A stretch of DNA of 64,000 nucleotides from Acidimicrobiia bacterium (GTDB lineage Bacteria > Actinomycetota > Acidimicrobiia > Spongiisociales > ZC4RG35), in contig JANQOU010000006.1 of the NCBI GenBank assembly GCA_028285585.1, forward strand, positions 434,001-498,000. Direction: 5' to 3'. Shown one piece after another: positions 1 to 64,000 of this stretch. The position numbers and the translations under genes were made by a program. Position 1 is the first letter of the stretch, and the number at the start of each line of letters is the position of its first letter. Below the pieces are notes generated by a model that saw nothing but the letters and a program-made list of their open reading frames with translations, was not told the DNA's origin and made no database searches.

Positions 1-431
1 CGACACGAAGAGGGAGTCGACGACCTCACGCGTCGATCTGACTACGCCGACCTCAGCAGAGGAGGTCATGGGCCTCTTGGAAGGCACCAGCGCGGGTTAC
101 GTTGAACTGATTACCAAAGATCAGATCGGGGACCGCATCTACACAACGGGCTATAGGACCAGTAGCGGGAAAGCTCTCGCCGGCGGCGTACTCCGACGCA
201 GTTGCAAAGACATTCGCCAATATCGCCGACGAACTGACGCGAACCGACGGGGACCCAAACACCACGACATCGGAAGTCGTTGCGCTAAAAGGGATTGTCA
301 GCGAGATCGACCCCTCCACTCCTCGGATCGTGGCGGTGGTGGTTGCTGATGTGCATAACACCTCCAAAGCGCCATTCGTTCGCGACACCAAGATGGACAC
401 CGACCCGCCTTGGCCGTTGATCGACAAATGA
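1..431 (+). pseudogene. 5'-truncated gene remnant with an apparent frameshift
   Basis: Two reading frames with codon use typical of the neighbourhood follow each other. Frame 2 is open from the window edge to about position 180 and includes a peptide beginning MGLLEGTSAGYVELI. Frame 3 is open from about 112 to the TGA at 429-431 and ends TDPPWPLIDK. Neither frame covers the whole stretch, so a single-base shift around 150-185 is the simplest reading. The frame-3 stop overlaps the ATG of the next gene as ATGA, which supports frame 3 being the true 3' end. The antisense strand is also open across 53-490 but has no context. I do not recognise the product. A sequencing error could equally explain the shift. 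Confidence 0.4.
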
Positions 432-1162
432 ACGAAACGCCAACCTCGGGCAACGCGAAAGCTAATGCGCAGCATGCAGAGAACTCCCAATGTGAGATTG
501 CGGTAGTGAACGATTCCATCATCGAGGGCCTGGCCTTGGTCGACCTGATGGCGGACGACGGCCTAACTGCATGTGCTCCGGAACGTCCGATCGATCTGAA
601 CGCGCTTGGTCACTCCGTATTGGTCATCACGAGTTCGCTACTGCTTGGCTCGCTTCTCGAGGGTTCCTCTAACACTTCAAGGCACCGATCCGATCAGGTA
701 GTCATTTGTCTATCCCCGAACACAACGCCCGATGAAACGTGTCGTCTGCTGAGCGCCGGCGCCACTTCGGTCCTGCCTCGCTCGCTATCGGCAGACTTGT
801 TCAAGGCATCGCTCCGAATACTCCTGAGTGGCCTCTTCATTGTCCCTAACTCAGTAACTCAGCTTGCAGACCTGAGCCCAGTTCCCAGCCATCTCACGAG
901 CGATCAGCAAGTTCTCTTTCGAAAGCTGGTCGAGTATCCAATGGTATCGGATCTCTCGACAGTGCTGGGGTACTCACGAAGCGCGGTTAATCGTCGGCTA
1001 CGAACCCTCTACAAATCGCTAGGCGTCACGTGCAGAGAGGAAGCCTTGATACTTGCAGGCCAACTCGGCATCGGGCGTCGCTTGGACGCAGAGATCCGTA
1101 GGAGCAGCTTGATCTGGGCTGACCAGAGGCCCACCGCCGCTGAGCCATACCGGCACTCATGA
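428..1162 (+). CDS. Atypical response-regulator-like protein with C-terminal HTH
   Basis: About 244 residues. The ATG at 428 is preferred over the in-frame TTG at 410 because it overlaps the upstream stop as ATGA. Residues ~25-140 have the alternating hydrophobic pattern of a receiver domain, but where a phosphoacceptor Asp is expected (the VLVI segment) there is Thr-Ser. Residues ~165-215 form a LuxR/NarL-like helix-turn-helix: a conserved-looking segment with YSRSAVNRRLRTLYKSLGV. The family normally regulates transcription by binding palindromic operators. Without the acidic pocket, phosphorylation control is doubtful. No kinase is adjacent. Assignment rests on pattern only. Confidence 0.5.
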   Translation: MNETPTSGNAKANAQHAENSQCEIAVVNDSIIEGLALVDLMADDGLTACAPERPIDLNALGHSVLVITSSLLLGSLLEGSSNTSRHRSDQVVICLSPNTTPDETCRLLSAGATSVLPRSLSADLFKASLRILLSGLFIVPNSVTQLADLSPVPSHLTSDQQVLFRKLVEYPMVSDLSTVLGYSRSAVNRRLRTLYKSLGVTCREEALILAGQLGIGRRLDAEIRRSSLIWADQRPTAAEPYRHS

Positions 1163-1265
1163 TGGCTCTTGCTGTGTCGGGACAACGACTTGTCACCCGC
1201 CCGACAAATCCTGTCCCCCGTGGGATAGCTCTGGTTCGTCATACTTCTAAGCACGTGTCAGCGAG

Positions 1266-1796
1266 GTGAGCGTCAACGAGTGTGGTACCGGCCCGGTCAA
1301 CGACAGTGATACTGCTACGCATCGGCAGGAGCCGTTCGAGAACTTCTTCCGCCGAGAGTACAGGTCGGTGTTGGCGATAGCCACCGCTCTTACTCGAAAA
1401 CGAACCGATGCCGAGGAACTGACGATGGAAGCATTCGAATCCGCACTCCGGCTCTGGGATAGGAACGACTTGAGAAACCCGAGCGCCTGGGTTCGCACCG
1501 TCGTTTCCAACAAGGCTGTTTCTCGCTACCGGCGAGCAGTCACCGAGGCTAAGGCACTAGTCCAGATCGCAGCTAGCGGGGACAAGCAGTCGACCATCGA
1601 CACTGACTCCATAGAGGTCTGGACCGCAGTCCGTAGGCTGCCCGCGAGACAAGCTCAGGCAATCGTGCTGTTTCATGTTGCGGGCTACAGCCGCCTTGAG
1701 ATCGCCAACTTGCTTGGTGTAGGGGAGGAAACGGTCAAGACTCACCTGGACCGTGGACGAGCACGCTTGGCAAAGGCTCTCGAGGTCCCGGAATGA
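1266..1796 (+). CDS. ECF-type RNA polymerase sigma factor
   Basis: 176 residues, the usual ECF length. Region 2 lies at ~20-90, with the FFRREYRSVLAIATALTRK helix and a DAEELTMEAF segment matching the core-binding and -10 recognition region. Region 4 lies at ~120-170, with LPARQAQAIVLFHVAGYS followed by the HTH around LLGVGEETVKTHLDRGRARL. The start is GTG at 1266 with only a weak ribosome binding site. The stop overlaps the start of the kelch gene (ATGA at 1793-1796), so the two are co-translated. ECF genes are commonly coupled to a membrane protein that restrains them, and the next product is membrane-anchored. Target promoters cannot be read from this window. Confidence 0.85.
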   Translation: MSVNECGTGPVNDSDTATHRQEPFENFFRREYRSVLAIATALTRKRTDAEELTMEAFESALRLWDRNDLRNPSAWVRTVVSNKAVSRYRRAVTEAKALVQIAASGDKQSTIDTDSIEVWTAVRRLPARQAQAIVLFHVAGYSRLEIANLLGVGEETVKTHLDRGRARLAKALEVPE

Positions 1797-3058
1797 AGAG
1801 AACCGTGGAGGTACTCGAACAGGCAGCGGCCGATCTCCGTAGTGAGGTAGACCGCAGGGCAATCCCATCCCCTCCGACTCGCCATCAAGCCAAAGAGAAG
1901 GCCATATCACCTCAACGTCCGTGGTTGGCTGGACTGATTGCCTTTGCGCTGGTTCTGGGGCTAGGCGGCCTAACGGCGTTGCGGATTCTCGACCGTAGCA
2001 GTCCACGATCTGAGCAAGAGATCCTCGGTCCCACGCCGACGCCGGTCCCAAACGGTACAAAACCTTCACTCACCAGCGACCGTGCTCCTGCTGTTGTTCC
2101 GTTCGATTCAGGGCCACTCGCACCTCGTGATGGCCATTCGGTAGTCTGGACCGGCTCAGAGGTCATTGTGTGGGGCGGCGCAACCGCGCTGGCTGGTGAA
2201 ACCCTGGCCGATGGCGCAGCTTATGACCCGGTAGAGGAAACCTGGCGTCCGATCGCACCGGCTCCATTGGCAGCCCGACGAGACCACCACGTCGCATGGA
2301 CAGGCCAGGAAATGCTGGTGGTCGGAGGAATCGGCCACCTTGACGGGGCGGCGTATAACCCAGCCTCGGACACCTGGCGACAGATACCAGATACTTCAGT
2401 CCGGACTACAAGCCCTGCAACGAACACAAGCCAGTACACGAGCAGCGTCTGGACGGGTGAGAGGCTGGTGCTGTGGAATGTCGTCGATGATCAACTGGCT
2501 GCCTACTCCAGCCGCACCGACGAGTGGGAACTTTTGCCTGCGGTCGGGTTGGAGCTCGCAGCCGGAGTATTGCGATGGAATGGACACCACCTCTATATCT
2601 TCGGCGTGGAAGGGTTCCTGCCTGAAATCGACCAGCTGAAACTGGCGCGTCTTGATTCAGACGCTTGGAGTCTGGTTTCTACCCTCCAGATCGTTCACCC
2701 TGTTCCGATGCTGTCGGCATGGATCGGCGACAGGTTTGTTGCCTGGAACGATGAGGGAGTCGCCTTCGAAAGCGACCCAACCGATCCTATATGGATCAGA
2801 AGCGAACCCATTCCGATCAGTGGTTGTGAGGGGGTCGGCGATCCCTTAGAACTGGTTGACTCTGCCTTGATCTTTGGGTGGTGTGGGTCCGATGCGTACT
2901 ACGACACTGCCGTCGCCAGATGGCAAGCGGTGGAACTCCCAGGGCTCGGATCAGGGGACCATTCCGTCTGGACAGGGAGTGAGGTGATTCACTGGGGCGA
3001 TGCAACGGATGCAGGCGGCGTGGGATCCTGGCGCCTCGTATTCAGCGAATCGAATTAG
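1793..3058 (+). CDS. Membrane-anchored kelch-repeat protein, possible anti-sigma partner
   Basis: 421 residues. A short cytoplasmic part (1-42) precedes one membrane helix at ~43-65 (WLAGLIAFALVLGLGGLTAL) and a Pro/Thr-rich linker. The remaining ~310 residues hold kelch-type blades, with repeated segments such as GHSVVWTGSEVIVWGG, HHVAWTGQEMLVVGG and HSVWTGSEVIHWGD, consistent with an extracytoplasmic beta-propeller. Translational coupling to the ECF sigma factor suggests the N-terminal tail could bind it, but I see no canonical zinc anti-sigma motif (HxxxCxxC). A role as sensor/anti-sigma is inference; a cell-surface sugar or protein binder is the alternative. Confidence 0.7.
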   Translation: MKRTVEVLEQAAADLRSEVDRRAIPSPPTRHQAKEKAISPQRPWLAGLIAFALVLGLGGLTALRILDRSSPRSEQEILGPTPTPVPNGTKPSLTSDRAPAVVPFDSGPLAPRDGHSVVWTGSEVIVWGGATALAGETLADGAAYDPVEETWRPIAPAPLAARRDHHVAWTGQEMLVVGGIGHLDGAAYNPASDTWRQIPDTSVRTTSPATNTSQYTSSVWTGERLVLWNVVDDQLAAYSSRTDEWELLPAVGLELAAGVLRWNGHHLYIFGVEGFLPEIDQLKLARLDSDAWSLVSTLQIVHPVPMLSAWIGDRFVAWNDEGVAFESDPTDPIWIRSEPIPISGCEGVGDPLELVDSALIFGWCGSDAYYDTAVARWQAVELPGLGSGDHSVWTGSEVIHWGDATDAGGVGSWRLVFSESN

Positions 3059-3148
3059 GGGTGAACACTCAAGGGCGAGATATAGCATCCCGCCGATCTC
3101 GGCTCTAGCGCCTCAGTCAACCCATCATCGGTGTCCTCTCTGAGACCT

Positions 3149-3727
3149 TCAACCGAAGACTGCCTCTCCTTGAAGCAAAAACGAGGCTTGGATGGTTACG
3201 AGGACAATGGCTGCCGGCGCTGTCGCCCTCTCGAAACGACGGCCCAGTGACCATTCGGCAAGAGTCTCATCCCATCGTGTCGATAGCGACGAACTCAGGC
3301 GTCCAAAGGGAACGAGACCTCGAGCAAGACCAAAGGCCGTCCCGATCACAAGGGCGTCGACTGGTGCGCCAACGAGAACAATTACAACCGCTGCGAAGTA
3401 TGGAAGAGTCCCCGTCATGAACGTGCGGCACCCGGTTCCCATTTCAAGACCGAATTGGAATGAGGCTATTCCGAGCCTTCGTCTGAAGATCTCAACCGGG
3501 ACCTGCCTCGAGGCCGACGGCAGCCAAAGCTTGAGACCTCCATAGTCACGTGCGACCACGATGAGGGCAGCTGCAGTCGCCACCATCAGTTTCTGATGAT
3601 CCGACGCCGAAGCTGCGAGCCCGCTTAGGAGAAACAGGCCAAGCGCTACAAGAACGCCGCCTGCCAGTGATCCAAGCATGAACGCGAATGCAGGAAACGC
3701 TGTCCTTCCCGATCCCGAAGTGACCAC
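3149..3727 (-). CDS. Multi-pass membrane protein, likely 3' part of a gene split by an in-frame stop
   Basis: 192 residues from a GTG at 3727 with no clear ribosome binding site. Hydrophobic segments lie near 10-38, 45-60, 105-130 and 165-185. Seven codons upstream in the same frame is the TGA that ends the small membrane ORF at 3746-3898, and the sequence around that stop reads as one continuous Ser/Thr/Gly-rich loop. The two are therefore probably one ~250-residue protein broken by a nonsense codon, or joined by readthrough. It is the last gene of the MauA-like operon. Mau clusters encode an additional membrane protein (MauF); similarity to that is only positional. Family not recognised. 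Confidence 0.55.
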   Translation of the reverse strand: MVTSGSGRTAFPAFAFMLGSLAGGVLVALGLFLLSGLAASASDHQKLMVATAAALIVVARDYGGLKLWLPSASRQVPVEIFRRRLGIASFQFGLEMGTGCRTFMTGTLPYFAAVVIVLVGAPVDALVIGTAFGLARGLVPFGRLSSSLSTRWDETLAEWSLGRRFERATAPAAIVLVTIQASFLLQGEAVFG

Positions 3728-3745
3728 CCCGGCGCTATTGGCAGT

Positions 3746-3898
3746 TCATGTCGACCCCGAGAGAGATACACCAGCCAACCAACCAATCCCCGCTAGGGCC
3801 ACCGAACCACCGGCCATAGCCCCTACCAGAAGGAGTAGCCAGCCCGCAATCAGAAGCGGCACGACCGGTGGAACCGCGCTCCTTTCGACGAGCACCAT
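3746..3898 (-). CDS. Small hydrophobic ORF (50 aa), likely N-terminal part of the split membrane protein
   Basis: The ATG at 3898-3896 shares one base with the MauA-like stop (TGATG), the coupling style of this operon. It encodes about 50 residues, with a charged start MVLVERS, then one or two hydrophobic helices containing PLLIAGWLLLLVGAMAGG, then SLSGST and TGA at 3748-3746. The same frame reopens immediately and continues into the 192-residue membrane ORF. It is too short for most gene callers. It is either a genuine small membrane peptide or, more likely, the 5' exon-like piece of a gene interrupted by TGA. Confidence 0.5.
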   Translation of the reverse strand: MVLVERSAVPPVVPLLIAGWLLLLVGAMAGGSVALAGIGWLAGVSLSGST

Positions 3899-4455
3899 CA
3901 GCAGGGGCTGCAGCCGCTAGTCCCCCACGACATGACGTATCGACAGATGCTCTTCTCACTGGAACCGAATGGCCACGTCCCTTTGTAGCCGTCGTGGCAC
4001 TTCCAGCGACGATCCTTGAAGCATGGGGATCCGACGCAGCAAACCCCTACCTTCCAGTACCAGCCGTCGTATTGCCCAGGGCACTGGTTGGGGCGGTAGT
4101 CGTGCGTGTGTCCGGTTTTGTGAGGATGGGCATCGTGATCGTGCCAGCTTCCAGCACACGTGCCGGACAGAATCCGGTTTGTCGGGCACCCGGCACATGA
4201 ATCTGTCGAGTAGTTGTACCCACAGTGATTCAACCCTGTGTTGGGTTTCATCTGCCATGGACTGGAAGAGTGCGCAAAAGCCGCTCGTTCGAATGATCCA
4301 AAAGCTGCAACGGCTGCCGTAATTAGCAGACCCTTTATGAATGCCCGCCGCGATGGTTTGTGAAACTCCGTCCCGGACCAGCCGGTAGACCGCAAGATCG
4401 GTATGTCCGAGAGTTCGAGGCCTTGCGATATGGCGTCGCGCGCCGTCTCAGTCAT
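3898..4455 (-). CDS. Tat-exported 12-cysteine protein resembling methylamine dehydrogenase light chain (MauA)
   Basis: 185 residues. A long N-region ends in a twin-arginine motif, SRRAFIK at 35-41, then a hydrophobic stretch and AFA at 59-61, so export of a folded protein is likely. The mature part has 12 Cys (78, 87, 90, 100, 125, 139, 140, 145, 153, 171, 182, 185), including a CC pair followed by C, and a His-rich loop at 105-118. MADH light chains have a long Tat leader, 12 Cys forming six disulfides, a CC motif and two Trp that form the TTQ cofactor. Trp is present at 104, 132, 134, 151, 161 and 177, but the exact TTQ pair cannot be assigned by eye. The neighbours are MauD- and MauE-like. 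Whether it is an amine dehydrogenase subunit is uncertain. Confidence 0.6.
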   Translation of the reverse strand: MTETARDAISQGLELSDIPILRSTGWSGTEFHKPSRRAFIKGLLITAAVAAFGSFERAAFAHSSSPWQMKPNTGLNHCGYNYSTDSCAGCPTNRILSGTCAGSWHDHDAHPHKTGHTHDYRPNQCPGQYDGWYWKVGVCCVGSPCFKDRRWKCHDGYKGTWPFGSSEKSICRYVMSWGTSGCSPC

Positions 4456-4982
4456 TTGTTTTCTCTCCTTTCGGACCTAATTGTCTCCAGGATGGCTCTA
4501 TCAACAAACCCCTCCAGCTCATCTCGGCTTCCGATAGGACCCTCGCCGACCAGATGCCCACTCGCCGCGACCACCGCCGCATAGGGTGTAGCCAGAACAC
4601 CGATCTGCCCAAGCCCGAGGGGAGCTTCAAGCGGAACGCTCCTCGCACTGTTCGAACCGAGATTCAGTGGGCCGACGCCAGGATCCTTGTCGGCGTCGAA
4701 TATCAACACGACTTCGAGTTCATCCGGCAGGGACTCAAACTTGTCGACCAGTTCCGACAGCCTGGCATCACACGCGCGACACCCTGCTTGGACAAACAGC
4801 ACCAACGCGGCGACATGGGGATTCGTAGGGACCAAAGCTTCCCGTATGGCATCGAACATGATGCCTCCGCCAAACCCGCCGCCGTCCGCAAATGACACGC
4901 GACGGGCCAAACCAAACATAGCGAGAGCGAGGAACAGTATGGCTACCCAAGCCAGCAACACCATCGTCTCGAAGAAGCTCAC
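4452..4982 (-). CDS. MauD-like membrane-anchored thioredoxin-fold protein
   Basis: 176 residues. One N-terminal membrane helix (~5-26) precedes a linker and a thioredoxin-like domain with the redox motif GCRACD (CxxC) near residues 68-73 and a later cis-Pro-like ATPYAAVV segment. MauD is needed in methylotrophs for disulfide formation and stability of the MADH light chain. The gene overlaps both neighbours by 4 bp (ATGA), placing it between the MauE-like gene and the 12-Cys gene. Its likely job is oxidising or isomerising disulfides of that exported protein. TlpA/ResA-type thioredoxins are the alternative family. Confidence 0.65.
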   Translation of the reverse strand: MSFFETMVLLAWVAILFLALAMFGLARRVSFADGGGFGGGIMFDAIREALVPTNPHVAALVLFVQAGCRACDARLSELVDKFESLPDELEVVLIFDADKDPGVGPLNLGSNSARSVPLEAPLGLGQIGVLATPYAAVVAASGHLVGEGPIGSRDELEGFVDRAILETIRSERRENK

Positions 4983-5536
4983 GTGTGGACCTTCGAACTG
5001 TTCGTCGCCATCGCATCGGGAAGCAGCATGAGAAGGATCACCATGGCGGCCACGGCGAGCATCAGAATAAGAATCTCGCCGACCGCGATCGATGCAAACT
5101 CAATCGGAACTCGATAGATCCCAGATGCGGAGACACTCGCAGCAATCAGCGCACGCGCGAACGTCCACGCGTTCGCTGGTGTTTCAGAGTCGCCACATCC
5201 ACAAGGTGCTGAAGAACGGGTGCGAACCAACACAGCTATGTAGGCACCAAATCCCATGAATAGAACCGTCGCGGTCAGATGCGTCCACACCCAGATCGCG
5301 TCCGTGCCTCCTATTCCGGCGACCAGAAGGAGGCCGGCCAGGCCCACGACGATCTCTGCAAGGACAACCCCGATAGCTATGGGTCTGACGTGTCCCCCCG
5401 CTAGCACGCCCTGCGCGTGCAAGAGGCTTCGGAACTCGCCGAAACGTCGTGCGTGGGTTAGTCCCACCCAGAACAGGAGACCAAAAGGAATGAAGCCGAC
5501 GACTACGCCGAGGGTGCCCATCGCGTCATGCTGCAT
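4979..5536 (-). CDS. MauE/DoxX-like integral membrane protein
   Basis: 185 residues with four or five hydrophobic helices (about 8-25, 50-75, 82-105, 125-140, 150-175). Between helices 3 and 4 is a PCGCGD motif, the paired-cysteine signature of the MauE family, whose members act with MauD in MADH light chain maturation. It begins within the last 11 bp of the preceding gene and overlaps the MauD-like gene by 4 bp. I infer that it passes electrons or oxidising equivalents across the membrane to the MauD-like protein. DoxX-type quinone-linked proteins are related and cannot be excluded. Confidence 0.65.
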   Translation of the reverse strand: MQHDAMGTLGVVVGFIPFGLLFWVGLTHARRFGEFRSLLHAQGVLAGGHVRPIAIGVVLAEIVVGLAGLLLVAGIGGTDAIWVWTHLTATVLFMGFGAYIAVLVRTRSSAPCGCGDSETPANAWTFARALIAASVSASGIYRVPIEFASIAVGEILILMLAVAAMVILLMLLPDAMATNSSKVHT

Positions 5537-6290
5537 CGGGATAAGTCCATGAGAAACGGGCCTTCGCTAGCCAAGCCGCCAGAGCTGAATCCCCGACGCT
5601 GACCGGCTCTACGACTGTCGTGCTCCTAGAGTCCTGCAGCACGAATTGCGGATGGTCTTCGGTCTCAAGAGGCATCCGAAAAAGCTGACCGCCACGCACT
5701 GCAGTGCCTTGATGACGAGCAGCCGGGAATGGCGAGAGAGACCGCTCACCATAGATCAAGACACGTCCCAGGTCAGGAACGGTCAGTCTCACTTCGGGTC
5801 CTTCGTAAAGGCTAACCAGTGTGCTTTGAATGGGCTGACACACGACACCGTCCTCTATCTCATTCACCTGAAAGGAACCGAACCACTCCAGAACCAGGTC
5901 CAATTGGGTCCCGTACGAAAACGTGCGCACACAGTGGTTCTCGCCTTCCCATCCCACGATATTGAACATCTCGGGTTGGACGGTCCCATCAGGGCCACGT
6001 ACGAAGTATTCGATACCTTCTTGATCCTGGACGGGAAGTGCAGAGCCAGCCCACAGACGTCCACCCATGTAGCTGTACTCGTGTGTGACGCTGAATCCTG
6101 TCGCAATCGTCTCATTGGTAGCCAGGCCCATGGCGTATTCGCGCTCGTCGGATACCAGAAGAGTGAACAAACCACCAGGTTCTGGAAGCCACACATAGGA
6201 CGATTCCGAAACAAATGACGTGGGTCGTTTTCCAGGAAACTCGCCATGGATGCGACCACCATCGATGCTCGTGTAGCTGGCCTGATGCAT
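5526..6290 (-). CDS. Uncharacterised 254-aa protein, first gene of the MauA-like operon
   Basis: The ATG at 6290 is preceded by a good ribosome binding site (GAGGAG about 10 bases upstream). The sequence is rich in beta-type residues with no membrane helix and no signal peptide. Recurrent segments such as GGLFTLLVSDEREYAMG and GRVLIYGERSLSPFP give a beta-sheet or propeller impression, but no repeat is clear enough to name. It overlaps the MauE-like gene by 11 bp and is thus the promoter-proximal member of the operon. In classical mau clusters this position would hold the heavy chain MauB, a ~400-residue exported beta-propeller; this protein is too short and lacks an export signal. Function unknown. 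Confidence 0.6.
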   Translation of the reverse strand: MHQASYTSIDGGRIHGEFPGKRPTSFVSESSYVWLPEPGGLFTLLVSDEREYAMGLATNETIATGFSVTHEYSYMGGRLWAGSALPVQDQEGIEYFVRGPDGTVQPEMFNIVGWEGENHCVRTFSYGTQLDLVLEWFGSFQVNEIEDGVVCQPIQSTLVSLYEGPEVRLTVPDLGRVLIYGERSLSPFPAARHQGTAVRGGQLFRMPLETEDHPQFVLQDSRSTTVVEPVSVGDSALAAWLAKARFSWTYPDAA

Positions 6291-7031
6291 TGTTCAGCAC
6301 GCTCCTCGTTGGTTTCTGAGATCGAAGCTCCGATTGCGGAGACTGGATCTGGAGATCGATCGAGAGGCAAGGACTCTCACCTGTTGGACCGTACGCTGGT
6401 CGATACCGGTCGCGTGTAGCGAGAGAGTGTCATTCGACGCGATCTTTGTGCAAGGTTGAGCTGCCTTGAGAGTCATTTGGGTCGTGTCGCGAGGAACCGA
6501 AGTTCGACCTGAGGCTCGCAAAGGAACTGAGATGTGTACAAGGCACGAGCCAAGACCCTTTGGGCCGAACTCACATCGCGGCAGCGCGACAAGGACAGTG
6601 AGGTGGCCGTCGCAGATGAGGAGGATTAGCTCAGTCGGCGGCTACGAACGGCAGTCAATCGTTGCCGCCGGGTCAGGTTGACGGGTCCCAGGAATCGAAT
6701 GGCACCTTGAGCCTCAAAACGCATGGGCTGCTGAGTGGTCCCGTATCGTCCATCAATCCAGGCACTCAAGAGCCGCGTGCTAGTAGCCACGGCGTGACGT
6801 TGGTAAAGGATGCGGACAGCATCATCTGAACATCTCCTTGCGCCTCAAGCAACTCGAGGTCAGTCGTCACTTCATGTCGTGATCTGCTCTGCATTCGGTT
6901 CACAGAGTCGCCGTTGGCTCAAGCTAAAGATGACGTCTAGCTAGTCATCTCCCAGGATTTGCATGTTCGATGAAACGAACGAGTTGCGGGCCGGAGGTCT
7001 GATTGCAAGCCTCCGACCAGCACCTTATGAG
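6291..7031. other. Gene-free stretch between the MauA-like operon and tRNA-Pro
   Basis: About 740 bases with no reading frame of convincing codon use on either strand. It must contain the promoter for the leftward operon starting at 6290. Two inverted repeats are visible: AGATGAC at 6928-6934 with GTCATCT at 6944-6950, and CGGAGG at 6992-6997 with CCTCCG at 7010-7015. The second lies just downstream of the tRNA-Pro 3' end and may help terminate it. A decayed gene is possible, but I cannot support one. Confidence 0.5.
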
Positions 7032-7105
7032 TCGGGACGGCGGGATTTGAACCCACGACCTCAGCGTCCCGAACGCTGCGCGCTACCAAACTGCGCCACG
7101 TCCCG
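7032..7105 (-). tRNA. tRNA-Pro (anticodon CGG)
   Basis: The reverse complement folds as a standard cloverleaf. The acceptor stem CGGGACG pairs with CGTCCCG; the anticodon stem CAGCG/CGCTG encloses loop TTCGGGA with anticodon CGG; the T arm contains GGTTCAAATCC. The 3' CCA is not encoded. Its 3' end faces the gene-poor, accessory-looking block at 1-7,031. Confidence 0.95.
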
Positions 7106-7215
7106 TCCGACCGTCGAATGCTAGGCCGCGTTGGGCCACACCACTACTCTGCGACGCCCAGCGGCCAAGGGGTCGGGCCGGTAATCTGGCGACTTCAGGC
7201 GGACTGGACCCACAG

Positions 7216-7509
7216 ATGAAGACCTATGAGGCGACGCTGACGATCCACGAGGAGATCCTGCCGACTCCGATCACAGTCGAGCTCACGGATGACACTCTGA
7301 CCATGAAAATCGGCGACGAGTCGATCGCGGATTGGGCCCGAAACGACATGAGAGTCTCTGCGCTGCCCGACGGGTTCCACATCCGGGCCGAAGGGGAAGT
7401 CGTGATCCTCAATGTGGAAGATGACGCCCAGTTCGCCATTGACTTGGGTCTTCGAAATGCCCATCCAACGCTACGACGGAAGATGTCAGCGCTGTTGCGC
7501 GAGCAATAG
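7216..7509 (+). CDS. Conserved-looking hypothetical protein (97 aa)
   Basis: Begins MKTYEATLTIHEEILPT and ends with the basic helix HPTLRRKMSALLREQ. There are no membrane segments, cysteines or signal. Alternating short strands suggest a small beta-rich (PH-like) fold closed by a helix, but no family is recognised. It ends one base before the convergent asd stop, leaving no room for an intergenic terminator. The upstream ~100 bases to tRNA-Pro hold its promoter. Codon use matches the core genes that follow. Confidence 0.65.
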   Translation: MKTYEATLTIHEEILPTPITVELTDDTLTMKIGDESIADWARNDMRVSALPDGFHIRAEGEVVILNVEDDAQFAIDLGLRNAHPTLRRKMSALLREQ

Positions 7510-7510
7510 C

Positions 7511-8521
7511 TCAGCCTGCGACCAACTCGGCAATCTGCACCGTGTTGAGTGCGGCTCCCTTGCGAAGGTTGTCGCCGACTGCCCACAGGTTGATCCCACC
7601 TGGGGTCCCCAGGGTCTCCCTGACCCGACCGACCAGGACATCGTCGATGCCGGCGCTGTCGAGAGCTGTCGGGGTCCGGTCCTTCCACAACTCAACCCCG
7701 GGAGCCGACCCGAGGATCGACATCGCCTCGTCAGCGGTTAGCGGGTGCTCGAACCACAACGTCGCCGCCACCCCATGGCCGACGAGGACCGGGACCCGGA
7801 CACATGTTGGCTCCACTGAAAGCTCAGGGATGTCGAGGATCTTCCTCGACTCGTGGACCAGCTTCATCTCCTCGTCGGTGTAGCCGGCTTCCACCAGCGC
7901 ACCAGCCATGGGCAGTGTGTTGAAAGCGATCGGGCGCTCATAAACGCTGGCTCCCGGATCCGACCAGCGACCATCCATGAGGGCGTCCGTGTCGGCCATG
8001 AACGGCCCGATCTGGTCGATCAACTCCGAGATCCCCTGCTGACCAGATCCCGACACCGCCTGATACGACGTGGTGACCATTGACTTCAACCCGGCTGCGT
8101 CATGAAGTGGCTTGGCAGCCATCATCAACGTCATGGTGGTGCAGTTGGGATTGGCGATCACGCCACCGTGAGAGCCTGCTGCCTCGTCGTTGACTTGAGC
8201 AACCACCAGGGGGACACCGGGGTCCATTCGCCACGCTGACGAGTTGTCAACCACGACCGCTCCCACATCGGCGAAACGTCTGGCGTGCTCGAGCGAACGG
8301 CCACCGCCGGCTGAGAACAGGGCAATGTCGACACCCGATGGGTCGGCAGTGGCGAGATCTTCGACAACCACCTCACCCCAGGGCGTGTCGATCGACTTGC
8401 CGGCTGAGCGGCTGGAAGCCATAAGCTGAAGAGCTTCGATCGGGAAACTTCGCTCCTCGAGGATGGACAGCATCGTGCGGCCCACCGCTCCGGTAGCTCC
8501 AACTACCGCAACATTCGTCAT
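7511..8521 (-). CDS. asd: Aspartate-semialdehyde dehydrogenase
   Basis: 336 residues, the normal length. It reduces aspartyl phosphate to aspartate semialdehyde with NADPH, the branch point to lysine/diaminopimelate, threonine and methionine. The N-terminal Rossmann motif is [13 protein letters not shown]; the active-site Cys lies in ANPNCTT near residue 130; the substrate-binding [11 protein letters not shown] segment and a histidine in [13 protein letters not shown] follow. The ATG overlaps the aspartokinase stop by 4 bp, giving the classic ask-asd operon read leftward. Confidence 0.95.
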
Positions 8522-9507
8522 TTGCCTGCCTCCGTTTCAAAAAGCTCTCTGTGGATAGAACGCATCGCATCACCGATTCGTTCGACATGGACGCGTATCT
8601 GCGCCATCCGGTCGCTCTTCTCTCCATGACGACCGTCGATGCCGGCGCCGACAAGAGATTCGACAAGCCCATCCACCTTCTCCCCGGCAAGCGACCCGAC
8701 CACGGTGATTCGCCCTTCGTCACCCACGATCTCGTGTGCGATACCGGCGATCTCGAAGTCACCCGTCTCGGCTGAGACCAGCGTCCCAGAGCTGTGATCG
8801 AAGGACGACCGGACGTGAACTGCCACGCCGGTGTCCTTCGCGTAGGTCACCGAATGAGGTTTGAGCACGGCGGCGCCGGACTCGGCAAGGGCAAGCATGT
8901 CGTCGTAGCCGATGGCGTCGAGTTTGAAGGCGGAGGGCACCTGCCTGGGGTCTGCTGTGTAGACGCCAGCGACGTCGGTGAGGATCTCACACTCCGGTGC
9001 GTCCAGCATCGCGGCCAGCGCCACTGCACTTGTGTCCGATCCACCCCGTCCCAGGGTCGTGATCTCACGTGTCGACGGGTCGACACCCTGAAACCCGGCG
9101 ATGACCACGACTCGCCCGTCAGCGAGGCTGTCACGGACTCTCTCACCGGTGATCTTGGTGATCCTCGCCTCGCCATGAGAGGAGTCTGTGTGGATACCGG
9201 CTTGCGACCCCGTGTAACTCACCGCCGGAACTCCGCGCGCCTGCAAGGCCATCGCGAGAAGTGACATGCTCACGCGCTCACCGGCGGTGAGCAGCATGTC
9301 CATCTCGCGCGGGTCGGGCTCGTCAGAGATCTGCGCAGCCAGCGAGACCAGTTCGTCGGTGGCCTGGCCCATGGCGGACACGACCACCACGCAGTCGTGG
9401 CCACTCTCCCTGAGCCCGGTGACACGATCGGCAACCGCCGATATGCGCACAGGGTCAGCCACCGAGGTGCCCCCGTACTTCTGGACGACAACAGACATCA
9501 GGCTCAT
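8518..9507 (-). CDS. Aspartokinase with a shortened regulatory region
   Basis: 329 residues against about 400-450 for most LysC-type enzymes. It phosphorylates aspartate at the first step of the aspartate family pathway. The kinase core is intact: [13 protein letters not shown] at the start, [12 protein letters not shown], the GFQGVDP loop, [17 protein letters not shown], and [13 protein letters not shown]. After residue ~250 only one ACT-like module is visible ([24 protein letters not shown], then [18 protein letters not shown]), where two are expected. The first of two ATGs (9507 rather than 9498) is chosen because GGAGAG lies about 14 bases upstream. Altered allosteric control is an inference. 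Confidence 0.93.
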
Positions 9508-9584
9508 AGTTTGAATCGTCTGCTCTCCGTTTACGAACCACCTGGAGGAGATTGTCGAGAACCCTGGCCTAAAGTCGCGCCGCG

Positions 9585-10370
9585 ATGTCTGATCGACGGC
9601 AGCGACAAAAGGAACAGCGAGCGGCGAGACGCGAGGCTGAGAAGAAGCAGGAAGCCCGGAAAGAGCTGGGCCGACGGCTGGGAACTGCCCTCACCTTTGG
9701 CGTCATCGTCGTCGGCCTGCTTGCGCTCGGCGGTGTGTTCACAGGCGGGAGCACGGAGCTTCCTTCGGGATACGAGGGTTTCCGACAACGAGTCACTGCA
9801 TGTGGAGCGGAACAGCCGCCACCCGAGCAGGTGATGACTTTCCAAACCCCGCAGAACCAGTCGGATGTCTCAGAGTCGTCGACCGTGACGGCAACCCTGG
9901 TGACCTCGTGTGGTGAGATCGTGATGGACCTCGACACGGTCAACTCCCCCGCGACGGTCAACTCCTTCGTTTTCCTCGCCCGCGAGGGCTACTTCGACGG
10001 CCAGGTGTTTCATCGAATATTTGCCGACTTCGTTGCACAGGCAGGCGACCCAGACGCAGACGGCACCGGCGGGCCCGGGTACATCATCGCCGACGAGTTC
10101 CCAGACGGAGACTTCGTCTATGAGGAAGGCGTTGTCGCCATGGCCAACCGTGGGACGCGCAGCACCGGGTCCCAATTCTTCATCGTGCTCGGCGAGGATG
10201 GGCGATTCCTGACCAATAGCTTCAACATCCTGGGCCGGGTCATCTCAGGTCAGGACGTCCTGACCGCCATCGAAGCCATCCCGGTGGGCGCATCGCCGAG
10301 CGGGGAGCCCAGCCTCCCCCAGGAAACGGTCTACATCGAGTCGGTGACCATCGACATATCCGATTCTTGA
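9585..10370 (+). CDS. Cyclophilin-type peptidyl-prolyl isomerase, membrane-anchored
   Basis: 261 residues. A highly charged, coiled-coil-like N-terminus ([20 protein letters not shown]) precedes one membrane helix at ~35-52 and an external linker with a Cys. The cyclophilin domain occupies ~100-258, with the catalytic Arg in [16 protein letters not shown] and the STGSQFFIV motif. The family catalyses cis-trans isomerisation of X-Pro bonds during folding, here probably outside the membrane. It is divergent from ask, with a short shared promoter region at 9508-9584. This architecture is common in actinobacteria. Confidence 0.9.
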
Positions 10371-10406
10371 CGGGGCCGGTGGGCAGGATCTTCAGACGAG
10401 GTGCCC

Positions 10407-11255
10407 ATGCCCGTTGACCTGCACACCCACTCGACCGCTTCCGATGGATCGGCCTCGCCAAACCAGCTGGTCCAACTCGCTGTAGAGCGCGGCTTGAAGG
10501 CAATGGCTCTCACCGACCACGACACCACGGAGGGTGTCGAGGATGCACTGGGCGCGGCGGAGATCGCAGGGATCGAGCTGATACCAGGGACCGAGCTGTC
10601 CCTCGAGTACGACAACGGTGGGATGCATCTCGTGGTCCTGTTCTTGAGTCCGGGCTCCGGCCCGCTCCAAGACCGCCTGTGCGAGCTTCAGAAAGGACGA
10701 GAGGCGCGCAACGAGCAGATCGTCGCAAGGCTCAACGCCCTGGGCATGGAGATGACTAACGAAGAGGTTCGCGATGAAGCCGGAGCGGGCAGTGTCGGCA
10801 GACCTCACATCGCCGCCGTGATGGTGGCCAAGGGCTACGTGCCAGACATCAGGACGGCTTTCGATGAGTGGCTCGGCAACGACAAGCCTGCATACGCCGG
10901 AAGACCGCGTCTCGATCCCGAAGAAGGGATAAGGCTGGCGCGAGAATCCGGGGCTGTGCCTGTTCTCGCACACCCACACACTCTCGGCATCAACCGCGCC
11001 GCGGAGATGGCCGAGCTTCTCGAACGGCTTGTCGCGGCAGGGCTTGTGGGCCTCGAGTCCATCTACTCGAGCTACCGCAGGCACGAGCGTGAGGGGTACA
11101 GCCATCTTGCCCGGCGCTTCGGCCTCGTCCCATCCGGTGGCAGCGACTACCACGGCACCTACAAGCCCGGGCTGGAACTGGGCGTGGGCTACGGAGACCT
11201 GGTGGTCCCCAACGACGTTCTCGAAGAGTTGCGGGACTTCGCCAAAAGCCCATGA
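10407..11255 (+). CDS. PHP-domain phosphoesterase (YciV/RNase AM-like)
   Basis: About 282 residues. The PHP metal-binding motifs are clear: DLHTHSTASDGS at the N-terminus, LTDHDTTEG, the EXS segment of IPGTELS, a mid-protein AHPH motif, and GSDYHG near the C-terminus. Members hydrolyse 3',5'-bisphosphonucleotides or trim short RNAs using three metal ions. The ATG at 10407 is preferred over GTG at 10401 because GAGG lies 6-9 bases upstream. The stop overlaps the murJ start by 4 bp. A DNA polymerase PHP domain is excluded by size. Confidence 0.85.
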   Translation: MPVDLHTHSTASDGSASPNQLVQLAVERGLKAMALTDHDTTEGVEDALGAAEIAGIELIPGTELSLEYDNGGMHLVVLFLSPGSGPLQDRLCELQKGREARNEQIVARLNALGMEMTNEEVRDEAGAGSVGRPHIAAVMVAKGYVPDIRTAFDEWLGNDKPAYAGRPRLDPEEGIRLARESGAVPVLAHPHTLGINRAAEMAELLERLVAAGLVGLESIYSSYRRHEREGYSHLARRFGLVPSGGSDYHGTYKPGLELGVGYGDLVVPNDVLEELRDFAKSP

Positions 11256-12796
11256 GCCGTCCGCTCAAAATGGGAGCTGCTGCCGCCGTCGTCGCTGGAA
11301 GCGTGTTCCTCTCGAGGCTTCTCGGGCTGGGGCGGGAAGCTCTCCTCGCCGGCTTGTTCGGAGTCGGGACCGAAGCGGACCTCTACAGGCAGGCCTTTCT
11401 CTTGCCGGACCTGCTCAACTACCTGCTCGCCGGGGCGTATCTCACTATCACTCTCATCCCAGTATTGAGCCGGCACATCGAGAACGATGACCCCGAGTCG
11501 GCAAGCCGAGCCTTCAGCTCGGTCTTCAGGTTCGTGGCCGTCGCGATCGTTGGGCTCACTCTCGTCATGTGGATGTTCGCCGACGGGCTGGTGGAGCTCA
11601 TCTACCCCGGACTGGAGGCCGACCACGACCGTTTGGTCTCACTGACTCGCCTGGTTCTCCCGGCACAGGTCTTTCTCGTCCTCGGCGCCCTGCTGATGGC
11701 GGTTCAGTACACCCACCGAAGGTTCCTGCTCCCTGCGCTCGCACCTCTCGTCTACAACGGTTCGATCATCGCCGGCGGTCTCATCGGTGCCGCGAGTGGA
11801 GACCCTTCGCCTGAGAGCTTCCTCGTCGGAGCGGTGGCTGGTGCGGTCATAGGCAACTTCGGCCTTCAGTGGTTCGGGGCGCGTCGCACCGGCACATGGT
11901 TCAAACGGGTGGGCAGAGGGGAGTCGAGTGTTCGTGAGTACCTGGTGTTGGCGCTGCCGCTGATGATCGGCCAGTCGATCGCCGTCCTCGACGAGCAGTT
12001 CGTCCGCCTGTTTGGCCAGGTCGACCCGGGAGCCACATCGGCTCTGTTCTTCGCCCGCCAGCTCAACATGGTGCCGGTCGGTGTCATCGCTCAAGCGGCC
12101 GGAGTTGCAGCCTTCCCGTTCCTGGCGCGTCTCGCAGCGCGTGGCGACGCGGAGGCTCTCGTCGAAACCACGGGGCGCGCCGCGCGCAACACGGTGTTCG
12201 TCGCAGCCGCAGCCTCAGCGGCACTGATCGTTCTCGCCCACCCGCTGGTCCGTCTCCTCTACCAGTACGGCGAGTTCACCGATAGCGACTCTGCGCTCGT
12301 GGCGCGGCTACTGACCATCTACGCCTTCTCCATCCCGGCCTGGGGTCTTCATCAGATCCTGAGCAGGCACTTCTACGCCAAGAGGAAGATGTGGACGCCG
12401 GTCGTGATCGGGACAGGGTTCTCGATTGCCGCCGTGCCCGCATGGGTATTGCTCTATGACCTTCTGGATGTAGAGGGCTACGCCCTGGCCTCGACTCTGG
12501 TCATCACCGCCTACGCCCTCGGGATGCTGATTGCGTGGGGGTACGACTCGGGTTGGCAGGCGGTGAGGCAGCTGGCCCCATCGGTAGCTAGAGGTGTGGT
12601 CGCAGCAGGAGTCGCCGTCCTCCTCGCTCTGCCGCTGACCAACGCGATCTTCGGCTCACAAGATCTGAGTCTCTGGGGCGGCCTGGGATCGCTGGTGACC
12701 GGAGGGCTCACCGCCCTCGCAGCCTTCCTGGGCGTGGCTCTACTGCTTCGCTCGCCCGAGCTAACCGACCTTCGCCGGCGTCGACCAGCGAGCTGA
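11252..12796 (+). CDS. murJ: MurJ/MVIN-family lipid II flippase
   Basis: 514 residues with about 14 hydrophobic helices. The start of the fold, VFLSRLLGLGREALLAGLFG followed by AFLLPDLLNYLLAGAYLT, is characteristic of MurJ, which flips the peptidoglycan precursor lipid II to the outer face of the membrane. It overlaps the PHP gene by 4 bp. There is no extra C-terminal pseudokinase domain of the kind found in mycobacterial MviN. Other MATE-like polysaccharide flippases are a less likely alternative. Confidence 0.88.
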   Translation: MSRPLKMGAAAAVVAGSVFLSRLLGLGREALLAGLFGVGTEADLYRQAFLLPDLLNYLLAGAYLTITLIPVLSRHIENDDPESASRAFSSVFRFVAVAIVGLTLVMWMFADGLVELIYPGLEADHDRLVSLTRLVLPAQVFLVLGALLMAVQYTHRRFLLPALAPLVYNGSIIAGGLIGAASGDPSPESFLVGAVAGAVIGNFGLQWFGARRTGTWFKRVGRGESSVREYLVLALPLMIGQSIAVLDEQFVRLFGQVDPGATSALFFARQLNMVPVGVIAQAAGVAAFPFLARLAARGDAEALVETTGRAARNTVFVAAAASAALIVLAHPLVRLLYQYGEFTDSDSALVARLLTIYAFSIPAWGLHQILSRHFYAKRKMWTPVVIGTGFSIAAVPAWVLLYDLLDVEGYALASTLVITAYALGMLIAWGYDSGWQAVRQLAPSVARGVVAAGVAVLLALPLTNAIFGSQDLSLWGGLGSLVTGGLTALAAFLGVALLLRSPELTDLRRRRPAS

Positions 12797-12798
12797 GC

Positions 12799-13008
12799 TC
12801 ACTCGGGCCAGACGGGCACACTCCGTGTGGTGGGCGTCTCCTGTGTGAGCACCCGCACCCATGCCGGCAACCCAGAGCCACTCCGGGGCGACCCGGCACC
12901 CTGTCGGGCAGCAACCTCGTCTCGCGCCAGCTGATCCAAGACGACCGCGATCACCGCGGCCTCGAACTCGCCCGCACCACCTCTTATCTCGCTGATCTCA
13001 GCCATCAC
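12799..13008 (-). CDS. Small protein resembling acyl-CoA carboxylase epsilon subunit
   Basis: 69 residues: a short N-terminal strand, a helix (EFEAAVIAVVLDQLARDEVAAR), a flexible Ser/Gly-rich linker and a basic Trp-containing tail (LPAWVRV). This is the pattern of actinobacterial AccE/PccE subunits that stabilise propionyl/acetyl-CoA carboxylases. It overlaps the methylmalonyl-CoA epimerase gene by 11 bp, which fits propionyl-CoA metabolism. No carboxylase alpha or beta gene is in the window, so the assignment rests on short-range pattern and context. Confidence 0.55.
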   Translation of the reverse strand: MMAEISEIRGGAGEFEAAVIAVVLDQLARDEVAARQGAGSPRSGSGLPAWVRVLTQETPTTRSVPVWPE

Positions 13009-13408
13009 TCAGCTCCACCAGCTCGATGAGCGTCCCGCCAAGATCGGCAGGGTGCACAAACGCGATTCGGGCACCGCGCCCGCCAACCCGGGGCTCGGTG
13101 TCGATGAGCTTGGCTCCCTCAGCGGCGAGGTGCTCCAACGCGGCCTCGATCGAAGAGACCGCAAAGGCGACGTGATGCAAACCTTCACCGTTCTTTGACA
13201 AGAACCGGCCCACAGGGGTTTCAGGCCCGAGAGGTTGCAACAGCTGCACGAAAGACCCGCCGACCGCGATCATCGCCTCCTCGACTCCCTGCGACTCCAC
13301 TGTCTCCCGATACAGGGGCGCCACGCCATATCGTTGTGCATATCCGGCGAGGGCATCGTCGAGGTTCTCGACGGCCACTGCCACATGGTCGAGGTTGAGG
13401 AGTTTCAC
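12998..13408 (-). CDS. mce: Methylmalonyl-CoA epimerase
   Basis: 136 residues, the full family length. It interconverts (2S)- and (2R)-methylmalonyl-CoA in the propionyl-CoA to succinyl-CoA route. The vicinal-oxygen-chelate fold is visible as two halves, LNLDHVAVAVENLDDAL and GEGLHHVAFAVSSIEAAL. The metal ligands are the His in each half and the Glu in GTLIELVEL near the C-terminus. Followed by the epsilon-like peptide; the thiolase gene is divergent. Confidence 0.92.
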   Translation of the reverse strand: MKLLNLDHVAVAVENLDDALAGYAQRYGVAPLYRETVESQGVEEAMIAVGGSFVQLLQPLGPETPVGRFLSKNGEGLHHVAFAVSSIEAALEHLAAEGAKLIDTEPRVGGRGARIAFVHPADLGGTLIELVELSDG

Positions 13409-13480
13409 TGCGACAAGAGGCTATTTGTGCAGAGGTCGCCTGTCACACCGGCGGCGGTACCATCTCCAGCCAGAGGTCTT

Positions 13481-14662
13481 GTGAGTCAAACAGTCATCAC
13501 CGGGATCGCCCGGACCCCCATAGGCAAGTACAACGGTGGGCTTGCTCCACTGCGGGCCGTGGAGCTTGGCGGTCACGCCGTCGAGGCAGCAGTAGAGCGA
13601 TCGCGGATCGATCCGTCTGACATCGACGAAGTCCTCTTCGGGCATGTGCTCCAAGCCGGTGAGGGCCAAATCACCGCTCGCCAAGCCGCGGTCGAAGGTG
13701 GCCTTCCGATGACGGTGCCCAGCACCACCGTGAACAAGGTCTGTCTGTCCGGCATGTCCGCGATCGGCCTGGCCGACCGAGCCATACGGCTCGGAGATGC
13801 CAAGTTCGTGCTCACCGGAGGGATGGAGAGCATGTCCAACACGCCACACGTGCTGCGCGAGCTGCGCTGGGGAACCCGAATAGGAAACGCCGAGATGGTG
13901 GATGTGATGGAGCATGACGGCCTGTTCTGCGCCTTCGACCAATGCACGATGGGTGAGTCGTCAGACCACAAGAACGAGCGTCTGGGCATCAGCCGGGCCG
14001 AACAAGACGAGTGGGCGGCAAGAAGCCACCAGAGAGCCGACGAGGCCACACGCAACGGCCAGTTCGCTAGCGAGATCACCACCGTCCCCGTGCCGCAACG
14101 CAAAGGCGACCCGATCGCTGTCGAGGCCGACGAGGGAATAAGAGTCGGCTCTACGGCAGAGTCACTCTCAGGACTGCGGCCGGCCTTCATCGCCAACGGA
14201 TCGATCACAGCGGGGAACGCCTCTCAGATCTCAGATGGAGCCGCAGCCGTCGTCCTCGCTGAGAAGGATGCTGCCGAAGCCGCCGGTGCCAACGTTCTCG
14301 CCGAGATCATCTCCTACGGCCAGATCGGGGGGATCGACGCAACTCTCCACGAACGCCCCGCCGAAGCACTCCTGGTTGCGCTCAAGAAGGCGGGCATGGA
14401 GCCATCCGATCTCGATCTCGTCGAGATAAACGAGGCTTTCGCCGCGGTGTCCCTCTGGTCGAGCCGGATGCTCGACCTCCCTGAAGACAAGGTCAACGTC
14501 AACGGTGGAGCGGTGGCACTTGGCCACCCGCTCGGCGCGACCGGCGCCCGGTTGGTGGTGACCCTGGTCAATGCGCTGCGGCACCGCGGGGGTGGAATCG
14601 GAGCAGCCGCCCTCTGTGGAGGCGGCGGCCAAGGTGACGCTGTGGTTGTGAAGGTCAGCTGA
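13481..14662 (+). CDS. Acetyl-CoA acetyltransferase (thiolase)
   Basis: About 393 residues from the GTG at 13481 (VSQTVITGIARTPIGKYNGG), which has AGAGG just upstream; an upstream extension to 13235 in the same frame overlaps mce and is not thiolase-like. The catalytic Cys is in NKVCLSGM, the GGMESMSNTP loop follows, NEAFAAV and GGAVALGHPLGATGAR carry the active-site His, and the second Cys is in ALCGGGGQGDAV. It condenses two acetyl-CoA or cleaves acetoacetyl-CoA or longer 3-ketoacyl-CoA. It overlaps glpX by one base. Confidence 0.93.
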   Translation: MSQTVITGIARTPIGKYNGGLAPLRAVELGGHAVEAAVERSRIDPSDIDEVLFGHVLQAGEGQITARQAAVEGGLPMTVPSTTVNKVCLSGMSAIGLADRAIRLGDAKFVLTGGMESMSNTPHVLRELRWGTRIGNAEMVDVMEHDGLFCAFDQCTMGESSDHKNERLGISRAEQDEWAARSHQRADEATRNGQFASEITTVPVPQRKGDPIAVEADEGIRVGSTAESLSGLRPAFIANGSITAGNASQISDGAAAVVLAEKDAAEAAGANVLAEIISYGQIGGIDATLHERPAEALLVALKKAGMEPSDLDLVEINEAFAAVSLWSSRMLDLPEDKVNVNGGAVALGHPLGATGARLVVTLVNALRHRGGGIGAAALCGGGGQGDAVVVKVS

Positions 14663-15654
14663 TGGCAGAGCCAGTAGAGCGCAACCTCGGCCTCGACCTG
14701 GTCCGGGTGACGGAGACGGCAGCCCTCGGCGCAGGTCGCTGGCTCGGGCGCGGAGACAAAGAAGCTGCCGACCAGGCCGCCGTGGACGGGATGAGACTGC
14801 ATCTCTCGACACTCAACATCGACGGGAAGGTTGTGATCGGCGAGGGCGAGAAGGACAGAGCACCCATGCTGTTCAACGGCGAGAGCGTGGGTGACGGGAC
14901 GGGCATGATCGTGGACGTGGCCGTCGACCCCGTCGACGGGACGTCGCTGACAGCCGAGGGGATGCCAGGAGCAATCGCCGTGATCGCTCTGTCGGAAGGC
15001 CGCGGGACGATGTATGCGCCCGGCTCGCTCGTGTACATGGACAAGATCGCCGTTGGGCCGGAAGCTGCCGGCACGATCGACCTCGAGGCGCCGGTTGACC
15101 ACAACCTCAAGAAGGTGGCCGAAGCCAACGGGAAGGACATGGGTGATCTCCGCTGTCTGATCCTTAACCGGCCACGCAACCAGCACTATGTGGACGCGGC
15201 ACGAGCTGCCGGCGCTCGCATATCGGTCTTCGGTGACGGTGACGTGGCCGCCGCCATCGCCACCGCACAAGAAGACCATCAAGCCGACATCATGCTGGGC
15301 ATCGGCGGATCCCCTGAAGCCGTCATCGCGGCCGCGGCCTTGAAGTGCATGGGTGGCGAGATTCAGTGCCGGCTGTGGCCTCGCGACGAGGCCGAGCGCG
15401 ACTATGCCAAGACCGAGAGCCTCGATCTGAATCAGGTGCTGACTGCCGACGATCTCGTCGACTCGGGCAACGTCTTCTTCGCTGCGACTGGTGTCACCGG
15501 CGGGGAGTTCTTGCCGGCGGTCGATTTCACCGGCGATGACAAAGCCATCACCCACTCGGTGATTATGCGCTCGAAGACGAGAAGCGTTCGCTACATGGAA
15601 GCTCACCACGACTTGGCCCGGCTGCGTGCCATCGCCAGCGACACCTTGGACTGA
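14662..15654 (+). CDS. glpX: Fructose-1,6-bisphosphatase class II
   Basis: 330 residues, typical of GlpX. It hydrolyses fructose-1,6-bisphosphate in gluconeogenesis. The metal- and substrate-binding motifs are IGEGEKDRAPML, VDVAVDPVDGTSL, SLVYMDKIAVGP, and a GIGGSPEAVIAAAALKCMGG segment. The start shares one base with the thiolase stop (TGATG at 14660-14664), so the two are coupled. It is the main FBPase type in actinobacteria. A 453-codon antisense frame across it has no supporting features. Confidence 0.95.
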   Translation: MAEPVERNLGLDLVRVTETAALGAGRWLGRGDKEAADQAAVDGMRLHLSTLNIDGKVVIGEGEKDRAPMLFNGESVGDGTGMIVDVAVDPVDGTSLTAEGMPGAIAVIALSEGRGTMYAPGSLVYMDKIAVGPEAAGTIDLEAPVDHNLKKVAEANGKDMGDLRCLILNRPRNQHYVDAARAAGARISVFGDGDVAAAIATAQEDHQADIMLGIGGSPEAVIAAAALKCMGGEIQCRLWPRDEAERDYAKTESLDLNQVLTADDLVDSGNVFFAATGVTGGEFLPAVDFTGDDKAITHSVIMRSKTRSVRYMEAHHDLARLRAIASDTLD

Positions 15655-15687
15655 GTTCGGCGCACCCAGCGCCATGTGGCAATCGGG

Positions 15688-16335
15688 TCAGATCGCCCTG
15701 GCGATCTCGACAGCCTCGACGAGGCTGTGCGCCACAGGAGCACCCATCCCTTTGAGTGTCGGCAGATGGTGGCTGCCACCGTCATAGAGAACAGGGTGGG
15801 CACCGACATGCCGCGCAGCCACGGCGTCATCTGGGGTATCCCCCACCACCACCGTCCGCCGAGGGTCCACGTCCATACGCTGCAAGTGCGCCTCGAGGTG
15901 CTCTGCCTTGTGGCCTCCTGTCGGCCCTTGCAACCCGCCGACCAACGAGAACCGGCTGGCAACACCTTTGGATGCGACCACATGGTCGAGCCAGTTCTGA
16001 GGTGACATGGACAGAAGGGACTGGCCCCAGCCCAACGCCGAGGTCGCATCGAGCGCATCCAGTGAGTCCGACGTCAGATTGGCGCTGTCGACCCTCGCGA
16101 AGTACTCGTCGTGAAAGGAGTCGTTGAGCGAGTTCCATTCCCGATCGTCAACAGGTCTGCCGAAGAGAGAGTCGTAGAAGGCGCGAACCGGGCGGGTGAA
16201 GTGATCCCGATACAACTCTTCGTCGATCGGGTCCACGCCATGAGGCTCCAGCGCCGCGTTCGCGGCTTTGATGACTATCGGCAGGTCGTCAAGGAGCGTG
16301 CCATTCCAATCCCAGACGATGTGAAACGAGGACAC
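15688..16335 (-). CDS. HAD-superfamily phosphatase (phosphoglycolate phosphatase-like)
   Basis: 215 residues. HAD motif I is VWDWNGTLLDD (nucleophile and acid/base Asp), motif II is the Ser in SLLSMSP, motif III is a Lys in GGHKAEHL, and motif IV is VVVGDTPDDAVAA. A helical C1 cap lies between motifs I and II. The DWNGT variant (Trp-Asn instead of xDG) is common in phosphoglycolate phosphatase-like members. The substrate cannot be fixed. Convergent with glpX, leaving 33 bp between stops. Confidence 0.82.
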   Translation of the reverse strand: MSSFHIVWDWNGTLLDDLPIVIKAANAALEPHGVDPIDEELYRDHFTRPVRAFYDSLFGRPVDDREWNSLNDSFHDEYFARVDSANLTSDSLDALDATSALGWGQSLLSMSPQNWLDHVVASKGVASRFSLVGGLQGPTGGHKAEHLEAHLQRMDVDPRRTVVVGDTPDDAVAARHVGAHPVLYDGGSHHLPTLKGMGAPVAHSLVEAVEIARAI

Positions 16336-16376
16336 GTCTCCAGATTATGACGTCGCGGCCATTGGCGGATGACGGT

Positions 16377-16973
16377 CTATAGCTCTGATCGCCCGGTCAA
16401 GGCTCGACCCAGCGTCAGCTCATCTGCGTAATCGAGATCGCCGCCCACGGGCAGCCCCGAGGCAAGCCGGCTGACTCGCACTCCCAGCGGCTTGAACTCA
16501 CGAGCGATGTACATGGCGGTGGCGTCACCTTCGATCGTCGGGTTAGTGGCGACGATCAGCTCCTGCACCGACTCTGGTTCGAGGCGCGCCTTGAGCTCTT
16601 CGAACCTGAGCTGGCCGGGGCCGACCCCGTTGATGGGCGACAACGACCCGCCCAGAACGTGATATCTGCCCCGGTACTCCTGGGTTCGCTCCACCACGAC
16701 GATGTCCTGGGGCCTCTCCACCACGCAGACCAGGGACTGGTCTCTCCGGGCATCACGGCAGATGCTGCACTCCTCGCCGGCGGCGACGTTGAAGCAGCGC
16801 TCGCACAATCGCACCTGATCGCACATGTCGGTGATGGCGGCGGCGAGACGTCGAGCATCAACCTCTTCGACCGACAGCAGGTGAAACGCGAGCCGCTGTG
16901 CCGACTTCCCCCCAATCCCCGGGAGTCGGCTCAACTCGTCGATCAGCCTTTGGACTGGGCCTTCAAACATCAA
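16377..16973 (-). CDS. recR: Recombination mediator RecR
   Basis: 198 residues. The helix-hairpin-helix is [20 protein letters not shown]; the four-cysteine zinc finger is [16 protein letters not shown] at ~57-72; the Toprim domain begins at [15 protein letters not shown] and ends in [15 protein letters not shown]; a Walker-B-like [15 protein letters not shown] follows. It loads RecA with RecO/RecF on gapped DNA. It overlaps ybaB by 4 bp, in the widespread dnaX-ybaB-recR order. Confidence 0.96.
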
Positions 16974-17293
16974 CCAAGCAAGCCGCCCATGTCGAGACCG
17001 CCGGTCAGCCCTCCGAGCTGGCTGCTGGCCGCTTCGACGGCTGCGTCCATGGCCGAGCGGACTGCGGCAACGACGAGATCTTCGAGCATCTCGACATCCT
17101 CGGGGTCGACCACGTCCGGTGAGATCTTGACTTCGACCAGCTCCGGGCCACCGTTGACGACCGCTGTGACCATGCCGCCGCCCGCGGAGCCCTCGAACGT
17201 CTTCTCGGCAAGCTCGGCCTGGGCCTTGGCCAATTGCTCTTGCATCTTCTGCGCCTGCTGCATGATCTGACGCATGTCGGGCTGTCGATTCAT
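16970..17293 (-). CDS. YbaB/EbfC nucleoid-associated protein
   Basis: 107 residues with the family layout: an N-terminal coiled helix ([19 protein letters not shown]), a central beta-sheet ([21 protein letters not shown]) and a C-terminal helix followed by a Gly-rich tail. The protein binds DNA as a dimer; its exact role is not settled. Sandwiched between dnaX and recR and overlapping recR by 4 bp. Confidence 0.93.
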
Positions 17294-17351
17294 GCGGCTC
17301 AGGGTACTCCCGGCCAGGGACAGATAGGTTCCGTCTCAGGGCACCTGCCGG

Positions 17352-19064
17352 CTACTCGTCGACGAGCTCGGCACCCAATTCCGCAGCAAGAAGCGAGGCA
17401 GGGTCTGTGCCGGCTGCCGGCCGCTCCTCGAGATCGTCCAAGTCGACCCTTGCCGAGTCTTTGGCCGGCTGATCGCCGCCCTTCTTTGCCTGGAACCTCA
17501 CCTTGACGGGGGATCCGAACAAATCGCTTGCCTTCGTGGCGACGATGCTGGCAACGGCGTCGTCCTGCAACAACGCGGTCAGGTGAAAGTCCTGTGCCAC
17601 CTCCAACACGATCACGCTGCCCTCAACCCCTGCCGGCACCGCCTCGCGAAAGAAGGCCCATCTCCTTGCCCCCAGGACGTCACGAAGGCCGCCGAACAAG
17701 CCGGGCCATATGTTCTGAAGCTGCTCGAACGAGATGTCGATGGCAGGTGCCGGCTCGCCGGGCTCGTCGTCTGAGACCAGTGGCGCGGCTGCCTGCGCCA
17801 GCTCCTCGTCCTGTGCCGGCTCCGGATCAGGCACCGGCTTCGGTTCCTGTTCCTCGACAACCACCGGCTTCGACTCTCTAGCGGGGGTTTGAGCTGGAAT
17901 CTCCGCCGGCTTGCCCATTCGCCGCTCCAGCCGATCCATCCTGGCGACGATGGCGTCGGGATCGGTGGCTGTCTCGGGCCGGGTGAGCTTGATCAGCGCC
18001 AACTCGGTCATCAGTCGCTCCTCACGCCCCTCTCTCAACTTGACCAGGGCCTCACCAAGCAGATCGACGGCGCGCAGCACGTCGTTGGGCCCAACGATCG
18101 CAGCCGCCTTGGTCCAGCCCTCGTGGACCTCGGCCGGCTCGTCGGCGATCTCAGCCAGATTGGGCGCGTAGTGGGCGAGGAACACCCCTCGGAAGAAGCC
18201 AACGGCATCTGAGACGAATCGCCTGAGATCGACCCCGTCGGCAGCAAGCTCCGCCACCAGCTCCAACGCCGACTTGGCGTCCTGAGCAGCGACCGCCTCG
18301 GCCAGGCGCATCAACGCCTCGGAGCTGGCCAGGCCCAAGGCTCTGCGGACACCCGCCGGGTCCACCGAGCCGCCACCCAGCGCCGACACCTGCTCGAGGA
18401 GGGACAACGAGTCGCGCACGGAGCCACCGGCATGACGCGCAATCGCGATCAGCGCCGAAGGATCGGTCTTGTATCCCTCCCTGTCGGCAATCGAGCTCAA
18501 GAAGCCGGCGAGCTCCTCGATCGCCACGGGGTGGAAGTCGAAGCGCTGGGTGCGGCTCCTGATCGTGTCCAACAGCTTGTACGGCTCGGTGGTCGCCAGG
18601 ACGAAGTGCACGTGATCCGGCGGCTCTTCCAGTGTCTTGAGCAGAGCGTTGCCGGCAGCCTTGGAGAGCATGTGAGCCTCGTCGAGCACGAACACCCGTC
18701 TCGAGGTCGCAGTCGAGGCCACGGTCGTCACACTGACCTTGATGTCCCGGATGTCGTCGACCGAGTTGTGTGACGCCGCATCCAACTCCATCACATCGAG
18801 CGACAGGCCGTCTGTGATGGCGCTGCAACTTGCGCACTCGTTGCACGGCGACCCGTCCTTGTGCCGGTTTTCGCAATTGAGCGCCTTGGCCAAGATGCGG
18901 GCCGTCGTCGTTTTGCCGGTGCCCCTCGGGCCCGTGAAGAGATAGGCGTGCGCCACCCTCCCTTCCGAGACCTCGCGGGCGAGGGTCGTCGTCACATGAC
19001 CCTGTCCGATCACCTCGTCGAACGTCTGAGGGCGGTACTTGCGGTAGAGAGCCTGGTAGTCCAA
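17352..19064 (-). CDS. dnaX: DNA polymerase III gamma/tau subunit
   Basis: 570 residues. The AAA+ module at 1-~220 has FTGPRGTGKTTTARILAKAL (Walker A), the zinc cluster CENRHKDGSPCNECASC, VFVLDEAHMLSKAAGNALLK (Walker B/sensor) and the arginine-finger SRTQRFDF segment. Domain III follows to ~370. A Glu/Pro-rich linker at ~385-440 leads to a C-terminal domain ending LGAELVDE. It is the clamp-loader ATPase of the replisome. I see no obvious slippery A/T run for programmed frameshifting to gamma. Confidence 0.96.
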   Translation of the reverse strand: MDYQALYRKYRPQTFDEVIGQGHVTTTLAREVSEGRVAHAYLFTGPRGTGKTTTARILAKALNCENRHKDGSPCNECASCSAITDGLSLDVMELDAASHNSVDDIRDIKVSVTTVASTATSRRVFVLDEAHMLSKAAGNALLKTLEEPPDHVHFVLATTEPYKLLDTIRSRTQRFDFHPVAIEELAGFLSSIADREGYKTDPSALIAIARHAGGSVRDSLSLLEQVSALGGGSVDPAGVRRALGLASSEALMRLAEAVAAQDAKSALELVAELAADGVDLRRFVSDAVGFFRGVFLAHYAPNLAEIADEPAEVHEGWTKAAAIVGPNDVLRAVDLLGEALVKLREGREERLMTELALIKLTRPETATDPDAIVARMDRLERRMGKPAEIPAQTPARESKPVVVEEQEPKPVPDPEPAQDEELAQAAAPLVSDDEPGEPAPAIDISFEQLQNIWPGLFGGLRDVLGARRWAFFREAVPAGVEGSVIVLEVAQDFHLTALLQDDAVASIVATKASDLFGSPVKVRFQAKKGGDQPAKDSARVDLDDLEERPAAGTDPASLLAAELGAELVDE

Positions 19065-19135
19065 GACATGGCCACCGTACAGGCCGCCGGCGACTGATTC
19101 ACCCCGGCCGCAGAGAACGTTTCATTTACGGCTCG

Positions 19136-19963
19136 ATGCGGTCGATACTTGCTCTCGTGACCCAGCCACTCATCGAGGACAATGTGGCTATTCAGAGCGA
19201 GTCGCCACCCGCCGTCTGGACAAAAGGCCTGGTCAGGAAGTTTGGGAAGACGGTCGCCGTCGACCACCTCGACCTCGCCATCCAACCTGGAGAGTTCTAC
19301 GGCCTGCTCGGTCAGAACGGCGCCGGCAAGACGACAACCATCAAGGTCATCGTCGGCTTGCTCCGGCCCAACGAGGGAAGCGCAGGCATCGGCGAGTTCG
19401 ACACCTGGACCAGCCCAACCGAGGTGAAGTCCCGGATAGGCGTGCTGCCTGAGGAATTCAACCTGTACGAGCGCCTCACCGGTGCCGAGCTGCTCGACTT
19501 CACAGCAGCGATGCACGGGCTGTCTCGCCAAGACGCCACCACTCGGCGCGACGAGCTGCTCGAGCTTCTCGACCTGACATCGGCGGGATCGAAGCTGGTA
19601 GGTGACTACTCACGTGGCATGCGCAAGAAGGTGGCCCTTGGAGCGGCCATCATCCATCGGCCTCCGGTGCTGTTCCTCGACGAGCCGTTCGAAGGTGTGG
19701 ACGCCGTGTCAGCTCGCCTGATCCGCAACCTCCTCCAGCGTGCAGCGGCCGGCGGCACGACTGTGGTTTTCTCCTCTCACGAAATGCACCTGGTGGAGAA
19801 GCTGTGCACCCGCATCGGGATCATGGTCGAAGGCCGCCTGACCATGGAGGACACGCCCGGCGGGCTCCGTGAGAGAACCGGGATGGACAACATCGAAGAC
19901 GCTTTCATCGCAGCCGTCGGCGGCACGCTCAGCGAAGAGTCGACGTGGTACGAAACTTCGTAG
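19136..19963 (+). CDS. ABC transporter ATP-binding protein (ABC-2 type)
   Basis: 275 residues from ATG 19136; a GTG at 19157 is an equally plausible start. Walker A is GLLGQNGAGKTTTIK, the Q-loop is in LPEEFNLYE, the signature is DYSRGMRKKVALG, Walker B is PVLFLDEPFEGVD and the switch His is in FSSHEM. It powers the membrane protein encoded next (overlap of 19 bp). Substrate unknown; export is typical for this subfamily. It is divergent from dnaX. Confidence 0.9.
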   Translation: MRSILALVTQPLIEDNVAIQSESPPAVWTKGLVRKFGKTVAVDHLDLAIQPGEFYGLLGQNGAGKTTTIKVIVGLLRPNEGSAGIGEFDTWTSPTEVKSRIGVLPEEFNLYERLTGAELLDFTAAMHGLSRQDATTRRDELLELLDLTSAGSKLVGDYSRGMRKKVALGAAIIHRPPVLFLDEPFEGVDAVSARLIRNLLQRAAAGGTTVVFSSHEMHLVEKLCTRIGIMVEGRLTMEDTPGGLRERTGMDNIEDAFIAAVGGTLSEESTWYETS

Positions 19964-21540
19964 AGCTGAAAGCAAGGCTCACCTGGAACGGTGTGCGACA
20001 CGATGTGCAGCGTCGTTTCGGGCTTCCCATCGCCCTGGTTCTCCTCACCTGGGTTGCCGTATGGCTTGCCTCCCGGCACCTCTCCGTGTCCACTGTTCTC
20101 AGCGGCGAAGCCCTCAACAGCTACCTCGGCTGGACTGCTCTGTTCTTGTTCCTGGCTTGGGTGACGCTGCCGGTCATCATCTTCCCGCTGGATGAGAACC
20201 TGGACCCGCAACAGCTTGCTGTACTGCCTGTCTCCAGCACGCAAATGGTCACGGGTCTCGCCGTCTCCAGCCTGGTGGCCCCTGCCACCGTCGTCCCGAT
20301 CGTCCTGTTGGGGGCAAACGCGGCTGTGCTCTCCACCGGATGGTGGATGGTCCTGCCCGCATCCGCCATCTTCCTCGGCCAGCTGACGATCGGCGGACAG
20401 CTGTTCTCTTCGGCCATCTCGGCCATCCTCAGGACGAGACGGGGACGGGACATCGCCACCTTCCTCGTGCTTGGCCTCGCCGCCGGGTCCTTCTTCACAT
20501 ACCGGACAGTGAGCCGAACGGTCTCCAGCCTCGGGCTGACAACGGCCGCGCTGGAGCACAACGTGGCGGACTGGGCGGTCTTGCTGCCACCCGTCGCCGC
20601 TCAGCGGGCAATCGCCGAAGCAGCAGGAGGCTCGAACGGAAGTGCTGTCTTTTTCCTGTTGATCGCATTGGCATGGCTGGCCGGCATGGCTCTGGTGTGG
20701 CGGCGTCTTCTCAACTGGATGGTCACCACGCCGCAGGAGGGATCCAAGCCCGCGGCGCGTGCCCGGCGCCGGGGCATGGCCACGGGCCCTTGGGGTGTGG
20801 TGTCGACACTTGCCCGGAAGGAGCTTCGCTTCTACGTGCGTGATCCCCGGCAGCGGATGGTCTGGACCGGGACCGTCATCTTCGTGGGTCTCGCCGTCGC
20901 CGGCACCATCATGGGAGCCACCGGGCTGTTCGACTTGAGAGAGCGCTCCTGGGCACCTCTAGCCGCGCCGATCCTGGTGCTCTTCGTCGGGCTCCCAATC
21001 GCACTGAACCTCTTCGGATGGGAACGCAACGCCGCCAGCTATCTGTTCGTCTTGCCGGTAAAGCCTCGCCAACTGCTGCTGGGCAAGAACTTGGCAGTGG
21101 GCATGGGCCTGGCGCTGGAAACCGTGCTGCTCTCTATCGGGTTGGCGTGGTTCACCAGCCAATGGAGCTGGTTCTATCTGGTGCCGCCTTTGATGGTGGC
21201 GGCCATCGGGTGCCAAATGGCGGTGGGGAACATCGTGTCTGTGATCACTCCGCTTCGGCTTCCTCGCGAGGGGACCGATGTCTTCGCGCAGTCCACAGAG
21301 CAAGGTTGTCTCGCCATCGTCAGCCAGACGGTCTCCTTCTTCGCAATTGGCTTCCTGCTGGTGCCGCCGGCATCACTCGTCGTGTTGACCGTCGACTTCG
21401 GGCGGGTGATCTCCCCGTGGTTCACGGCTGTGATCAGTGCCGGGTACGGGCTCTTGCTCTACGGGCTCTCGCTGTTCGTGGCGGGCCGCCTCCTCCGCCG
21501 ACGGCTCCCTGAGGTGATGGCCTGGGTTCAGGTGGTTTAG
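19945..21540 (+). CDS. ABC-2 type transporter permease
   Basis: 531 residues with about 12 hydrophobic helices arranged as two six-helix halves separated by a basic cytoplasmic segment (KPAARARRRGMATG at ~270). It starts inside the 3' end of the ATPase gene, so the two form a two-gene exporter. There are no substrate-specific motifs. The size suggests that a single polypeptide supplies both permease halves. Confidence 0.82.
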   Translation: MVRNFVELKARLTWNGVRHDVQRRFGLPIALVLLTWVAVWLASRHLSVSTVLSGEALNSYLGWTALFLFLAWVTLPVIIFPLDENLDPQQLAVLPVSSTQMVTGLAVSSLVAPATVVPIVLLGANAAVLSTGWWMVLPASAIFLGQLTIGGQLFSSAISAILRTRRGRDIATFLVLGLAAGSFFTYRTVSRTVSSLGLTTAALEHNVADWAVLLPPVAAQRAIAEAAGGSNGSAVFFLLIALAWLAGMALVWRRLLNWMVTTPQEGSKPAARARRRGMATGPWGVVSTLARKELRFYVRDPRQRMVWTGTVIFVGLAVAGTIMGATGLFDLRERSWAPLAAPILVLFVGLPIALNLFGWERNAASYLFVLPVKPRQLLLGKNLAVGMGLALETVLLSIGLAWFTSQWSWFYLVPPLMVAAIGCQMAVGNIVSVITPLRLPREGTDVFAQSTEQGCLAIVSQTVSFFAIGFLLVPPASLVVLTVDFGRVISPWFTAVISAGYGLLLYGLSLFVAGRLLRRRLPEVMAWVQVV

Positions 21541-21574
21541 CGGGCTATCAACCGAGACGCGTAGATTCGACTGC

Positions 21575-22297
21575 ATGAGCGAGCCAACCTGGAACGTCGA
21601 CTACTCGGATCTATCCGCCCTATTCATCAACACGACTCTGAAGAAGTCACCTGACCTCTCCCACACACAAGGACTGATCGACCTCTCGGCTTCGATCATG
21701 GAGACTCAGGGTGTGGCCGTCGAGCACATCCGGTCCGTCGATCACGAGATAGCCGTGGGTGTCTGGCCCGACATGACCGAGCACGGCTGGGACCATGACG
21801 AGTGGCCGCAACTGTTCGAGAAGGTGATGAGCGCCGACATCCTCGTCCTCGGGACACCGATCTGGCTCGGCGAGAAGTCGTCCGAGTGCACCAAGCTGAT
21901 CGAACGCCTATACGGCAACTCCAGTCTCCTCAACGACGCCGGCCAATACGCCTACTACGGCAAGGTCGGCGGCTGTTTGGTCACCGGCAACGAAGACGGC
22001 GTCAAGCACTGCTCGATGAGCGTTCTCTACGCGTTGCAACACCTCGGGTACGTGATCCCACCCCAGGCCGATGCCGGATGGATCGGCGAGGCCGGGCCCG
22101 GTCCGTCCTACCTCGATGAAGGCTCCGGGGGACCTGAGAACGACTTCACCAACCGCAACACCACCTTCATGACGTGGAATCTCCTCCACTTGGCTCGGAT
22201 GCTGAAAGACGCAGGAGGGATGCCGGCCCACGGCAATCAGAGGTCTGAGTGGGATGCCGGCTGCCGGTTCGACTTTCCCAATCCCGAGCACCGCTGA
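21575..22297 (+). CDS. Flavodoxin-family NAD(P)H-dependent FMN reductase-like protein
   Basis: 240 residues. The N-terminal ALFINTTLKKSPDLSHTQGL segment is the phosphate-binding loop of flavodoxin-like folds; ADILVLGTPIWLGEKSSECTKLIERL is the conserved FMN-binding segment; GCLVTGNEDGVKHC follows. Members bind FMN and reduce quinones, flavins or metals. The C-terminal extension (~185-240) is longer than in minimal WrbA-like proteins. It has its own start 35 bp after the ABC permease and faces the MFS gene convergently. Confidence 0.8.
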   Translation: MSEPTWNVDYSDLSALFINTTLKKSPDLSHTQGLIDLSASIMETQGVAVEHIRSVDHEIAVGVWPDMTEHGWDHDEWPQLFEKVMSADILVLGTPIWLGEKSSECTKLIERLYGNSSLLNDAGQYAYYGKVGGCLVTGNEDGVKHCSMSVLYALQHLGYVIPPQADAGWIGEAGPGPSYLDEGSGGPENDFTNRNTTFMTWNLLHLARMLKDAGGMPAHGNQRSEWDAGCRFDFPNPEHR

Positions 22298-22305
22298 CGC
22301 CGGCC

Positions 22306-23547
22306 TCAGACCGAACCCACCTCCGATTCTGCTTGCTCGGCAGGCCCATCGAAGGCGAGATCACGGAAAAACCACATGGCCAACAGGCCCGCCGCAATCG
22401 AGAAGAGACCGGCGGCCAGGAACACATTTCGAGTGCCAATGGCCGCCGCGAGGACCCCGGCGAGACCCATTGACAGGACTGTCGCTCCGGAGACGGCGGC
22501 ATTCATCACCCCACCGACACGCCCCCGCATCGAGTCGTCGACCAAGGTCTGCGCCAGGGTGCTGACTCCGGCCTGAGTCGGGCCGATCGACAGGCCGACA
22601 ACGAAGAGGAGCACCATCAGATGCCAAACCGCGGACACCCCGGCAACCGCACCAACACCTACCCCCACGCCGATCAGCCCGAGGCTGACCAGGCGGGAGG
22701 GATTGAGACGGGTGGCCAGCACCGCCACGGCGGCTCCGGAGAGGACCATCCCAGCCACCTGAGCGGCCTCAATGACGCCGAAGAAAGCTTCGGAGACTTG
22801 GAGGTCGTCGATGATCAGCGGGACGATCAGCACGTTGACGGCGCCAATCCCGAGCAGAGCCACCGCCAGCGACACCAGCGTCCCTTTCAGTGGCCTCGAG
22901 CTGGTCATCACCCTGAACCCGGCCACCATCTCTGACCACACCTTGCCGTCGGCGCCCTCCTCGGGGACGCCACTGGTCCGAACCCTCGTCAGAAGAAGAG
23001 CCGAAACCAGAAAGGTGACCGAGTCAAGGCCAAACACGGCGACGAGAGTGTCTCCGGCACTGGCGAATATCCCGGCGGTCGCCGTGCCAAGGACTCCCAA
23101 AACGATCTTTGTCGTTTGAGTCACAGAGTTGGCGGCCAGCAGCTTGTCCTCACCCACCACCCGCGGAAGCAGCGCCGCCCGAGCCGGCAAGAAGACGGTC
23201 CCCACCGCAGCGTGCCCAAAAGCGAGCGCATAGATCAAGGGGACCATCGCCTCAGTCCGGGCCCATATGAAACCCAGCACCAAGACGGCCCGGAGGACGT
23301 CGGAGAGAATCATCAGCTTCTTTCGGTCGAACCGATCCACGTAGACCCCGGAGATCATCGAGAAGAGCAACGTGGGCAACGTGATGGAGATCATCAATCC
23401 GGCCAGGGCAACCGTGGAGCCCGTGAGTCTCTGAACGAGGATCAGCAGCGTCAGGTAGGTGAGGCTATCCCCGAAGTTCGAGCCGATTTGGGCCAGCCAC
23501 AGGTAGCGGAAGTCGCGAATTCTGAGAAGCAACTTGAGGTCAGTCAT
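22306..23547 (-). CDS. Major facilitator superfamily efflux transporter
   Basis: 413 residues with 12 hydrophobic helices. The loop between helices 2 and 3 is GVYVDRFDRKKLM, the MFS motif A variant. The central cytoplasmic loop is at ~190-210. It overlaps by 4 bp with an upstream winged-helix regulator, the usual arrangement of a drug or metabolite exporter controlled by its own repressor. Substrate not predictable. Confidence 0.87.
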   Translation of the reverse strand: MTDLKLLLRIRDFRYLWLAQIGSNFGDSLTYLTLLILVQRLTGSTVALAGLMISITLPTLLFSMISGVYVDRFDRKKLMILSDVLRAVLVLGFIWARTEAMVPLIYALAFGHAAVGTVFLPARAALLPRVVGEDKLLAANSVTQTTKIVLGVLGTATAGIFASAGDTLVAVFGLDSVTFLVSALLLTRVRTSGVPEEGADGKVWSEMVAGFRVMTSSRPLKGTLVSLAVALLGIGAVNVLIVPLIIDDLQVSEAFFGVIEAAQVAGMVLSGAAVAVLATRLNPSRLVSLGLIGVGVGVGAVAGVSAVWHLMVLLFVVGLSIGPTQAGVSTLAQTLVDDSMRGRVGGVMNAAVSGATVLSMGLAGVLAAAIGTRNVFLAAGLFSIAAGLLAMWFFRDLAFDGPAEQAESEVGSV

Positions 23548-24146
23548 GTCAGACCGCCGCGATCGATTCCCACGATCGGGAAGAAGACATAGGAGAAGCC
23601 GTATTCGATGCCGTCTTCGGGATTCTCCGGCTGATCGATCTCGTCGAGCAACGAACGCAGCTTGAGGCTGAAGTCCTTCGCTTGCTCCGGCGTCAGGTAG
23701 GCCAGCGTCCGGCCCAGCGAACCGTCCTCGTCTGTCAAGCCGTCGTCCCCCTGCGCTTTCTCGGCGAAGTGGCGAGTCAATGCGGCCTCGCTGTCAAGCC
23801 GCGCACCGTCGAGTACCAGCGATGTGGCCACCTGGGCGAGCTTCTCGGGATCTTCTCCGCTGCTCATCAAGTCTGCGCTCGGCCTGAAGTTCTTCGCCGT
23901 CACCTGATACAGGCGCTCGGTCATGGCGCCGACCTTGCGTGTCTCGGCGACCCTCACCGCACCGATGTCCTCGAGCAGGTTGAAGTGGTAGTAGAGGCGA
24001 GTGACCGGCAGGTCGAGGGACTTGGCGATCTCCTTGACCGATCGAGGGTCGTCGAGTCGGCGGAGGATCCTCAGCCGCAGCGGGTTGTTCAGCGTCTCGA
24101 AGACACTGGGGTCGTCGATCTCGAAGACATCACTGATCTCTGTCAT
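23544..24146 (-). CDS. ArsR-type winged-helix transcriptional regulator
   Basis: 200 residues. The winged HTH lies at ~15-85: FETLNNPLRLRILRRL, then DPRSVKEIAKSLDLPVTRLYYHFNLLEDIG, then the wing VRVAETRKVGAMTERLYQV. The remaining half is helical and probably dimerises or binds ligand. There is no metal-binding Cys pair, so an organic ligand is likelier. Two tandem TTCAA-N5-TTGAA sites immediately upstream (24162-24193) are candidate operators, suggesting autoregulation together with the MFS gene. Confidence 0.85.
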   Translation of the reverse strand: MTEISDVFEIDDPSVFETLNNPLRLRILRRLDDPRSVKEIAKSLDLPVTRLYYHFNLLEDIGAVRVAETRKVGAMTERLYQVTAKNFRPSADLMSSGEDPEKLAQVATSLVLDGARLDSEAALTRHFAEKAQGDDGLTDEDGSLGRTLAYLTPEQAKDFSLKLRSLLDEIDQPENPEDGIEYGFSYVFFPIVGIDRGGLT

Positions 24147-24161
24147 GCCTCCCCTGATTAC

Positions 24162-24193
24162 TTCAAACGAGTTGAATGTTCAAGCGATTTGAA
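24162..24193. promoter_or_regulatory. Two tandem 15-bp palindromes, candidate ArsR-type operators
   Basis: TTCAA-N5-TTGAA occurs at 24162-24176 and again at 24179-24193, 17 bp apart start to start, 16 bp upstream of the regulator ATG. The two cores differ in the spacer bases but keep perfect arms. An additional inverted pair, GAATGTTC near 24174 and GAACATTC near 24212, overlaps them. Position and symmetry fit binding by the encoded winged-helix dimer. Confidence 0.6.
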
Positions 24194-24288
24194 TTACCTC
24201 GTCGGATCTGAACATTCGAGCGGCTGCGTGTTCTCCTGAATCGCCTGTCGGCTGGCGTCTCCACGAGGACGACACCTATGTTCGCCCG

Positions 24289-24837
24289 ATGCGGCTGGGA
24301 ATCGATCTCGATGGCGTGGTAGCCAACTTCACCGAAGGCTGGATGAGCTTCTACAACCGCGAGTTCGGGACCAGCCTTGTCTTCGAGGACTCGAGGACCT
24401 GGGGTGACCTGGTCAACCTGACCCACTTCGCCCACATCGGAGAGTTCTGGCACTGGGCATCCGACCTCGACGGGCACTCCGTCTTTCGGCATCTCGACAC
24501 CTTCCCCGGTGCCGTCGACGCTCTCAAGGAGCTTGTAGGCGAGGGTCACGAGATCGTGGTGATCACCTCCAAGCCCTCCTTTGCGGTAGAGGACACCTAC
24601 CAGTGGATCGAAGAACACGAGATCCCAACAGAGGAGGTGCACATCCTTGAGGACAAATGGCTGGTGGCGGCAGACGTCTACCTCGACGACGGGCCCCACG
24701 TGCTCCCAGGCCTGGTCGAGAACCGGCCCGAAAGCACCGTTTGCCGTTACGTGAGGCCATGGAACCACCCGCTCCGCGGGACGGTGGATGTCCACGATTT
24801 CGGAGAGTTTCGCGAGGTTGTGCTCACCCGGGCGTGA
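24289..24837 (+). CDS. HAD-family 5'-nucleotidase-like protein (NT5C type)
   Basis: 182 residues. The motif I segment is LGIDLDGVVANFTEGW (nucleophile DxD); EIVVITSKPS carries the motif II Thr/Ser; Lys lies in LEDKWLVAADVYLDDGP, with the last Asp pair as motif IV. This short-cap arrangement is typical of deoxyribonucleotidase (NT5C)-like bacterial proteins, which dephosphorylate nucleotides. Substrate is inferred from family only. It stands alone, divergent from the ArsR-like regulator. Confidence 0.75.
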   Translation: MRLGIDLDGVVANFTEGWMSFYNREFGTSLVFEDSRTWGDLVNLTHFAHIGEFWHWASDLDGHSVFRHLDTFPGAVDALKELVGEGHEIVVITSKPSFAVEDTYQWIEEHEIPTEEVHILEDKWLVAADVYLDDGPHVLPGLVENRPESTVCRYVRPWNHPLRGTVDVHDFGEFREVVLTRA

Positions 24838-24928
24838 GACGTCCGACGGGGGCTAAGGTCGCCTCCGATCGGGCCTCATCGAGCAGCGGCTGGAGGGGGC
24901 CTCCATATCTCAAAACAAGTCGAGTCGA

Positions 24929-24967
24929 CCCCGGAAAGGGGCGAGTCCCGAGTTGATCATCTCGGGA
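24929..24967 (+). promoter_or_regulatory. Two hairpins in the leader of the phosphonate-type ABC operon
   Basis: CCCC-GGAAA-GGGG at about 24929-24941 is followed by TCCCGAG (24946-24952), an 8-base loop, and CTCGGGA (24961-24967). The second hairpin ends directly before the AGGAGG ribosome binding site that precedes the ATG at 24985, so it could control translation initiation. The ~80 bases before it are also GC-rich and possibly structured. No known riboswitch class matches. Confidence 0.4.
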
Positions 24968-24984
24968 TTAGGAGGAAACCAGAT

Positions 24985-26097
24985 ATGAGATCAAGAGCCC
25001 TTTGGGTCTTGGTAGCTGTGTTTGCGTTGGTCGTGGCGGCTTGCAGCCCCGACTCCGCAACCGATACCACCCAGGCCCCGGCCACAACTCAGGCACCGCC
25101 TACAACCCAGGCACCTGAGCCAGAGCCGACCACGACCGAACCGATGGCCGAGATCGGCAGCGAAGCGCATCCGATCAACGTCCTCTTCGTGCCTTCTGTG
25201 TCTGCCGAAGAGATCATCGCCGGCGGCGAGTTGCTCGAGGCCCAACTCGAGGCATCGACCGGCCTGTCTTTCGAGGTCAGCGTGCCGACGTCGTATGCGT
25301 CGGTGCTCGAGGAGATGTGCGCCTCCCCAGACGACACCATCGGCTTCATCCCGGCCCAGGCATACGTGCTGGGCAGCGATTTGTGTGGCATCGAGGTGGC
25401 CCTCAAGTCACTCCGCTTTGGCTACACCGAGTACTGGACCCAGTTCATCGTCCCGCGCGACTCCGACATCCAGAGCCTTGAAGACCTCGCCGGCAAGACC
25501 TGGGCCTACCCGGACGGCACATCGACCTCCGGGTTCCTGGTGCCGAGCGGCATCTTCGCCACATTGGGCATCGAGCCGGGTGCGACCTCTGAGGTCGGTG
25601 GTCACAGCGCAACCGCCCAGGCGATCTACGACGGCTCGGCCGACTTCGGCACGACCTTCTTCTCGCCAGCGATCGACGGTGACAGGACCCCGCTTTGGGA
25701 CGGAGATCCCAACAACGCTGACGTTCCGGACGACCTCGTCGACACCTGTGGTCTCGACGCTGACGGCCAGATCCTCTGTGGCGACAACTTCTACCCGAGA
25801 GATGCCCGGCGCAACATCCGTGAGGGTGCCCCCGACGTCATCCAGAAGGTGAGAATCGTCACCCTGTCTGCTCCGATCCCCAATGACACGCTGTCGTACG
25901 CACCTGACGTCTCCGAAGACATCAGGACTGCCATCAACGACGCTCTCAAGGCGTTCGCGGCTGACGACCCCGACGGGTTCAGCGCAGCGTTCGACGCCTA
26001 CTCGTGGTCGGGCGTGGCCGACACCAACGATGCCGAGTTCGACTCGATCAGGGCGCTGCTCGAAGCACTTGGCTTCGGGCCCGACGACCTGGGTTGA
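24985..26097 (+). CDS. phnD: Phosphonate/phosphite-type ABC transporter substrate-binding lipoprotein (PhnD-like)
   Basis: 370 residues. The signal peptide ends in the lipobox VVAAC with Cys20 as the lipidated residue, followed by a Thr/Pro-rich tether to ~55. The periplasmic-binding domain begins at INVLFVPSVSAEEIIAGG and carries the PhnD-family segments YTEYWTQFIVPRDSDIQSLEDLAGKTWA (read in parts) and PDVIQKVRIVTLSAPIPND. A strong AGGAGG lies upstream of the ATG. The substrate could be phosphonate, phosphite or another phosphorus oxyanion; no phosphonate-degrading genes are nearby. Confidence 0.85.
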   Translation: MRSRALWVLVAVFALVVAACSPDSATDTTQAPATTQAPPTTQAPEPEPTTTEPMAEIGSEAHPINVLFVPSVSAEEIIAGGELLEAQLEASTGLSFEVSVPTSYASVLEEMCASPDDTIGFIPAQAYVLGSDLCGIEVALKSLRFGYTEYWTQFIVPRDSDIQSLEDLAGKTWAYPDGTSTSGFLVPSGIFATLGIEPGATSEVGGHSATAQAIYDGSADFGTTFFSPAIDGDRTPLWDGDPNNADVPDDLVDTCGLDADGQILCGDNFYPRDARRNIREGAPDVIQKVRIVTLSAPIPNDTLSYAPDVSEDIRTAINDALKAFAADDPDGFSAAFDAYSWSGVADTNDAEFDSIRALLEALGFGPDDLG

Positions 26098-26114
26098 TCG
26101 AATAGCGAAACGAC

Positions 26115-26143
26115 GAGAAGGTGGGGCAGTGCCCCACCTTCTC
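26115..26143 (+). terminator. Intercistronic hairpin between phnD-like and phnC-like genes
   Basis: A perfect 13-bp stem (GAGAAGGTGGGGC pairing with GCCCCACCTTCTC) with a 3-base AGT loop, followed by CTCTTT rather than a full U-run. It probably acts as a partial terminator or a 3' stabiliser, giving more binding protein than ATPase, as is common in ABC importer operons. Confidence 0.65.
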
Positions 26144-26157
26144 CTCTTTGGGAGATC

Positions 26158-26910
26158 ATGCTTCGGGTCGAGCACCTAACCAAGGTCTACGAGAACGGGA
26201 CCGTCGCTCTCGAGGACGTCAGCTTCGAGGTGCCTGAAGGCCAGTTCTTGGCCGTCATCGGCCTCTCCGGATCAGGAAAATCAACACTTCTCCGCTGTAT
26301 CAACCGCCTGATCGAGCCCACCGAGGGGCGGATACTGTGGAACGACGAGGACATCACCAACGCCGGGCAAGAGGAACTGAGACGTCACCGTCGGCGGATC
26401 GGGATGGTGTTCCAGCACTTCAACCTCGTGGCGCGATCGAAGGTGTCCACCAACGTGCTCGCTGGGCGGCTCGGCTACACGCAGCCGGCTCTCAGCCTTC
26501 TCAACCACTTCGACGGCGCTGATCGCGATCAGGCGGTGCGCGCTTTGGACAGGGTGGGCTTGGCCGAGAAAGCCGATTCGCTGGCATCTGAGCTCTCAGG
26601 AGGCCAGCAGCAGAGAGTGGGCATCGCGAGGGCTTTGATGCAAGACCCGGAGCTGATGCTCGCGGACGAGCCAGTCGCCAGCCTGGACCCGGTTCTGGCG
26701 CACTCGATCATGCAACACCTCGAGTCGATCAACAAGGACGACGGCGTGACGGTGTTGTGCTCGCTCCACTTCCTCGACCTGGTGCATCGCTACTCCGACC
26801 GGGCAATCGCGCTCTTCGACGGGCAGATCGTCTTCGACGGCCCCCCTGCTGAGATCGACGACGAGAAGTTCCAGGACATCTACGGGCACGAGGCTGAACG
26901 CGTTGGCTGA
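26158..26910 (+). CDS. phnC: Phosphonate-type ABC importer ATPase (PhnC-like)
   Basis: 250 residues. Walker A GLSGSGKSTLLRCINRL, Q-loop FQHFNLVAR, signature LSGGQQQRVGIARAL, Walker B LMLADEPVASLDP and switch His in CSLHFLDL. The FQHFNLV/ARSKVSTNVLAGRLG segment is characteristic of PhnC-type ATPases. Its stop lies inside the start of the permease gene (overlap of 8 bp). Confidence 0.88.
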   Translation: MLRVEHLTKVYENGTVALEDVSFEVPEGQFLAVIGLSGSGKSTLLRCINRLIEPTEGRILWNDEDITNAGQEELRRHRRRIGMVFQHFNLVARSKVSTNVLAGRLGYTQPALSLLNHFDGADRDQAVRALDRVGLAEKADSLASELSGGQQQRVGIARALMQDPELMLADEPVASLDPVLAHSIMQHLESINKDDGVTVLCSLHFLDLVHRYSDRAIALFDGQIVFDGPPAEIDDEKFQDIYGHEAERVG

Positions 26911-29098
26911 GCCGAAGTCACCCCGGCGGCGGTTGCTGCTGCTCATTCTCGGGATCGTCCTCGGAGTCGTCATATACGGGCTGGCGGTAGACAGGACCGG
27001 TGTGAGCCTCGAAGAGATCACATCGGAAACAAGGCAGGTGCAGCTGGTGCGGATAGTCCGCGCACTGGCCCAGCCAGAGCTGGTCACCTACGACTTCGAC
27101 CAAGACAACACCGACGTCGACTACTTCATCCCGTGCCAGACCGGCCCCTCTCCCGTCACCACAGGTGGGGTGACCGTCGACCCCGGGTGCGGCGAGCCCA
27201 AAGACCTGGTCACTGTGAACGGGACCGGCTTCGAGCCGTTTGTAGAAGGGCGTGTCCAGTTCATCCCGACTTCGGACTTCGACGTCTCGCTGCCGCTCGC
27301 CCTCTTCGCAGCGGACGAGAACGGGGAGTTCGAAGTTGAGGTAGAACTGCCCGATCGGCCGTCCGAAATCGCCCAGATCCTGCGGGTAGTGGTCCCGGAG
27401 CGACTCGGCACCTGGGCCAACCGTCAAGAGGTCTGGACCGACACCAACGAGAACGGCGTCGTTGACGAAGGGATTGTCGGGCCCGATGGCCTCGAGGTCA
27501 CCGTCGAGGGGGTGAACGTCGACGTGGCCGCCGCGGCGTTGTTGGACGCGACGGCTCAAGTTGCCGAGTTCGTGACAACAGCGGAGACAATTGTCGCCGT
27601 GGATGGTCCGGCACGGGGAACTGCCGCTGATCAGATCGGCTCCACCACTTCCAGCCCAAGGATCGTCTCCCTGCAAGCCGAAAGGAACAAATTCGTCGTC
27701 ACAGTCGACGGCGAGTTGGATACCGACCTGTCGAGATGGCGGGTCGCTGTCTACGAAGGAGCGACCGGCGAGGTGGTGACCACCAGTTTCCTCGGAGATC
27801 AGATCGAGCTCTCGCCGCGGGTCTCCGAGCAGACGATCCTGACACTGGACAAGATCATCGCAACCGTCTTCCTGGCTCTGGTCGCCACCACGGCCGGGCT
27901 CTTTGTGGCGCTTCCGTTGAGTTTCATCGCCGCCCGAAACCTGATGAAAGATGTGTCGACAACGGTCATCGGCCTTGGGCTCGGCTTGATCGCAGTACCT
28001 GTCGGCGTGGCGTTGGGAGCGTCCTACGTAGAGTTGCAACGAACGCTTCTCGGCGATCTACTAGAACAGAACTTTGTGCGCATCGTGCTGGCCGGAGTCG
28101 GCGGCACGGCCACCTACTTCCTGGGCCGGCTGATCTTCTTCGGAGACGAGATCAAGTCGACATGGCTGCGGACCTCCAGATCCGTGATCACCCTGATCTC
28201 CCTGGCGCTGGCGCTCGAAGGGGCCTTCTCACTCCTGACCGCCGCGGGACGCGCCCTCCAGGAGCCGTTCGGGCTCTTCCAGTTCGTGCCGGGGTTGTTC
28301 GCCACCATCGGCGACGTCGGAACCGTCCTCCTCCCGTTCCTGATTGGCCTGATAGGCGCGTCGATCGTCCTCGGGGTCGCCCGAGCCGTCACCTTCGCCA
28401 TCATCGGCAACGTGACCCCGACGGTTCGCGCCATGGCCGGGTACGTGACAATGGCAGCGGCCGGAGCACTGGTGGCCGTGCTCATCGGTGCGGCGATCGA
28501 CTGGCTGTATCAGATCGCCAACTCAACCGCCACCCTCCTGATCCCGGCGGTCGTGGGGGGCCTCCTCGGCCTGTTCTTCGCCTGGCGAGGCCGACGCCAA
28601 GGCGAGATCAAGATCGGTCTCACCGTCTACTTCATCGCCCGCACCATCTTCAACACTCTCCGGTCGATCGAGCCGCTGGTGATGGTGATCGTCTTCGTGG
28701 TCTGGGTCGGGTTCGGCGAATTCGCTGGATCGCTGGCTCTGGCGCTGCACACGGCTGCTGCTCTCGCCAAGCTGTACTCCGAGCAGGTCGAGTCGATCTC
28801 CGAAGGCCCTTTGGAGGCGGTTCGGGCGACAGGTGCCAACAGGCTGCAATCCATCATCTACGCGGTGGTCCCCCAGATCGTGCCGCCCTACATCGCCTTC
28901 ACCATGTACCGGTGGGACATCAATGTCAGGATGTCCACCATCCTCGGTTTCGCCGGTGGCGGCGGCATCGGCTTCCTGCTTCAACAGAACGTGCAGCTCG
29001 GCGACTACTCGGCCGCCGCTGTGCAGATGCTGGCGATCGCCATCGTGGTCGCATCAATGGACTACGCCTCGTCGAAGCTGCGGCAGCGCTTCACCTAG
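26903..29098 (+). CDS. phnE: Greatly enlarged PhnE-type ABC permease with two insertions
   Basis: 731 residues, versus roughly 260-300 for ordinary PhnE. TTG start at 26903 overlaps phnC. One membrane helix (~11-30) is followed by a ~280-residue extracytoplasmic region that includes an IPT/TIG-like strand (LVTVNGTGFEPF). The canonical PhnE beginning (IATVFLALVATTAGLFVALP to FIAARNL) lies at ~310-346. The canonical remainder (FIARTIFNTLRSIEPLVM, the EAA loop around GPLEAVRATGANRLQ, and YRWDINVRMSTILGF) begins only at ~575. Between them ~225 residues with about six extra helices are inserted. The family imports phosphonates or related anions; the insertions are unexplained. Confidence 0.85.
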   Translation: MAEPKSPRRRLLLLILGIVLGVVIYGLAVDRTGVSLEEITSETRQVQLVRIVRALAQPELVTYDFDQDNTDVDYFIPCQTGPSPVTTGGVTVDPGCGEPKDLVTVNGTGFEPFVEGRVQFIPTSDFDVSLPLALFAADENGEFEVEVELPDRPSEIAQILRVVVPERLGTWANRQEVWTDTNENGVVDEGIVGPDGLEVTVEGVNVDVAAAALLDATAQVAEFVTTAETIVAVDGPARGTAADQIGSTTSSPRIVSLQAERNKFVVTVDGELDTDLSRWRVAVYEGATGEVVTTSFLGDQIELSPRVSEQTILTLDKIIATVFLALVATTAGLFVALPLSFIAARNLMKDVSTTVIGLGLGLIAVPVGVALGASYVELQRTLLGDLLEQNFVRIVLAGVGGTATYFLGRLIFFGDEIKSTWLRTSRSVITLISLALALEGAFSLLTAAGRALQEPFGLFQFVPGLFATIGDVGTVLLPFLIGLIGASIVLGVARAVTFAIIGNVTPTVRAMAGYVTMAAAGALVAVLIGAAIDWLYQIANSTATLLIPAVVGGLLGLFFAWRGRRQGEIKIGLTVYFIARTIFNTLRSIEPLVMVIVFVVWVGFGEFAGSLALALHTAAALAKLYSEQVESISEGPLEAVRATGANRLQSIIYAVVPQIVPPYIAFTMYRWDINVRMSTILGFAGGGGIGFLLQQNVQLGDYSAAAVQMLAIAIVVASMDYASSKLRQRFT

Positions 29099-30091
29099 AT
29101 GAAGGTCAGGAACCGCTCCGAGCGTGAGCGGCTCGAGCACGAGTTGCTGGCCCCTGAGGCAGCTTTCGCCGATGAGTCGGCAGGGCGGGCGCAGGACGAG
29201 GAGCCGGACGAGTTTCGGACCGCATACGAGCGCGACCGGGACCGCATCGTCCACTCCAAGGCGTTCCGCAGGCTGAAGCACAAGACCCAGGTGTTCCTCA
29301 ACCCGGACGGTGACCACTTCGTCACGCGGATGACTCACACAATCCAGGTCACTCAGGTGGGACGGGCCATGGCCAGGGCTCTCGGCCTGAACGAGGATCT
29401 CACAGAGGCGATCTGCCTTGCCCATGATGTCGGCCACTCCCCTTTCGGGCACACCGGCGAAGACGCCCTCAGCCCGTTCGTGGAAGGCGAATGGCTTCAC
29501 TCGGCACATGGCGTCCGCACCCTCACTTTGCTGGAGCCACTCAACCTCACACATGAGGTGTTGGACGGGATCCGGGCCCACTCCTGGAAGATCGACCCGC
29601 CTCCGGAGACGATGGAGGGCTGGCTGTGCAGGTATGCCGACCGCATCGCGTATTTGACTCACGATGTCTCAGACGCCTTGCGTGCCGGAGTGCTCGAGTA
29701 TCACGACCTCCCCATCAAGGCCTTGACCACTTTCGGAGCGACCTCACGGGAGTGGATCGGTGCCATGGTGACGGCGGTTGTCGAGCGATCGATCGAGGTG
29801 GGTCGCATCGAGATGGACGATCAGCATCTGGAGGCGATGGGGGAGCTGCGTGACTTCATGTTCGAGCAGGTCTACCTGCGCGCCGAGTCAGAACTCCAAA
29901 AGGAAAAAGCCGTCGCGGTGATACAAGACCTGGTGCGGTACTTCGAGGAACATCCCGATGAAGTCCCGGACACCTACACCGTGGCCGAAGCCGACGGCCT
30001 CACCCGGGCCATCGACTACGTCGCCGGGATGACGGATCGGTACGCGCTGAAGACGCACGATCGTCTCTTCAGGCCGACCTTGCTCGACTGA
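29099..30091 (+). CDS. dgt: Deoxyguanosinetriphosphate triphosphohydrolase-like protein
   Basis: 330 residues. The HD-domain metal site is HTIQVTQVGRAMARAL (His), then AHDVGHSPFGHTGE (HD plus downstream His), and a later Asp in YADRIAYLTHDVSD. The N-terminal RDRDRIVHSKAFRRLKHKTQVF-like stretch (YERDRDRIVHSKAFRRLKHK) is diagnostic of bacterial dGTPases, which cut dNTP to deoxynucleoside and triphosphate. ATG at 29099 follows the permease stop directly. In many actinobacteria it sits near dnaG; that is not in this window. Confidence 0.92.
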   Translation: MKVRNRSERERLEHELLAPEAAFADESAGRAQDEEPDEFRTAYERDRDRIVHSKAFRRLKHKTQVFLNPDGDHFVTRMTHTIQVTQVGRAMARALGLNEDLTEAICLAHDVGHSPFGHTGEDALSPFVEGEWLHSAHGVRTLTLLEPLNLTHEVLDGIRAHSWKIDPPPETMEGWLCRYADRIAYLTHDVSDALRAGVLEYHDLPIKALTTFGATSREWIGAMVTAVVERSIEVGRIEMDDQHLEAMGELRDFMFEQVYLRAESELQKEKAVAVIQDLVRYFEEHPDEVPDTYTVAEADGLTRAIDYVAGMTDRYALKTHDRLFRPTLLD

Positions 30092-30171
30092 CTGAGCAGT
30101 CGGTGCCGACCCCGAGGGTCGTCTAACAGCATTTGGCTGATCTCGCGCCAGGCCCATAACCTGCTGCCCTC

Positions 30172-31059
30172 GTGCTGGTCATCTCCGATCTCCACAAGTC
30201 CTTTGGCGATATCCACGCTTTGAACGGTTGTTCCTTATCGGTTCAGCGCGGGCGGATGCTGGGATTCCTCGGCCCCAACGGAGCAGGGAAGACCACCACC
30301 ATGCGCTCCATCTTCGGGCTGATCAGCCCGGACTCGGGCTCCGTCACCTGGGACGGGCAAGAGCTCGGCTCGGGCGAGCGTCTCGGCTTTGGCTACATGC
30401 CGGAGGAGCGGGGGTTGTACCCGAAGATGAGGGCACACGATCAGCTGTCCTACATGGGGCGCATTCACGGGCTCACCAAGAAGGAGGCCGCCGACTCGGC
30501 CAGCTACTGGCTCGATCGGCTTGGTCTCGCAGAGCGGCATGACGACGCCATCGAGGCTCTGTCCCATGGCAACCAGCAGCGTGTCCAACTAGCCGCCGCG
30601 CTCGTCCACGACCCGGCACTGCTGGTGCTCGACGAGCCGTTCGCAGGGCTCGACCCGATCGCGACCGAAACCATGTCGGAAGTCCTCGACGAGCAAACCG
30701 CAGCGGGGAAGGCCGTCGTGTTCTCGTCCCACCAGCTCGACTTGGTCGAAGACATCTGCGAAGACGTGGCGATCATCAACGAGGGGTCAATAGTCGTCGA
30801 AGGAACGGTCAAGGCCTTGAAGGACGCCGCTCCCATTCGCCATTTGGAGGTCGACGTCGACGGGGATGCCAGAGCGCTACTGGAAACTCTTGAAGGTGTG
30901 CGCTCGATCGAGGTCGAGGGATCACGCCACAACGTCATCATCGACGCCTCGAGTGATGTGCGCGGGTTTCTCGGCCGCGCACAGGAAGCCGGGCGCCTGC
31001 GTCATTTCTCGTACACGACTCCTTCCCTCACCGACTTGTTCAGAGAGGCGGTCCAGTGA
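30172..31059 (+). CDS. ABC transporter ATP-binding protein (NatA-like)
   Basis: 295 residues from GTG 30172. Walker A FLGPNGAGKTTTMRSI, Q-loop MPEERGLYPKM, signature LSHGNQQRVQLAAAL, Walker B LLVLDEPFAGLDP and switch FSSHQL. The C-terminal ~75 residues form a DUF4162-like extension (IRHLEVDVDGDARALL) typical of NatA exporters. Overlaps its permease by 4 bp. NatAB exports sodium in Bacillus; whether that applies here is unknown. Confidence 0.9.
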   Translation: MLVISDLHKSFGDIHALNGCSLSVQRGRMLGFLGPNGAGKTTTMRSIFGLISPDSGSVTWDGQELGSGERLGFGYMPEERGLYPKMRAHDQLSYMGRIHGLTKKEAADSASYWLDRLGLAERHDDAIEALSHGNQQRVQLAAALVHDPALLVLDEPFAGLDPIATETMSEVLDEQTAAGKAVVFSSHQLDLVEDICEDVAIINEGSIVVEGTVKALKDAAPIRHLEVDVDGDARALLETLEGVRSIEVEGSRHNVIIDASSDVRGFLGRAQEAGRLRHFSYTTPSLTDLFREAVQ

Positions 31060-32267
31060 GCGGCTTCAGAACTGCCGTCGTGGTTGCATCCCGTGAGATC
31101 AGGGAGCGCTCACGCTCCAAGGCCTATCGCATCACATCGATCCTGACCGTGCTGATCGTTCTTGCGCTCATCATCGTGCCCTCGCTGTTCGGCGACGGCA
31201 CAGATCGGTACACAATCGGTGCCGTTGGAAACGGCAATGCCGAGATCATCGGTGCGGCTGAGGCCATTGGCAACGCCAACGTCGAAGACGGTGCGGATCC
31301 TGCGGTCGAGCTGACGCTGGAGGCCTATGCCGACGTCTCGTCTGGCGAGACTGCCGTTCAGGACGGCAAGGTAGAAGCTCTCCTGGTCGACGGCGAGAAG
31401 ATCATCACCAAGAGCGCAGGTGGCTTCGGCTCGTCTTCGGTGGTGGGCCTGCTGCAACGCGGGGCTTCCACGATCCGACTCGAGGGGCTGGCCGCTCAAG
31501 ACCCAGAGGCGGCTGCGCAAGTCGTCGAGATCCTCACCAACGACGCCCTGGAGTCGGTGACGCTCTCCGGAGACGACACCGATCGAGAATCGGAGGGCGT
31601 GATCGCCTACGCAGGGATGCTGATGCTGTACATCGCGATCCTGGTCTACGGCACCTGGATTCTCAGTGGAGTGACGGAAGAGAAGACAAATCGCGTGGTC
31701 GAGGTCCTGCTGGCCAGTGTCAAGCCGTGGCAGCTCCTGGCCGGCAAGATCATCGGGATCGGCTCACTCGGCCTGGCCCAGTTCGGCCTCACCATCATCG
31801 TGGCAGCGGTGGCGATACAAGCCACCGGGACTCTCGACGTCCCCGAGCTCCCCTTGGCCAGCGTGGTCAACCTGATCCTCTGGTTTGCCCTCGGGTTCTT
31901 GGTCTATGCCGTGCTGTTTGCGGCCGCCGGGTCGCTCGCCAGCCGGATGGAGGATGCTCAAAGCACCTCACTCCCAATAACGATGCTCGCTATCGCTGCC
32001 TTCTTCCTCAGCATCATCACACTCGACAACCCAGACGGCCCTGTAGCGGTGATCGGTGCCTTCGTTCCCTTGACAGCCCCCTTCGTCGTCCCGGTGAGAG
32101 TTGCGCTGGACGCCATCCCCGTCTGGCAGTACATCGTGTCCATCGCCATAGCCGCCGGCTCCATCGTCGGGCTCCTGCTTCTGGCCGGGCGCGTCTATGC
32201 CGGAGGGCTGCTCCAGTACGGCGGCAGAATCCGACTTCGCCAAGCTTGGCGCTCCGCTTCGGAGTAG
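31056..32267 (+). CDS. ABC-2 type permease (NatB-like)
   Basis: 403 residues. The first helix is at ~24-42 (ITSILTVLIVLALIIVPSLF), followed by a large extracytoplasmic loop of ~130 residues, then five or six helices from ~185. TEEKTNRVVEVLLASVKPWQLLAGKIIGIG is the diagnostic NatB/ABC-2 segment. Forms an exporter with the preceding ATPase. Directly followed by the paired 46-bp repeat. Confidence 0.88.
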   Translation: MSGFRTAVVVASREIRERSRSKAYRITSILTVLIVLALIIVPSLFGDGTDRYTIGAVGNGNAEIIGAAEAIGNANVEDGADPAVELTLEAYADVSSGETAVQDGKVEALLVDGEKIITKSAGGFGSSSVVGLLQRGASTIRLEGLAAQDPEAAAQVVEILTNDALESVTLSGDDTDRESEGVIAYAGMLMLYIAILVYGTWILSGVTEEKTNRVVEVLLASVKPWQLLAGKIIGIGSLGLAQFGLTIIVAAVAIQATGTLDVPELPLASVVNLILWFALGFLVYAVLFAAAGSLASRMEDAQSTSLPITMLAIAAFFLSIITLDNPDGPVAVIGAFVPLTAPFVVPVRVALDAIPVWQYIVSIAIAAGSIVGLLLLAGRVYAGGLLQYGGRIRLRQAWRSASE

Positions 32268-32313
32268 CTCTTGCCCACCGGGCGCAACGTCTGGTAGCAA
32301 CCCCCTCACCCGC

Positions 32314-32412
32314 AACCTCAGGTAATAACGCCCAAATACGGTCCAAATCACCTCACGTTCAGCCCCAACTCGAGGCCATAGCGCCCAGATACGGTCGTTA
32401 TTACCTGAGGTT
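32314..32412. repeat. Copy A of a paired 46-bp hairpin repeat
   Basis: Two 46-bp units, 32314-32359 and 32367-32412, separated by 7 bases. The outer arms are a perfect 17-bp inverted repeat: AACCTCAGGTAATAACG at the left and CGTTATTACCTGAGGTT at the right. Each unit carries a core CCCA(A/G)ATACGG in the same orientation. Outside the arms, C-runs and G-runs extend the symmetry imperfectly. The same arrangement, with units of exactly 46 bp, recurs at 59189-59296. Either two hairpins in tandem or one long cruciform could form. No coding capacity; no target-site duplication is obvious. Confidence 0.85.
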
Positions 32413-32461
32413 CGCGGTAGGGGGGTCAGGGTTTGCCGTTCCATTCAAATAGGGTTCGGAG

Positions 32462-33271
32462 ATGGGTTACCAGCACATCGACATCACCCAGGACGGGCAT
32501 GTGGCCACGATCTGGCTGAACAGGCCTGACAAGCGCAACGCCATGTCGGAGGACATGTGGGCCGACATCCCGGCTGCGGTCCAAGGCCTCGACTCGGACG
32601 AATCCGTGAGAGCGATAGTCCTCGCGGCGAGAGGCGAAGCCTTCACGGTGGGGATCGACGTCAACATGCTGGCCACGTTGCAGCCTTCTGGGGCAAGCGC
32701 GGCGGATAGCAACCGCAAGCTCTACGCGAAGATCCTCGAGCTCCAAGAGACGGCTTCGTGTTTTTCGCGCACGGACAAGCCGGTCATCGCTGCAGTTCAC
32801 GGTTACTGCCTTGGTGCCGGAGTGGACCTGATCACGGCCTGTGACATCAGGCTGGCCGCAGCCGACGCCATCTTCTCCGTGAGAGAGGCCAGGATGGGGC
32901 TGGTTGCCGACATCGGATCGCTGCAACGGCTGCCGGCGATCGTCGGTGCCGGCGTGACCGCCGAGATGGCCTACACCGGTGCTGACTACGACGCCCATTG
33001 GGCGAAGGAGCACGGACTAGTCAACGCTGTGCACGCCGACGCCAAACAACTCCTCTCCGCCGCTAGCGATCTCGCAGGGCAAATCGCCTCCAATTCGCCA
33101 CTGGTCACGCAGGGCATAAAACACGTGCTCAGAGCCGGTGAGACGAAGTCTGTTGAAGAGGCCCTGGACTACGTAGCCCAGTGGAACTCGTCTTTCCTCC
33201 TCTCCAACGACCTCACCGAGGCCATAGCGGCCTTCATGGAAAAGCGAAGCCCCGACTTCACCGGGACCTGA
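32462..33271 (+). CDS. Enoyl-CoA hydratase/isomerase family protein, dienoyl-CoA isomerase-like
   Basis: 269 residues with the crotonase fold: IWLNRPDKRNAMS, the oxyanion-hole segments AFTVGIDVNM and VHGYCLGAGVDLITACDIR. The REARMGLVADIGSLQRLP stretch matches the delta3,5-delta2,4-dienoyl-CoA isomerase subgroup, with acidic residues at the catalytic positions. It would act in beta-oxidation of unsaturated fatty acids. Ordinary hydratase activity cannot be excluded. Preceded by repeat copy A, which lies between its promoter region and the NatB-like gene. Confidence 0.87.
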   Translation: MGYQHIDITQDGHVATIWLNRPDKRNAMSEDMWADIPAAVQGLDSDESVRAIVLAARGEAFTVGIDVNMLATLQPSGASAADSNRKLYAKILELQETASCFSRTDKPVIAAVHGYCLGAGVDLITACDIRLAAADAIFSVREARMGLVADIGSLQRLPAIVGAGVTAEMAYTGADYDAHWAKEHGLVNAVHADAKQLLSAASDLAGQIASNSPLVTQGIKHVLRAGETKSVEEALDYVAQWNSSFLLSNDLTEAIAAFMEKRSPDFTGT

Positions 33272-33311
33272 CCCTCAAGTCAGAGACTCGTCATGCCGAC
33301 AGAACAAAGGT

Positions 33312-33581
33312 ATGACGACAGCAGATCTCGTTCTCGATGCCTGGGCTCTCAAGCCCGCCGGAAAGGCAGTGCGCGTCGGGATCGCCGCAGCCGGATTGGC
33401 CACCGCCACTCTCGTGTTGTTGATGGCTACGACGCTCGCCAGCGGAACGTGGATGGTGGTGCTCGTCGGCGTCTCTCTCGCCGCCACATCGATCCGGGCG
33501 GCCCGCTACCCGACTCTGGTTCGACTCAGTGCCCTCACCGCCAACCTGCTGGCAATTCCGCTCTTCGGCCAGATGATCTAA
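33312..33581 (+). CDS. Small membrane protein (89 aa)
   Basis: Begins MTTADLVLDAWALKPAGKAVRVG. Two or three hydrophobic helices lie at ~20-42, 44-60 and 72-85. There is a basic turn IRAARYP. No family recognised. Forty bases downstream of the crotonase gene and followed by a strong hairpin, so it may be the last gene of a two-gene unit. Confidence 0.55.
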   Translation: MTTADLVLDAWALKPAGKAVRVGIAAAGLATATLVLLMATTLASGTWMVVLVGVSLAATSIRAARYPTLVRLSALTANLLAIPLFGQMI

Positions 33582-33614
33582 GTCCTCCTCCGGGTCCGTT
33601 AAGGACACCGAAAT

Positions 33615-33645
33615 GAGATGGCCACCGGTTAACGGTGGCCATCTC
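33615..33645 (+). terminator. Terminator-like hairpin
   Basis: A perfect 13-bp stem, GAGATGGCCACCG at 33615-33627 with CGGTGGCCATCTC at 33633-33645, and a 5-base GTTAA loop. No long U-run follows (TCGTTGTG). It separates the small membrane protein gene from the oxidoreductase gene. Confidence 0.65.
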
Positions 33646-33685
33646 TCGTTGTGAGCTCGTTTGGCGGGCGACCACAATCCAACAG

Positions 33686-35074
33686 GTGAGCGCGTTCGAT
33701 GCAGCCGTAGTCGGCGCCGGGCCCAACGGGCTGGCAGCTGCCGTGGAACTGGCCAGGTCGGGCCGAAGCGTGCTCGTCGTCGAGGGAGCCGGCCGAATCG
33801 GTGGAGGAACACGCACAGAGGAGCTGACACTGCCGGGGCTCAGGCATGACGTCTGTTCGGCAATACACCCGGCCGGCATCGCCTCGCCGTTCTTCAACGA
33901 GATAGGTCTCGATGTGGACTGGATTCACTCACCAATCCCGCTTGCCCACCCTCTGCCGGGCAATCGAACGACAGCCTTGTTTCGCTCTCCCGAAGAGACG
34001 GCCGATCAACTCGGAGCGGATCGCCATCGCTACCTCTCGCTGATGAGGCCTTTCGTTGATGGCATGAAAGATGTGCTCGCGGGCGTGCTCGGTCCTATGA
34101 CACCCAGCCTCGCCGCCAAGAGGGCATTTGCCCGATCGGCCGCGGTCGGCAGCCTTCCGGTATCGGTGCTGGCAAAGCGGTTTGTCACAGAGGAGTCAAG
34201 GGCACTGATTGCGGGTCTCGCCGCTCACTCGATCGCTCCCTTTCATCGGCCGGCGACGGCAGCCGTGGGTGTCATGCTCGGAGCGATCGGTCACAGTCAT
34301 GGGTGGCCAATGGCGAGAAGCGGCTCGGAGACAATCGCGAAGGCGCTAGTCGAGAGGTTGGAGTCGCTCGGTGGTGCCGTGGAGACCGGGCGCTGGGTCC
34401 AATCAGTAGAGGAGTTGCCGGGCGATATCGCCATGCTCGACGTCATGCCACCAATGGCTCTGACGCTGGCAGGAGACCGCATCGAGCCATCGGCGGCACG
34501 CCGTCTGAGGCGGTGGAGACCGGGGCCCGGCGTCTTCAAGATCGACTGGGCGTTGGACGGGCCCATTCCCTGGGCCGACGAGCTCAGCCCGCGAGCGGCG
34601 ACCGTGCACGTGGGAGGAACATATGCAGAGGTGGCGGCTGCAGAGCGAGCCGTGTCACGCGGCGATCATCCGAAGCGGCCATTTGTGCTGCTGGCCCAGC
34701 AGTCGTTGTTCGACGAAACCCGATCTCCGAGCGGCAAGCACACAGCCTGGGGCTACTGCCACGTGCCGCGCGGCTCAAACGTCGACATGACCGAGGCCAT
34801 CGAGAGTCAGGTCGAGCGATTCGCACCCGGCTTCAAGCAACAGATCCTTCAGCGGAGCACACGTAGCTCAATCGAGATGGAGCAGCACAACCCCAACTAC
34901 GTCGGTGGGGACATCGGTGGCGGCGTCTTCGGCCTCAGGAAGGTGCTTCAACTCGGCCGCAGACGGCCATACAAGCTCGGCGACGGGGTCTTCCTCTGCT
35001 CTTCGGCAACACCTCCCGGTGCCGGAGTCCATGGCATGTGCGGCTATCACGCCGCGCGCGCTGCTGTTGCCTGA
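33686..35074 (+). CDS. NAD(P)/FAD-dependent oxidoreductase, phytoene dehydrogenase-like
   Basis: About 462 residues from GTG 33686 (VSAFDAAVVGAGPNGLAAAVELA), where the dinucleotide-binding GxGxxG begins; the open frame upstream to 33635 is not family-like. VLVVEGAGRIGGGTRTEELTLPG is the FAD-binding second segment, and the C-terminal FLCSSATPPGAGVHGMCGYHAA motif is typical of CrtI-related proteins. Likely acts on a lipid or isoprenoid; no other carotenoid genes are nearby. Confidence 0.85.
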   Translation: MSAFDAAVVGAGPNGLAAAVELARSGRSVLVVEGAGRIGGGTRTEELTLPGLRHDVCSAIHPAGIASPFFNEIGLDVDWIHSPIPLAHPLPGNRTTALFRSPEETADQLGADRHRYLSLMRPFVDGMKDVLAGVLGPMTPSLAAKRAFARSAAVGSLPVSVLAKRFVTEESRALIAGLAAHSIAPFHRPATAAVGVMLGAIGHSHGWPMARSGSETIAKALVERLESLGGAVETGRWVQSVEELPGDIAMLDVMPPMALTLAGDRIEPSAARRLRRWRPGPGVFKIDWALDGPIPWADELSPRAATVHVGGTYAEVAAAERAVSRGDHPKRPFVLLAQQSLFDETRSPSGKHTAWGYCHVPRGSNVDMTEAIESQVERFAPGFKQQILQRSTRSSIEMEQHNPNYVGGDIGGGVFGLRKVLQLGRRRPYKLGDGVFLCSSATPPGAGVHGMCGYHAARAAVA

Positions 35075-35089
35075 GTCATCAGGACGAGG

Positions 35090-35109
35090 CATGGGGGAGA
35101 TTCCCCATG
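35090..35109. promoter_or_regulatory. Palindrome CATGGGG-N6-CCCCATG, candidate operator
   Basis: Perfect 7-bp arms around GAGATT, 15 bases after the oxidoreductase stop and upstream of the sensor kinase. A similar but weaker site, CATGGGG-N5-CCCCTAT, lies at 37070-37088, just after the response regulator. Sites flanking a LuxR-type two-component pair are natural candidates for that regulator. Confidence 0.4.
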
Positions 35110-35192
35110 TACAGACGTGAGACAGCGCGGAACGATGGAATGGACCCGGGGGTCTGAAGGCAACATCCCGAGCCTCGAACGGACAATGGGAG

Positions 35193-35227
35193 CTCAAAGG
35201 AGGGTCGCACCGCGACCCTCCTTTGAG
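35193..35227. terminator. Strong symmetrical hairpin, probable terminator
   Basis: A perfect 16-bp inverted repeat, CTCAAAGGAGGGTCGC with GCGACCCTCCTTTGAG, around a 3-base ACC loop. The stem has AAA on one side and TTT on the other, so it may terminate in either direction. It lies between the oxidoreductase gene and the sensor kinase; no U-run follows. Confidence 0.7.
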
Positions 35228-35274
35228 ATATTGCACACGAACGCCGACTCGGAGCCGTCGCTAACTTGCCCAAG

Positions 35275-36408
35275 ATGTTGAAGGGAATTGCTCATCGCGG
35301 AAGCCCCGAGCTGGAAGCCACCCTTCGCCGGATGGTGGTGGTCTTCCGGTTTCTCGGCTGGATCTGGATGCTGCTGTTGGTGGTCGTCACTCTGAGCGCC
35401 GAAGACACCGAGCCGCCTCCACTCAACACGACCATCGTCTATGCCGCAGTCGCGCTGGCCACCATTTGGACGTTCCTCACCTGGTACATGTCACGCCGGC
35501 ATCCAGAGCCGTTCACCGGCGGAAGGTGGTTCTTCGGTGACAGCATCGTGATGCTCGCGATCGGAGCCGCTTCGGTGGCTGCCGGAGCCGACGAGTTGTT
35601 CCACGGTGGGCTACCCCTGTCCTACGTGTTCGTGGGCGCGCTTTGGGGTGGTCTCCCAGGATCTCTGATCGCAGCGAGTCTCTTGGCCGTCGAGCAGTTC
35701 GCTGTGCACGTGATCGCCGATCTCGGAGCCGTTCGCGCCGCCGGCAGCATCATCTTCTTCATCGTGGCCTCGATCGTCGGGTGGACCTTCGACAGGCTCC
35801 GCGACTACGACATCGCTCGTCAGTCGGCCGAAGGGGCCCTTGCCGCGGAGCGCTCCGCCCGAGCGGCCCACGAGGCCCGCGTCCAGATGGTCGACCGGCT
35901 CCACGACTCCGTGCTCCAGACCTTTCATGCGATCAGGATGGGCGCGGACGACCCCGCACAGTCCCGCTATCTGGCTCGGCGTCAGGAACGGGAGCTGCGT
36001 CGCAACATCGACGAGTGGACCTCTGAGTATGAGAAGAGCTTCCGCGCTGCTCTTCTTGCCGTGCGCGACGACGTGGAGGACACCCATCGGGTCGAGATCG
36101 AGGCTGTCATCAGAGACGACGCCGCCTTGTCGCCGTCTCTGGAAGCCGGCGTGGACGCAGCCCGAGAAGCCCTGACCAACGCGGTCAAGCACGCAGCTGC
36201 CGAGAAGATCACTCTGTTCTCCGAGACCTCTAATGGAGTTGCCGACATCCACATTCGCGACAACGGCCAAGGGTTCACCCATGACGCCGATCGGGATCGC
36301 GTGCTGCGGAGACTCAACCAACGAGTGGACGGGGTCGGTGGCACTGTCGCCGTTGACTCCGGTGACGAGACCGGCACTGACATCAACATCAGGGTTGGCC
36401 TGGAATGA
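35275..36408 (+). CDS. Two-component sensor histidine kinase (HisKA_3/NarX type)
   Basis: About 377 residues from ATG 35275 (a TTG at 35266 is in frame). Five or six hydrophobic segments occupy ~15-175. A short helix with EGALAAERSARAAHEARV leads to the H-box MVDRLHDSVLQTFHAIRM (phosphoacceptor His near 212). The ATPase N-box is around DAAREALTNAVKHAAA and the G-box is IRDNGQGFT. Overlaps the response regulator gene as ATGA. The stimulus is probably membrane-related; no extracellular sensor domain is present. Confidence 0.87.
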   Translation: MLKGIAHRGSPELEATLRRMVVVFRFLGWIWMLLLVVVTLSAEDTEPPPLNTTIVYAAVALATIWTFLTWYMSRRHPEPFTGGRWFFGDSIVMLAIGAASVAAGADELFHGGLPLSYVFVGALWGGLPGSLIAASLLAVEQFAVHVIADLGAVRAAGSIIFFIVASIVGWTFDRLRDYDIARQSAEGALAAERSARAAHEARVQMVDRLHDSVLQTFHAIRMGADDPAQSRYLARRQERELRRNIDEWTSEYEKSFRAALLAVRDDVEDTHRVEIEAVIRDDAALSPSLEAGVDAAREALTNAVKHAAAEKITLFSETSNGVADIHIRDNGQGFTHDADRDRVLRRLNQRVDGVGGTVAVDSGDETGTDINIRVGLE

Positions 36409-37058
36409 CAGCTGAGCGGCTGCGGATCTTTCTCGTCGATGACCACGATGTGGTGCGAGCCGGGATGAAGGCGATCCTCGACGAGTCGTACGACGTAGTC
36501 GGTGAAGCAGACAACGTCGACTCGGCCATCGAGCTGATCAGCGAGCGCGACCCGGATCTCGTCGTGCTCGACGTCAAGCTGCCTGGCGGAGGTGGCGCTG
36601 CAGTGATCGATGCTGTTCGCAGCAAGCGGCCCGACGTGAAGTTCATGGCGCTGACCGTGTCGACCTCGCGAGAAGATGTGGCACAGATGATGAAGGCCGG
36701 CGTCGACGGCTACATCACCAAGACCACGATGGGAAACGAGCTTCCCAAGTTCATAGCGGACACCTACGAGGGCTCGCGGCCCGTCTCAGCTGACGTTGCC
36801 GGCTACTTGCTCGATATCGACGAGGGGATTCAGACCGACTCATCGCTCGCACGGCTGACACCTCGAGAGCGGGAAGTGGTAGGTCTCATCGCTCGTGGCT
36901 ACAGCTACAGGGAGTCTGCCGAGCGCATGGGCATAGCGGTGAAGACGCTCGAGAACCACATGGGGCACATCTTCGAGAAACTCTCGGTGGCGAGCCGTCA
37001 CGAGTTGACTGCTCTCGCCTACGAGGAGGGTTACGTCAGGCCCGACGACATGGTCTGA
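36405..37058 (+). CDS. NarL/LuxR-family response regulator
   Basis: 217 residues. The receiver has acidic residues in FLVDDHDVVRAG, phosphoacceptor Asp in LVVLDVKLPGGGG, Thr in ALTVSTS and Lys near GYITKTTMG. The C-terminal HTH is LTPREREVVGLIARGYSYRESAERM, then KTLENHMGHIFEKL. Partner of the preceding kinase. Similar palindromes flank the pair at 35090-35109 and 37070-37088. Confidence 0.92.
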   Translation: MTAERLRIFLVDDHDVVRAGMKAILDESYDVVGEADNVDSAIELISERDPDLVVLDVKLPGGGGAAVIDAVRSKRPDVKFMALTVSTSREDVAQMMKAGVDGYITKTTMGNELPKFIADTYEGSRPVSADVAGYLLDIDEGIQTDSSLARLTPREREVVGLIARGYSYRESAERMGIAVKTLENHMGHIFEKLSVASRHELTALAYEEGYVRPDDMV

Positions 37059-37069
37059 TCGAGTTAGCA

Positions 37070-37088
37070 CATGGGGAACAACCCCTAT
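37070..37088. promoter_or_regulatory. Imperfect palindrome CATGGGG-N5-CCCCTAT, candidate operator
   Basis: Lies 12 bases after the response regulator stop and upstream of the alpha/beta hydrolase. Six of seven positions in the left arm are mirrored when the 5-base spacer is allowed. It resembles the perfect site at 35090-35109. Regulation of the downstream hydrolase by the two-component system is an inference. Confidence 0.3.
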
Positions 37089-37230
37089 TGCGCTCTGGCC
37101 GAATCTCCATCACATTTACACGACAGGACGGGGATAGCAGGAGTGACCGCGATTCCTCCATCCGGGACGGCCTGAGTGTCCGAGAGGACCCTCAACCTCC
37201 TGGCAAGGCCGGGAGACGGGACCACGTCGA

Positions 37231-38457
37231 ATGCATAGACCCGGAACGGTCGCAGCCCCTGCGAAAGCAGGGGCTTCCTGCTGTTTAGGGTGCCATCTCA
37301 TCAGATTTCTCTTCATCGCCGCGTTTGGCGTCCTGATCGCAGCCGGAACTCACCTCTTGATCGGGCTGGCACTCGCATTCGGGTTCCGGCGCGACGCTCT
37401 CGATGCCGGACCGAGGACGAGAGATTGGGGAGTCTGGGTTCGCTCGGTGACCAACGATCAGATAGTGATCACCGCTCGCACGGCCACACAGAACCTGGGG
37501 CACCCGGGCACTGTTGGGCTGTTCTGGGAGAACGGCTACGGACTCGTTGGCGAGGTGCGACACGTGTACGCCCTCGATGTCACCAGAAGCTTTGAGATGG
37601 TCACCGGTGAGAAGCCACCGGTGTGCGCAGACCCCCTCGACGATTGTGAACAGGTCGACTTAGACGGGTATGCGTTCCCAAGCGACCCGTCCAACCGCGG
37701 GCTCGAGTTCACCGAGGTCAGCTTCCCCGCCCCTTTGGGTGAGCTGGGGGCCTGGCACATCGACGCCGGCCCGACATGGGCTATTCATGTTCACGGCTGG
37801 AAGGCCGAGCGACGCGAGGCGTTGCGGATGCTGCCTGCATACGACAGCGAAGAGATCAGCTCCCTTGTGATCGACTATCGCTGCGACCCGGGCGCTCCCC
37901 TCGACTCGACCGGACGCCATCGGATCGGCCTGAGCGAGTGGGAGGACCTCGAAGCGGCTGTCGAATATGCGCTTGGCCGAGGAGCATCGAGGATCATTCT
38001 CTCCGGGTTCTCCACCGGGTGTGCCGTAATCATGGCTTTCCTCGAGCGATCGCAGCTCTCCGACGAGGTCGTAGGGCTCGTCTTCGATGCGCCGAACATC
38101 ATCTGGGCCGACGTGGTCAGAGCCAACACGGCAGACCTCAAACTCCCAGTGCTCGGTATCAAGGCATCCACATTGATGAAGGAGACAGGCATGTGGCTTG
38201 CCGACCTCATGTGGAAGATCGATTGGGAGGCCACCAACTACGTGCAACGAGCAGCGCAGACCGTTCAGGTTCCGACATTGGTCTTCCACGGCACGTCCGA
38301 CAAGTCGGTGCCGATAGCAGTGAGCCGACAACTCGAGGCCGCCGTGCCCGAGCATGTGGAGTTGGTCGAGACCCCGGCCGCCGGCCACGTCATGAGTTGG
38401 AACGCCGACCCGGACGGCTACGAGCGGCGGCTGGCAGGCTTCCTCAGCCGGCTCTAG
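37231..38457 (+). CDS. Membrane-associated alpha/beta hydrolase
   Basis: About 408 residues from ATG 37231, although the true start is uncertain. A hydrophobic helix lies at ~24-50 (FLFIAAFGVLIAAGTHLLIG), then ~130 residues without a clear fold, then the alpha/beta hydrolase core. The nucleophile elbow is SGFSTGCAV (GxSxG), the acid is in HGTSDKSVP and the His is in AAGHVMSW. Probably an extracytoplasmic esterase or peptidase. A 9-bp hairpin at 37254-37275 falls inside this 5' coding stretch, hinting that initiation may be downstream at a rare codon or be controlled. Convergent with the fabH-like gene, overlapping by 4 bp. Confidence 0.78.
   Translation: MHRPGTVAAPAKAGASCCLGCHLIRFLFIAAFGVLIAAGTHLLIGLALAFGFRRDALDAGPRTRDWGVWVRSVTNDQIVITARTATQNLGHPGTVGLFWENGYGLVGEVRHVYALDVTRSFEMVTGEKPPVCADPLDDCEQVDLDGYAFPSDPSNRGLEFTEVSFPAPLGELGAWHIDAGPTWAIHVHGWKAERREALRMLPAYDSEEISSLVIDYRCDPGAPLDSTGRHRIGLSEWEDLEAAVEYALGRGASRIILSGFSTGCAVIMAFLERSQLSDEVVGLVFDAPNIIWADVVRANTADLKLPVLGIKASTLMKETGMWLADLMWKIDWEATNYVQRAAQTVQVPTLVFHGTSDKSVPIAVSRQLEAAVPEHVELVETPAAGHVMSWNADPDGYERRLAGFLSRL
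37254..37275 (+). terminator. GNRA-tetraloop hairpin at the start of the hydrolase gene
   Basis: AGCCCCTGC (37254-37262), loop GAAA, GCAGGGGCT (37267-37275), then TCCTGCTGTTT. This has the look of an intrinsic terminator or attenuator and follows ~180 bases of non-coding, GC-rich sequence after the response regulator. It could regulate the hydrolase gene by attenuation or mark a short leader RNA. Confidence 0.45.
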
Positions 38458-39431
38458 AACTGCACGGCCGCGGCAGCCCAGTGGAATCCGGCACCGAAGG
38501 CGGTCAGCACGACCAAGTCGCCATCTTTGATGCGTTGGTCCCTCGTCGCCTCCCACATGGCGAACGGGACCGTGGCCGAGCCGGTGTTCCCGTACTCGTG
38601 AACGTTGACGAAGACCCGGTCTTCGGACAAGCCCAGCTTCTTCCCGACGGCATCGATGATTCTCTTGTTGGCCTGATGGGGGATGACGAGAGCCACATCC
38701 GATATCGAGCGGCCCACCCGCTTGACCACCTCCGTCGAAGCCTCACTCATCCGCCTGACGGCCTCGGTGAAGACCTTGCGACCGTCCATCACCAGGCGGT
38801 TGTAGTCGCCCGAGACGAGGCTGCTCTCGTTGAACGGGTTCCGAGTCCCGCCGGCGGCCAGAGTCAAGATCTCGGCGTGTGATCCGTCCGTCCCCGAGAT
38901 CACATCGAGCACCTCCGCTCTGCCCGATTCAGGACCCATCACCACTGCACCGGCACCATCGCCGAACAGCACCGATGTGGCGCGGTCAGTTGCAGAGATC
39001 ATGCGCGAGATCAGCTCGACGCCAATGACAAGGATCTTCTTGGGGGTGACAGTGATTCGTGTCTTGGCGACATCGACGGCCTGGACAAAGCCCGCACAAC
39101 CGCTGCCACCCAGGTCGTAGGTCGGGATGTTGCGGCATCCCAGCTGATGCTGAACCAGCGCGGCGGTGTCTGGAGTCATCAGCTCGGGTGTGTCTGTCGC
39201 CAGGATGATCTCGTCGATGTCTTCAGGAGCGAGACCGGCATCCTCCAGGGCTGTTTCGGCAGCGGCCACCGACATTGTCATTGTGGTCTCGTCCTCATGG
39301 GCGATGCGACGCCGCTTGATGCCCGTTCGCTGGGTGATCCACTCATCAGAGGTGTCGACGAGAGCGGCCCAGTCGTTGTTTGTCATCACATTGTCCGGTG
39401 CGTAGCCGCCAAACCCGAGGATGTATGCCAT
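38454..39431 (-). CDS. 3-oxoacyl-ACP synthase III (FabH-like)
   Basis: 325 residues, normal for KAS III. The catalytic triad is visible: Cys in LGGSGCAGFVQAVD, His in LVIPHQANKRIIDA and Asn in HEYGNTGSATVPFA. The N-terminal TSDEWITQRTGIKRRRIAHEDE segment is typical. It condenses acyl-CoA with malonyl-ACP to start fatty acid synthesis. As it is outside a fab cluster here, a specialised condensing role is possible. Confidence 0.92.
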   Translation of the reverse strand: MAYILGFGGYAPDNVMTNNDWAALVDTSDEWITQRTGIKRRRIAHEDETTMTMSVAAAETALEDAGLAPEDIDEIILATDTPELMTPDTAALVQHQLGCRNIPTYDLGGSGCAGFVQAVDVAKTRITVTPKKILVIGVELISRMISATDRATSVLFGDGAGAVVMGPESGRAEVLDVISGTDGSHAEILTLAAGGTRNPFNESSLVSGDYNRLVMDGRKVFTEAVRRMSEASTEVVKRVGRSISDVALVIPHQANKRIIDAVGKKLGLSEDRVFVNVHEYGNTGSATVPFAMWEATRDQRIKDGDLVVLTAFGAGFHWAAAAVQF

Positions 39432-39486
39432 CAGGCGGGCACCTTAGGGGGTATCGCCGAATTGCACCCGGCCTACAGTCAGGATC

Positions 39487-40254
39487 GTGCTCGACGGGCT
39501 CCAATTCCTCCTGGTGCTCGGCGGTGGCCTTGTTCTCGGGCTCGCCGCCCGGCTTGTGCTGCCTGGAAGGCAGACATTGAGCTGGGCGGAGACGATCGTC
39601 GTCGGGATCGCCGGATCCGGGATCGGAGGCCTGGCCATCAACCTCTTCCAAGAACCCGAGAACCTGTTTCGCCTCGGCTTGGCCACGGCAATCGCCGGCC
39701 TCGGCGGATCGGTGCTGGTCCTCGCCGGCATGCTCTGGTGGCGAAGCCGTAACCAGGTGGCACATCAGGCGGAAGACCTGATCGCGGCAGGTGAGTCTGA
39801 GACCGTCGAGTTCAAGCAGACGGCTAGGCACAACATCCACACCAACGACCGTGACCCCAAACTGGAACTGGTGGTGGCCAAGACGGTTGCAGGCTTTCTC
39901 AACGCAAGAGGCGGGACATTGCTGATCGGGGTTGACGACGAGGGATCCGTAACCGGAATCGAGCCCGATCTTCGCTATCTGAGACAGCAGGATCTCGACC
40001 GCTACGAACTGTGGATGCACGACTATCTGGGGCAGCGGCTGGGAGCAGCGGCTCTGGCATCTATCGATGTCGCCTTCGAGTCGGTGGGCGAGCACACCGT
40101 GGCTCTCGTCCGGGTAGAAGCCTCGGATCGCCCGGTATTCCTCGATGAGCCCGGCGGCACACGGTCGGCCGACTTCTACGTGCGAATGGGCAACTCCACC
40201 CGCCAGCTCCGCACCGACGAGGTGCTCGACTACGAGAAGACCCGATGGGGCTGA
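39487..40254 (+). CDS. Membrane-anchored Schlafen/AlbA_2-domain protein
   Basis: 255 residues from GTG 39487. Three helices at ~5-25, 34-55 and 62-85 with the turn LVLPGRQTLSWAETIVVGIAG (read in parts) resemble the Transgly_assoc/GlsB-type small membrane domain. After a short linker comes an AlbA_2 domain at ~98-250: ESETVEFKQTA, then KTVAGFLNARGGTLLIGVDDEGSVTGI, and FYVRMGNSTRQL. AlbA_2 is associated with nucleic-acid binding and Schlafen-type nucleases. The Glu/Lys pair of EFKQT is present. Membrane tethering of this domain is unusual; function unknown. Confidence 0.8.
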   Translation: MLDGLQFLLVLGGGLVLGLAARLVLPGRQTLSWAETIVVGIAGSGIGGLAINLFQEPENLFRLGLATAIAGLGGSVLVLAGMLWWRSRNQVAHQAEDLIAAGESETVEFKQTARHNIHTNDRDPKLELVVAKTVAGFLNARGGTLLIGVDDEGSVTGIEPDLRYLRQQDLDRYELWMHDYLGQRLGAAALASIDVAFESVGEHTVALVRVEASDRPVFLDEPGGTRSADFYVRMGNSTRQLRTDEVLDYEKTRWG

Positions 40255-40287
40255 CGCTCCTCGTTGCGGCGGCATATGGTCTGTGCG

Positions 40288-41148
40288 ATGACCGCAGGCA
40301 ACTCGATTCCAGCCGATGCCAACGAGCTGTACCTATACGAGCAACCGGCCGGTGAGGGGCACTACACGAAGGGTGGCCGCCTCAAGAAGGGCTTCTACGA
40401 GTCCGAGTTGACCAGGCTCCAGGAGGAACTGGTCAAGCTCCAATACTGGGTGGTGGAGAAAGGCTTGCGTGTCGCAGTCGTCTTTGAGGGACGTGGGAGC
40501 GCCGGCAAAGGCGGAGTGATCAAGAGGATCACCGAGCGCACCAGTGCACGAATCGTCCGAGTGGCAGCGTTGCCCAAGCCAACCGAGCGCGAGCAAGGCC
40601 AGTGGTACTTCCAAAGATACGTGTCGCACCTACCGGCAGCCGGTGAGATAGTCCTGTTCGACCGCAGTTGGTACAACAGGTCGAACGTCGAGTGGGTCAT
40701 GGGCTTCTGCACCGAGCAGGAGCACCGTGAGTTTCTCCGCTCCTGCCCCGAGTTCGAGCGGATGCTGGTGAGGTCCGGCATCAAGCTGATCAAGTATTGG
40801 TTCTCTGTCAGTTACGAGGAACAAGAGCGACGCTTCGCTTCCCGCAACGAGGAGCCGCTGAAACGCTGGAAGCTGTCGGAGATGGATCTGGAGGAGCATC
40901 GGCAATATGTCCGGTACTCGATGGCCAAGGACACGACCTTCCAGTTCACTGACATCGAGCAGTCTCCATGGTTCGTCGTGCCCTCAGACGAGAAGCGCAG
41001 GGCAAGGCTCAACTGCATCTCACACCTGTTGAGCCAGTTCGAGTACGAGGACATGACACCGGGCCCCGTTGACATTCCGGCGAAAGAGGACATCCCCTAC
41101 GAACGGCCACCGTTCAAAGAGCAGACCTTCGTCCCGCAGCTCTACTGA
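40288..41148 (+). CDS. ppk2: Polyphosphate kinase 2
   Basis: About 286 residues from ATG 40288 (ATG 40276 and TTG 40264 are alternatives). Walker A FEGRGSAGKGGVIKRI, Walker B-like IVLFDRSWYNRSNVEWVMGF, and the lid YEEQERRFASRNEEPLKRWKLS are diagnostic of PPK2 class I. It transfers phosphate between polyphosphate and nucleoside diphosphates or monophosphates. It stands alone, 33 bp after the AlbA_2 gene. Confidence 0.93.
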   Translation: MTAGNSIPADANELYLYEQPAGEGHYTKGGRLKKGFYESELTRLQEELVKLQYWVVEKGLRVAVVFEGRGSAGKGGVIKRITERTSARIVRVAALPKPTEREQGQWYFQRYVSHLPAAGEIVLFDRSWYNRSNVEWVMGFCTEQEHREFLRSCPEFERMLVRSGIKLIKYWFSVSYEEQERRFASRNEEPLKRWKLSEMDLEEHRQYVRYSMAKDTTFQFTDIEQSPWFVVPSDEKRRARLNCISHLLSQFEYEDMTPGPVDIPAKEDIPYERPPFKEQTFVPQLY

Positions 41149-41180
41149 TCAGGACCGAGTCGTGACCGGCTCCGATGTGG

Positions 41181-42416
41181 TCAGGCGTCTTCTCTCACCG
41201 GGACGATCTTCCACAAGCCTCCTTCGAGACTGGTGAAGTACAGCTCGCCTTGACGGTCGCTGATGATCGACGTGAGGCTCGATCCCATGTCAAGCTGCGG
41301 CCACTCGAAGACCTCGACCACCTCGCCGTCCTCGAAGGTCAGCGACCTGACCCAGGCTCTGCAGAAGTCGCCAAAGAAATAGTGGCCGTTCAGCTCGGGG
41401 ATCGCCGGCCCGCGGTAGACCTCGCCACCGACCATGGCGCAGATCTCGCTCTTACCCATGTGAAGGTCGGGTGGCTCGAAAGCGGCGGTGTCGCAGGCCG
41501 GTACTTCGAGGCACTCATTGCCTTCGGTGATCGGCCAACCGAAGTTGAGGCCCGGCTCGGCTAGCGGGACGATGTTCAACTCTTCGGCGGTGCTCAAGCC
41601 GATGTCAGGAATGAAGACGTATCCGGACTCGACGTCCAGAGAGATGCGCCAGGGGTTGCGCAGGCCCATCGCCCAGATCTCGGCAGCACCACCTAACGAA
41701 GATGTTCCCGTGAAGGCATTCCCCTCAGGTATCCGATATGGCGGCGCACCAACATCGATCCTGATCACCGACCCGTTGATGTCTCGGGGGTCTTGAGAGC
41801 GCTCCTCGTTCCCCAGCCCACCGTCGCCGATCGACACCCACAGCACATCGTCGGGGCCGAAGAACATCGAGCCTGACTGGTGATACTTCTGGTGCTGCTC
41901 CACGAAGAGATGCGTGCGCATCGTGTCGAGATCGACGGAAGGGACATCTGTCCCACTCACCCATGCCGAGACCAGGTTCGAGTGACCGTCGACATCGGTG
42001 TAGAACATGAACAACTCGCAATTCTCGGCGAAGTCGGGGTGCGGTTCGATCGTGATGAGGCCGCGCTCGTTGACGTCGTCGGAGACGATGTCGGAGATGT
42101 CGAGCACCGGAGGTGTCAACACCTCACCGTCGCGGATCGCAAGGATCCGGCCCGGTTTCTCAGCGACGAGGAACAGATCCTCCCAACCGGGGAGTTGTGC
42201 CATATCGACTGGCTCGTCCAAGCCATCGGCTACGAGAACTGCCTCCAACCCCTCGAACTGGCCGGACGAGATGCCGGCTGGCTCGGCTTCAGCCTCTGCC
42301 GTGCACGACGGCTCCCCGACGCGCGGCACCCATGCCGAGGCGTCGGGGGCATCCAGATCTGCAAGCAGGAGGGAGAGCACCAGCACACCGCTGACCACCA
42401 CTACGAAGCTCTTCAT
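41181..42416 (-). CDS. PQQ-type glucose/sorbosone dehydrogenase family protein
   Basis: About 411 residues from ATG 42416 (a TTG at 42431 is less likely). An N-terminal signal peptide MKSFVVVVSGVLVLSLLL is followed by a six-bladed propeller: GLDEPVDMAQLPGWEDLFLV, NERGLITIEPHPDF, LWVSIGDGGLGNEERSQ (with the family GDGG turn), AMGLRNPWRISLDV and YFFGDFCRAWVRSL. The family oxidises sugars with PQQ and calcium, although many members have unknown cofactors. Secreted or surface-bound. Confidence 0.85.
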   Translation of the reverse strand: MKSFVVVVSGVLVLSLLLADLDAPDASAWVPRVGEPSCTAEAEAEPAGISSGQFEGLEAVLVADGLDEPVDMAQLPGWEDLFLVAEKPGRILAIRDGEVLTPPVLDISDIVSDDVNERGLITIEPHPDFAENCELFMFYTDVDGHSNLVSAWVSGTDVPSVDLDTMRTHLFVEQHQKYHQSGSMFFGPDDVLWVSIGDGGLGNEERSQDPRDINGSVIRIDVGAPPYRIPEGNAFTGTSSLGGAAEIWAMGLRNPWRISLDVESGYVFIPDIGLSTAEELNIVPLAEPGLNFGWPITEGNECLEVPACDTAAFEPPDLHMGKSEICAMVGGEVYRGPAIPELNGHYFFGDFCRAWVRSLTFEDGEVVEVFEWPQLDMGSSLTSIISDRQGELYFTSLEGGLWKIVPVREDA

Positions 42417-42450
42417 TGCGGGAGCACTCAAGCATCGCCACTCCCAAGAG

Positions 42451-43650
42451 TCACGTCGTGTGCAGAGCCTCGGTCGGCGACAGGCGTGAAGCTCTGATCG
42501 CCGGGTAGAGACCGGCTACTCCCCCGATGAGGAGGGCAGCACCCAAACCGCCGAACACGGCGATCGCCGGGACCAGGATGGCCCAGCCCTCGATGCTCGA
42601 GTAGAGCGCGGTCGCACCTACACCGAGCAACACACCGCCGATCCCGCCGATGGTCGCCAACAGGAGAGCCTCGCCGAGGAATTGCCCTGCGATGTTGCGC
42701 CGCGTGGCGCCGAGAGCTCGGCGCAATCCGATCTCGCCTCGTCGCTCCAGGACCGAGATCACCATCACGTTGGCGATTCCCACACCACCGACCAGGAGGG
42801 CGACCGCGCCCAGACCGAGGAAGAGAGCCGTGAGGGTGTCATCGGCAGCCTCCTGGGCTTCGAGTGCATCGGTGGGCCGGGCCACCTCGACTTCCTCCGG
42901 GAACTCCGGGTTCGCCGTGGCGGCGAGAACCGCGGTGACCTGGTCGATCTGCTCCGGTGCCACCCGCACCAGGACCCTGGTAGGCACGTTGTCATGATCG
43001 AGATAGGTGTCAGCGGCGTCGAGTGACACCATCGCAGCCCTATCGAGGTCTGGAGCAAGCTCGAAGGTGTCGAGCACGCCCACCACCGTGAACCACCGAT
43101 CACCGAGCCAAACCTGCTGAGTCCCGGTGACCTCGTCTATCCCAAGCCTCTCGGCAGCCACCGAACCGAGCACAACGGTCGGATAGGCGCCCGTGGCGGT
43201 GTCGAGCCACTTCCCGTCGGCGACCGTGCCAGCCAACGAGTCGAGCAGGGTGTAGTCCACGGCCTGGACGGTGATGCCGGCTGTCTGGCCTTCGTCGACA
43301 AGATCACTCCTGTAGACGTTGGCATCGACCGAGCTGATCGTGCTCGTCGACTCCACCGGACCGATGCGACCGATCATGATCGCTGCCTCGTCAGGGAGGG
43401 CCCCGGTACCGGCACCGATCCCACCACCGGCCTCGACCGTCAGCAGATTGGTCCCGAGCCTTTCGAGCTGGGCGAGCAGCTCCGACTTCGATGACTCGGA
43501 CAACCCGAGTACGCCAACCATCGCTGCGATGCCGATCATCACTCCAAGCGCTGACAAGACAGTCCGCAGCCGACGAGTTCTCATCCCGACAGTCGCTGTG
43601 CGCGCGATATCAGTGACGTGAAGCTGGCTTCGCTCCAGGGTGGACGTCAT
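42451..43650 (-). CDS. MacB-type ABC permease (FtsX domain)
   Basis: About 399 residues starting at ATG 43650, which shares one base with the ATPase stop. Topology: one helix at ~35-55 (TVLSALGVMIGIAAMVGVLG), a large extracytoplasmic MacB periplasmic-core-like domain (~60-270), then three helices ending with GLYPAIRASRLSPTEALHT, the FtsX signature tail. LERRGEIGLRRALGATRRNI is also typical. It forms, with the adjacent ATPase and adaptor, a MacAB-like system that transmits force across the membrane to export lipoproteins, peptides or drugs. Confidence 0.9.
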   Translation of the reverse strand: MTSTLERSQLHVTDIARTATVGMRTRRLRTVLSALGVMIGIAAMVGVLGLSESSKSELLAQLERLGTNLLTVEAGGGIGAGTGALPDEAAIMIGRIGPVESTSTISSVDANVYRSDLVDEGQTAGITVQAVDYTLLDSLAGTVADGKWLDTATGAYPTVVLGSVAAERLGIDEVTGTQQVWLGDRWFTVVGVLDTFELAPDLDRAAMVSLDAADTYLDHDNVPTRVLVRVAPEQIDQVTAVLAATANPEFPEEVEVARPTDALEAQEAADDTLTALFLGLGAVALLVGGVGIANVMVISVLERRGEIGLRRALGATRRNIAGQFLGEALLLATIGGIGGVLLGVGATALYSSIEGWAILVPAIAVFGGLGAALLIGGVAGLYPAIRASRLSPTEALHTT

Positions 43651-44351
43651 CACGCCACCCCCTGCCACGCCGAGTCGTACTCGATGTAGCCGTCGCGCAG
43701 GCCAACAGCTCGCGGGAAGCTCTCGGCGATCTCGCGGTTGTGGGTGATCACGACGATGGTTGCACCGGCCTCGTTGAGCTCTTCTATCAACTCCACGATC
43801 GCGTCGCTGTTCTTCGTGTCGAGGTTCCCGGTGGGCTCGTCGGCAAGGATGATCGACGGGTTGCCCACCATCGCCCTCGCCGTCGCCACCCGCTGCCTTT
43901 CGCCACCGGACAGCTTGGTTGCTTGCTGGTTGAGCCGGTGGCCCATGCCCACATGAAGCAGTTCAATTTCGGCGAGCTCGCGTCGCTCACTGAGCGGACG
44001 TCCGGTGTAGAGCAACCCGTCGGCGACGTTGTCCAACGCGGTCATGCCGTTCAAGAGGTGAAACTGCTGGAAGACAAACCCGATGTGATGTGCCCGCAGG
44101 AACGACAGATCCCGATCGGACATCTCGGACACTCGGTAACCAGAGACGACGACTTCCCCGGACGTCGGCCTGTCGAGGGTTCCCATGAGGTGAAGGAGGG
44201 TCGACTTGCCCGACCCAGAGGGCCCGACCACTGAGACCAGCTCGCCCCTGGCCACCGAGAAGCTCACACCCCGCAAGGCCCTTACCGGCGGAGTCGTGGG
44301 GTATTCCTTGTGAACCTCCACGACCTCCAGGACCGAGTTCAGCTCGGTCAT
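43650..44351 (-). CDS. MacB/LolD-type ABC ATPase
   Basis: 233 residues. Walker A VGPSGSGKSTLLHLMGTLD, Q-loop VFQQFHLLNGMTALDNV, signature LSGGERQRVATARAMV, Walker B IILADEPTGNLDTKNS and switch His in VVITHNRE. The QFHLLNGMTALDNV segment marks the MacB/LolD subgroup. Overlaps the adaptor gene upstream by 4 bp and the permease downstream by 1 bp. Confidence 0.93.
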   Translation of the reverse strand: MTELNSVLEVVEVHKEYPTTPPVRALRGVSFSVARGELVSVVGPSGSGKSTLLHLMGTLDRPTSGEVVVSGYRVSEMSDRDLSFLRAHHIGFVFQQFHLLNGMTALDNVADGLLYTGRPLSERRELAEIELLHVGMGHRLNQQATKLSGGERQRVATARAMVGNPSIILADEPTGNLDTKNSDAIVELIEELNEAGATIVVITHNREIAESFPRAVGLRDGYIEYDSAWQGVA

Positions 44352-45946
44352 GGCACCACCACCTGTTCACCGGGCTGGATTGAGCCTGAGGTGACCTCGA
44401 CCATCCCATCGGCGAAGAAGCCGACCCCCACGGGGACCAGCCGCGTCAATCCCGACCCGTTCACCACCTCCACGGCGTAGCCACCTTCCAGAAGAGCCAC
44501 GAGTGCAGAGACGGGAATGGCGACCACGTCCTCCACGGAGTCGGAGAGAACCAGCACGTCGACAGGCGCTTCGTCGAGCTGACCTGCAACGGATGGATCG
44601 TCCAGTTGGATGAGCACTTCGAAGGTGGCCCCACCATCTTGTGTGCGGGTGGCCGTCTGGGCTACCGAGATCACGGTCGCGGGGACCTCGCTGAAGTCGG
44701 GCAATTCGACGATCACCCCATCACCGGGTGCCACCAGGCCTTGGTTGGCCGCCGGCAGGTCTAGTCGAACCACCTTCTCAGAAGCGCTGATGCCCAGTAT
44801 CGGCGACCCGGGGTTCACACCGGTCGCTTCACCGGCCAGCACATCCGTGACTCGGACCGCTCCGGGTTGAAACACGACTTCTCCGAGGTTCACGACACCA
44901 TCCGGCTCCATGCCGGTGGCAACCTGGAATTCGATGACGGCGCTGTTGGTCGCGTCGTCATAGATCCCGTCCGTGATCAGCTCGCCTTCTGCGTCGAACC
45001 CGAGGGCGAGCAGCGCCGATTCGAGCTGTGCCACGTCGTAACCGGTCGCCGCATCACCGGTCGACACGACCATGATCGGGCTGGTCGCCTGGTCCCCCGG
45101 GCTGACCAGCACATCCACGACCTGAGCCGGCCCGGGAAGAAATATGACTTCTCCGAAGTCAACAGACCCGTCATCGTCGGCTCCAATGTCTTCCTGCCAA
45201 CGCTCCACCATCTGCTCAGTGGTGTTGGTGAACTCCTCATCGACCGTGACAGTCGCGTCCGGGTCGTAGCCAAGAGCGACGAGTGCCTCCTCGAGCTTCA
45301 GCACGTCCGTCCCGGTCAGGTTGGTCCGGGCGTCGAACAGCCTGCGATATGCGGGTTGCTCGCCGTAGAGGATCACTACGGGCTCTCCATCCACGGTGTA
45401 TATGACATCACCCTGGGTGAGAACTGTCCCGACTTCCACAGTCGAGGTCACAGTGCCGTTGAGCTTCCCCGTGACCGTCACCGTCTCCTCACCGATGGCG
45501 ATGTCCCTGTAGGCAGGAAGATCGCCCTCCAAGAGGACTACCGGCTCACCATCGATGGCGAACAGAAGCTCCCCCTGGCTCACGGTGGAGCCAGCCTCGG
45601 CGGCCTCGGTGATCGTGCCCGCCCGTTGCGTCTGAATCGGATCGTCCTCGACTGAGCCCAGTGTCGCCTCGAAGCTCTCCTGCTCGATCAGGTCGGTCAC
45701 AACCACTTCAGCCGTGTTCGGTGCCGACGTTTCTGCCGCCTCGGTTGCGGTGTCCGACTCGGAGAGAAGCACCAGGCCGGCCACAACTGCGATGGCGCCA
45801 ACTCCAACTCCTATCAACATCCACCTGCGGCGCGACGAGCCTCCGTCGTCGAGCCCCGGCGACTCACCGTTCTGCTCGTGCATGGCGTCGGCATCGTCTT
45901 GTCCGACGACCACCACGTCGTCGCTGTGTGTCAATTGGTCTGTCAT
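44348..45946 (-). CDS. Efflux adaptor with two peptidoglycan-binding-like domains (MacA/HlyD-type)
   Basis: 532 residues. A cytoplasmic tail of ~40 residues and one helix (WMLIGVGVGAIAVVAGLVLL) precede a biotinyl-lipoyl-like hairpin region (AGTITEAAEAGSTVSQGELLFAIDGEPVVLL). Two PG_binding_1-like repeats follow (TDVLKLEEALVALGYDPDA and YDVAQLESALLALGFDAEG). The beta-barrel and C-terminal parts contain LPAANQGLVAPGDGVIVELP and VPVSALVALLEGGYAVEVV. Actinobacterial adaptors of this type anchor to the cell wall. Starts on the stop of the upstream lipoprotein gene (TGATG). Confidence 0.87.
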   Translation of the reverse strand: MTDQLTHSDDVVVVGQDDADAMHEQNGESPGLDDGGSSRRRWMLIGVGVGAIAVVAGLVLLSESDTATEAAETSAPNTAEVVVTDLIEQESFEATLGSVEDDPIQTQRAGTITEAAEAGSTVSQGELLFAIDGEPVVLLEGDLPAYRDIAIGEETVTVTGKLNGTVTSTVEVGTVLTQGDVIYTVDGEPVVILYGEQPAYRRLFDARTNLTGTDVLKLEEALVALGYDPDATVTVDEEFTNTTEQMVERWQEDIGADDDGSVDFGEVIFLPGPAQVVDVLVSPGDQATSPIMVVSTGDAATGYDVAQLESALLALGFDAEGELITDGIYDDATNSAVIEFQVATGMEPDGVVNLGEVVFQPGAVRVTDVLAGEATGVNPGSPILGISASEKVVRLDLPAANQGLVAPGDGVIVELPDFSEVPATVISVAQTATRTQDGGATFEVLIQLDDPSVAGQLDEAPVDVLVLSDSVEDVVAIPVSALVALLEGGYAVEVVNGSGLTRLVPVGVGFFADGMVEVTSGSIQPGEQVVVP

Positions 45947-46578
45947 CAGTTACCTCCTTGATTCCTACCGGGGCCCCCACCGGCCCCAAACCCGAATGCG
46001 CCGAGGATGTCCGAGCACGCATCGAGAGCTGCTGCCACCTCGGGGTCGTTTCGATCGAGATCACCCAAGATCCCCCGGCCTCCAAAGCCGCCCTCGCTGA
46101 AGTCGGGGTCATCGACGTCGAGGCCCTGCTCACGTGCGCATGCAGCGAACTCGACGAGCTGATCCTGGAGGGCGGTTTGGTCGACCTCCTGGAATCCGAA
46201 CGAGACTCCCTCTATGAGGTCGGAGCACGCCTCGCGGGCCTCCTGCATTGCCTCGCGGTCGATGTTCTGTCCGGTGCCTAGGCCGCCGCCACCGCCGAGA
46301 CGAGGAGGCCGGACGTTGCCATCGGCGTCAACCGTCGGATCTTCGACATCGAAGCCCTGATCACGGAGACACTGAGCAAACTCGAGCATCGCCGCCTCGG
46401 CATCCACCTCGACTTCCTCCGAGGCCTGGCCCTCTGTCTCTCCGCCGAGGCTTGCAACATCTCCGGGAATGGACGTGTCGGTGTCGGCGACACTCGGCAC
46501 CTCCGCAGCTGACGATTGGCCACATGCTGCAACCGTCATCGCAAGCACCGCCATGAGGGATGTGGCGCGGATGGTCAT
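45946..46578 (-). CDS. Acidic repeat lipoprotein, paralogue of the next gene
   Basis: 210 residues. The lipobox TVAAC places the lipidated Cys at 19. Two internal repeats begin with FAQCLRDQGFDVEDPTVDADG and FAACAREQGLDVDDPDFSEGG, each with one Cys followed by a Gly-Asx-rich turn. Further Cys occur in EACSDLIEG and DACSDILGA. The DADGN segment resembles part of a calcium-binding loop. It ends with a Gly-rich tail. The stop overlaps the adaptor start, linking it tightly to the export complex. Family not named. Confidence 0.75.
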   Translation of the reverse strand: MTIRATSLMAVLAMTVAACGQSSAAEVPSVADTDTSIPGDVASLGGETEGQASEEVEVDAEAAMLEFAQCLRDQGFDVEDPTVDADGNVRPPRLGGGGGLGTGQNIDREAMQEAREACSDLIEGVSFGFQEVDQTALQDQLVEFAACAREQGLDVDDPDFSEGGFGGRGILGDLDRNDPEVAAALDACSDILGAFGFGAGGGPGRNQGGN

Positions 46579-46626
46579 TCTGAGAGCTCCTTGGGTCGAG
46601 TCACCGGGTCAACATGCCGCGGCGAG

Positions 46627-46666
46627 TTGAGAGAGCCCTTTGAGCAGCCTTTGAGTTCCTTGTGAA
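46627..46666 (-). promoter_or_regulatory. Four heptamers at 11-bp spacing upstream of a lipoprotein gene
   Basis: On the + strand: TTGAGAG at 46627, CTTTGAG at 46638, CTTTGAG at 46649 and TTGTGAA at 46660. The period is exactly 11 bp. The array lies 49-88 bases upstream of the lipoprotein ATG at 46578. Direct repeats with a one-turn period are typical of OmpR/PhoB-type regulators, and the cluster encodes one. Confidence 0.55.
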
Positions 46667-46687
46667 CGATTTGGCTCCGACTCACGG

Positions 46688-47293
46688 CTATCCGCCTCCG
46701 CCACGGGCACCGCCGCCGGGCCCGAAGCCGACCCCGGCGAGGATGTCCTGGCAGGCGGCACTCGCAGCCTGGAACGCAGGATCGTCCTGATCGATCTCAC
46801 CAAAGGGGCCACCTGCCGGCGGGCCGTCACCTCCGCCCCCGCCACCAGCTCCGAAGGCGGAGAGGTCCGGGTCGTCCATGTCGTAGCCGTTGTCACGCAT
46901 ACAGGCGGCAAACTCGAGAAGGTCGTCCTGTAACTCGGTCAGGTCTGCGTCCTGGAAACCAAGAGTGACGTCCTCGAGAAAGGACTGGCACTCCTCGAAT
47001 GCAGGCTGAATCTCATCGAAATCAAAGTCCGCTCCCGCACCGGCTCCCTGAGGTGGCTGGATCTGAACGTTGCCATCGGCATCGACAGTCGGATCTGCCA
47101 TGTCGACACCCTGCTCCCGCATGCACGCACTGAACTCGAGGAGGGCCTCTTCAGTTGAGACCTCCTCAGCGGTCTGATCCGATGCCACCGTGGTGCCCGT
47201 GCCCTCCAAAGAGGCAACGTCGTCCACCGCTGCATCGCCGTCACAGGCGACCGCCACCAGGGCGAACGCCGTTAGAAAGATGAATCTGCGCAC
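46688..47293 (-). CDS. Acidic repeat lipoprotein, first of the paralogous pair
   Basis: 201 residues. Signal MRRFIFLTAFALVAVAC gives lipidated Cys17. Two repeats open with FSACMREQGVDMADPTVDADG and FAACMRDNGYDMDDPDLSAFG; Cys also occurs in FEECQSFLEDV and AACQDILAGV. This is the same plan as the neighbouring gene. The tail is Gly-rich (GGGARGGGG). It probably sits on the outer face of the membrane. Preceded by its own 11-bp-periodic repeat array at 47335-47363. Ligand unknown; cation or peptide sensing is speculative. Confidence 0.75.
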   Translation of the reverse strand: MRRFIFLTAFALVAVACDGDAAVDDVASLEGTGTTVASDQTAEEVSTEEALLEFSACMREQGVDMADPTVDADGNVQIQPPQGAGAGADFDFDEIQPAFEECQSFLEDVTLGFQDADLTELQDDLLEFAACMRDNGYDMDDPDLSAFGAGGGGGGDGPPAGGPFGEIDQDDPAFQAASAACQDILAGVGFGPGGGARGGGG

Positions 47294-47334
47294 ATGTGTC
47301 CTTTGCTTGCTCGAGCAAAGGATGCGTGACGAGT

Positions 47335-47363
47335 CTGGGACCTAACTGTGAGTGGGTTGGGAG
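47335..47363 (-). promoter_or_regulatory. Three heptamers at 11-bp spacing upstream of the first lipoprotein gene
   Basis: On the + strand: CTGGGAC at 47335, CTGTGAG at 47346 and TTGGGAG at 47357. The middle one is identical to the central heptamer of the array upstream of the response regulator (49541). The spacing is exactly 11 bp throughout. The array lies between the kinase stop and the lipoprotein start. Confidence 0.5.
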
Positions 47364-47377
47364 TTGGCTACGAAGGC

Positions 47378-48760
47378 TCAGGACTCGATCGGAAGCGTGA
47401 TGGTGAACCGTGCCCCACGGCCTGCCTCGTTTCCGGCAGCAACTGATCCGCCATGCCCTTTGACGATCGCGGCGACGATTGAGAGGCCCAAGCCGGCACC
47501 TCCACTGTCCCTCGCTCGGGAGTCGTCCACGCGATTGAATCGATCGAAGAGCCGCTCGGACTCATCGGGCAGACCGGGCCCGTCATCGACGACCTCTAAG
47601 ACAACACTCCCGTTCTGACGGCCCAGCGTCACGTCCACCGTTGTTCCCTCCGGGGTATGGACGCGTGTGTTTGCCAACAGGTTCGCCACCACCTGGGTGA
47701 GCCGCCGCTCATCACCTATCACCCTGAGCGAATCGGGGCTGTACAAGGTGATCGGCCTGCTCGGGTCGATCACCGTTCCATCCGTGACTGCATCACGAAC
47801 CACGGCCGCAAGGTTCACAGACCGTCGCTCCATCGCTTGGCCACGGTCGAGGCGGGCCAGGAGAAGAAGGTCGGAGACGAGCCCCTCCATTCTCGAAGTC
47901 TCTCTGGAGATGCGGCGGATAGCGTTGTCGAGCTGATCGCCTTCGGCCAACGCACCCTTCCGGTACAACTCGGTGTATCCCTTGACCGCGGCGAGCGGGG
48001 TTCTCAACTCGTGTGATGCGTCGGCGACGAACTGCTTGAGGCGCTCGTTGGCAGCTTGCTCATGTGTCAGAGCGGTCTCGAGCTGGCTGAGCATCTCGTT
48101 GAGGACAACACCCAACTGGCCTAGCTCTGTCGAAGGATCTGTGGCAACGATTCGCTGGCTCAGGTCTCCACCTGCAATCGCGGTTGCAGTCTCGACCATG
48201 TCGTCAACGGGTTGAAGACCACGTCTCACCGTCCACCAGGTGAGAGCCCCACCTACGAAGGCCACTCCGGTGCCGGTCAGAATCACTGTCCGGACGATCA
48301 CATCCACAGCGGACTCCACCTGATCCAGTGGGGCAGCCCACGCCTCGGTGCCGAGACCCTCGATCTCCCGTGCGAACGCGCGATATTCCAGGGAGCCGTC
48401 CTCAGACGGAACGGTCTGAATATCTTCCGTGCCCACCAGATCGAGAAGGGCATCAACGCTCGGCAGCGGGTCGGGGTCATCTGCGAAGCCGGAGGGATCG
48501 GCGAACACCACCGTGCCTTCGGTGTCGACGATCACGACAGCTACCGGTTGCGTGGCCGGGTCGCTCTCGCGTGCGAAGGGCCCCGCTGCGAAGAAGCGGC
48601 CGAAACCACCGCCTACCCGATCACGGATGCCGGCCAAAGAGTCGTCAACTTGGCTGGTCAGGACCTCGCGGCTGGCGTTCACGGCCATCACACCCAACGC
48701 CGCGATCACAATCAGCAGCAACCCGGTGAAGGTCGCCACGAGCCTCGAGCGAAGAGTCAC
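47378..48760 (-). CDS. Two-component sensor histidine kinase (HisKA, OmpR-partner type)
   Basis: 460 residues. Two membrane helices (~10-30 and ~155-175) flank a ~125-residue extracytoplasmic sensor region. A HAMP domain follows (RRGLQPVDDMVETATAIAGGDLSQ read in parts), then the H-box FVADASHELRTPLAAVKGYTE, the N-box region RLTQVVANLLANTRVHT, G1 VVDDGPGLPDE and G2 GGAGLGLSIVAAIVKGHGG. Overlaps the response regulator gene by 4 bp. Confidence 0.94.
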   Translation of the reverse strand: MTLRSRLVATFTGLLLIVIAALGVMAVNASREVLTSQVDDSLAGIRDRVGGGFGRFFAAGPFARESDPATQPVAVVIVDTEGTVVFADPSGFADDPDPLPSVDALLDLVGTEDIQTVPSEDGSLEYRAFAREIEGLGTEAWAAPLDQVESAVDVIVRTVILTGTGVAFVGGALTWWTVRRGLQPVDDMVETATAIAGGDLSQRIVATDPSTELGQLGVVLNEMLSQLETALTHEQAANERLKQFVADASHELRTPLAAVKGYTELYRKGALAEGDQLDNAIRRISRETSRMEGLVSDLLLLARLDRGQAMERRSVNLAAVVRDAVTDGTVIDPSRPITLYSPDSLRVIGDERRLTQVVANLLANTRVHTPEGTTVDVTLGRQNGSVVLEVVDDGPGLPDESERLFDRFNRVDDSRARDSGGAGLGLSIVAAIVKGHGGSVAAGNEAGRGARFTITLPIES

Positions 48761-49461
48761 GTCTGGGCGTCGGGAACACGCAGGACGTAGCCGATGCCAC
48801 GAACCGTGCGGAGCGACTCCGCCACCGTCGGGCCGAGCTTCTTGCGCAGGTAGCTGATGTAGGTCTCCACGACACCGGCCTGACCGTCGAAGTCGTACTC
48901 CCAGACGTACTCGAGGATCTGGAGCTTGGAGAGCACGCGGCCCTGGTTGAGCATGAGATAGCGCAGCAACCGGAATTCGGTTGGCGAAAGCTCGATCTCG
49001 GCGCCGCCGACAAAGACCTGGTGCGAGTCTTCGTCGAGCACCACATCGCCTGAGGTGATCCGATGGCCGGCTTCTTCGCGGCCCCCGGCTCGCCGCAAGA
49101 TCGCATCGATGCGCAGAGACAGCTCTTCGAGGCTGAACGGCTTGGTCAGATAGTCGTCGCCGCCGCCGACGAACCCGGCGCGAATGTCGTCGGCGCCGTC
49201 TCGGGCAGTGAGGAATATCACTGGCACATCGACTCCGTCACGACGAATGCGGCGGCACACCTCGAAACCGTCGACATCTGGAAGGTTCACGTCGAGAACG
49301 ATCAAGTCCGGAGCAGAGCTCTTGACCGACCGAAGCGCGTCGTAGCCACGCTGCTCAGTTCTGACGTCGTAGCCGACAAACCGAAGGGCCGTCGACACCA
49401 TGTCGACAAGCGACTCCTCATCGTCGACGACGAGGACCTTGGTAGCGGCCGCTTCAGCCAT
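48757..49461 (-). CDS. OmpR/PhoB-family response regulator
   Basis: About 234 residues from ATG 49461 (TTG 49482 in frame). Receiver: acidic pair in VLVVDDEESL, phosphoacceptor Asp in LIVLDVNLPDVDGFE, Thr in IFLTARDG and Lys in DDYLTKPFSLEEL. The winged-helix domain has IELSPTEFRLLRYLMLNQGRVLSK (read in parts), then VVETYISYLRKKLG and IRTVRGIGYVLR-like end (LRTVRGIGYVLRV). First gene of the unit leading to the efflux complex. Repeats upstream at 49530-49558 suggest autoregulation. Confidence 0.94.
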   Translation of the reverse strand: MAEAAATKVLVVDDEESLVDMVSTALRFVGYDVRTEQRGYDALRSVKSSAPDLIVLDVNLPDVDGFEVCRRIRRDGVDVPVIFLTARDGADDIRAGFVGGGDDYLTKPFSLEELSLRIDAILRRAGGREEAGHRITSGDVVLDEDSHQVFVGGAEIELSPTEFRLLRYLMLNQGRVLSKLQILEYVWEYDFDGQAGVVETYISYLRKKLGPTVAESLRTVRGIGYVLRVPDAQT

Positions 49462-49529
49462 TGCTGCGCCCGTCGCGGTCAATGCTGATCCCTCACGCCG
49501 GCAAGCTAAGACCGCACACTCAAGGTCTT

Positions 49530-49558
49530 CTGTGGGTTTTCTGTGAGAAAACTGTGAA
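49530..49558 (-). promoter_or_regulatory. Three CTGTG-type heptamers at 11-bp spacing upstream of the response regulator
   Basis: On the + strand: CTGTGGG at 49530, CTGTGAG at 49541 and CTGTGAA at 49552, each exactly 11 bp apart. An overlapping inverted repeat, GTTTTCT with AGAAAAC, spans 49536-49552. The array lies 69-97 bases upstream of the regulator ATG. PhoB/OmpR-family proteins bind such head-to-tail repeats on one face of the helix. Confidence 0.6.
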
Positions 49559-49620
49559 GTCAGGCGGCGAGAGTTGAAACCGCGATTGATTCGTTTGACC
49601 TACGCCGGACGCTTGAGCCG

Positions 49621-50361
49621 ATGAATCGGATTGCCGATTCAGCCGTTATGAGACGGTTCTGTGCACTGCTAGCACTGGTTTTGTCCTTTTCACTCAGCGC
49701 CGGCACCGCTTTGGCCGACAGCGAGCTGCAAGTTGTCGAGCAATGCGGCGGTGTGGACCACTACCCGGAGCACCCGATCAACAACGCACCGTCGGTGTAC
49801 ATCTGGATCCTGATCCTCAGCGGGTTCAACGACTACATCGCCGAGATGCTCTGGGTGAACCTCGTTGGTGCGTCCGGGCCAGTGAGTGGCTCGGGAATGG
49901 TCGAAGAGAACGGCATCGTGAAGGTCCAGATCCCGCTCAACTCCTACGGAAAGCACGAGTTCAAGGACTTTGCCAAGAGCCACCCTGATCTGGAGCATCT
50001 GGCTGGGTCTTCGTTCGGCGGCACGTTCTTCATCGTCGACTCTTCAGAGACGACATGTGACGAGGAGGCGATGCGAGCCAAAGCCGACGAGATGGCCGAG
50101 GCAGCAAGAGCCTCCACGACGACCACAAGCTCAACTTCGACGACTTCATCGACCACCTCAACGTCCTCGACTACGACCACCACCGTGGCGAGCACCGACA
50201 CGACTGCCGCCTCGGTGGTTGCAGGCGGCCCACCGGATCAAGGTGACGGCATGCCCATCCCAGCGACACTGATGGTGTCGGGAGCTTTGATCGCCGCCGC
50301 AGGTGCGTTCGTCTTCTTCAGGTCAGGCCCGGAAACGGTGCCTGCCGCCCGCAAGCCCTAA
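49621..50361 (+). CDS. Secreted protein with Ser/Thr stalk and C-terminal membrane anchor
   Basis: 246 residues from ATG 49621, or 237 from ATG 49648. Signal peptide MRRFCALLALVLSFSLSAGTALA, then a ~120-residue extracellular domain with two Cys (QCGGVDHY and ETTCDEEA) that may pair. A charged helix follows, then a ~40-residue Ser/Thr-rich stalk, a final helix (TLMVSGALIAAAGAFVFF) and a basic tail. This is a cell-surface display architecture. Family not recognised. It is divergent from the response regulator and could be in its regulon. Confidence 0.7.
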   Translation: MNRIADSAVMRRFCALLALVLSFSLSAGTALADSELQVVEQCGGVDHYPEHPINNAPSVYIWILILSGFNDYIAEMLWVNLVGASGPVSGSGMVEENGIVKVQIPLNSYGKHEFKDFAKSHPDLEHLAGSSFGGTFFIVDSSETTCDEEAMRAKADEMAEAARASTTTTSSTSTTSSTTSTSSTTTTTVASTDTTAASVVAGGPPDQGDGMPIPATLMVSGALIAAAGAFVFFRSGPETVPAARKP

Positions 50362-50387
50362 AGACTGCGCAACCAAGCCATATCGCC

Positions 50388-51332
50388 TCACGCTGGAGGC
50401 AAATCGATGACCGCAAGTGCTCGTCGAAGACGGGCACCCGCGTCGAGAAACCACTCGATGAACTCGTCATGGCGATCTTCAAACATGACATCGGCATCGT
50501 CTCGATAGTCGGCGATGCGACTTGCCCGAGCATTAGGCAGATCCTCCCACTGAAGAGGCCGCCCGTACTCGACCTCAAACGCCTCCTTATGACTCTCGAA
50601 GTGCTTGAAGATGGCTTCGTTTCTCTCCTTGTCGCCGGTATCGATGTAGATCTCGTGCCGAAGTCTGCGGCCCTGGGCGAAACTCGGATTGATTCGAGTG
50701 CCCTTGATCGGCGAGGGGGAATCCATCCAATTGTCACTCGCTGGTGTTCTTGCGTTTGACCAATCCGGATGCTCATCCCGCATTCGTTCGAGGTATCGAG
50801 TCCAGAACTCTTGATACTTCGCCGTCTTGGTGCCCACACGCCCTGACCTCGTTGCCGTGCGCACCTGCTTCTGCCAATCGTTGGGCTCGGCAATCAGCTT
50901 GAACAGGGGAGCCGGAGGCGACGAGCCAATCCGCACCACTTGGATCTGGACACCGAAGAAACGAACGTCTTCGCGTGTCTGCTCATTGAGCCAATCGATT
51001 GCCTGCCGGTGCTCCTGACGAAACTCAGTTGCGACCCAGACAATGCTCGCCGCATCTGTGCCGGCCGCGTAGGTGAGTATCTGACCAAGGTGGGTGTGGT
51101 TGGTCACCTCTAACTGGTTCTCAACAATCAGGACCGCATCGTGAGTCAAGTCCCGCCCGATGAGGTCTAGAGAGAACCCTCCCACAGGATGCTCAGACTG
51201 CTCGAGCTCAACGTCCATTCCGAGTGTTTCTGCAAGGTGATCGGCGTGCTCCAACAGCCAAGGTGTGAAGTCTCTCGCCTCGTGACTCCACACGGTTCGG
51301 ATCTCAACGTCCTCCAGCCGTCCAAGCTCCAT
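50388..51332 (-). CDS. DUF4268 protein with PD-(D/E)XK-like N-terminal region
   Basis: 314 residues. The N-terminal part has SLDLIGRD, then VLIVENQLEVTNHTHLGQILTYAAG, the D...ExQ pattern of restriction-like nucleases seen in DUF4268-linked proteins. The C-terminal ~130 residues (YQEFWTRYLERMRDEHPDWS and HEIYIDTGDKERNEAIFKHF) match the DUF4268 type. These genes are often found among defence genes. It faces away from the AlbA_2 gene, and the pair lies beside tRNA-Arg. Enzymatic activity is inferred. Confidence 0.75.
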   Translation of the reverse strand: MELGRLEDVEIRTVWSHEARDFTPWLLEHADHLAETLGMDVELEQSEHPVGGFSLDLIGRDLTHDAVLIVENQLEVTNHTHLGQILTYAAGTDAASIVWVATEFRQEHRQAIDWLNEQTREDVRFFGVQIQVVRIGSSPPAPLFKLIAEPNDWQKQVRTATRSGRVGTKTAKYQEFWTRYLERMRDEHPDWSNARTPASDNWMDSPSPIKGTRINPSFAQGRRLRHEIYIDTGDKERNEAIFKHFESHKEAFEVEYGRPLQWEDLPNARASRIADYRDDADVMFEDRHDEFIEWFLDAGARLRRALAVIDLPPA

Positions 51333-51515
51333 AGGTGGTTCCCTCCTTCGACCGAGCCGAACCTACTCTGCTCCGGGCATCAGACGAGATAGACCTCAAA
51401 ACCGAAGTCAGGCGATGACGACTACCGAGAGGGCACCTGGGAAACAGCCAACGACAGCACCGTCCACATTTTGGCCCTATGCCGGAGGGAGCGACCACTA
51501 CTACTTCCAACTACT

Positions 51516-51536
51516 CTAAAATTTTTAGGGTATGAT
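51516..51536 (+). promoter_or_regulatory. AT-rich promoter with palindrome for the AlbA_2 gene
   Basis: CTAAAA-T-TTTTAG (51516-51528) is a perfect palindrome, immediately followed by the -10-like TATGAT at 51531-51536, nine bases before the ATG at 51545. A transcript starting here would be nearly leaderless. The AT content contrasts with the surrounding GC-rich sequence. Confidence 0.5.
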
Positions 51537-51544
51537 GTAGGTCG

Positions 51545-52951
51545 ATGAGAGTAGAGGTATCCCAAGCCCTCAGCGAGGACCCCGCGAACATCGGTCAGGC
51601 ACTCCGCTCCATCGCAGAGAACCAGTGGTACGAGAGAAAGAGTGCTCGAGTATCCCCACGCGACCTGGCCAATGTCGAGATTGCCCTTGCCAATGCCGAA
51701 GGCGGGACGATCGTCGTGGGACTCGGACCCGATGGTGCGGAAGGCATCGACGCTCAAGGCCAACGGATCAACGACCTGCGGCAGGCCGCAATAGACCATT
51801 CTCAACCGCTAGTCCGTGCTCATGCCAGAGAAGTCGAGTGCGTGAACAACAGCGGTGAACTCGATCATCTCCTGGTTATTGAGGTGGAACCTTCGGCTGT
51901 CGTTCACAACAATCAACGCGACGAGGTGTACTTCCGAGTCGGCGACGAAACCAGACGTCTCACTTTTGCTCAACGTCAAGAACTGACGTACGACAAGGGA
52001 CAGAGTGTCTTCGACGGCACGACAGTCGCCGACGTTTCGGAGGACGACTTGGATTGGGAACGAATCTATAGCTGGGCCGAGACCCTCGGCACAGCGGATC
52101 CCGAACGACTGATGCGTCGACGAGGCCTCCTCAACAGTGAGGGTGTCACGGCGGCCGCTGTCCTCCTCTTCTCCAAAGAGCCGCAGGTTCTCTTTCCGAA
52201 TGCCTACGTCCGCGTCCTCAAATTCCGAGGCACGGAGCGACAGACTGGTGGGCGACAGCAACTGGTAGAAGACCATGCTTTCGACGGGACGATCGACGAG
52301 ATTCTCATTCGCTCATCCGATGCGATTCGTGAGCTTCAACCAACCGCTCGCCGTCTCTCTGCGTCAGGTCGCTTCGCGCCGCTGCCCCTGATACCCGAAG
52401 ACGCATGGCTCGAATCACTCGTCAACGCCGTGGTCCATAGGTCTTATTCGCTCGGAGGTGACCATATCCGGGTCGAGATATTCGCCGACCGAATCGAAGT
52501 CTCAAATCCTGGTCGATTTCCCGGACTGGCCGAAGCACGCGATCCGCGAGAAGCGATGCGGTTTGCCCGCAACCCACGCGTGGCACGTGTCTGTACGGAA
52601 CAAGGCTGGGCTCAAGAGCTAGGTGAAGGTATCCGGAGGATGTTCGAAGAGATGGCGCTCTTCGGTCTACCCGCACCGCTGTATCAGCAAACCGCTGGGG
52701 GAGTTCGAGTGGCTCTTACGGCCAACGCAGTTGACCCGCAGCTAGCCGAACAGCTTCCGGCCGGTTGGCAAGACGTGGTCGCAGCTCTACGTCAAGTCGG
52801 TCGACTTCGAACTGGCGAAGTAGCTGAGTTGCTCGGGGTCACGAGACCGACAGCAATCAGACGGCTGCGACAGATGGCGAAGCTAGGCGTCATCGAATGG
52901 ATCGGAAGAAGCGACACAGACCCAAACGCGTTTTGGGCACTAAACGAGTAA
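51545..52951 (+). CDS. Schlafen/AlbA_2 ATP-binding regulator-like protein
   Basis: 468 residues. The AlbA_2 domain lies at ~20-140 (ENQWYERKSARVSPRDLANVEIALANAEGGTIVVGL read in parts; VYFRVGDETRRL). A long middle part leads to the HATPase_c_4-like segment at ~275-385 (WLESLVNAVVHRSYSLGGDHIRVEIFADRIEVSNPGRFP in parts). A C-terminal winged helix follows (GEVAELLGVTRPTAIRRLRQMAKLGVIEWIG). Such proteins are annotated as RecG-like or transcriptional regulators and are frequent in defence islands. No true helicase motifs are seen. Confidence 0.82.
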   Translation: MRVEVSQALSEDPANIGQALRSIAENQWYERKSARVSPRDLANVEIALANAEGGTIVVGLGPDGAEGIDAQGQRINDLRQAAIDHSQPLVRAHAREVECVNNSGELDHLLVIEVEPSAVVHNNQRDEVYFRVGDETRRLTFAQRQELTYDKGQSVFDGTTVADVSEDDLDWERIYSWAETLGTADPERLMRRRGLLNSEGVTAAAVLLFSKEPQVLFPNAYVRVLKFRGTERQTGGRQQLVEDHAFDGTIDEILIRSSDAIRELQPTARRLSASGRFAPLPLIPEDAWLESLVNAVVHRSYSLGGDHIRVEIFADRIEVSNPGRFPGLAEARDPREAMRFARNPRVARVCTEQGWAQELGEGIRRMFEEMALFGLPAPLYQQTAGGVRVALTANAVDPQLAEQLPAGWQDVVAALRQVGRLRTGEVAELLGVTRPTAIRRLRQMAKLGVIEWIGRSDTDPNAFWALNE

Positions 52952-53001
52952 TCGCCGAGTTGCCGGAGCCATTTTCTCTACAACTTTGCGCCGTCGCGAA
53001 G

Positions 53002-53075
<74 letters not shown>

Positions 53076-53133
53076 GAGGGAGGACAAGAGGTTAACGCCT
53101 TGCCCTCCCCATTCAGAAGTTGCTGCCAGGTGG

Positions 53134-53538
53134 CTACAGGCTGATCACCTGGTCGGGTGGGTTGCCACCGAGAGCTGCGTACAGATCGGGGAAACACCCG
53201 ACTCCGGCACCATCCACCATGTCCACCGGAGTGCACTCGCCCGGCTCGGTCCGGCCCTCACCCGAGGAAGGGTCACACCAGCGCGGCTCGCCCTCGGCCA
53301 GGTTGCGCTCCAGCGCGCAGTTGTCACAGGCCATGATCAACATGCCGGTCTCCTTGGCCACAGCGGAGAGCCGTTCACCGATCGGGTCACCCTTGCGGAG
53401 AGACCAGACGTTGTCGTCGAAGAAGAAGATCCCAACAACCTCTACTCCGTGGGTGCCGGCCTCGAGCTGCGGCAGGATCATCTGGGCCACCTTGTAACTG
53501 GCGGCACGCGGCGTGTTCAAAACGTAGGCGACTTTCAC
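53134..53538 (-). CDS. DsrE/DsrF-like small protein
   Basis: 134 residues. The N-terminus MKVAYVLNTPRAASYKVAQMI and VEVVGIFFFDDNVWSL have the flavodoxin-like alpha/beta pattern of DsrE-family proteins. The central segment MACDNCALERNLAEG carries a CxxC pair, and more Cys occur at CDPSSG, CTPVDM and GCFPDLYAALGG. The family handles sulfur transfer or persulfides. It is the last gene of a unit with an XRE regulator and a membrane protein, 71 bp after the regulator. Confidence 0.65.
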   Translation of the reverse strand: MKVAYVLNTPRAASYKVAQMILPQLEAGTHGVEVVGIFFFDDNVWSLRKGDPIGERLSAVAKETGMLIMACDNCALERNLAEGEPRWCDPSSGEGRTEPGECTPVDMVDGAGVGCFPDLYAALGGNPPDQVISL

Positions 53539-53609
53539 CTTCGCTCCTTTCGTATGAGAGCAAAGCTACTGATTGCCAAGGGGTACCAAAACACAGCGCT
53601 GACAGGGCT

Positions 53610-53822
53610 TCAGTCCGGGTATTGGAACACCTCGTCCAAGGGGACCCCGAGTTGCCGGGCCATCTTGAAAGCCACCTCGAGTGAAGGGGAATACTTGCCT
53701 TTCTCGATGGCGATGACCGTTTGCCGGGTGACTCCGACCGCCTCGGCAAGCTCGGCCTGCGTCATCTCACCGGCTGCGAAACGCAGCTGCCGGATTCGAT
53801 TGGTGATCTTGGTCGGCTTCAC
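53610..53822 (-). CDS. XRE-family transcriptional regulator (70 aa)
   Basis: A single helix-turn-helix domain: [41 protein letters not shown] (read in parts). Minimal Cro/CI-like regulators of this size usually regulate the membrane-protein gene beside them. The start overlaps the preceding gene by 4 bp. The palindrome at 54257-54274, upstream of the unit, is a candidate operator. Confidence 0.88.
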
Positions 53823-54244
53823 CAGCTCACCACCCCTCGGCGATAGAGCACGAGCTTGGTGATGTTCGAGGCAATCTCAGAAAGCACCAGCCCGGCGAGC
53901 AGCGTGTTGGCAACCCAGAAGTGCTCAAGTTCGATCATGGCGAGCAGCATCCCGCCGAGCGCCCCTGCGGTGAGGACGAAACCACCGATGTACTCGCCGT
54001 AGCGGTTGATCGTCTTGTCACGCTCGTCTTTCGAGTCGTCGCCACGACCGGCAACCGTGATGAGGATGATCCCGACCACCGCCAAAGCCACCACTAGGCC
54101 GACAGTTGTCAGCATCAATCCCTGGTAGTCGATGTCTCCGACATCGGTGCCGCCCAGCTGCCCGGCGACGGTGGCGAAATACCAACCGTAGACCAGGGTC
54201 ATCGTCACCAGGATCAGCCAAGTGCTCTTCTCTTCGAATGTCAC
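53819..54244 (-). CDS. Four-helix membrane protein of the DUF2178 type
   Basis: 141 residues with four hydrophobic helices (~8-25, 42-65, 85-105, 112-130) and a charged cytoplasmic loop [22 protein letters not shown]2178-like proteins are commonly encoded beside a small XRE regulator, as here. The function of the family is not established. Confidence 0.72.
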
Positions 54245-54256
54245 ATCCGACCTCCA

Positions 54257-54274
54257 TGTAAGTAATTGTTTACA
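54257..54274. promoter_or_regulatory. Imperfect palindrome, candidate XRE operator
   Basis: TGTAAGTAATTGTTTACA has arms that match at 7 of 9 positions. It lies 13 bases upstream of the leftward ATG at 54244, within an AT-rich divergent promoter region (54245-54336) that also contains TTACAC-A-GTGT near 54295-54305. Confidence 0.4.
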
Positions 54275-54336
54275 CAGACAATGTACGATATTCCTTACAC
54301 AGTGTCAAGTTTTTCATACATCACTACATTTGGTGC

Positions 54337-56016
54337 ATGGAATCGACATCCACAACCCTCGAATCGCTTGGCGACCGGTACTGGAACACCTACGCCGAGT
54401 ACGTCCCGACGGTGGCCACCGTGCGCGGGATCCACGACTTCGACGATCAACTGCGCTCCTGGGACGAGTCGAGCCTGCAGGGTTTCGCCGACCGCTTCAG
54501 GGCCATCGCCGACGAGGCGGCGCAACTCGATCTGAGCAGCCTCCCATTGCAGGAGCAGATCACGGCGGAGCTGCTCGTCTATCAGAGTCGAACCACTGCC
54601 AAGGACATAGAGCTTCGATTCCCGATCACCTCGATCGACCCGTTCACCGGGATTCACGCCCCGCTCCTCAGCAGCACTCGTCAGAACACGGTCAGCGAGA
54701 TGTCGCAGGCCGAAGCTCTTCTGGAGAGGTATTCGAAGGTCCCCGAGTACCTGGCCGACGGCCTCACCCTTCAGCGCGCCAACGCAGATGGGGGGATGTC
54801 ACCTGCCTTGGCATCGATGGAGCGGGTCATCGACCAGCTGGACCGCTATCTCGACCTTCCTCTCGAAGACGACCCATTCCTTCAGCTCGAGCTCCCGAAA
54901 GACGGGACTGATTGGTTGGAACGCGCCACCAATCTGGTGATCGGGACGATCCGGCCTGCCTTTGAGACCTACAGGGCTGGTTTGTCGGAACACATCGCAC
55001 CCGTCGCCCGGCCGGACGAGAAGTGCGGACTGATGTGGATGACGGGTGGCGAGGAGATCTACGCCCACAACATCTACAAGTACACCCAGTTGGAGGAGAC
55101 CGCCCAGAAAATCCACGACGTTGGTCAGCATTGGGCGACCGAGGTCAACGCGGCCGAATGGGTAGAGATCGGTGGAAAGGCCTTCGGTCTCGACAGCAAA
55201 GACGCCGTGTTCGACCGGCTTCACAACGACCCGGCCATGCGTTTCACATCCGAAGATGAGATGCTCGATCACGCCCGGACAGCGTTGGAGAGAGCCTGGG
55301 CCGCGGTGGATGACTGGTTCGACATCCGGCCCGACACCACATGTGATGTAGTTCCCGTGCCGGCCGCATCCGCGCCGGCCAGCCCACCGGCGTATTACAT
55401 GCAGCCACCTGTCGACGGCTCCCGGCCGGGCCGCTACTTCCTCAACACCTACAAGCCTGAGGAACGGGACAGGTTCGAGTACGAGTCGATTCACTTTCAC
55501 GAGGGGATTCCAGGGCACCACTTCGACCGGTCACTCGCCTCGGAATTGGAGGGGATCCCAACCTTCCGGCGCTATGCGAACGTGTTTGCACACACCGAGG
55601 GGTGGGGCCTCTACTCCGAACGTCTCGCCGATGAGATGGGCCTGTACTCGTCGGAGGTCGATCGCCTCGGGATGGTCAGTGCCGACGCATGGCGCGCCGG
55701 GCGCCTGGTCACCGACACCGGGATCCACGCTTTGGGCTGGAGCCGGCAGCAGGCCATCGAGTTCCTACAGGAGTGGACGCCTATCGGCTTGCTCACCATC
55801 GAGCAGGAAGTCGACCGGTACATCGGGATGCCTGGCCAAGCTCTCGCCTACAAGATGGGCCAGCTCGAGATCTTCAGGCTGCGTGAGGAGGCCGAGGCCG
55901 AGCTTGGCAACCGATTCGAGATCAAGGGATTCCACAACACCATGTTGGCCAACGGCGCGATGCCGCTGCCGATGCTCGAACGAGCAGTCAAAGGTTGGGT
56001 GAGCGTGTGCAGATAG
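54337..56016 (+). CDS. DUF885-family protein (metallopeptidase-like)
   Basis: 559 residues. The family signature is present: the zinc-site-like HFHEGIPGHHFDRSLASEL, then HTEGWGLYSERLADEMGLY, RLVTDTGIHALGWSRQQAIEF and the C-terminal MPGQALAYKMGQLEIFRLR. HExxxGHH plus the downstream Glu recall gluzincin peptidases. No signal peptide, so it is probably cytoplasmic. The substrate is unknown. Divergent from the DUF2178 unit. Confidence 0.88.
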   Translation: MESTSTTLESLGDRYWNTYAEYVPTVATVRGIHDFDDQLRSWDESSLQGFADRFRAIADEAAQLDLSSLPLQEQITAELLVYQSRTTAKDIELRFPITSIDPFTGIHAPLLSSTRQNTVSEMSQAEALLERYSKVPEYLADGLTLQRANADGGMSPALASMERVIDQLDRYLDLPLEDDPFLQLELPKDGTDWLERATNLVIGTIRPAFETYRAGLSEHIAPVARPDEKCGLMWMTGGEEIYAHNIYKYTQLEETAQKIHDVGQHWATEVNAAEWVEIGGKAFGLDSKDAVFDRLHNDPAMRFTSEDEMLDHARTALERAWAAVDDWFDIRPDTTCDVVPVPAASAPASPPAYYMQPPVDGSRPGRYFLNTYKPEERDRFEYESIHFHEGIPGHHFDRSLASELEGIPTFRRYANVFAHTEGWGLYSERLADEMGLYSSEVDRLGMVSADAWRAGRLVTDTGIHALGWSRQQAIEFLQEWTPIGLLTIEQEVDRYIGMPGQALAYKMGQLEIFRLREEAEAELGNRFEIKGFHNTMLANGAMPLPMLERAVKGWVSVCR

Positions 56017-56055
56017 GAGTACTGAGTACTCCTTTCTGCACACGGGCTAGTCGGT

Positions 56056-56391
56056 TCAGTCCTCGAAGGGGACCGGCATCAACTCGAACACCTCAACGGC
56101 GTAGTTGCCGAGGCCCTCGCTCAGATAGGGATGTCCGTCGGTGAGCTGTTGCGCCTGGTCGAGGTCGTTCGCGGCGATGATCGAATAACCGGTGAGGCTT
56201 TCTGGGGCACCAGTGCTCCCATCATCGATCACCGACGCGCCAGGCCCGAAGGGGCTTCCCACATCTTGCAGGGCCGGACCGACTTTCTCCATCCACGACT
56301 GCCATTTGGCAAGCACAGCGGCGCCCTCCTCGGGCGTCATGTCGGCCATATCGGTGGCTTCACCTTTGTAGATGAGTATGTAGTTGGGCAT
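56056..56391 (-). CDS. YCII-related protein
   Basis: About 111 residues from ATG 56391, chosen because AGAGGAG lies just upstream; the earlier ATG at 56412 would make that ribosome binding site coding. The fold begins MPNYILIYKGEATD and ends GNYAVEVFELMPVP, typical of the YCII/DGPF alpha-beta barrel half. Divergent from the ArsR/AHSA1 pair with a shared operator region. Proteins of this family often accompany stress regulators; function uncertain. Confidence 0.78.
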   Translation of the reverse strand: MPNYILIYKGEATDMADMTPEEGAAVLAKWQSWMEKVGPALQDVGSPFGPGASVIDDGSTGAPESLTGYSIIAANDLDQAQQLTDGHPYLSEGLGNYAVEVFELMPVPFED

Positions 56392-56411
56392 ATGGGCTCC
56401 TCTCTGTGTCA

Positions 56412-56468
56412 TATTTTAGTGATGACTATATCGTGTTCTTTCGACTATTTCAATTCGCGCTAAAATAG
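56412..56468. promoter_or_regulatory. Divergent promoter region with TATTTTAG/CTAAAATA inverted repeats
   Basis: TATTTTAG at 56412-56419 is mirrored by CTAAAATA at 56460-56467. A closer pair, CTATTT near 56446 with AAATAG ending at 56468, sits next to the GTG of the ArsR gene. The region is AT-rich and serves both the YCII gene (left) and the ArsR-AHSA1 pair (right). Likely bound by the ArsR protein. Confidence 0.4.
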
Positions 56469-56472
56469 AGGG

Positions 56473-56766
56473 GTGGACACCCTTCAAGTCATCGCCGAGC
56501 CTCGCCGCCGAGAGATTTTGAAACTGATATGGGACGAAGAGCTGGCCGCCTCCGAGATCGCCGCCCAGTTCGATGTGACCTTTGGCGCGGTGTCCCAGCA
56601 TCTAGGCGTCCTTCGCCAGAGCGGGCTCGTGAAGATGCGCAAAGACGGGAATCGCCGGCTCTATGTGGCAGACCGGGACGCTCTGGCTCCGTATCGGGCC
56701 TTGCTCGAAGCGATGTGGAAGGAGACGCTGGCCGACCTGGCCCGAACCATCGAGGAGGGCCAATGA
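56473..56766 (+). CDS. ArsR-family transcriptional regulator
   Basis: 97 residues from GTG 56473. The winged HTH covers most of the protein: AEPRRREILKLIWDEELAASEIA, then FDVTFGAVSQHLGVLRQSGLVKMRKDGNRRLY (in parts). There are no metal-binding Cys. It is the standard partner of AHSA1/SRPBCC genes, and the two overlap as ATGA. Confidence 0.92.
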   Translation: MDTLQVIAEPRRREILKLIWDEELAASEIAAQFDVTFGAVSQHLGVLRQSGLVKMRKDGNRRLYVADRDALAPYRALLEAMWKETLADLARTIEEGQ

Positions 56767-57158
56767 CCGAGATCGTCGTCGAACAGAGGATCGCCGCTCC
56801 CCCATCCATCGTCTATCGCTACCTCACCGAGGCAGAGAAGTGGGTGCAGTGGCAGAGCGCGAGCGCAGAGTTGGACCCACGACCCGGTGGAATATTCGCC
56901 ATGGGCATGCCTAACGGGATGAACGCCCGAGGCCAGTTCACAGAGCTGGTCGAGGACCGCCTGGTCGAGTTCACGTGGGGATGGGTCGACCGTCCCGGGA
57001 TCCCGCCTGGCTCCACGATCGTCTCGATCCAGCTCGCCGAAGTGGAAGACGGGACGTTGCTCACGCTCACCCACCGCAATCTCCCAGAAGACGAGGCGGC
57101 AGAGCACCGGGCCGGCTGGGAAATGCATCTGCCCCGACTGGCAGAGGTCGCCAAGTAG
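56763..57158 (+). CDS. AHSA1/SRPBCC-domain protein
   Basis: 131 residues starting at the ATG that overlaps the ArsR stop. TEIVVEQRIAAPPSIVYRYLTEAEKWVQW is the canonical SRPBCC start; PRPGGIFAMGMPNGMNARGQF and LLTLTHRNLPEDEAAEHRAGWEM complete the helix-grip fold that binds hydrophobic ligands. Co-regulated with ArsR; ligand unknown. Confidence 0.9.
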   Translation: MTEIVVEQRIAAPPSIVYRYLTEAEKWVQWQSASAELDPRPGGIFAMGMPNGMNARGQFTELVEDRLVEFTWGWVDRPGIPPGSTIVSIQLAEVEDGTLLTLTHRNLPEDEAAEHRAGWEMHLPRLAEVAK

Positions 57159-57182
57159 GGCTGACCCCTTGGCAGCGACAAG

Positions 57183-57272
57183 CGGAGAGGGAGGGATTTG
57201 AACCCTCGAAGAGGCTTTAAACCCCTTACTCGCTTAGCAGGCGAGCGCCTTCGACCACTCGGCCACCTCTCC
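57183..57272 (-). tRNA. tRNA-Ser (anticodon GCT)
   Basis: Acceptor GGAGAGG pairs with CCTCTCC. Anticodon stem CTCGC/GCGAG encloses CTGCTAA with anticodon GCT. The long variable arm typical of class II tRNAs follows, and the T arm has GGTTCAAATCC. CCA not encoded. First of four serine tRNAs in this cluster. Confidence 0.95.
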
Positions 57273-57326
57273 TCTGTTGTCCGGTGAACGGTACCGGCGT
57301 CGAGATTCTGAGGGAAACCCCTTGCA

Positions 57327-58562
57327 CTACCGGTCGAGAGCCCGAAGCTCCTCGAGTTGTTCGCGTAGATGGGCTCGTTCGACTTCGTTGCTGCATAGAT
57401 CGAGCGCAGTGCGGTACGAGGCATTCGCCAACTCGATGTGGCCGAGTTGCCGGAAGAGCTTGGCACGTGTCGCGGCAACGCGGTGGTCTTCGGGCAACAG
57501 GTCTTCGAGCCCGGTGAGAAGGTCCAAGCCCGCTTGGGGACCCTCGGCCTCGGCAACTGCCACGGCACGATTCAGCCTCACGATCGCAGAGCCGGTCAAC
57601 GATTCGAGAGCCTCGTAGTGGCGGGCGATCGTCGCCCAGCCCGTCCTTGCTGCAGTCGCTGCCCGGGCGTGCTCCGCAGCGATCAGCGCCTGAAGCCGAA
57701 GCTCCTCGGCATAGCCAGTGCCCGGCTCGAGGCCGGCGAGAAGCCCCAGCCCGGCCTCCTTCTCATCGGCGTGCCACATCGATCGGTCTTGATCGGCAAG
57801 AGGCACCAGCCGGCCTTCCAGTTGTCGGGCGTCTCGTCGCGAGTGTTGCAACTGCAGAAGCGCCAGCATCGCCCGCACCTGAGGCGCTTCCGGCAGGAGA
57901 TCCCTCAAGACAACCGCCAAGCGCACGGCCTCGCCGGCTGCATCGGCGCGGAACAGATCGGGTCCAGGGCCCGGGGTGTACCCGGCGGTGAAAGCGAGAT
58001 AGATGGTGCGGCACACTTCGTCGAGCCTCGACCGCAGCTCCTCTTCCATCGGAGCACCCAGCGGAATCCCGGCTTGCACGATCTTCTTCTTGGCCCGAGT
58101 GAGACGAGCCGCCATCGTCGGGGTGGAGACGAGGAACAGGCGAGCGATCTGATCGGTGGGCGTCCCCATCACCAGTCGCAGTGCCAGCGCCGAACGCGAC
58201 TCCCGAGGGAGCGCAGGATGACAACACAGCAAGATGAGGTGCAGTCGGTCGTCTGCAAGCTCCACGTCGGGATCCTCGGGTGGCACCCAGTCGGGCTTGA
58301 CCGCGAGCAGCGCTGCCTTGCGCCCTGCGACCGCCTCGGCCCGGAGCCGGCCAACTATCTGTCGATAGGCGGTGGTGTAGAGCCAACCGGACGGGCTGTC
58401 CGGCACACCCGATTGCGGCCAGCGCTCGGCCGCCCGGGCAAAGGCCTCACCCAGAGCATCTTCGGCGAGATCGATCCGCCGGGTCCGAGCAAGCAGCAGC
58501 GACAGCAGCCGGCCCCACTCGGCCCGGTGGACCTGTTCGACGACTTGCTCAGGGGACTTCAA
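57327..58562 (-). CDS. ECF42-type RNA polymerase sigma factor with C-terminal extension
   Basis: 411 residues. Sigma region 2 lies at ~10-75 (RLLSLLLARTRRIDLAEDALGEAFARAAERWP in parts) and region 4 at ~115-165 (RSALALRLVMGTPTDQIARLFLVSTPTMAARLTRAKKKI in parts). A ~230-residue helical TPR-like extension follows. The ECF42 group has this architecture and is genetically linked to a DGPF/YCII protein, which is encoded directly upstream here (14-bp overlap). The extension is thought to control the sigma factor in place of an anti-sigma. Confidence 0.9.
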   Translation of the reverse strand: MKSPEQVVEQVHRAEWGRLLSLLLARTRRIDLAEDALGEAFARAAERWPQSGVPDSPSGWLYTTAYRQIVGRLRAEAVAGRKAALLAVKPDWVPPEDPDVELADDRLHLILLCCHPALPRESRSALALRLVMGTPTDQIARLFLVSTPTMAARLTRAKKKIVQAGIPLGAPMEEELRSRLDEVCRTIYLAFTAGYTPGPGPDLFRADAAGEAVRLAVVLRDLLPEAPQVRAMLALLQLQHSRRDARQLEGRLVPLADQDRSMWHADEKEAGLGLLAGLEPGTGYAEELRLQALIAAEHARAATAARTGWATIARHYEALESLTGSAIVRLNRAVAVAEAEGPQAGLDLLTGLEDLLPEDHRVAATRAKLFRQLGHIELANASYRTALDLCSNEVERAHLREQLEELRALDR

Positions 58563-58902
58563 GAACCGGAATGATCTCGATATCGAGAGCAGGGAGAAGT
58601 CGGCAGAGGTCGATCACGGTGTCGAGATCGGGAGCCTCCAACAGGTAGTAGCCACCAATGTGCTCGGCGACCTCGGCAAACGGACCGTCGGTGATCGTCA
58701 TCTCACCGCCACGGGTTCTCAAAGTCGTCGCCATCGAGCCATCACCCAAGGCCTCGCCACCCAGCATCTCCACGCCGGAACGGCTCTCACACGCCTCGCT
58801 GAAGGCGACGTGTTTGGCCATCTCGGCCTCTTGCTCATCAGCCGTCATCTCGTCCCAGGGTGTTGTCTCGCCGTAGCCGGCGAGCAGAACAAAGTGTTTC
58901 AT
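58549..58902 (-). CDS. YCII/DGPF-domain protein, partner of the ECF42 sigma factor
   Basis: 117 residues: MKHFVLLAGYGETTPW at the start and the defining DGPF motif in TITDGPFAEVAEHIGGYYLLE. The role in ECF42 systems is undefined, but co-occurrence is strong. First gene of the two-gene unit. Confidence 0.88.
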   Translation of the reverse strand: MKHFVLLAGYGETTPWDEMTADEQEAEMAKHVAFSEACESRSGVEMLGGEALGDGSMATTLRTRGGEMTITDGPFAEVAEHIGGYYLLEAPDLDTVIDLCRLLPALDIEIIPVLEVP

Positions 58903-59061
58903 GCTTTGTCTCCTTCGTCTCTTGATCGGCGGACATCGCCGACATCACTACGACGCGCGGCACTGCCCGGAATCGACAGCCTTCTCGAAAGCTACAAGAC
59001 GGTCTCGGTTTGAAGCGGGGTGGGCGATCGCAGAGCTGGCTCGAGCACGCGAGCGCCGACG

Positions 59062-59147
59062 CGGAGGGGGTGGGATTCGAACCCACGAGACCCAAAGGGC
59101 CCAACAGTTTTCAAGACTGTCGCCTTAGACCGCTCGGCCACCCCTCC
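59062..59147 (-). tRNA. tRNA-Ser (anticodon TGA)
   Basis: Acceptor GGAGGGG pairs with CCCCTCC. Anticodon stem ACAGT/ACTGT encloses CTTGAAA with anticodon TGA. Class II variable arm present; T arm GGTTCGAATCC. Confidence 0.95.
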
Positions 59148-59188
59148 GGGCACCACCCATTCTCGCGCCTCCCGACCCCGGTTCCAGC

Positions 59189-59296
59189 AACCTCAGGTAA
59201 TACGGCCCAGATACGGTGCCTATGGCCTCAGGTTCGAGAAGGCCGCGGCCAACTCGAGGCTATAGCGACCAGATACGGGCGTTATTACCTGAGGTT
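59189..59296. repeat. Copy B of the paired 46-bp hairpin repeat
   Basis: Units at 59189-59234 and 59251-59296 (46 bp each, 16-base spacer). The first unit begins AACCTCAGGTAATACGG and ends CCTATGGCCTCAGGTT, a better hairpin than in copy A. The second begins AACTCGAGGCTATAGCG and ends CGTTATTACCTGAGGTT. The CCAGATACGG core occurs in the same orientation in both. It lies between tRNA-Ser(TGA) and tRNA-Ser(CGA). Confidence 0.85.
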
Positions 59297-59309
59297 GGCG
59301 GGTGGGGGG

Positions 59310-59400
59310 CGGAGGGGGTGGGATTCGAACCCACGAAGAGGCGTCAACCCCTTACGGCATTTCGAGTGCCGCGCACTAGACCGGACTATGCGACCCCTCC
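59310..59400 (-). tRNA. tRNA-Ser (anticodon CGA)
   Basis: Acceptor GGAGGGG pairs with CCCCTCC. Anticodon stem CGGCA/TGCCG encloses CTCGAAA with anticodon CGA. The D arm to anticodon stem is identical to that of the neighbouring tRNA-Ser(GGA), indicating duplication. Class II variable arm. Confidence 0.95.
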
Positions 59401-59452
59401 AAAAGGGATTCAGTTGTCGGCGACGTCTGAGCATCGCTCAAACTCGCTTGCG

Positions 59453-59543
59453 CGGAGGGAGAGGGATTTGAACCCTCGAGGGGGCGCAAACCCCCAACGG
59501 CATTTCCAGTGCCGCGCACTAGACCGGACTATGCGATCCCTCC
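59453..59543 (-). tRNA. tRNA-Ser (anticodon GGA)
   Basis: Acceptor GGAGGGA pairs with TCCCTCC. Anticodon stem CGGCA/TGCCG encloses CTGGAAA with anticodon GGA. The variable arm has changed strongly relative to the CGA copy while the D and anticodon arms match. Confidence 0.95.
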
Positions 59544-59589
59544 GGGTATCCCGCCGGAGCCGACGGGAAAGGCAGGATAATGCTGCCTT

Positions 59590-60048
59590 GTGACTGAGCC
59601 CATTTATGAACAAGCCATGAGACAAGCGCTCGCGGCCGCCCGAGAAGCAGGCCAAGCCGGTGACGTGCCTGTGGGCGCTGTCCTCCTCGACGAGTCCGGG
59701 CAGACGGTCGGAGTCGACCGGAACCGGCGGGAAGAGTTCCACGACCCAACAGCCCACGCTGAGATGCTGGTCATCTCCTTTCGGGCCAGGGAGATCGGGG
59801 ACTGGCGACTCGAAGGGCACACGCTCGTTGTCACCTTGGAGCCCTGCCCGATGTGTGCCGGTGCCGCGGTGTGGTCCCGGCTCGACCGGATCGTCTACGG
59901 TGCCCCGGACCCCAAAGCCGGTGCTGCCTGGTCTCTGTACAACATCCCCCAGGACCGCCGGCTCAACCATCGAATCGAGCTGATCGACGGAGTGCTGGCC
60001 GACGAATGTGGCGAACTGCTCACCGAGTTCTTCGAGAGCAAGCGCTAG
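59590..60048 (+). CDS. tadA: tRNA adenosine deaminase TadA
   Basis: 152 residues from GTG 59590. Zinc-site motifs are DPTAHAEMLVI (HAE) and LEPCPMCAGAAVWSRLDRIVYGAPDPKAGA (PCxxC, in parts). It converts A34 to inosine in tRNA-Arg(ACG), which is encoded at 53002-53075. A cytosine deaminase is possible, but the DPKAGAAWSLYNI segment is TadA-like. Divergent from tRNA-Ser(GGA), 46 bp away. Confidence 0.92.
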   Translation: MTEPIYEQAMRQALAAAREAGQAGDVPVGAVLLDESGQTVGVDRNRREEFHDPTAHAEMLVISFRAREIGDWRLEGHTLVVTLEPCPMCAGAAVWSRLDRIVYGAPDPKAGAAWSLYNIPQDRRLNHRIELIDGVLADECGELLTEFFESKR

Positions 60049-60049
60049 C

Positions 60050-61228
60050 TCAGATCTGCGCCTCGGCGATCGCCTTGCCCTCCGTCCGCTCCAAGCGTCG
60101 ATCCCAAATCGTGTAGATCATCGAGCCGACGAACAGGGTCACGCCCGCTGACGAGAACGCCACGAGATAGTCGAAGCCGTCGATCAGGAATCCCACCGCC
60201 GGCGCACCAATCAGCAGGGCCACGTCGAAGAGCGCGGTGAAGATCGACATGGCCGAGCCACGCTCGGACACTCTGGCCCTGTTGACCACCTCGCTGGAAA
60301 GCAGCGGGAAGGCAACACCGTGGGCGCTGCCCATGATCAAAGCGGCAAAGACCAAAGGCACGATGCTCTCGGCCAGGCCCATCAGGAGCAAACCGGCACC
60401 GAAGATGCTGACCGCGCTGACCAGGACTGTGCGATGTGGCATGGTGTCGTATCGGCTGCCACCAAAGATTCGAGTGATCGCCGCCGACGCTCCGTAAATC
60501 ACAAAGAACAGCCCCACCGAACCGACCTGGCGCTCGTTGAAATATGTCCTGGTGAACGTGAACATCGTCTCGATCCCCACGAAGAACAGCAGCGCAGCGA
60601 ACCACAGTGGGAGCATGTTCTTCTGGACGAGGGCCTGCCAGAACCCGCGTCGCGGCTGGCGACCCCGCACTGGCAGCACGGGGAGCGCCCAGACGACGAA
60701 CCAAGAGAGGATGCTGAATGACGCAGCCGCCCAGAAGAGGGCGTTGAAGCCGTTCAAAGCCAGCAGTCCGTCACCCAGATATCCAACAATGCTGATGGGA
60801 ATCAGCCCGGAGAGCCCAAAGATGGCGAGGCCCTGTGTGCGTCGCTCGAGAGGGATCGAATCGGCACCGTAGGTGATGATCGAGGTGAACAGGGAAACCT
60901 GGAACACCCGCTGGCTGAGGAACAGCAGCCACAGCCAAGGCCCCCAGACCGAGGTCGTCAGCAGCAGCAGAAGGACGGTGATGTTCATCGTCCCGACGAC
61001 CAACATCACCGTGCGGCGATGGGTCAGGTCGAGTATCCGCCCCAACCAGGGCCGAGACACAAGCGAGACGATCGCTGAAGCCGAGTAGAGAAGACCGATC
61101 AAGCCTTCGGTGGCGCCGAGGTCGCTCAAGTATCCGGGCAGGTGCACGAGCACGCCAAACGACAGCTCCTGAAGAATCGCCGCCGCGAACAGCGTGGGGA
61201 AGTTGGGACCGAAACGTTTGAGCGACAT
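60050..61228 (-). CDS. Major facilitator superfamily transporter
   Basis: 392 residues, 12 hydrophobic helices. The motif A-like loop is VSRPWLGRILDLTHRRTVML. A central basic loop at ~185-198 (VRGQRQPRRGF-like) divides the halves. It lies one base from the convergent tadA stop. It belongs to the drug/unknown-solute exporter type; no regulator is adjacent. Confidence 0.85.
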   Translation of the reverse strand: MSLKRFGPNFPTLFAAAILQELSFGVLVHLPGYLSDLGATEGLIGLLYSASAIVSLVSRPWLGRILDLTHRRTVMLVVGTMNITVLLLLLTTSVWGPWLWLLFLSQRVFQVSLFTSIITYGADSIPLERRTQGLAIFGLSGLIPISIVGYLGDGLLALNGFNALFWAAASFSILSWFVVWALPVLPVRGRQPRRGFWQALVQKNMLPLWFAALLFFVGIETMFTFTRTYFNERQVGSVGLFFVIYGASAAITRIFGGSRYDTMPHRTVLVSAVSIFGAGLLLMGLAESIVPLVFAALIMGSAHGVAFPLLSSEVVNRARVSERGSAMSIFTALFDVALLIGAPAVGFLIDGFDYLVAFSSAGVTLFVGSMIYTIWDRRLERTEGKAIAEAQI

Positions 61229-61452
61229 ACGAACCGGTCAAGGTAACACCCGCGGGGGAACACTCCCGCCGCAATAGGCGCGGGGCCGTGTTGGGGTGCG
61301 GTGAGGGTGAAAGTAGCCTTTCCGGCGATCGTGTAGGCGGGGCGCTAGGGGTGCCCTGCACCCGAAACCCTCTTCATGCGGGGCCGAATTCCCCGCCCGA
61401 GGGATGCGACACACCGGGGCTTCAAAGCCCTGATTGAGGACACGTGATGTTG

Positions 61453-61548
61453 ACGGTCGGGTCCTGCGCGGCGGAACACCATGAATCGGGTCAGGTCCGG
61501 AAGGAAGCAGCCCTAAGTGGAGCGTTCCGGGTGCCGCAGGGTCGCCCG
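61453..61548 (+). ncRNA. ffs: Signal recognition particle RNA (small bacterial type)
   Basis: The invariant SRP apical segment is present from 61490: GTCAGGTCCGGAAGGAAG, continuing CAGC. Flanking sequences pair: GTCCTGCGCGGCGGAAC with GTTCCGGGTGCCGCAGG. Total length is about 96 nt, as expected for the 4.5S type. It binds Ffh for co-translational membrane targeting. Exact ends are estimated. Confidence 0.92.
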
Positions 61549-61626
61549 GCCCGAGTAGGCGGCCGATGTCGACGGTGTGCCCCGTATCTCGACGGCGGGG
61601 TCACGATCTCGATCAACTCTCTCTCG

Positions 61627-61676
61627 TTGCTATAGCAAGGGGTCGCGCTGAGCGACACGCGTTGCTATAGCAACGC
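61627..61676. promoter_or_regulatory. Two TTGCTATAGCAA palindromes 35 bp apart
   Basis: TTGCTATAGCAA at 61627-61638 and again at 61662-61673; the second extends to an 18-bp perfect palindrome GCGTTGCTATAGCAACGC (61659-61676). Between them is GTCGC-GCTGA-GCGAC (61642-61656). The block lies downstream of the SRP RNA and at the 3' end of the leftward methyltransferase gene. It could be a bidirectional terminator or a protein-binding site. Confidence 0.45.
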
Positions 61677-61677
61677 T

Positions 61678-62337
61678 TCAGGCGGCGGGGTCGACGGAAG
61701 CTGCGGCGGGGCGCTTGCGAAGACAGGCGCCGTAGACGAAGCCGAACAAACCCGATCGCCAAACAGCCTCGAGATCGAGGTCACCTCCCGAGAGAAGCTG
61801 CTCAGGCGCCGGCAACGAGTCCAGCGACTTGTGCAGATACCAGTACTCCTTGGGCGCACGAGCGAACAGCAAGCCCACCAGAGGAAGAACAACCGCGGTG
61901 CCGAGACGATGGAGAACTCTGAGCAAGCGGTGCGCGGGGCGGGAGAGGTCGATCACGACAGCCGCCGCGCCGGGTTTCAGCACACGCTCGATCTCGCTCA
62001 ACGTCTCTTCCACCGACGACAGGTTTCGGAACACGTAGGCGCTGAACACCCCGTCGAAGACGCCGTCACGAAGCGGGATTCGCTCGCCAACGGCGGCCAC
62101 GCGCGACCGGACCGGACTAAGTTGGAGCATCTCGACTACCGGGTCGAGACCGACCACGAGGCGGTCACCAAAGTCGGTGTCTCCGGTGCCGCAACCCAGG
62201 TCGAGAACTATCCCGTCTGACAGCATGTCGATCCCGCGGGCGCGCCACTTTCTCTCTTGACCAAGCGACAGGATCCTGTTGATTCGGTCGTAGCGGTGGG
62301 CGATCTTGGCGAAGATCGGATCCGAGACGTCGCTCAC
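61678..62337 (-). CDS. UbiE/MenG-type methyltransferase
   Basis: About 219 residues from GTG 62337, which overlaps the serS stop (GTGA); the longer open frame upstream is antisense-like and not homologous. DPIFAKIAHRYDRINRILSLGQERKW is the family start (read in parts), followed by the SAM-binding VLDLGCGTGDTDFGDRLVVGLDP (in parts) and the ERIPLRDGVFDGVFSAYVFRNL segment. It probably methylates demethylmenaquinone; the spacing of motif I is shorter than in typical MenG. Operon with serS. Confidence 0.85.
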   Translation of the reverse strand: MSDVSDPIFAKIAHRYDRINRILSLGQERKWRARGIDMLSDGIVLDLGCGTGDTDFGDRLVVGLDPVVEMLQLSPVRSRVAAVGERIPLRDGVFDGVFSAYVFRNLSSVEETLSEIERVLKPGAAAVVIDLSRPAHRLLRVLHRLGTAVVLPLVGLLFARAPKEYWYLHKSLDSLPAPEQLLSGGDLDLEAVWRSGLFGFVYGACLRKRPAAASVDPAA

Positions 62338-63581
62338 GGCTCGATGATGTCGAACCCCGTGTAAGGGCGCAGCGCCTCGGGGATCACCACCGAGCCGTCT
62401 GGCTGCTGATGGTTCTCGAGGATGGCGAGGATGGTGCGGCCCACCGCACAGGCGGTCCCGTTCAGTGTGTGTAGAACCCGATTTCCCGTCTCGCCACGAA
62501 CCCGGATCTTCAGACGTCTCGCCTGGAAGTCCGTGGTGTTCGAGCAAGAGGTGATCTCGCGAAAGGCCTGTTCGCCGGGGAACCAGGCTTCGATGTCATA
62601 TTTCTTGGCTGCCGAGGCACCCAAGTCGCCGGCAGCGACGTTGACGACGCGGTAGGGGACGTCGAGCTGTTGGACAAGCGCCTCTTCCACGGAGAGAAGC
62701 CGGTCATGCTCCTCAACCGAGTCTTCGGGATCGGTGAACACGAACATCTCCACCTTGTCGAACTGGTGGACGCGGAAGATCCCCGCCGTGTCCTTGCCGT
62801 ACGTCCCTGCTTCGCGCCGGAAGCAGGTCGAGAAGCCGGCGTAACGCATCGGCAACTCTTCAACGTCGAGGATCTCGTCACCGTGATAGGCGGCAAGGGG
62901 GACCTCGGCGGTGCCCACCAGAAACAGCTCGTCTTTGGGGATCTCGTACACCTGCTCGCGCGCCTCGGGGAAGAACCCCGTGCCCTCGAGCGCATGCTCC
63001 CGGACGAGTACGGGTGGGATCATCGGGGTGAAGCCCTCGTTGACCAAGTGATCCATCGCCCAGCGGACGAGAGACAACTCGAGCATGGCCCCTTTCCCCT
63101 TGAGGTATCCGAAGCGGGAGCCGGAGACTTTTACTCCTCGCTCGGTGTCGATGATGTCGAGCGACTCTCCAAGCTGGGCGTGGCTCGTTCCCTCCGTGGC
63201 CGGATCGCCGATTCGCTTGATCTCGACGGCATCGTCTTCGGTGAGCCCGTCAGCCGCAGTCGGATCGACGAGGTTGGGGAGGTCGAGCCATGCCAACCGG
63301 AATCGCTCGGCGAGCTCATCGGCCCGGGAGGCAGCCGTCTTCTGCGCTCCGGCCAGCTCCGAAACCTGGTCTATCGCCGCCTGTTTGGCTTCACCATCGA
63401 GAGTGGCGATCTCTTTGCCTGCTTCCTTCTGCCTCGACCTGAGCTCCTCCGCCTCCTGAAGAGCGGATCGATAATCACGGTCGAGATCTGCGAGGGCACC
63501 AAGGTCTATCGACGAGCCCCGCCGCGCCAGCGATTCGGCGATGAGGTCGGGGTTGTCGCGAAGCAGCCTGGGGTCGAGCAT
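62334..63581 (-). CDS. serS: Seryl-tRNA synthetase
   Basis: 415 residues from ATG 63581 (the frame is open to 63611). The N-terminal tRNA-binding coiled coil is at ~25-105. Class II motifs: motif 2 YAGFSTCFRREAGTYGKDTAGIFRVHQFDKVEMF (in parts) and motif 3 LNGTACAVGRTILAILENHQ. It charges all serine tRNAs by recognising the long variable arm; four such tRNAs lie within 5 kb downstream. Confidence 0.96.
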   Translation of the reverse strand: MLDPRLLRDNPDLIAESLARRGSSIDLGALADLDRDYRSALQEAEELRSRQKEAGKEIATLDGEAKQAAIDQVSELAGAQKTAASRADELAERFRLAWLDLPNLVDPTAADGLTEDDAVEIKRIGDPATEGTSHAQLGESLDIIDTERGVKVSGSRFGYLKGKGAMLELSLVRWAMDHLVNEGFTPMIPPVLVREHALEGTGFFPEAREQVYEIPKDELFLVGTAEVPLAAYHGDEILDVEELPMRYAGFSTCFRREAGTYGKDTAGIFRVHQFDKVEMFVFTDPEDSVEEHDRLLSVEEALVQQLDVPYRVVNVAAGDLGASAAKKYDIEAWFPGEQAFREITSCSNTTDFQARRLKIRVRGETGNRVLHTLNGTACAVGRTILAILENHQQPDGSVVIPEALRPYTGFDIIEP

Positions 63582-63622
63582 GGCGAGATGGTAACGACGG
63601 GGCCTCTCCAAGCCCTATCGAG

Positions 63623-64000
63623 TTATTCGTCGTTGATCGTGAACTGAACGGAGATCATGTTGTCGGAGAAGTCGGAGTCGTTCTCCGAGATCGCAAGAGC
63701 CGCAGCCACCTCGTACACGCCTCCTGGCACGACGTCGACTGCCTCCGCGACGATTGTCACCTGTTGGCCGGGCTCCAGGGGGTCGATCGAGATCTGCTGT
63801 CTCACCGGCTCGGAACCGCCCGTCAACGTGATGACAAGCTGGTCGACGACGCTTGCCACGTTGCCCTTGTTGTTGATCACCACGGAGAAAACAACAGAGT
63901 TGGTGGCTGGGATGACTGCCTGGTTGGAGATGTCGACCTGCCAGGCAGGGTCCGAAGTGACCATGGCCACGGCCAGCCCGGGTCGAAGTGCAAGTTCGTT
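63623..64000 (-). CDS. Partial gene: C-terminus of a CARDB/BACON-like extracellular beta-sandwich protein
   Basis: The frame is open to the window edge, so the start is missing (the GTG at 63970 is internal). The visible 126 residues form an immunoglobulin-like beta-sandwich: WQVDISNQAVIPATNSVVFSVVINNKGNVAS in parts, then PGQQVTIVAEAVDVVPGGVYEV and SDNMISVQFTINDE. This resembles CARDB domains of surface or secreted proteins. Function unknown. Confidence 0.65.
   Translation of the reverse strand, partial: NELALRPGLAVAMVTSDPAWQVDISNQAVIPATNSVVFSVVINNKGNVASVVDQLVITLTGGSEPVRQQISIDPLEPGQQVTIVAEAVDVVPGGVYEVAAALAISENDSDFSDNMISVQFTINDE

Follow-up and report, generated by a model that had tools for sequence, protein, structure and literature searches.

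The operon at positions 6290-3149 (- strand) of the analyzed DNA, a stretch of 64,000 nucleotides called the window below, probably represented a MauF-MauE-MauD cassette for the oxidative maturation of a Tat-exported client that had 12 Cys and belonged to a new family, and the MauF of this cassette was a predicted selenoprotein. Our confidence was slightly higher for the more general conclusion. Namely, MauF very likely constituted a new selenoprotein family, and the Mau-type cassettes of the Acidimicrobiia would use its selenocysteine (Sec) to fold several Cys-rich exported clients, with three such cassettes existing in parallel in this genome (G000, 2.6 Mb). The gene content and order, the homology to MauF, the TGA at the redox Cys, the Sec genes and the conserved hairpins of the TGA-type genes could be read directly from the sequence.

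Organization of the operon

The operon consisted of five genes encoding p254, MauE, a thioredoxin at the MauD position, the Tat-exported 12-Cys client and MauF. Successive genes overlapped by 11, 4, 4 and 1 bp, and p254 was part of the operon as its first gene. To the left of it were regulatory genes, encoding a kelch propeller with a membrane anchor, an ECF sigma factor and a LuxR-type regulator. The features were as follows.

5526..6290, - strand: p254, soluble, no TM segment; conserved partner of the window-type cassette
4979..5536, - strand: MauE-like membrane protein, 4 TM segments, PCGC (PF07291)
4452..4982, - strand: membrane-anchored thioredoxin-like protein at the MauD position, CRAC (hhalign to the Acidimicrobiia MauD family)
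3898..4455, - strand: Tat-exported 12-Cys client of a new family (homology to the G103 client)
3149..3898, - strand: MauF, complete frame including the in-frame TGA (hhalign, frame and start reading, alignment)
3746..3748, - strand: in-frame TGA, predicted to be read as Sec (aligned with the Cys of MauF WSPCG)
1793..3058, + strand: kelch beta-propeller protein, anchored by a single TM segment at the N-terminus (Kelch models), tail to tail with MauF
1266..1796, + strand: ECF sigma factor, SigE-like (Sigma70_r2/r4), overlapping the kelch gene
410..1162, + strand: LuxR/UhpA-like regulator, a paralog of the regulator beside a mau-like cluster on contig C8

The first-pass annotation had described three overlapping genes at this locus, for an exported 12-Cys protein, a CxxC membrane thioredoxin and a PCGC membrane protein. 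The coordinates and strand of all three were correct and so was their overlap; what had been overlooked was MauF with its in-frame TGA, as well as the nearby Sec genes. The ORF at 3727-3149 was only the C-terminal part of MauF, whose frame really started at 3898. The absence of MauB, MauG and amicyanin from the window was upheld.

The PCGC membrane protein (5536-4979) had four TM segments as described and matched the MauE model PF07291 at 1e-15 (58.6 bits, cut-off 27). The CxxC thioredoxin (4982-4452) indeed contained a CRAC motif and was anchored by a single TM segment at its N-terminus. It scored 15.9 bits (E 0.007) against the MauD equivalog TIGR02661, far under the cut-off of 188.6, because the protein was too diverged for this model. 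It was related to an Acidimicrobiia MauD family (hhalign 1.7e-6), which in turn matched MauD (9e-10), and homologs were present in two other Acidimicrobiia genomes, G103 and G698. No match to p254 was found in Pfam, NCBIfam or PDB, and its identification as MauJ or MauB was ruled out by hhalign. Homologs of p254 adjoined MauD in G103 and G698, with scores exceeding those of all Cys-fixed shuffles.

Among the genes to the left of the operon, the kelch protein was a possible partner or sensor of the cassette. A kelch gene also neighbored the cassette loci of G698 and G099, and a sigma factor gene adjoined those of G103 and G099, but pairs of this kind may occur frequently in such genomes. The regulator at 410..1162 matched that of the C8 cluster with an hhalign probability of 99.5% and 41% identity over 182 columns.

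MauF and its in-frame TGA

The profile of the Acidimicrobiia MauF family matched MauF of Paracoccus denitrificans across the membrane domain (hhalign 98.4%, E 1e-14, 187 columns), and the window copy matched the family at 7e-11; no model in Pfam or NCBIfam matched MauF. Since the membrane protein encoded in the window was MauF, the gene set was MauF-MauE-MauD plus a client. The start at 3898 overlapped the client stop codon (TGATG), and the frame read through the TGA at 3748-3746. This codon shared an alignment column, one of five invariant ones, with the Cys of WSPCG, the corresponding motif in Paracoccus MauF. The genome encoded two more MauF genes, on contigs C8 and C3, and both had the same TGA, as ANWSP-TGA-G and ATWSP-TGA-G. 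In G103 and G698, the MauF genes had a TGA at the window-type position. Among the fetched Acidimicrobiia MauF loci, 83-85 distinct genes had WSP-TGA-G and 14-21 had WSP-TGC/TGT-G.

Two hairpins were located directly 3' of the TGA. All 6/6 of their pairs were present in 78/80 and 73/83 of the TGA genes, compared with 1/19 and 0/21 of the Cys genes, and the folding z was -1.50 versus -0.04. A CTC to TTC change (Leu to Phe) was accompanied by a synonymous GAG to GAA change of the facing Glu codon in 13/14 TGA genes; none of the Cys-type MauF genes showed this coupling.

Genes for Sec decoding were present as well. SelA and SelB, both above curated cut-offs, were encoded 3.3 kb before the window start. 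Since the genome-wide count of tRNA-Sec at E <= 0.001 was apparently inflated by other tRNAs, the tRNA was checked by ARAGORN and Rfam, which identified a tRNA-Sec with the anticodon UCA. Across genomes, SelB was present in 14/15 of those with a Sec-type MauF, the lone exception being a genome that was 72% complete, and it was absent from 4/9 of those with a Cys-type MauF. A general change of the genetic code was ruled out as the explanation because TGA functioned as a normal stop codon in the rest of the window.

Alternatively, the MauF frame might be split into two genes, with the TGA terminating a short TM peptide and coupled re-initiation yielding a separate protein from the downstream part. 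Many of the genes did have an ATG three codons past the TGA with a purine-rich stretch ahead of it. However, the same Met was conserved in the Cys-type genes too, and G698 had no ATG, GTG or TTG just past the TGA. Furthermore, the TGA was exchanged with TGC or TGT at precisely this codon, and the hairpins and the compensatory synonymous change were restricted to the TGA genes. Thus, this arrangement was improbable, although it fared best among the alternatives, and we favored Sec insertion into MauF. For the window copy, Sec was less certain than for the other two copies in the genome, since the WSPUG motif was lost (SLSGST-U-TANSAG) and the hairpin after the TGA was weak and not clearly SECIS-like.

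The exported 12-Cys client

The client gene (4455-3898) encoded 185 aa with exactly 12 Cys, every one in the mature part, and a long leader of the RR type (KPSRRAFIKG) that scored above the TIGR01409 cut-off, in agreement with the initial description of an exported 12-Cys protein with a long Tat leader. Apart from this leader, the client matched nothing in Pfam, NCBIfam or PDB. An AlphaFold model of the client alone reached a pLDDT of 34.6 and was not used. A His/Asp-rich loop at 4149-4099 (- strand), SWHDHDAHPHKTGHTHD, was a candidate metal site that the homologs in G103 and G698 had not retained.

The MauA-like label originally given to this protein implied a system similar to methylamine dehydrogenase (MADH), in which the client would be a diverged MauA with a TTQ-type cofactor. 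The shared maturation genes, the Tat leader and the 12 Cys were in line with this idea, as was the true MauA homolog in the paralogous C8 cassette. However, the MauA light-chain model PF02975 did not match the client, hhalign gave no signal, and 700 of 1000 Cys-fixed shuffles scored as well as the client against the MADH light-chain profile. By the same profile, the MauA homologs of Thermomicrobium and of contig C8 outscored all of their own Cys-preserving shuffles. The tryptophans of the TTQ pair were not conserved in register, and neither MauB in the operon nor MauG in the genome was found. By these tests, the client was not recognizable as MauA, and a MADH-like system was slightly less probable still than a split MauF gene. 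Given the tryptophans out of register and a genome without a CCP_MauG gene, a TTQ-like cofactor on the client was unlikely.

Judged by sequence comparison, the client was instead the founder of a small new family, with members in two other Acidimicrobiia that also encoded homologs of p254 and MauD. The family had the motif C[AS]G[ST]WH..RPN.C..YDGW.W..KCHDG..SICRY. The clients of the window and G103 were identical at 39/104 positions, with a Smith-Waterman score of 150 compared with 75 for the best shuffle. For the mature part of the G698 client, 51/2000 shuffles reached the score against the window client, which was marginal, and 4/2000 reached that against the G103 client, which was clearer. 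The membership of this more distant protein rested on synteny too. A survey of gene neighborhoods, proposed in the first-pass annotation, did reveal conserved partners, as the client, MauD and p254 all had homologs that recurred in the same gene order in G103, which belongs to the same order of bacteria, and in G698, from another family of the class. This recurrence placed the gene set beyond chance. MauE was not found at the client loci of G103 and G698. The client was clearly present in only 2/138 genomes of the order, and the window-type cassette was thus a rare subtype. Close relatives were also searched for in GTDB contigs, viral contigs and plasmids and none were found; matches in Halomarina, G059 and G065 were spurious frames.

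Related cassettes in the genome and in the class

MauF was found in 87/395 genomes of the class. The common type of cassette had the order MauE, Cys-rich Tat protein, MauD and MauF; this Tat protein contained 20-30 Cys and frequently carried an FG-GAP-like or CWB2 tail. A GTDB search recovered 236 relatives of the 20-30-Cys protein, and among the best 80 of these 236, MauE adjoined 79, MauD 75 and MauF 57. The cassette's GTDB relatives were nearly all labeled as Acidimicrobiia or actinobacterial MAGs, which made G000 itself very probably acidimicrobial. Such proteins with FG-GAP-like, CWB2 or other repeat tails were observed at L036-L063, L170 and other loci, and no Pfam model covered their Cys domain. 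For an AlphaFold model of these clients (pLDDT 74.7), the ten best PDB hits were MADH or AADH light chains with E about 1, so that the weak likeness of the modeled 20-30-Cys domain to MADH light chains was only suggestive. In many cassettes, MauF was followed by a conserved protein of ~155 aa (e.g., L044 8683-9150 and L170 8157-8624). Two additional orphan Tat clients, containing 16 and 19 Cys, were seen at L046 1200-1622 and L243 4597-4977, in MauD-client-MauF cassettes where both MauF genes had the TGA.

In the genome under study, the contig C3 cassette was of the common type. The contig C8 cluster (L056, 5774-10341) contained a regulator, MauE, MauD (35% identical to Paracoccus MauD), a MauA homolog that kept both tryptophans, MauF with an in-frame TGA and a MauB-like lipoprotein, a propeller recognized by a weak match. 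The MauG model PF03150 (CCP_MauG) had no match in the genome and did match in the E. coli control; a TTQ in the C8 MauA homolog would therefore need another route. The MauB model PF06433 had no match in the genome, but the control genomes gave none either. A dispersed ordinary mau system was not the explanation for the window operon, since C8 held a separate, self-contained MauE-MauD-MauA-MauF set together with its MauB-like gene. The three cassettes each had a different Cys-rich client, and the same machinery appeared to serve different clients. Outside the class, the Thermomicrobium roseum plasmid NC_011961 (L085) carried three MauA-like genes, each adjoining a propeller-like protein of ~400 aa, which suggests that MADH-like enzymes also form a family in bacteria other than Proteobacteria.

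Proposed mechanism and comparison with known systems

According to the established view, MauD and MauE are required for correctly disulfide-bonded MauA (van der Palen 1997, as cited in PMC7794033). In the model proposed here, Tat would export the client, and outside the membrane its disulfides would be formed or isomerized by the membrane-anchored MauD. MauE and MauF may act as membrane relays that recharge MauD, and the MauF selenol might speed up thiol exchange or protect the relay against over-oxidation. Accessory or regulatory roles were assigned tentatively to p254 and the sigma/kelch pair. The Mau-type gene set thus fits the earlier idea of an oxidative-folding system with new partners for an uncharacterized disulfide-rich exported protein. 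Sec at the conserved Cys would point to this MauF residue as a redox center and offer an experimental handle through 75Se and UGA mutants. If the model is true, selenium would take part in extracytoplasmic disulfide formation of bacteria, MauF genes with a called start past the TGA would have their annotation corrected, and the clients would define families missing from the profile libraries.

Cys-rich products next to mauE were described before. A 2020 survey (PMC7794033) reported candidate RiPPs (the decRiPPter clusters) in Streptomyces without a mau cluster, where precursors containing 8 or more Cys adjoined mauE and, in one case, mauD. An analogous RiPP-like cluster, with a precursor peptide modified by MauE and MauD, was the least probable reading of the window operon, as its client was a Tat protein of 185 aa, none of the operon genes was recognized as a RiPP modifying enzyme, and the related clients were large multi-domain surface proteins. 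The operon was similar to the Streptomyces clusters in that mauE/mauD adjoined a Cys-rich product in a genome without the mau cluster; it differed by MauF, the predicted Sec and the Tat client, and MauF and selenium were not mentioned in the available part of that survey.

The mauFBEDA genes of Paracoccus denitrificans shared with the window MauF, MauE and a thioredoxin at the MauD position beside a Tat protein with 12 Cys in the mature part. Unlike that system, the window lacked MauB, MauG and amicyanin, its client was not MauA, its MauF had a TGA where WSPCG has Cys, and p254 and the sigma/kelch partners were new. No relevant paper linking MauF with selenocysteine was found among open-access papers, and MauF was not among the 119 prokaryotic selenoprotein families of a 2026 review (PMC13188914), in addition to having no matching Pfam or NCBIfam model. 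At the same time, it had the features of the known prokaryotic selenoproteins, namely a TGA at a redox Cys, Cys-containing homologs, a downstream hairpin, which was weak in the window copy, and SelA, SelB and tRNA-Sec in the genome.
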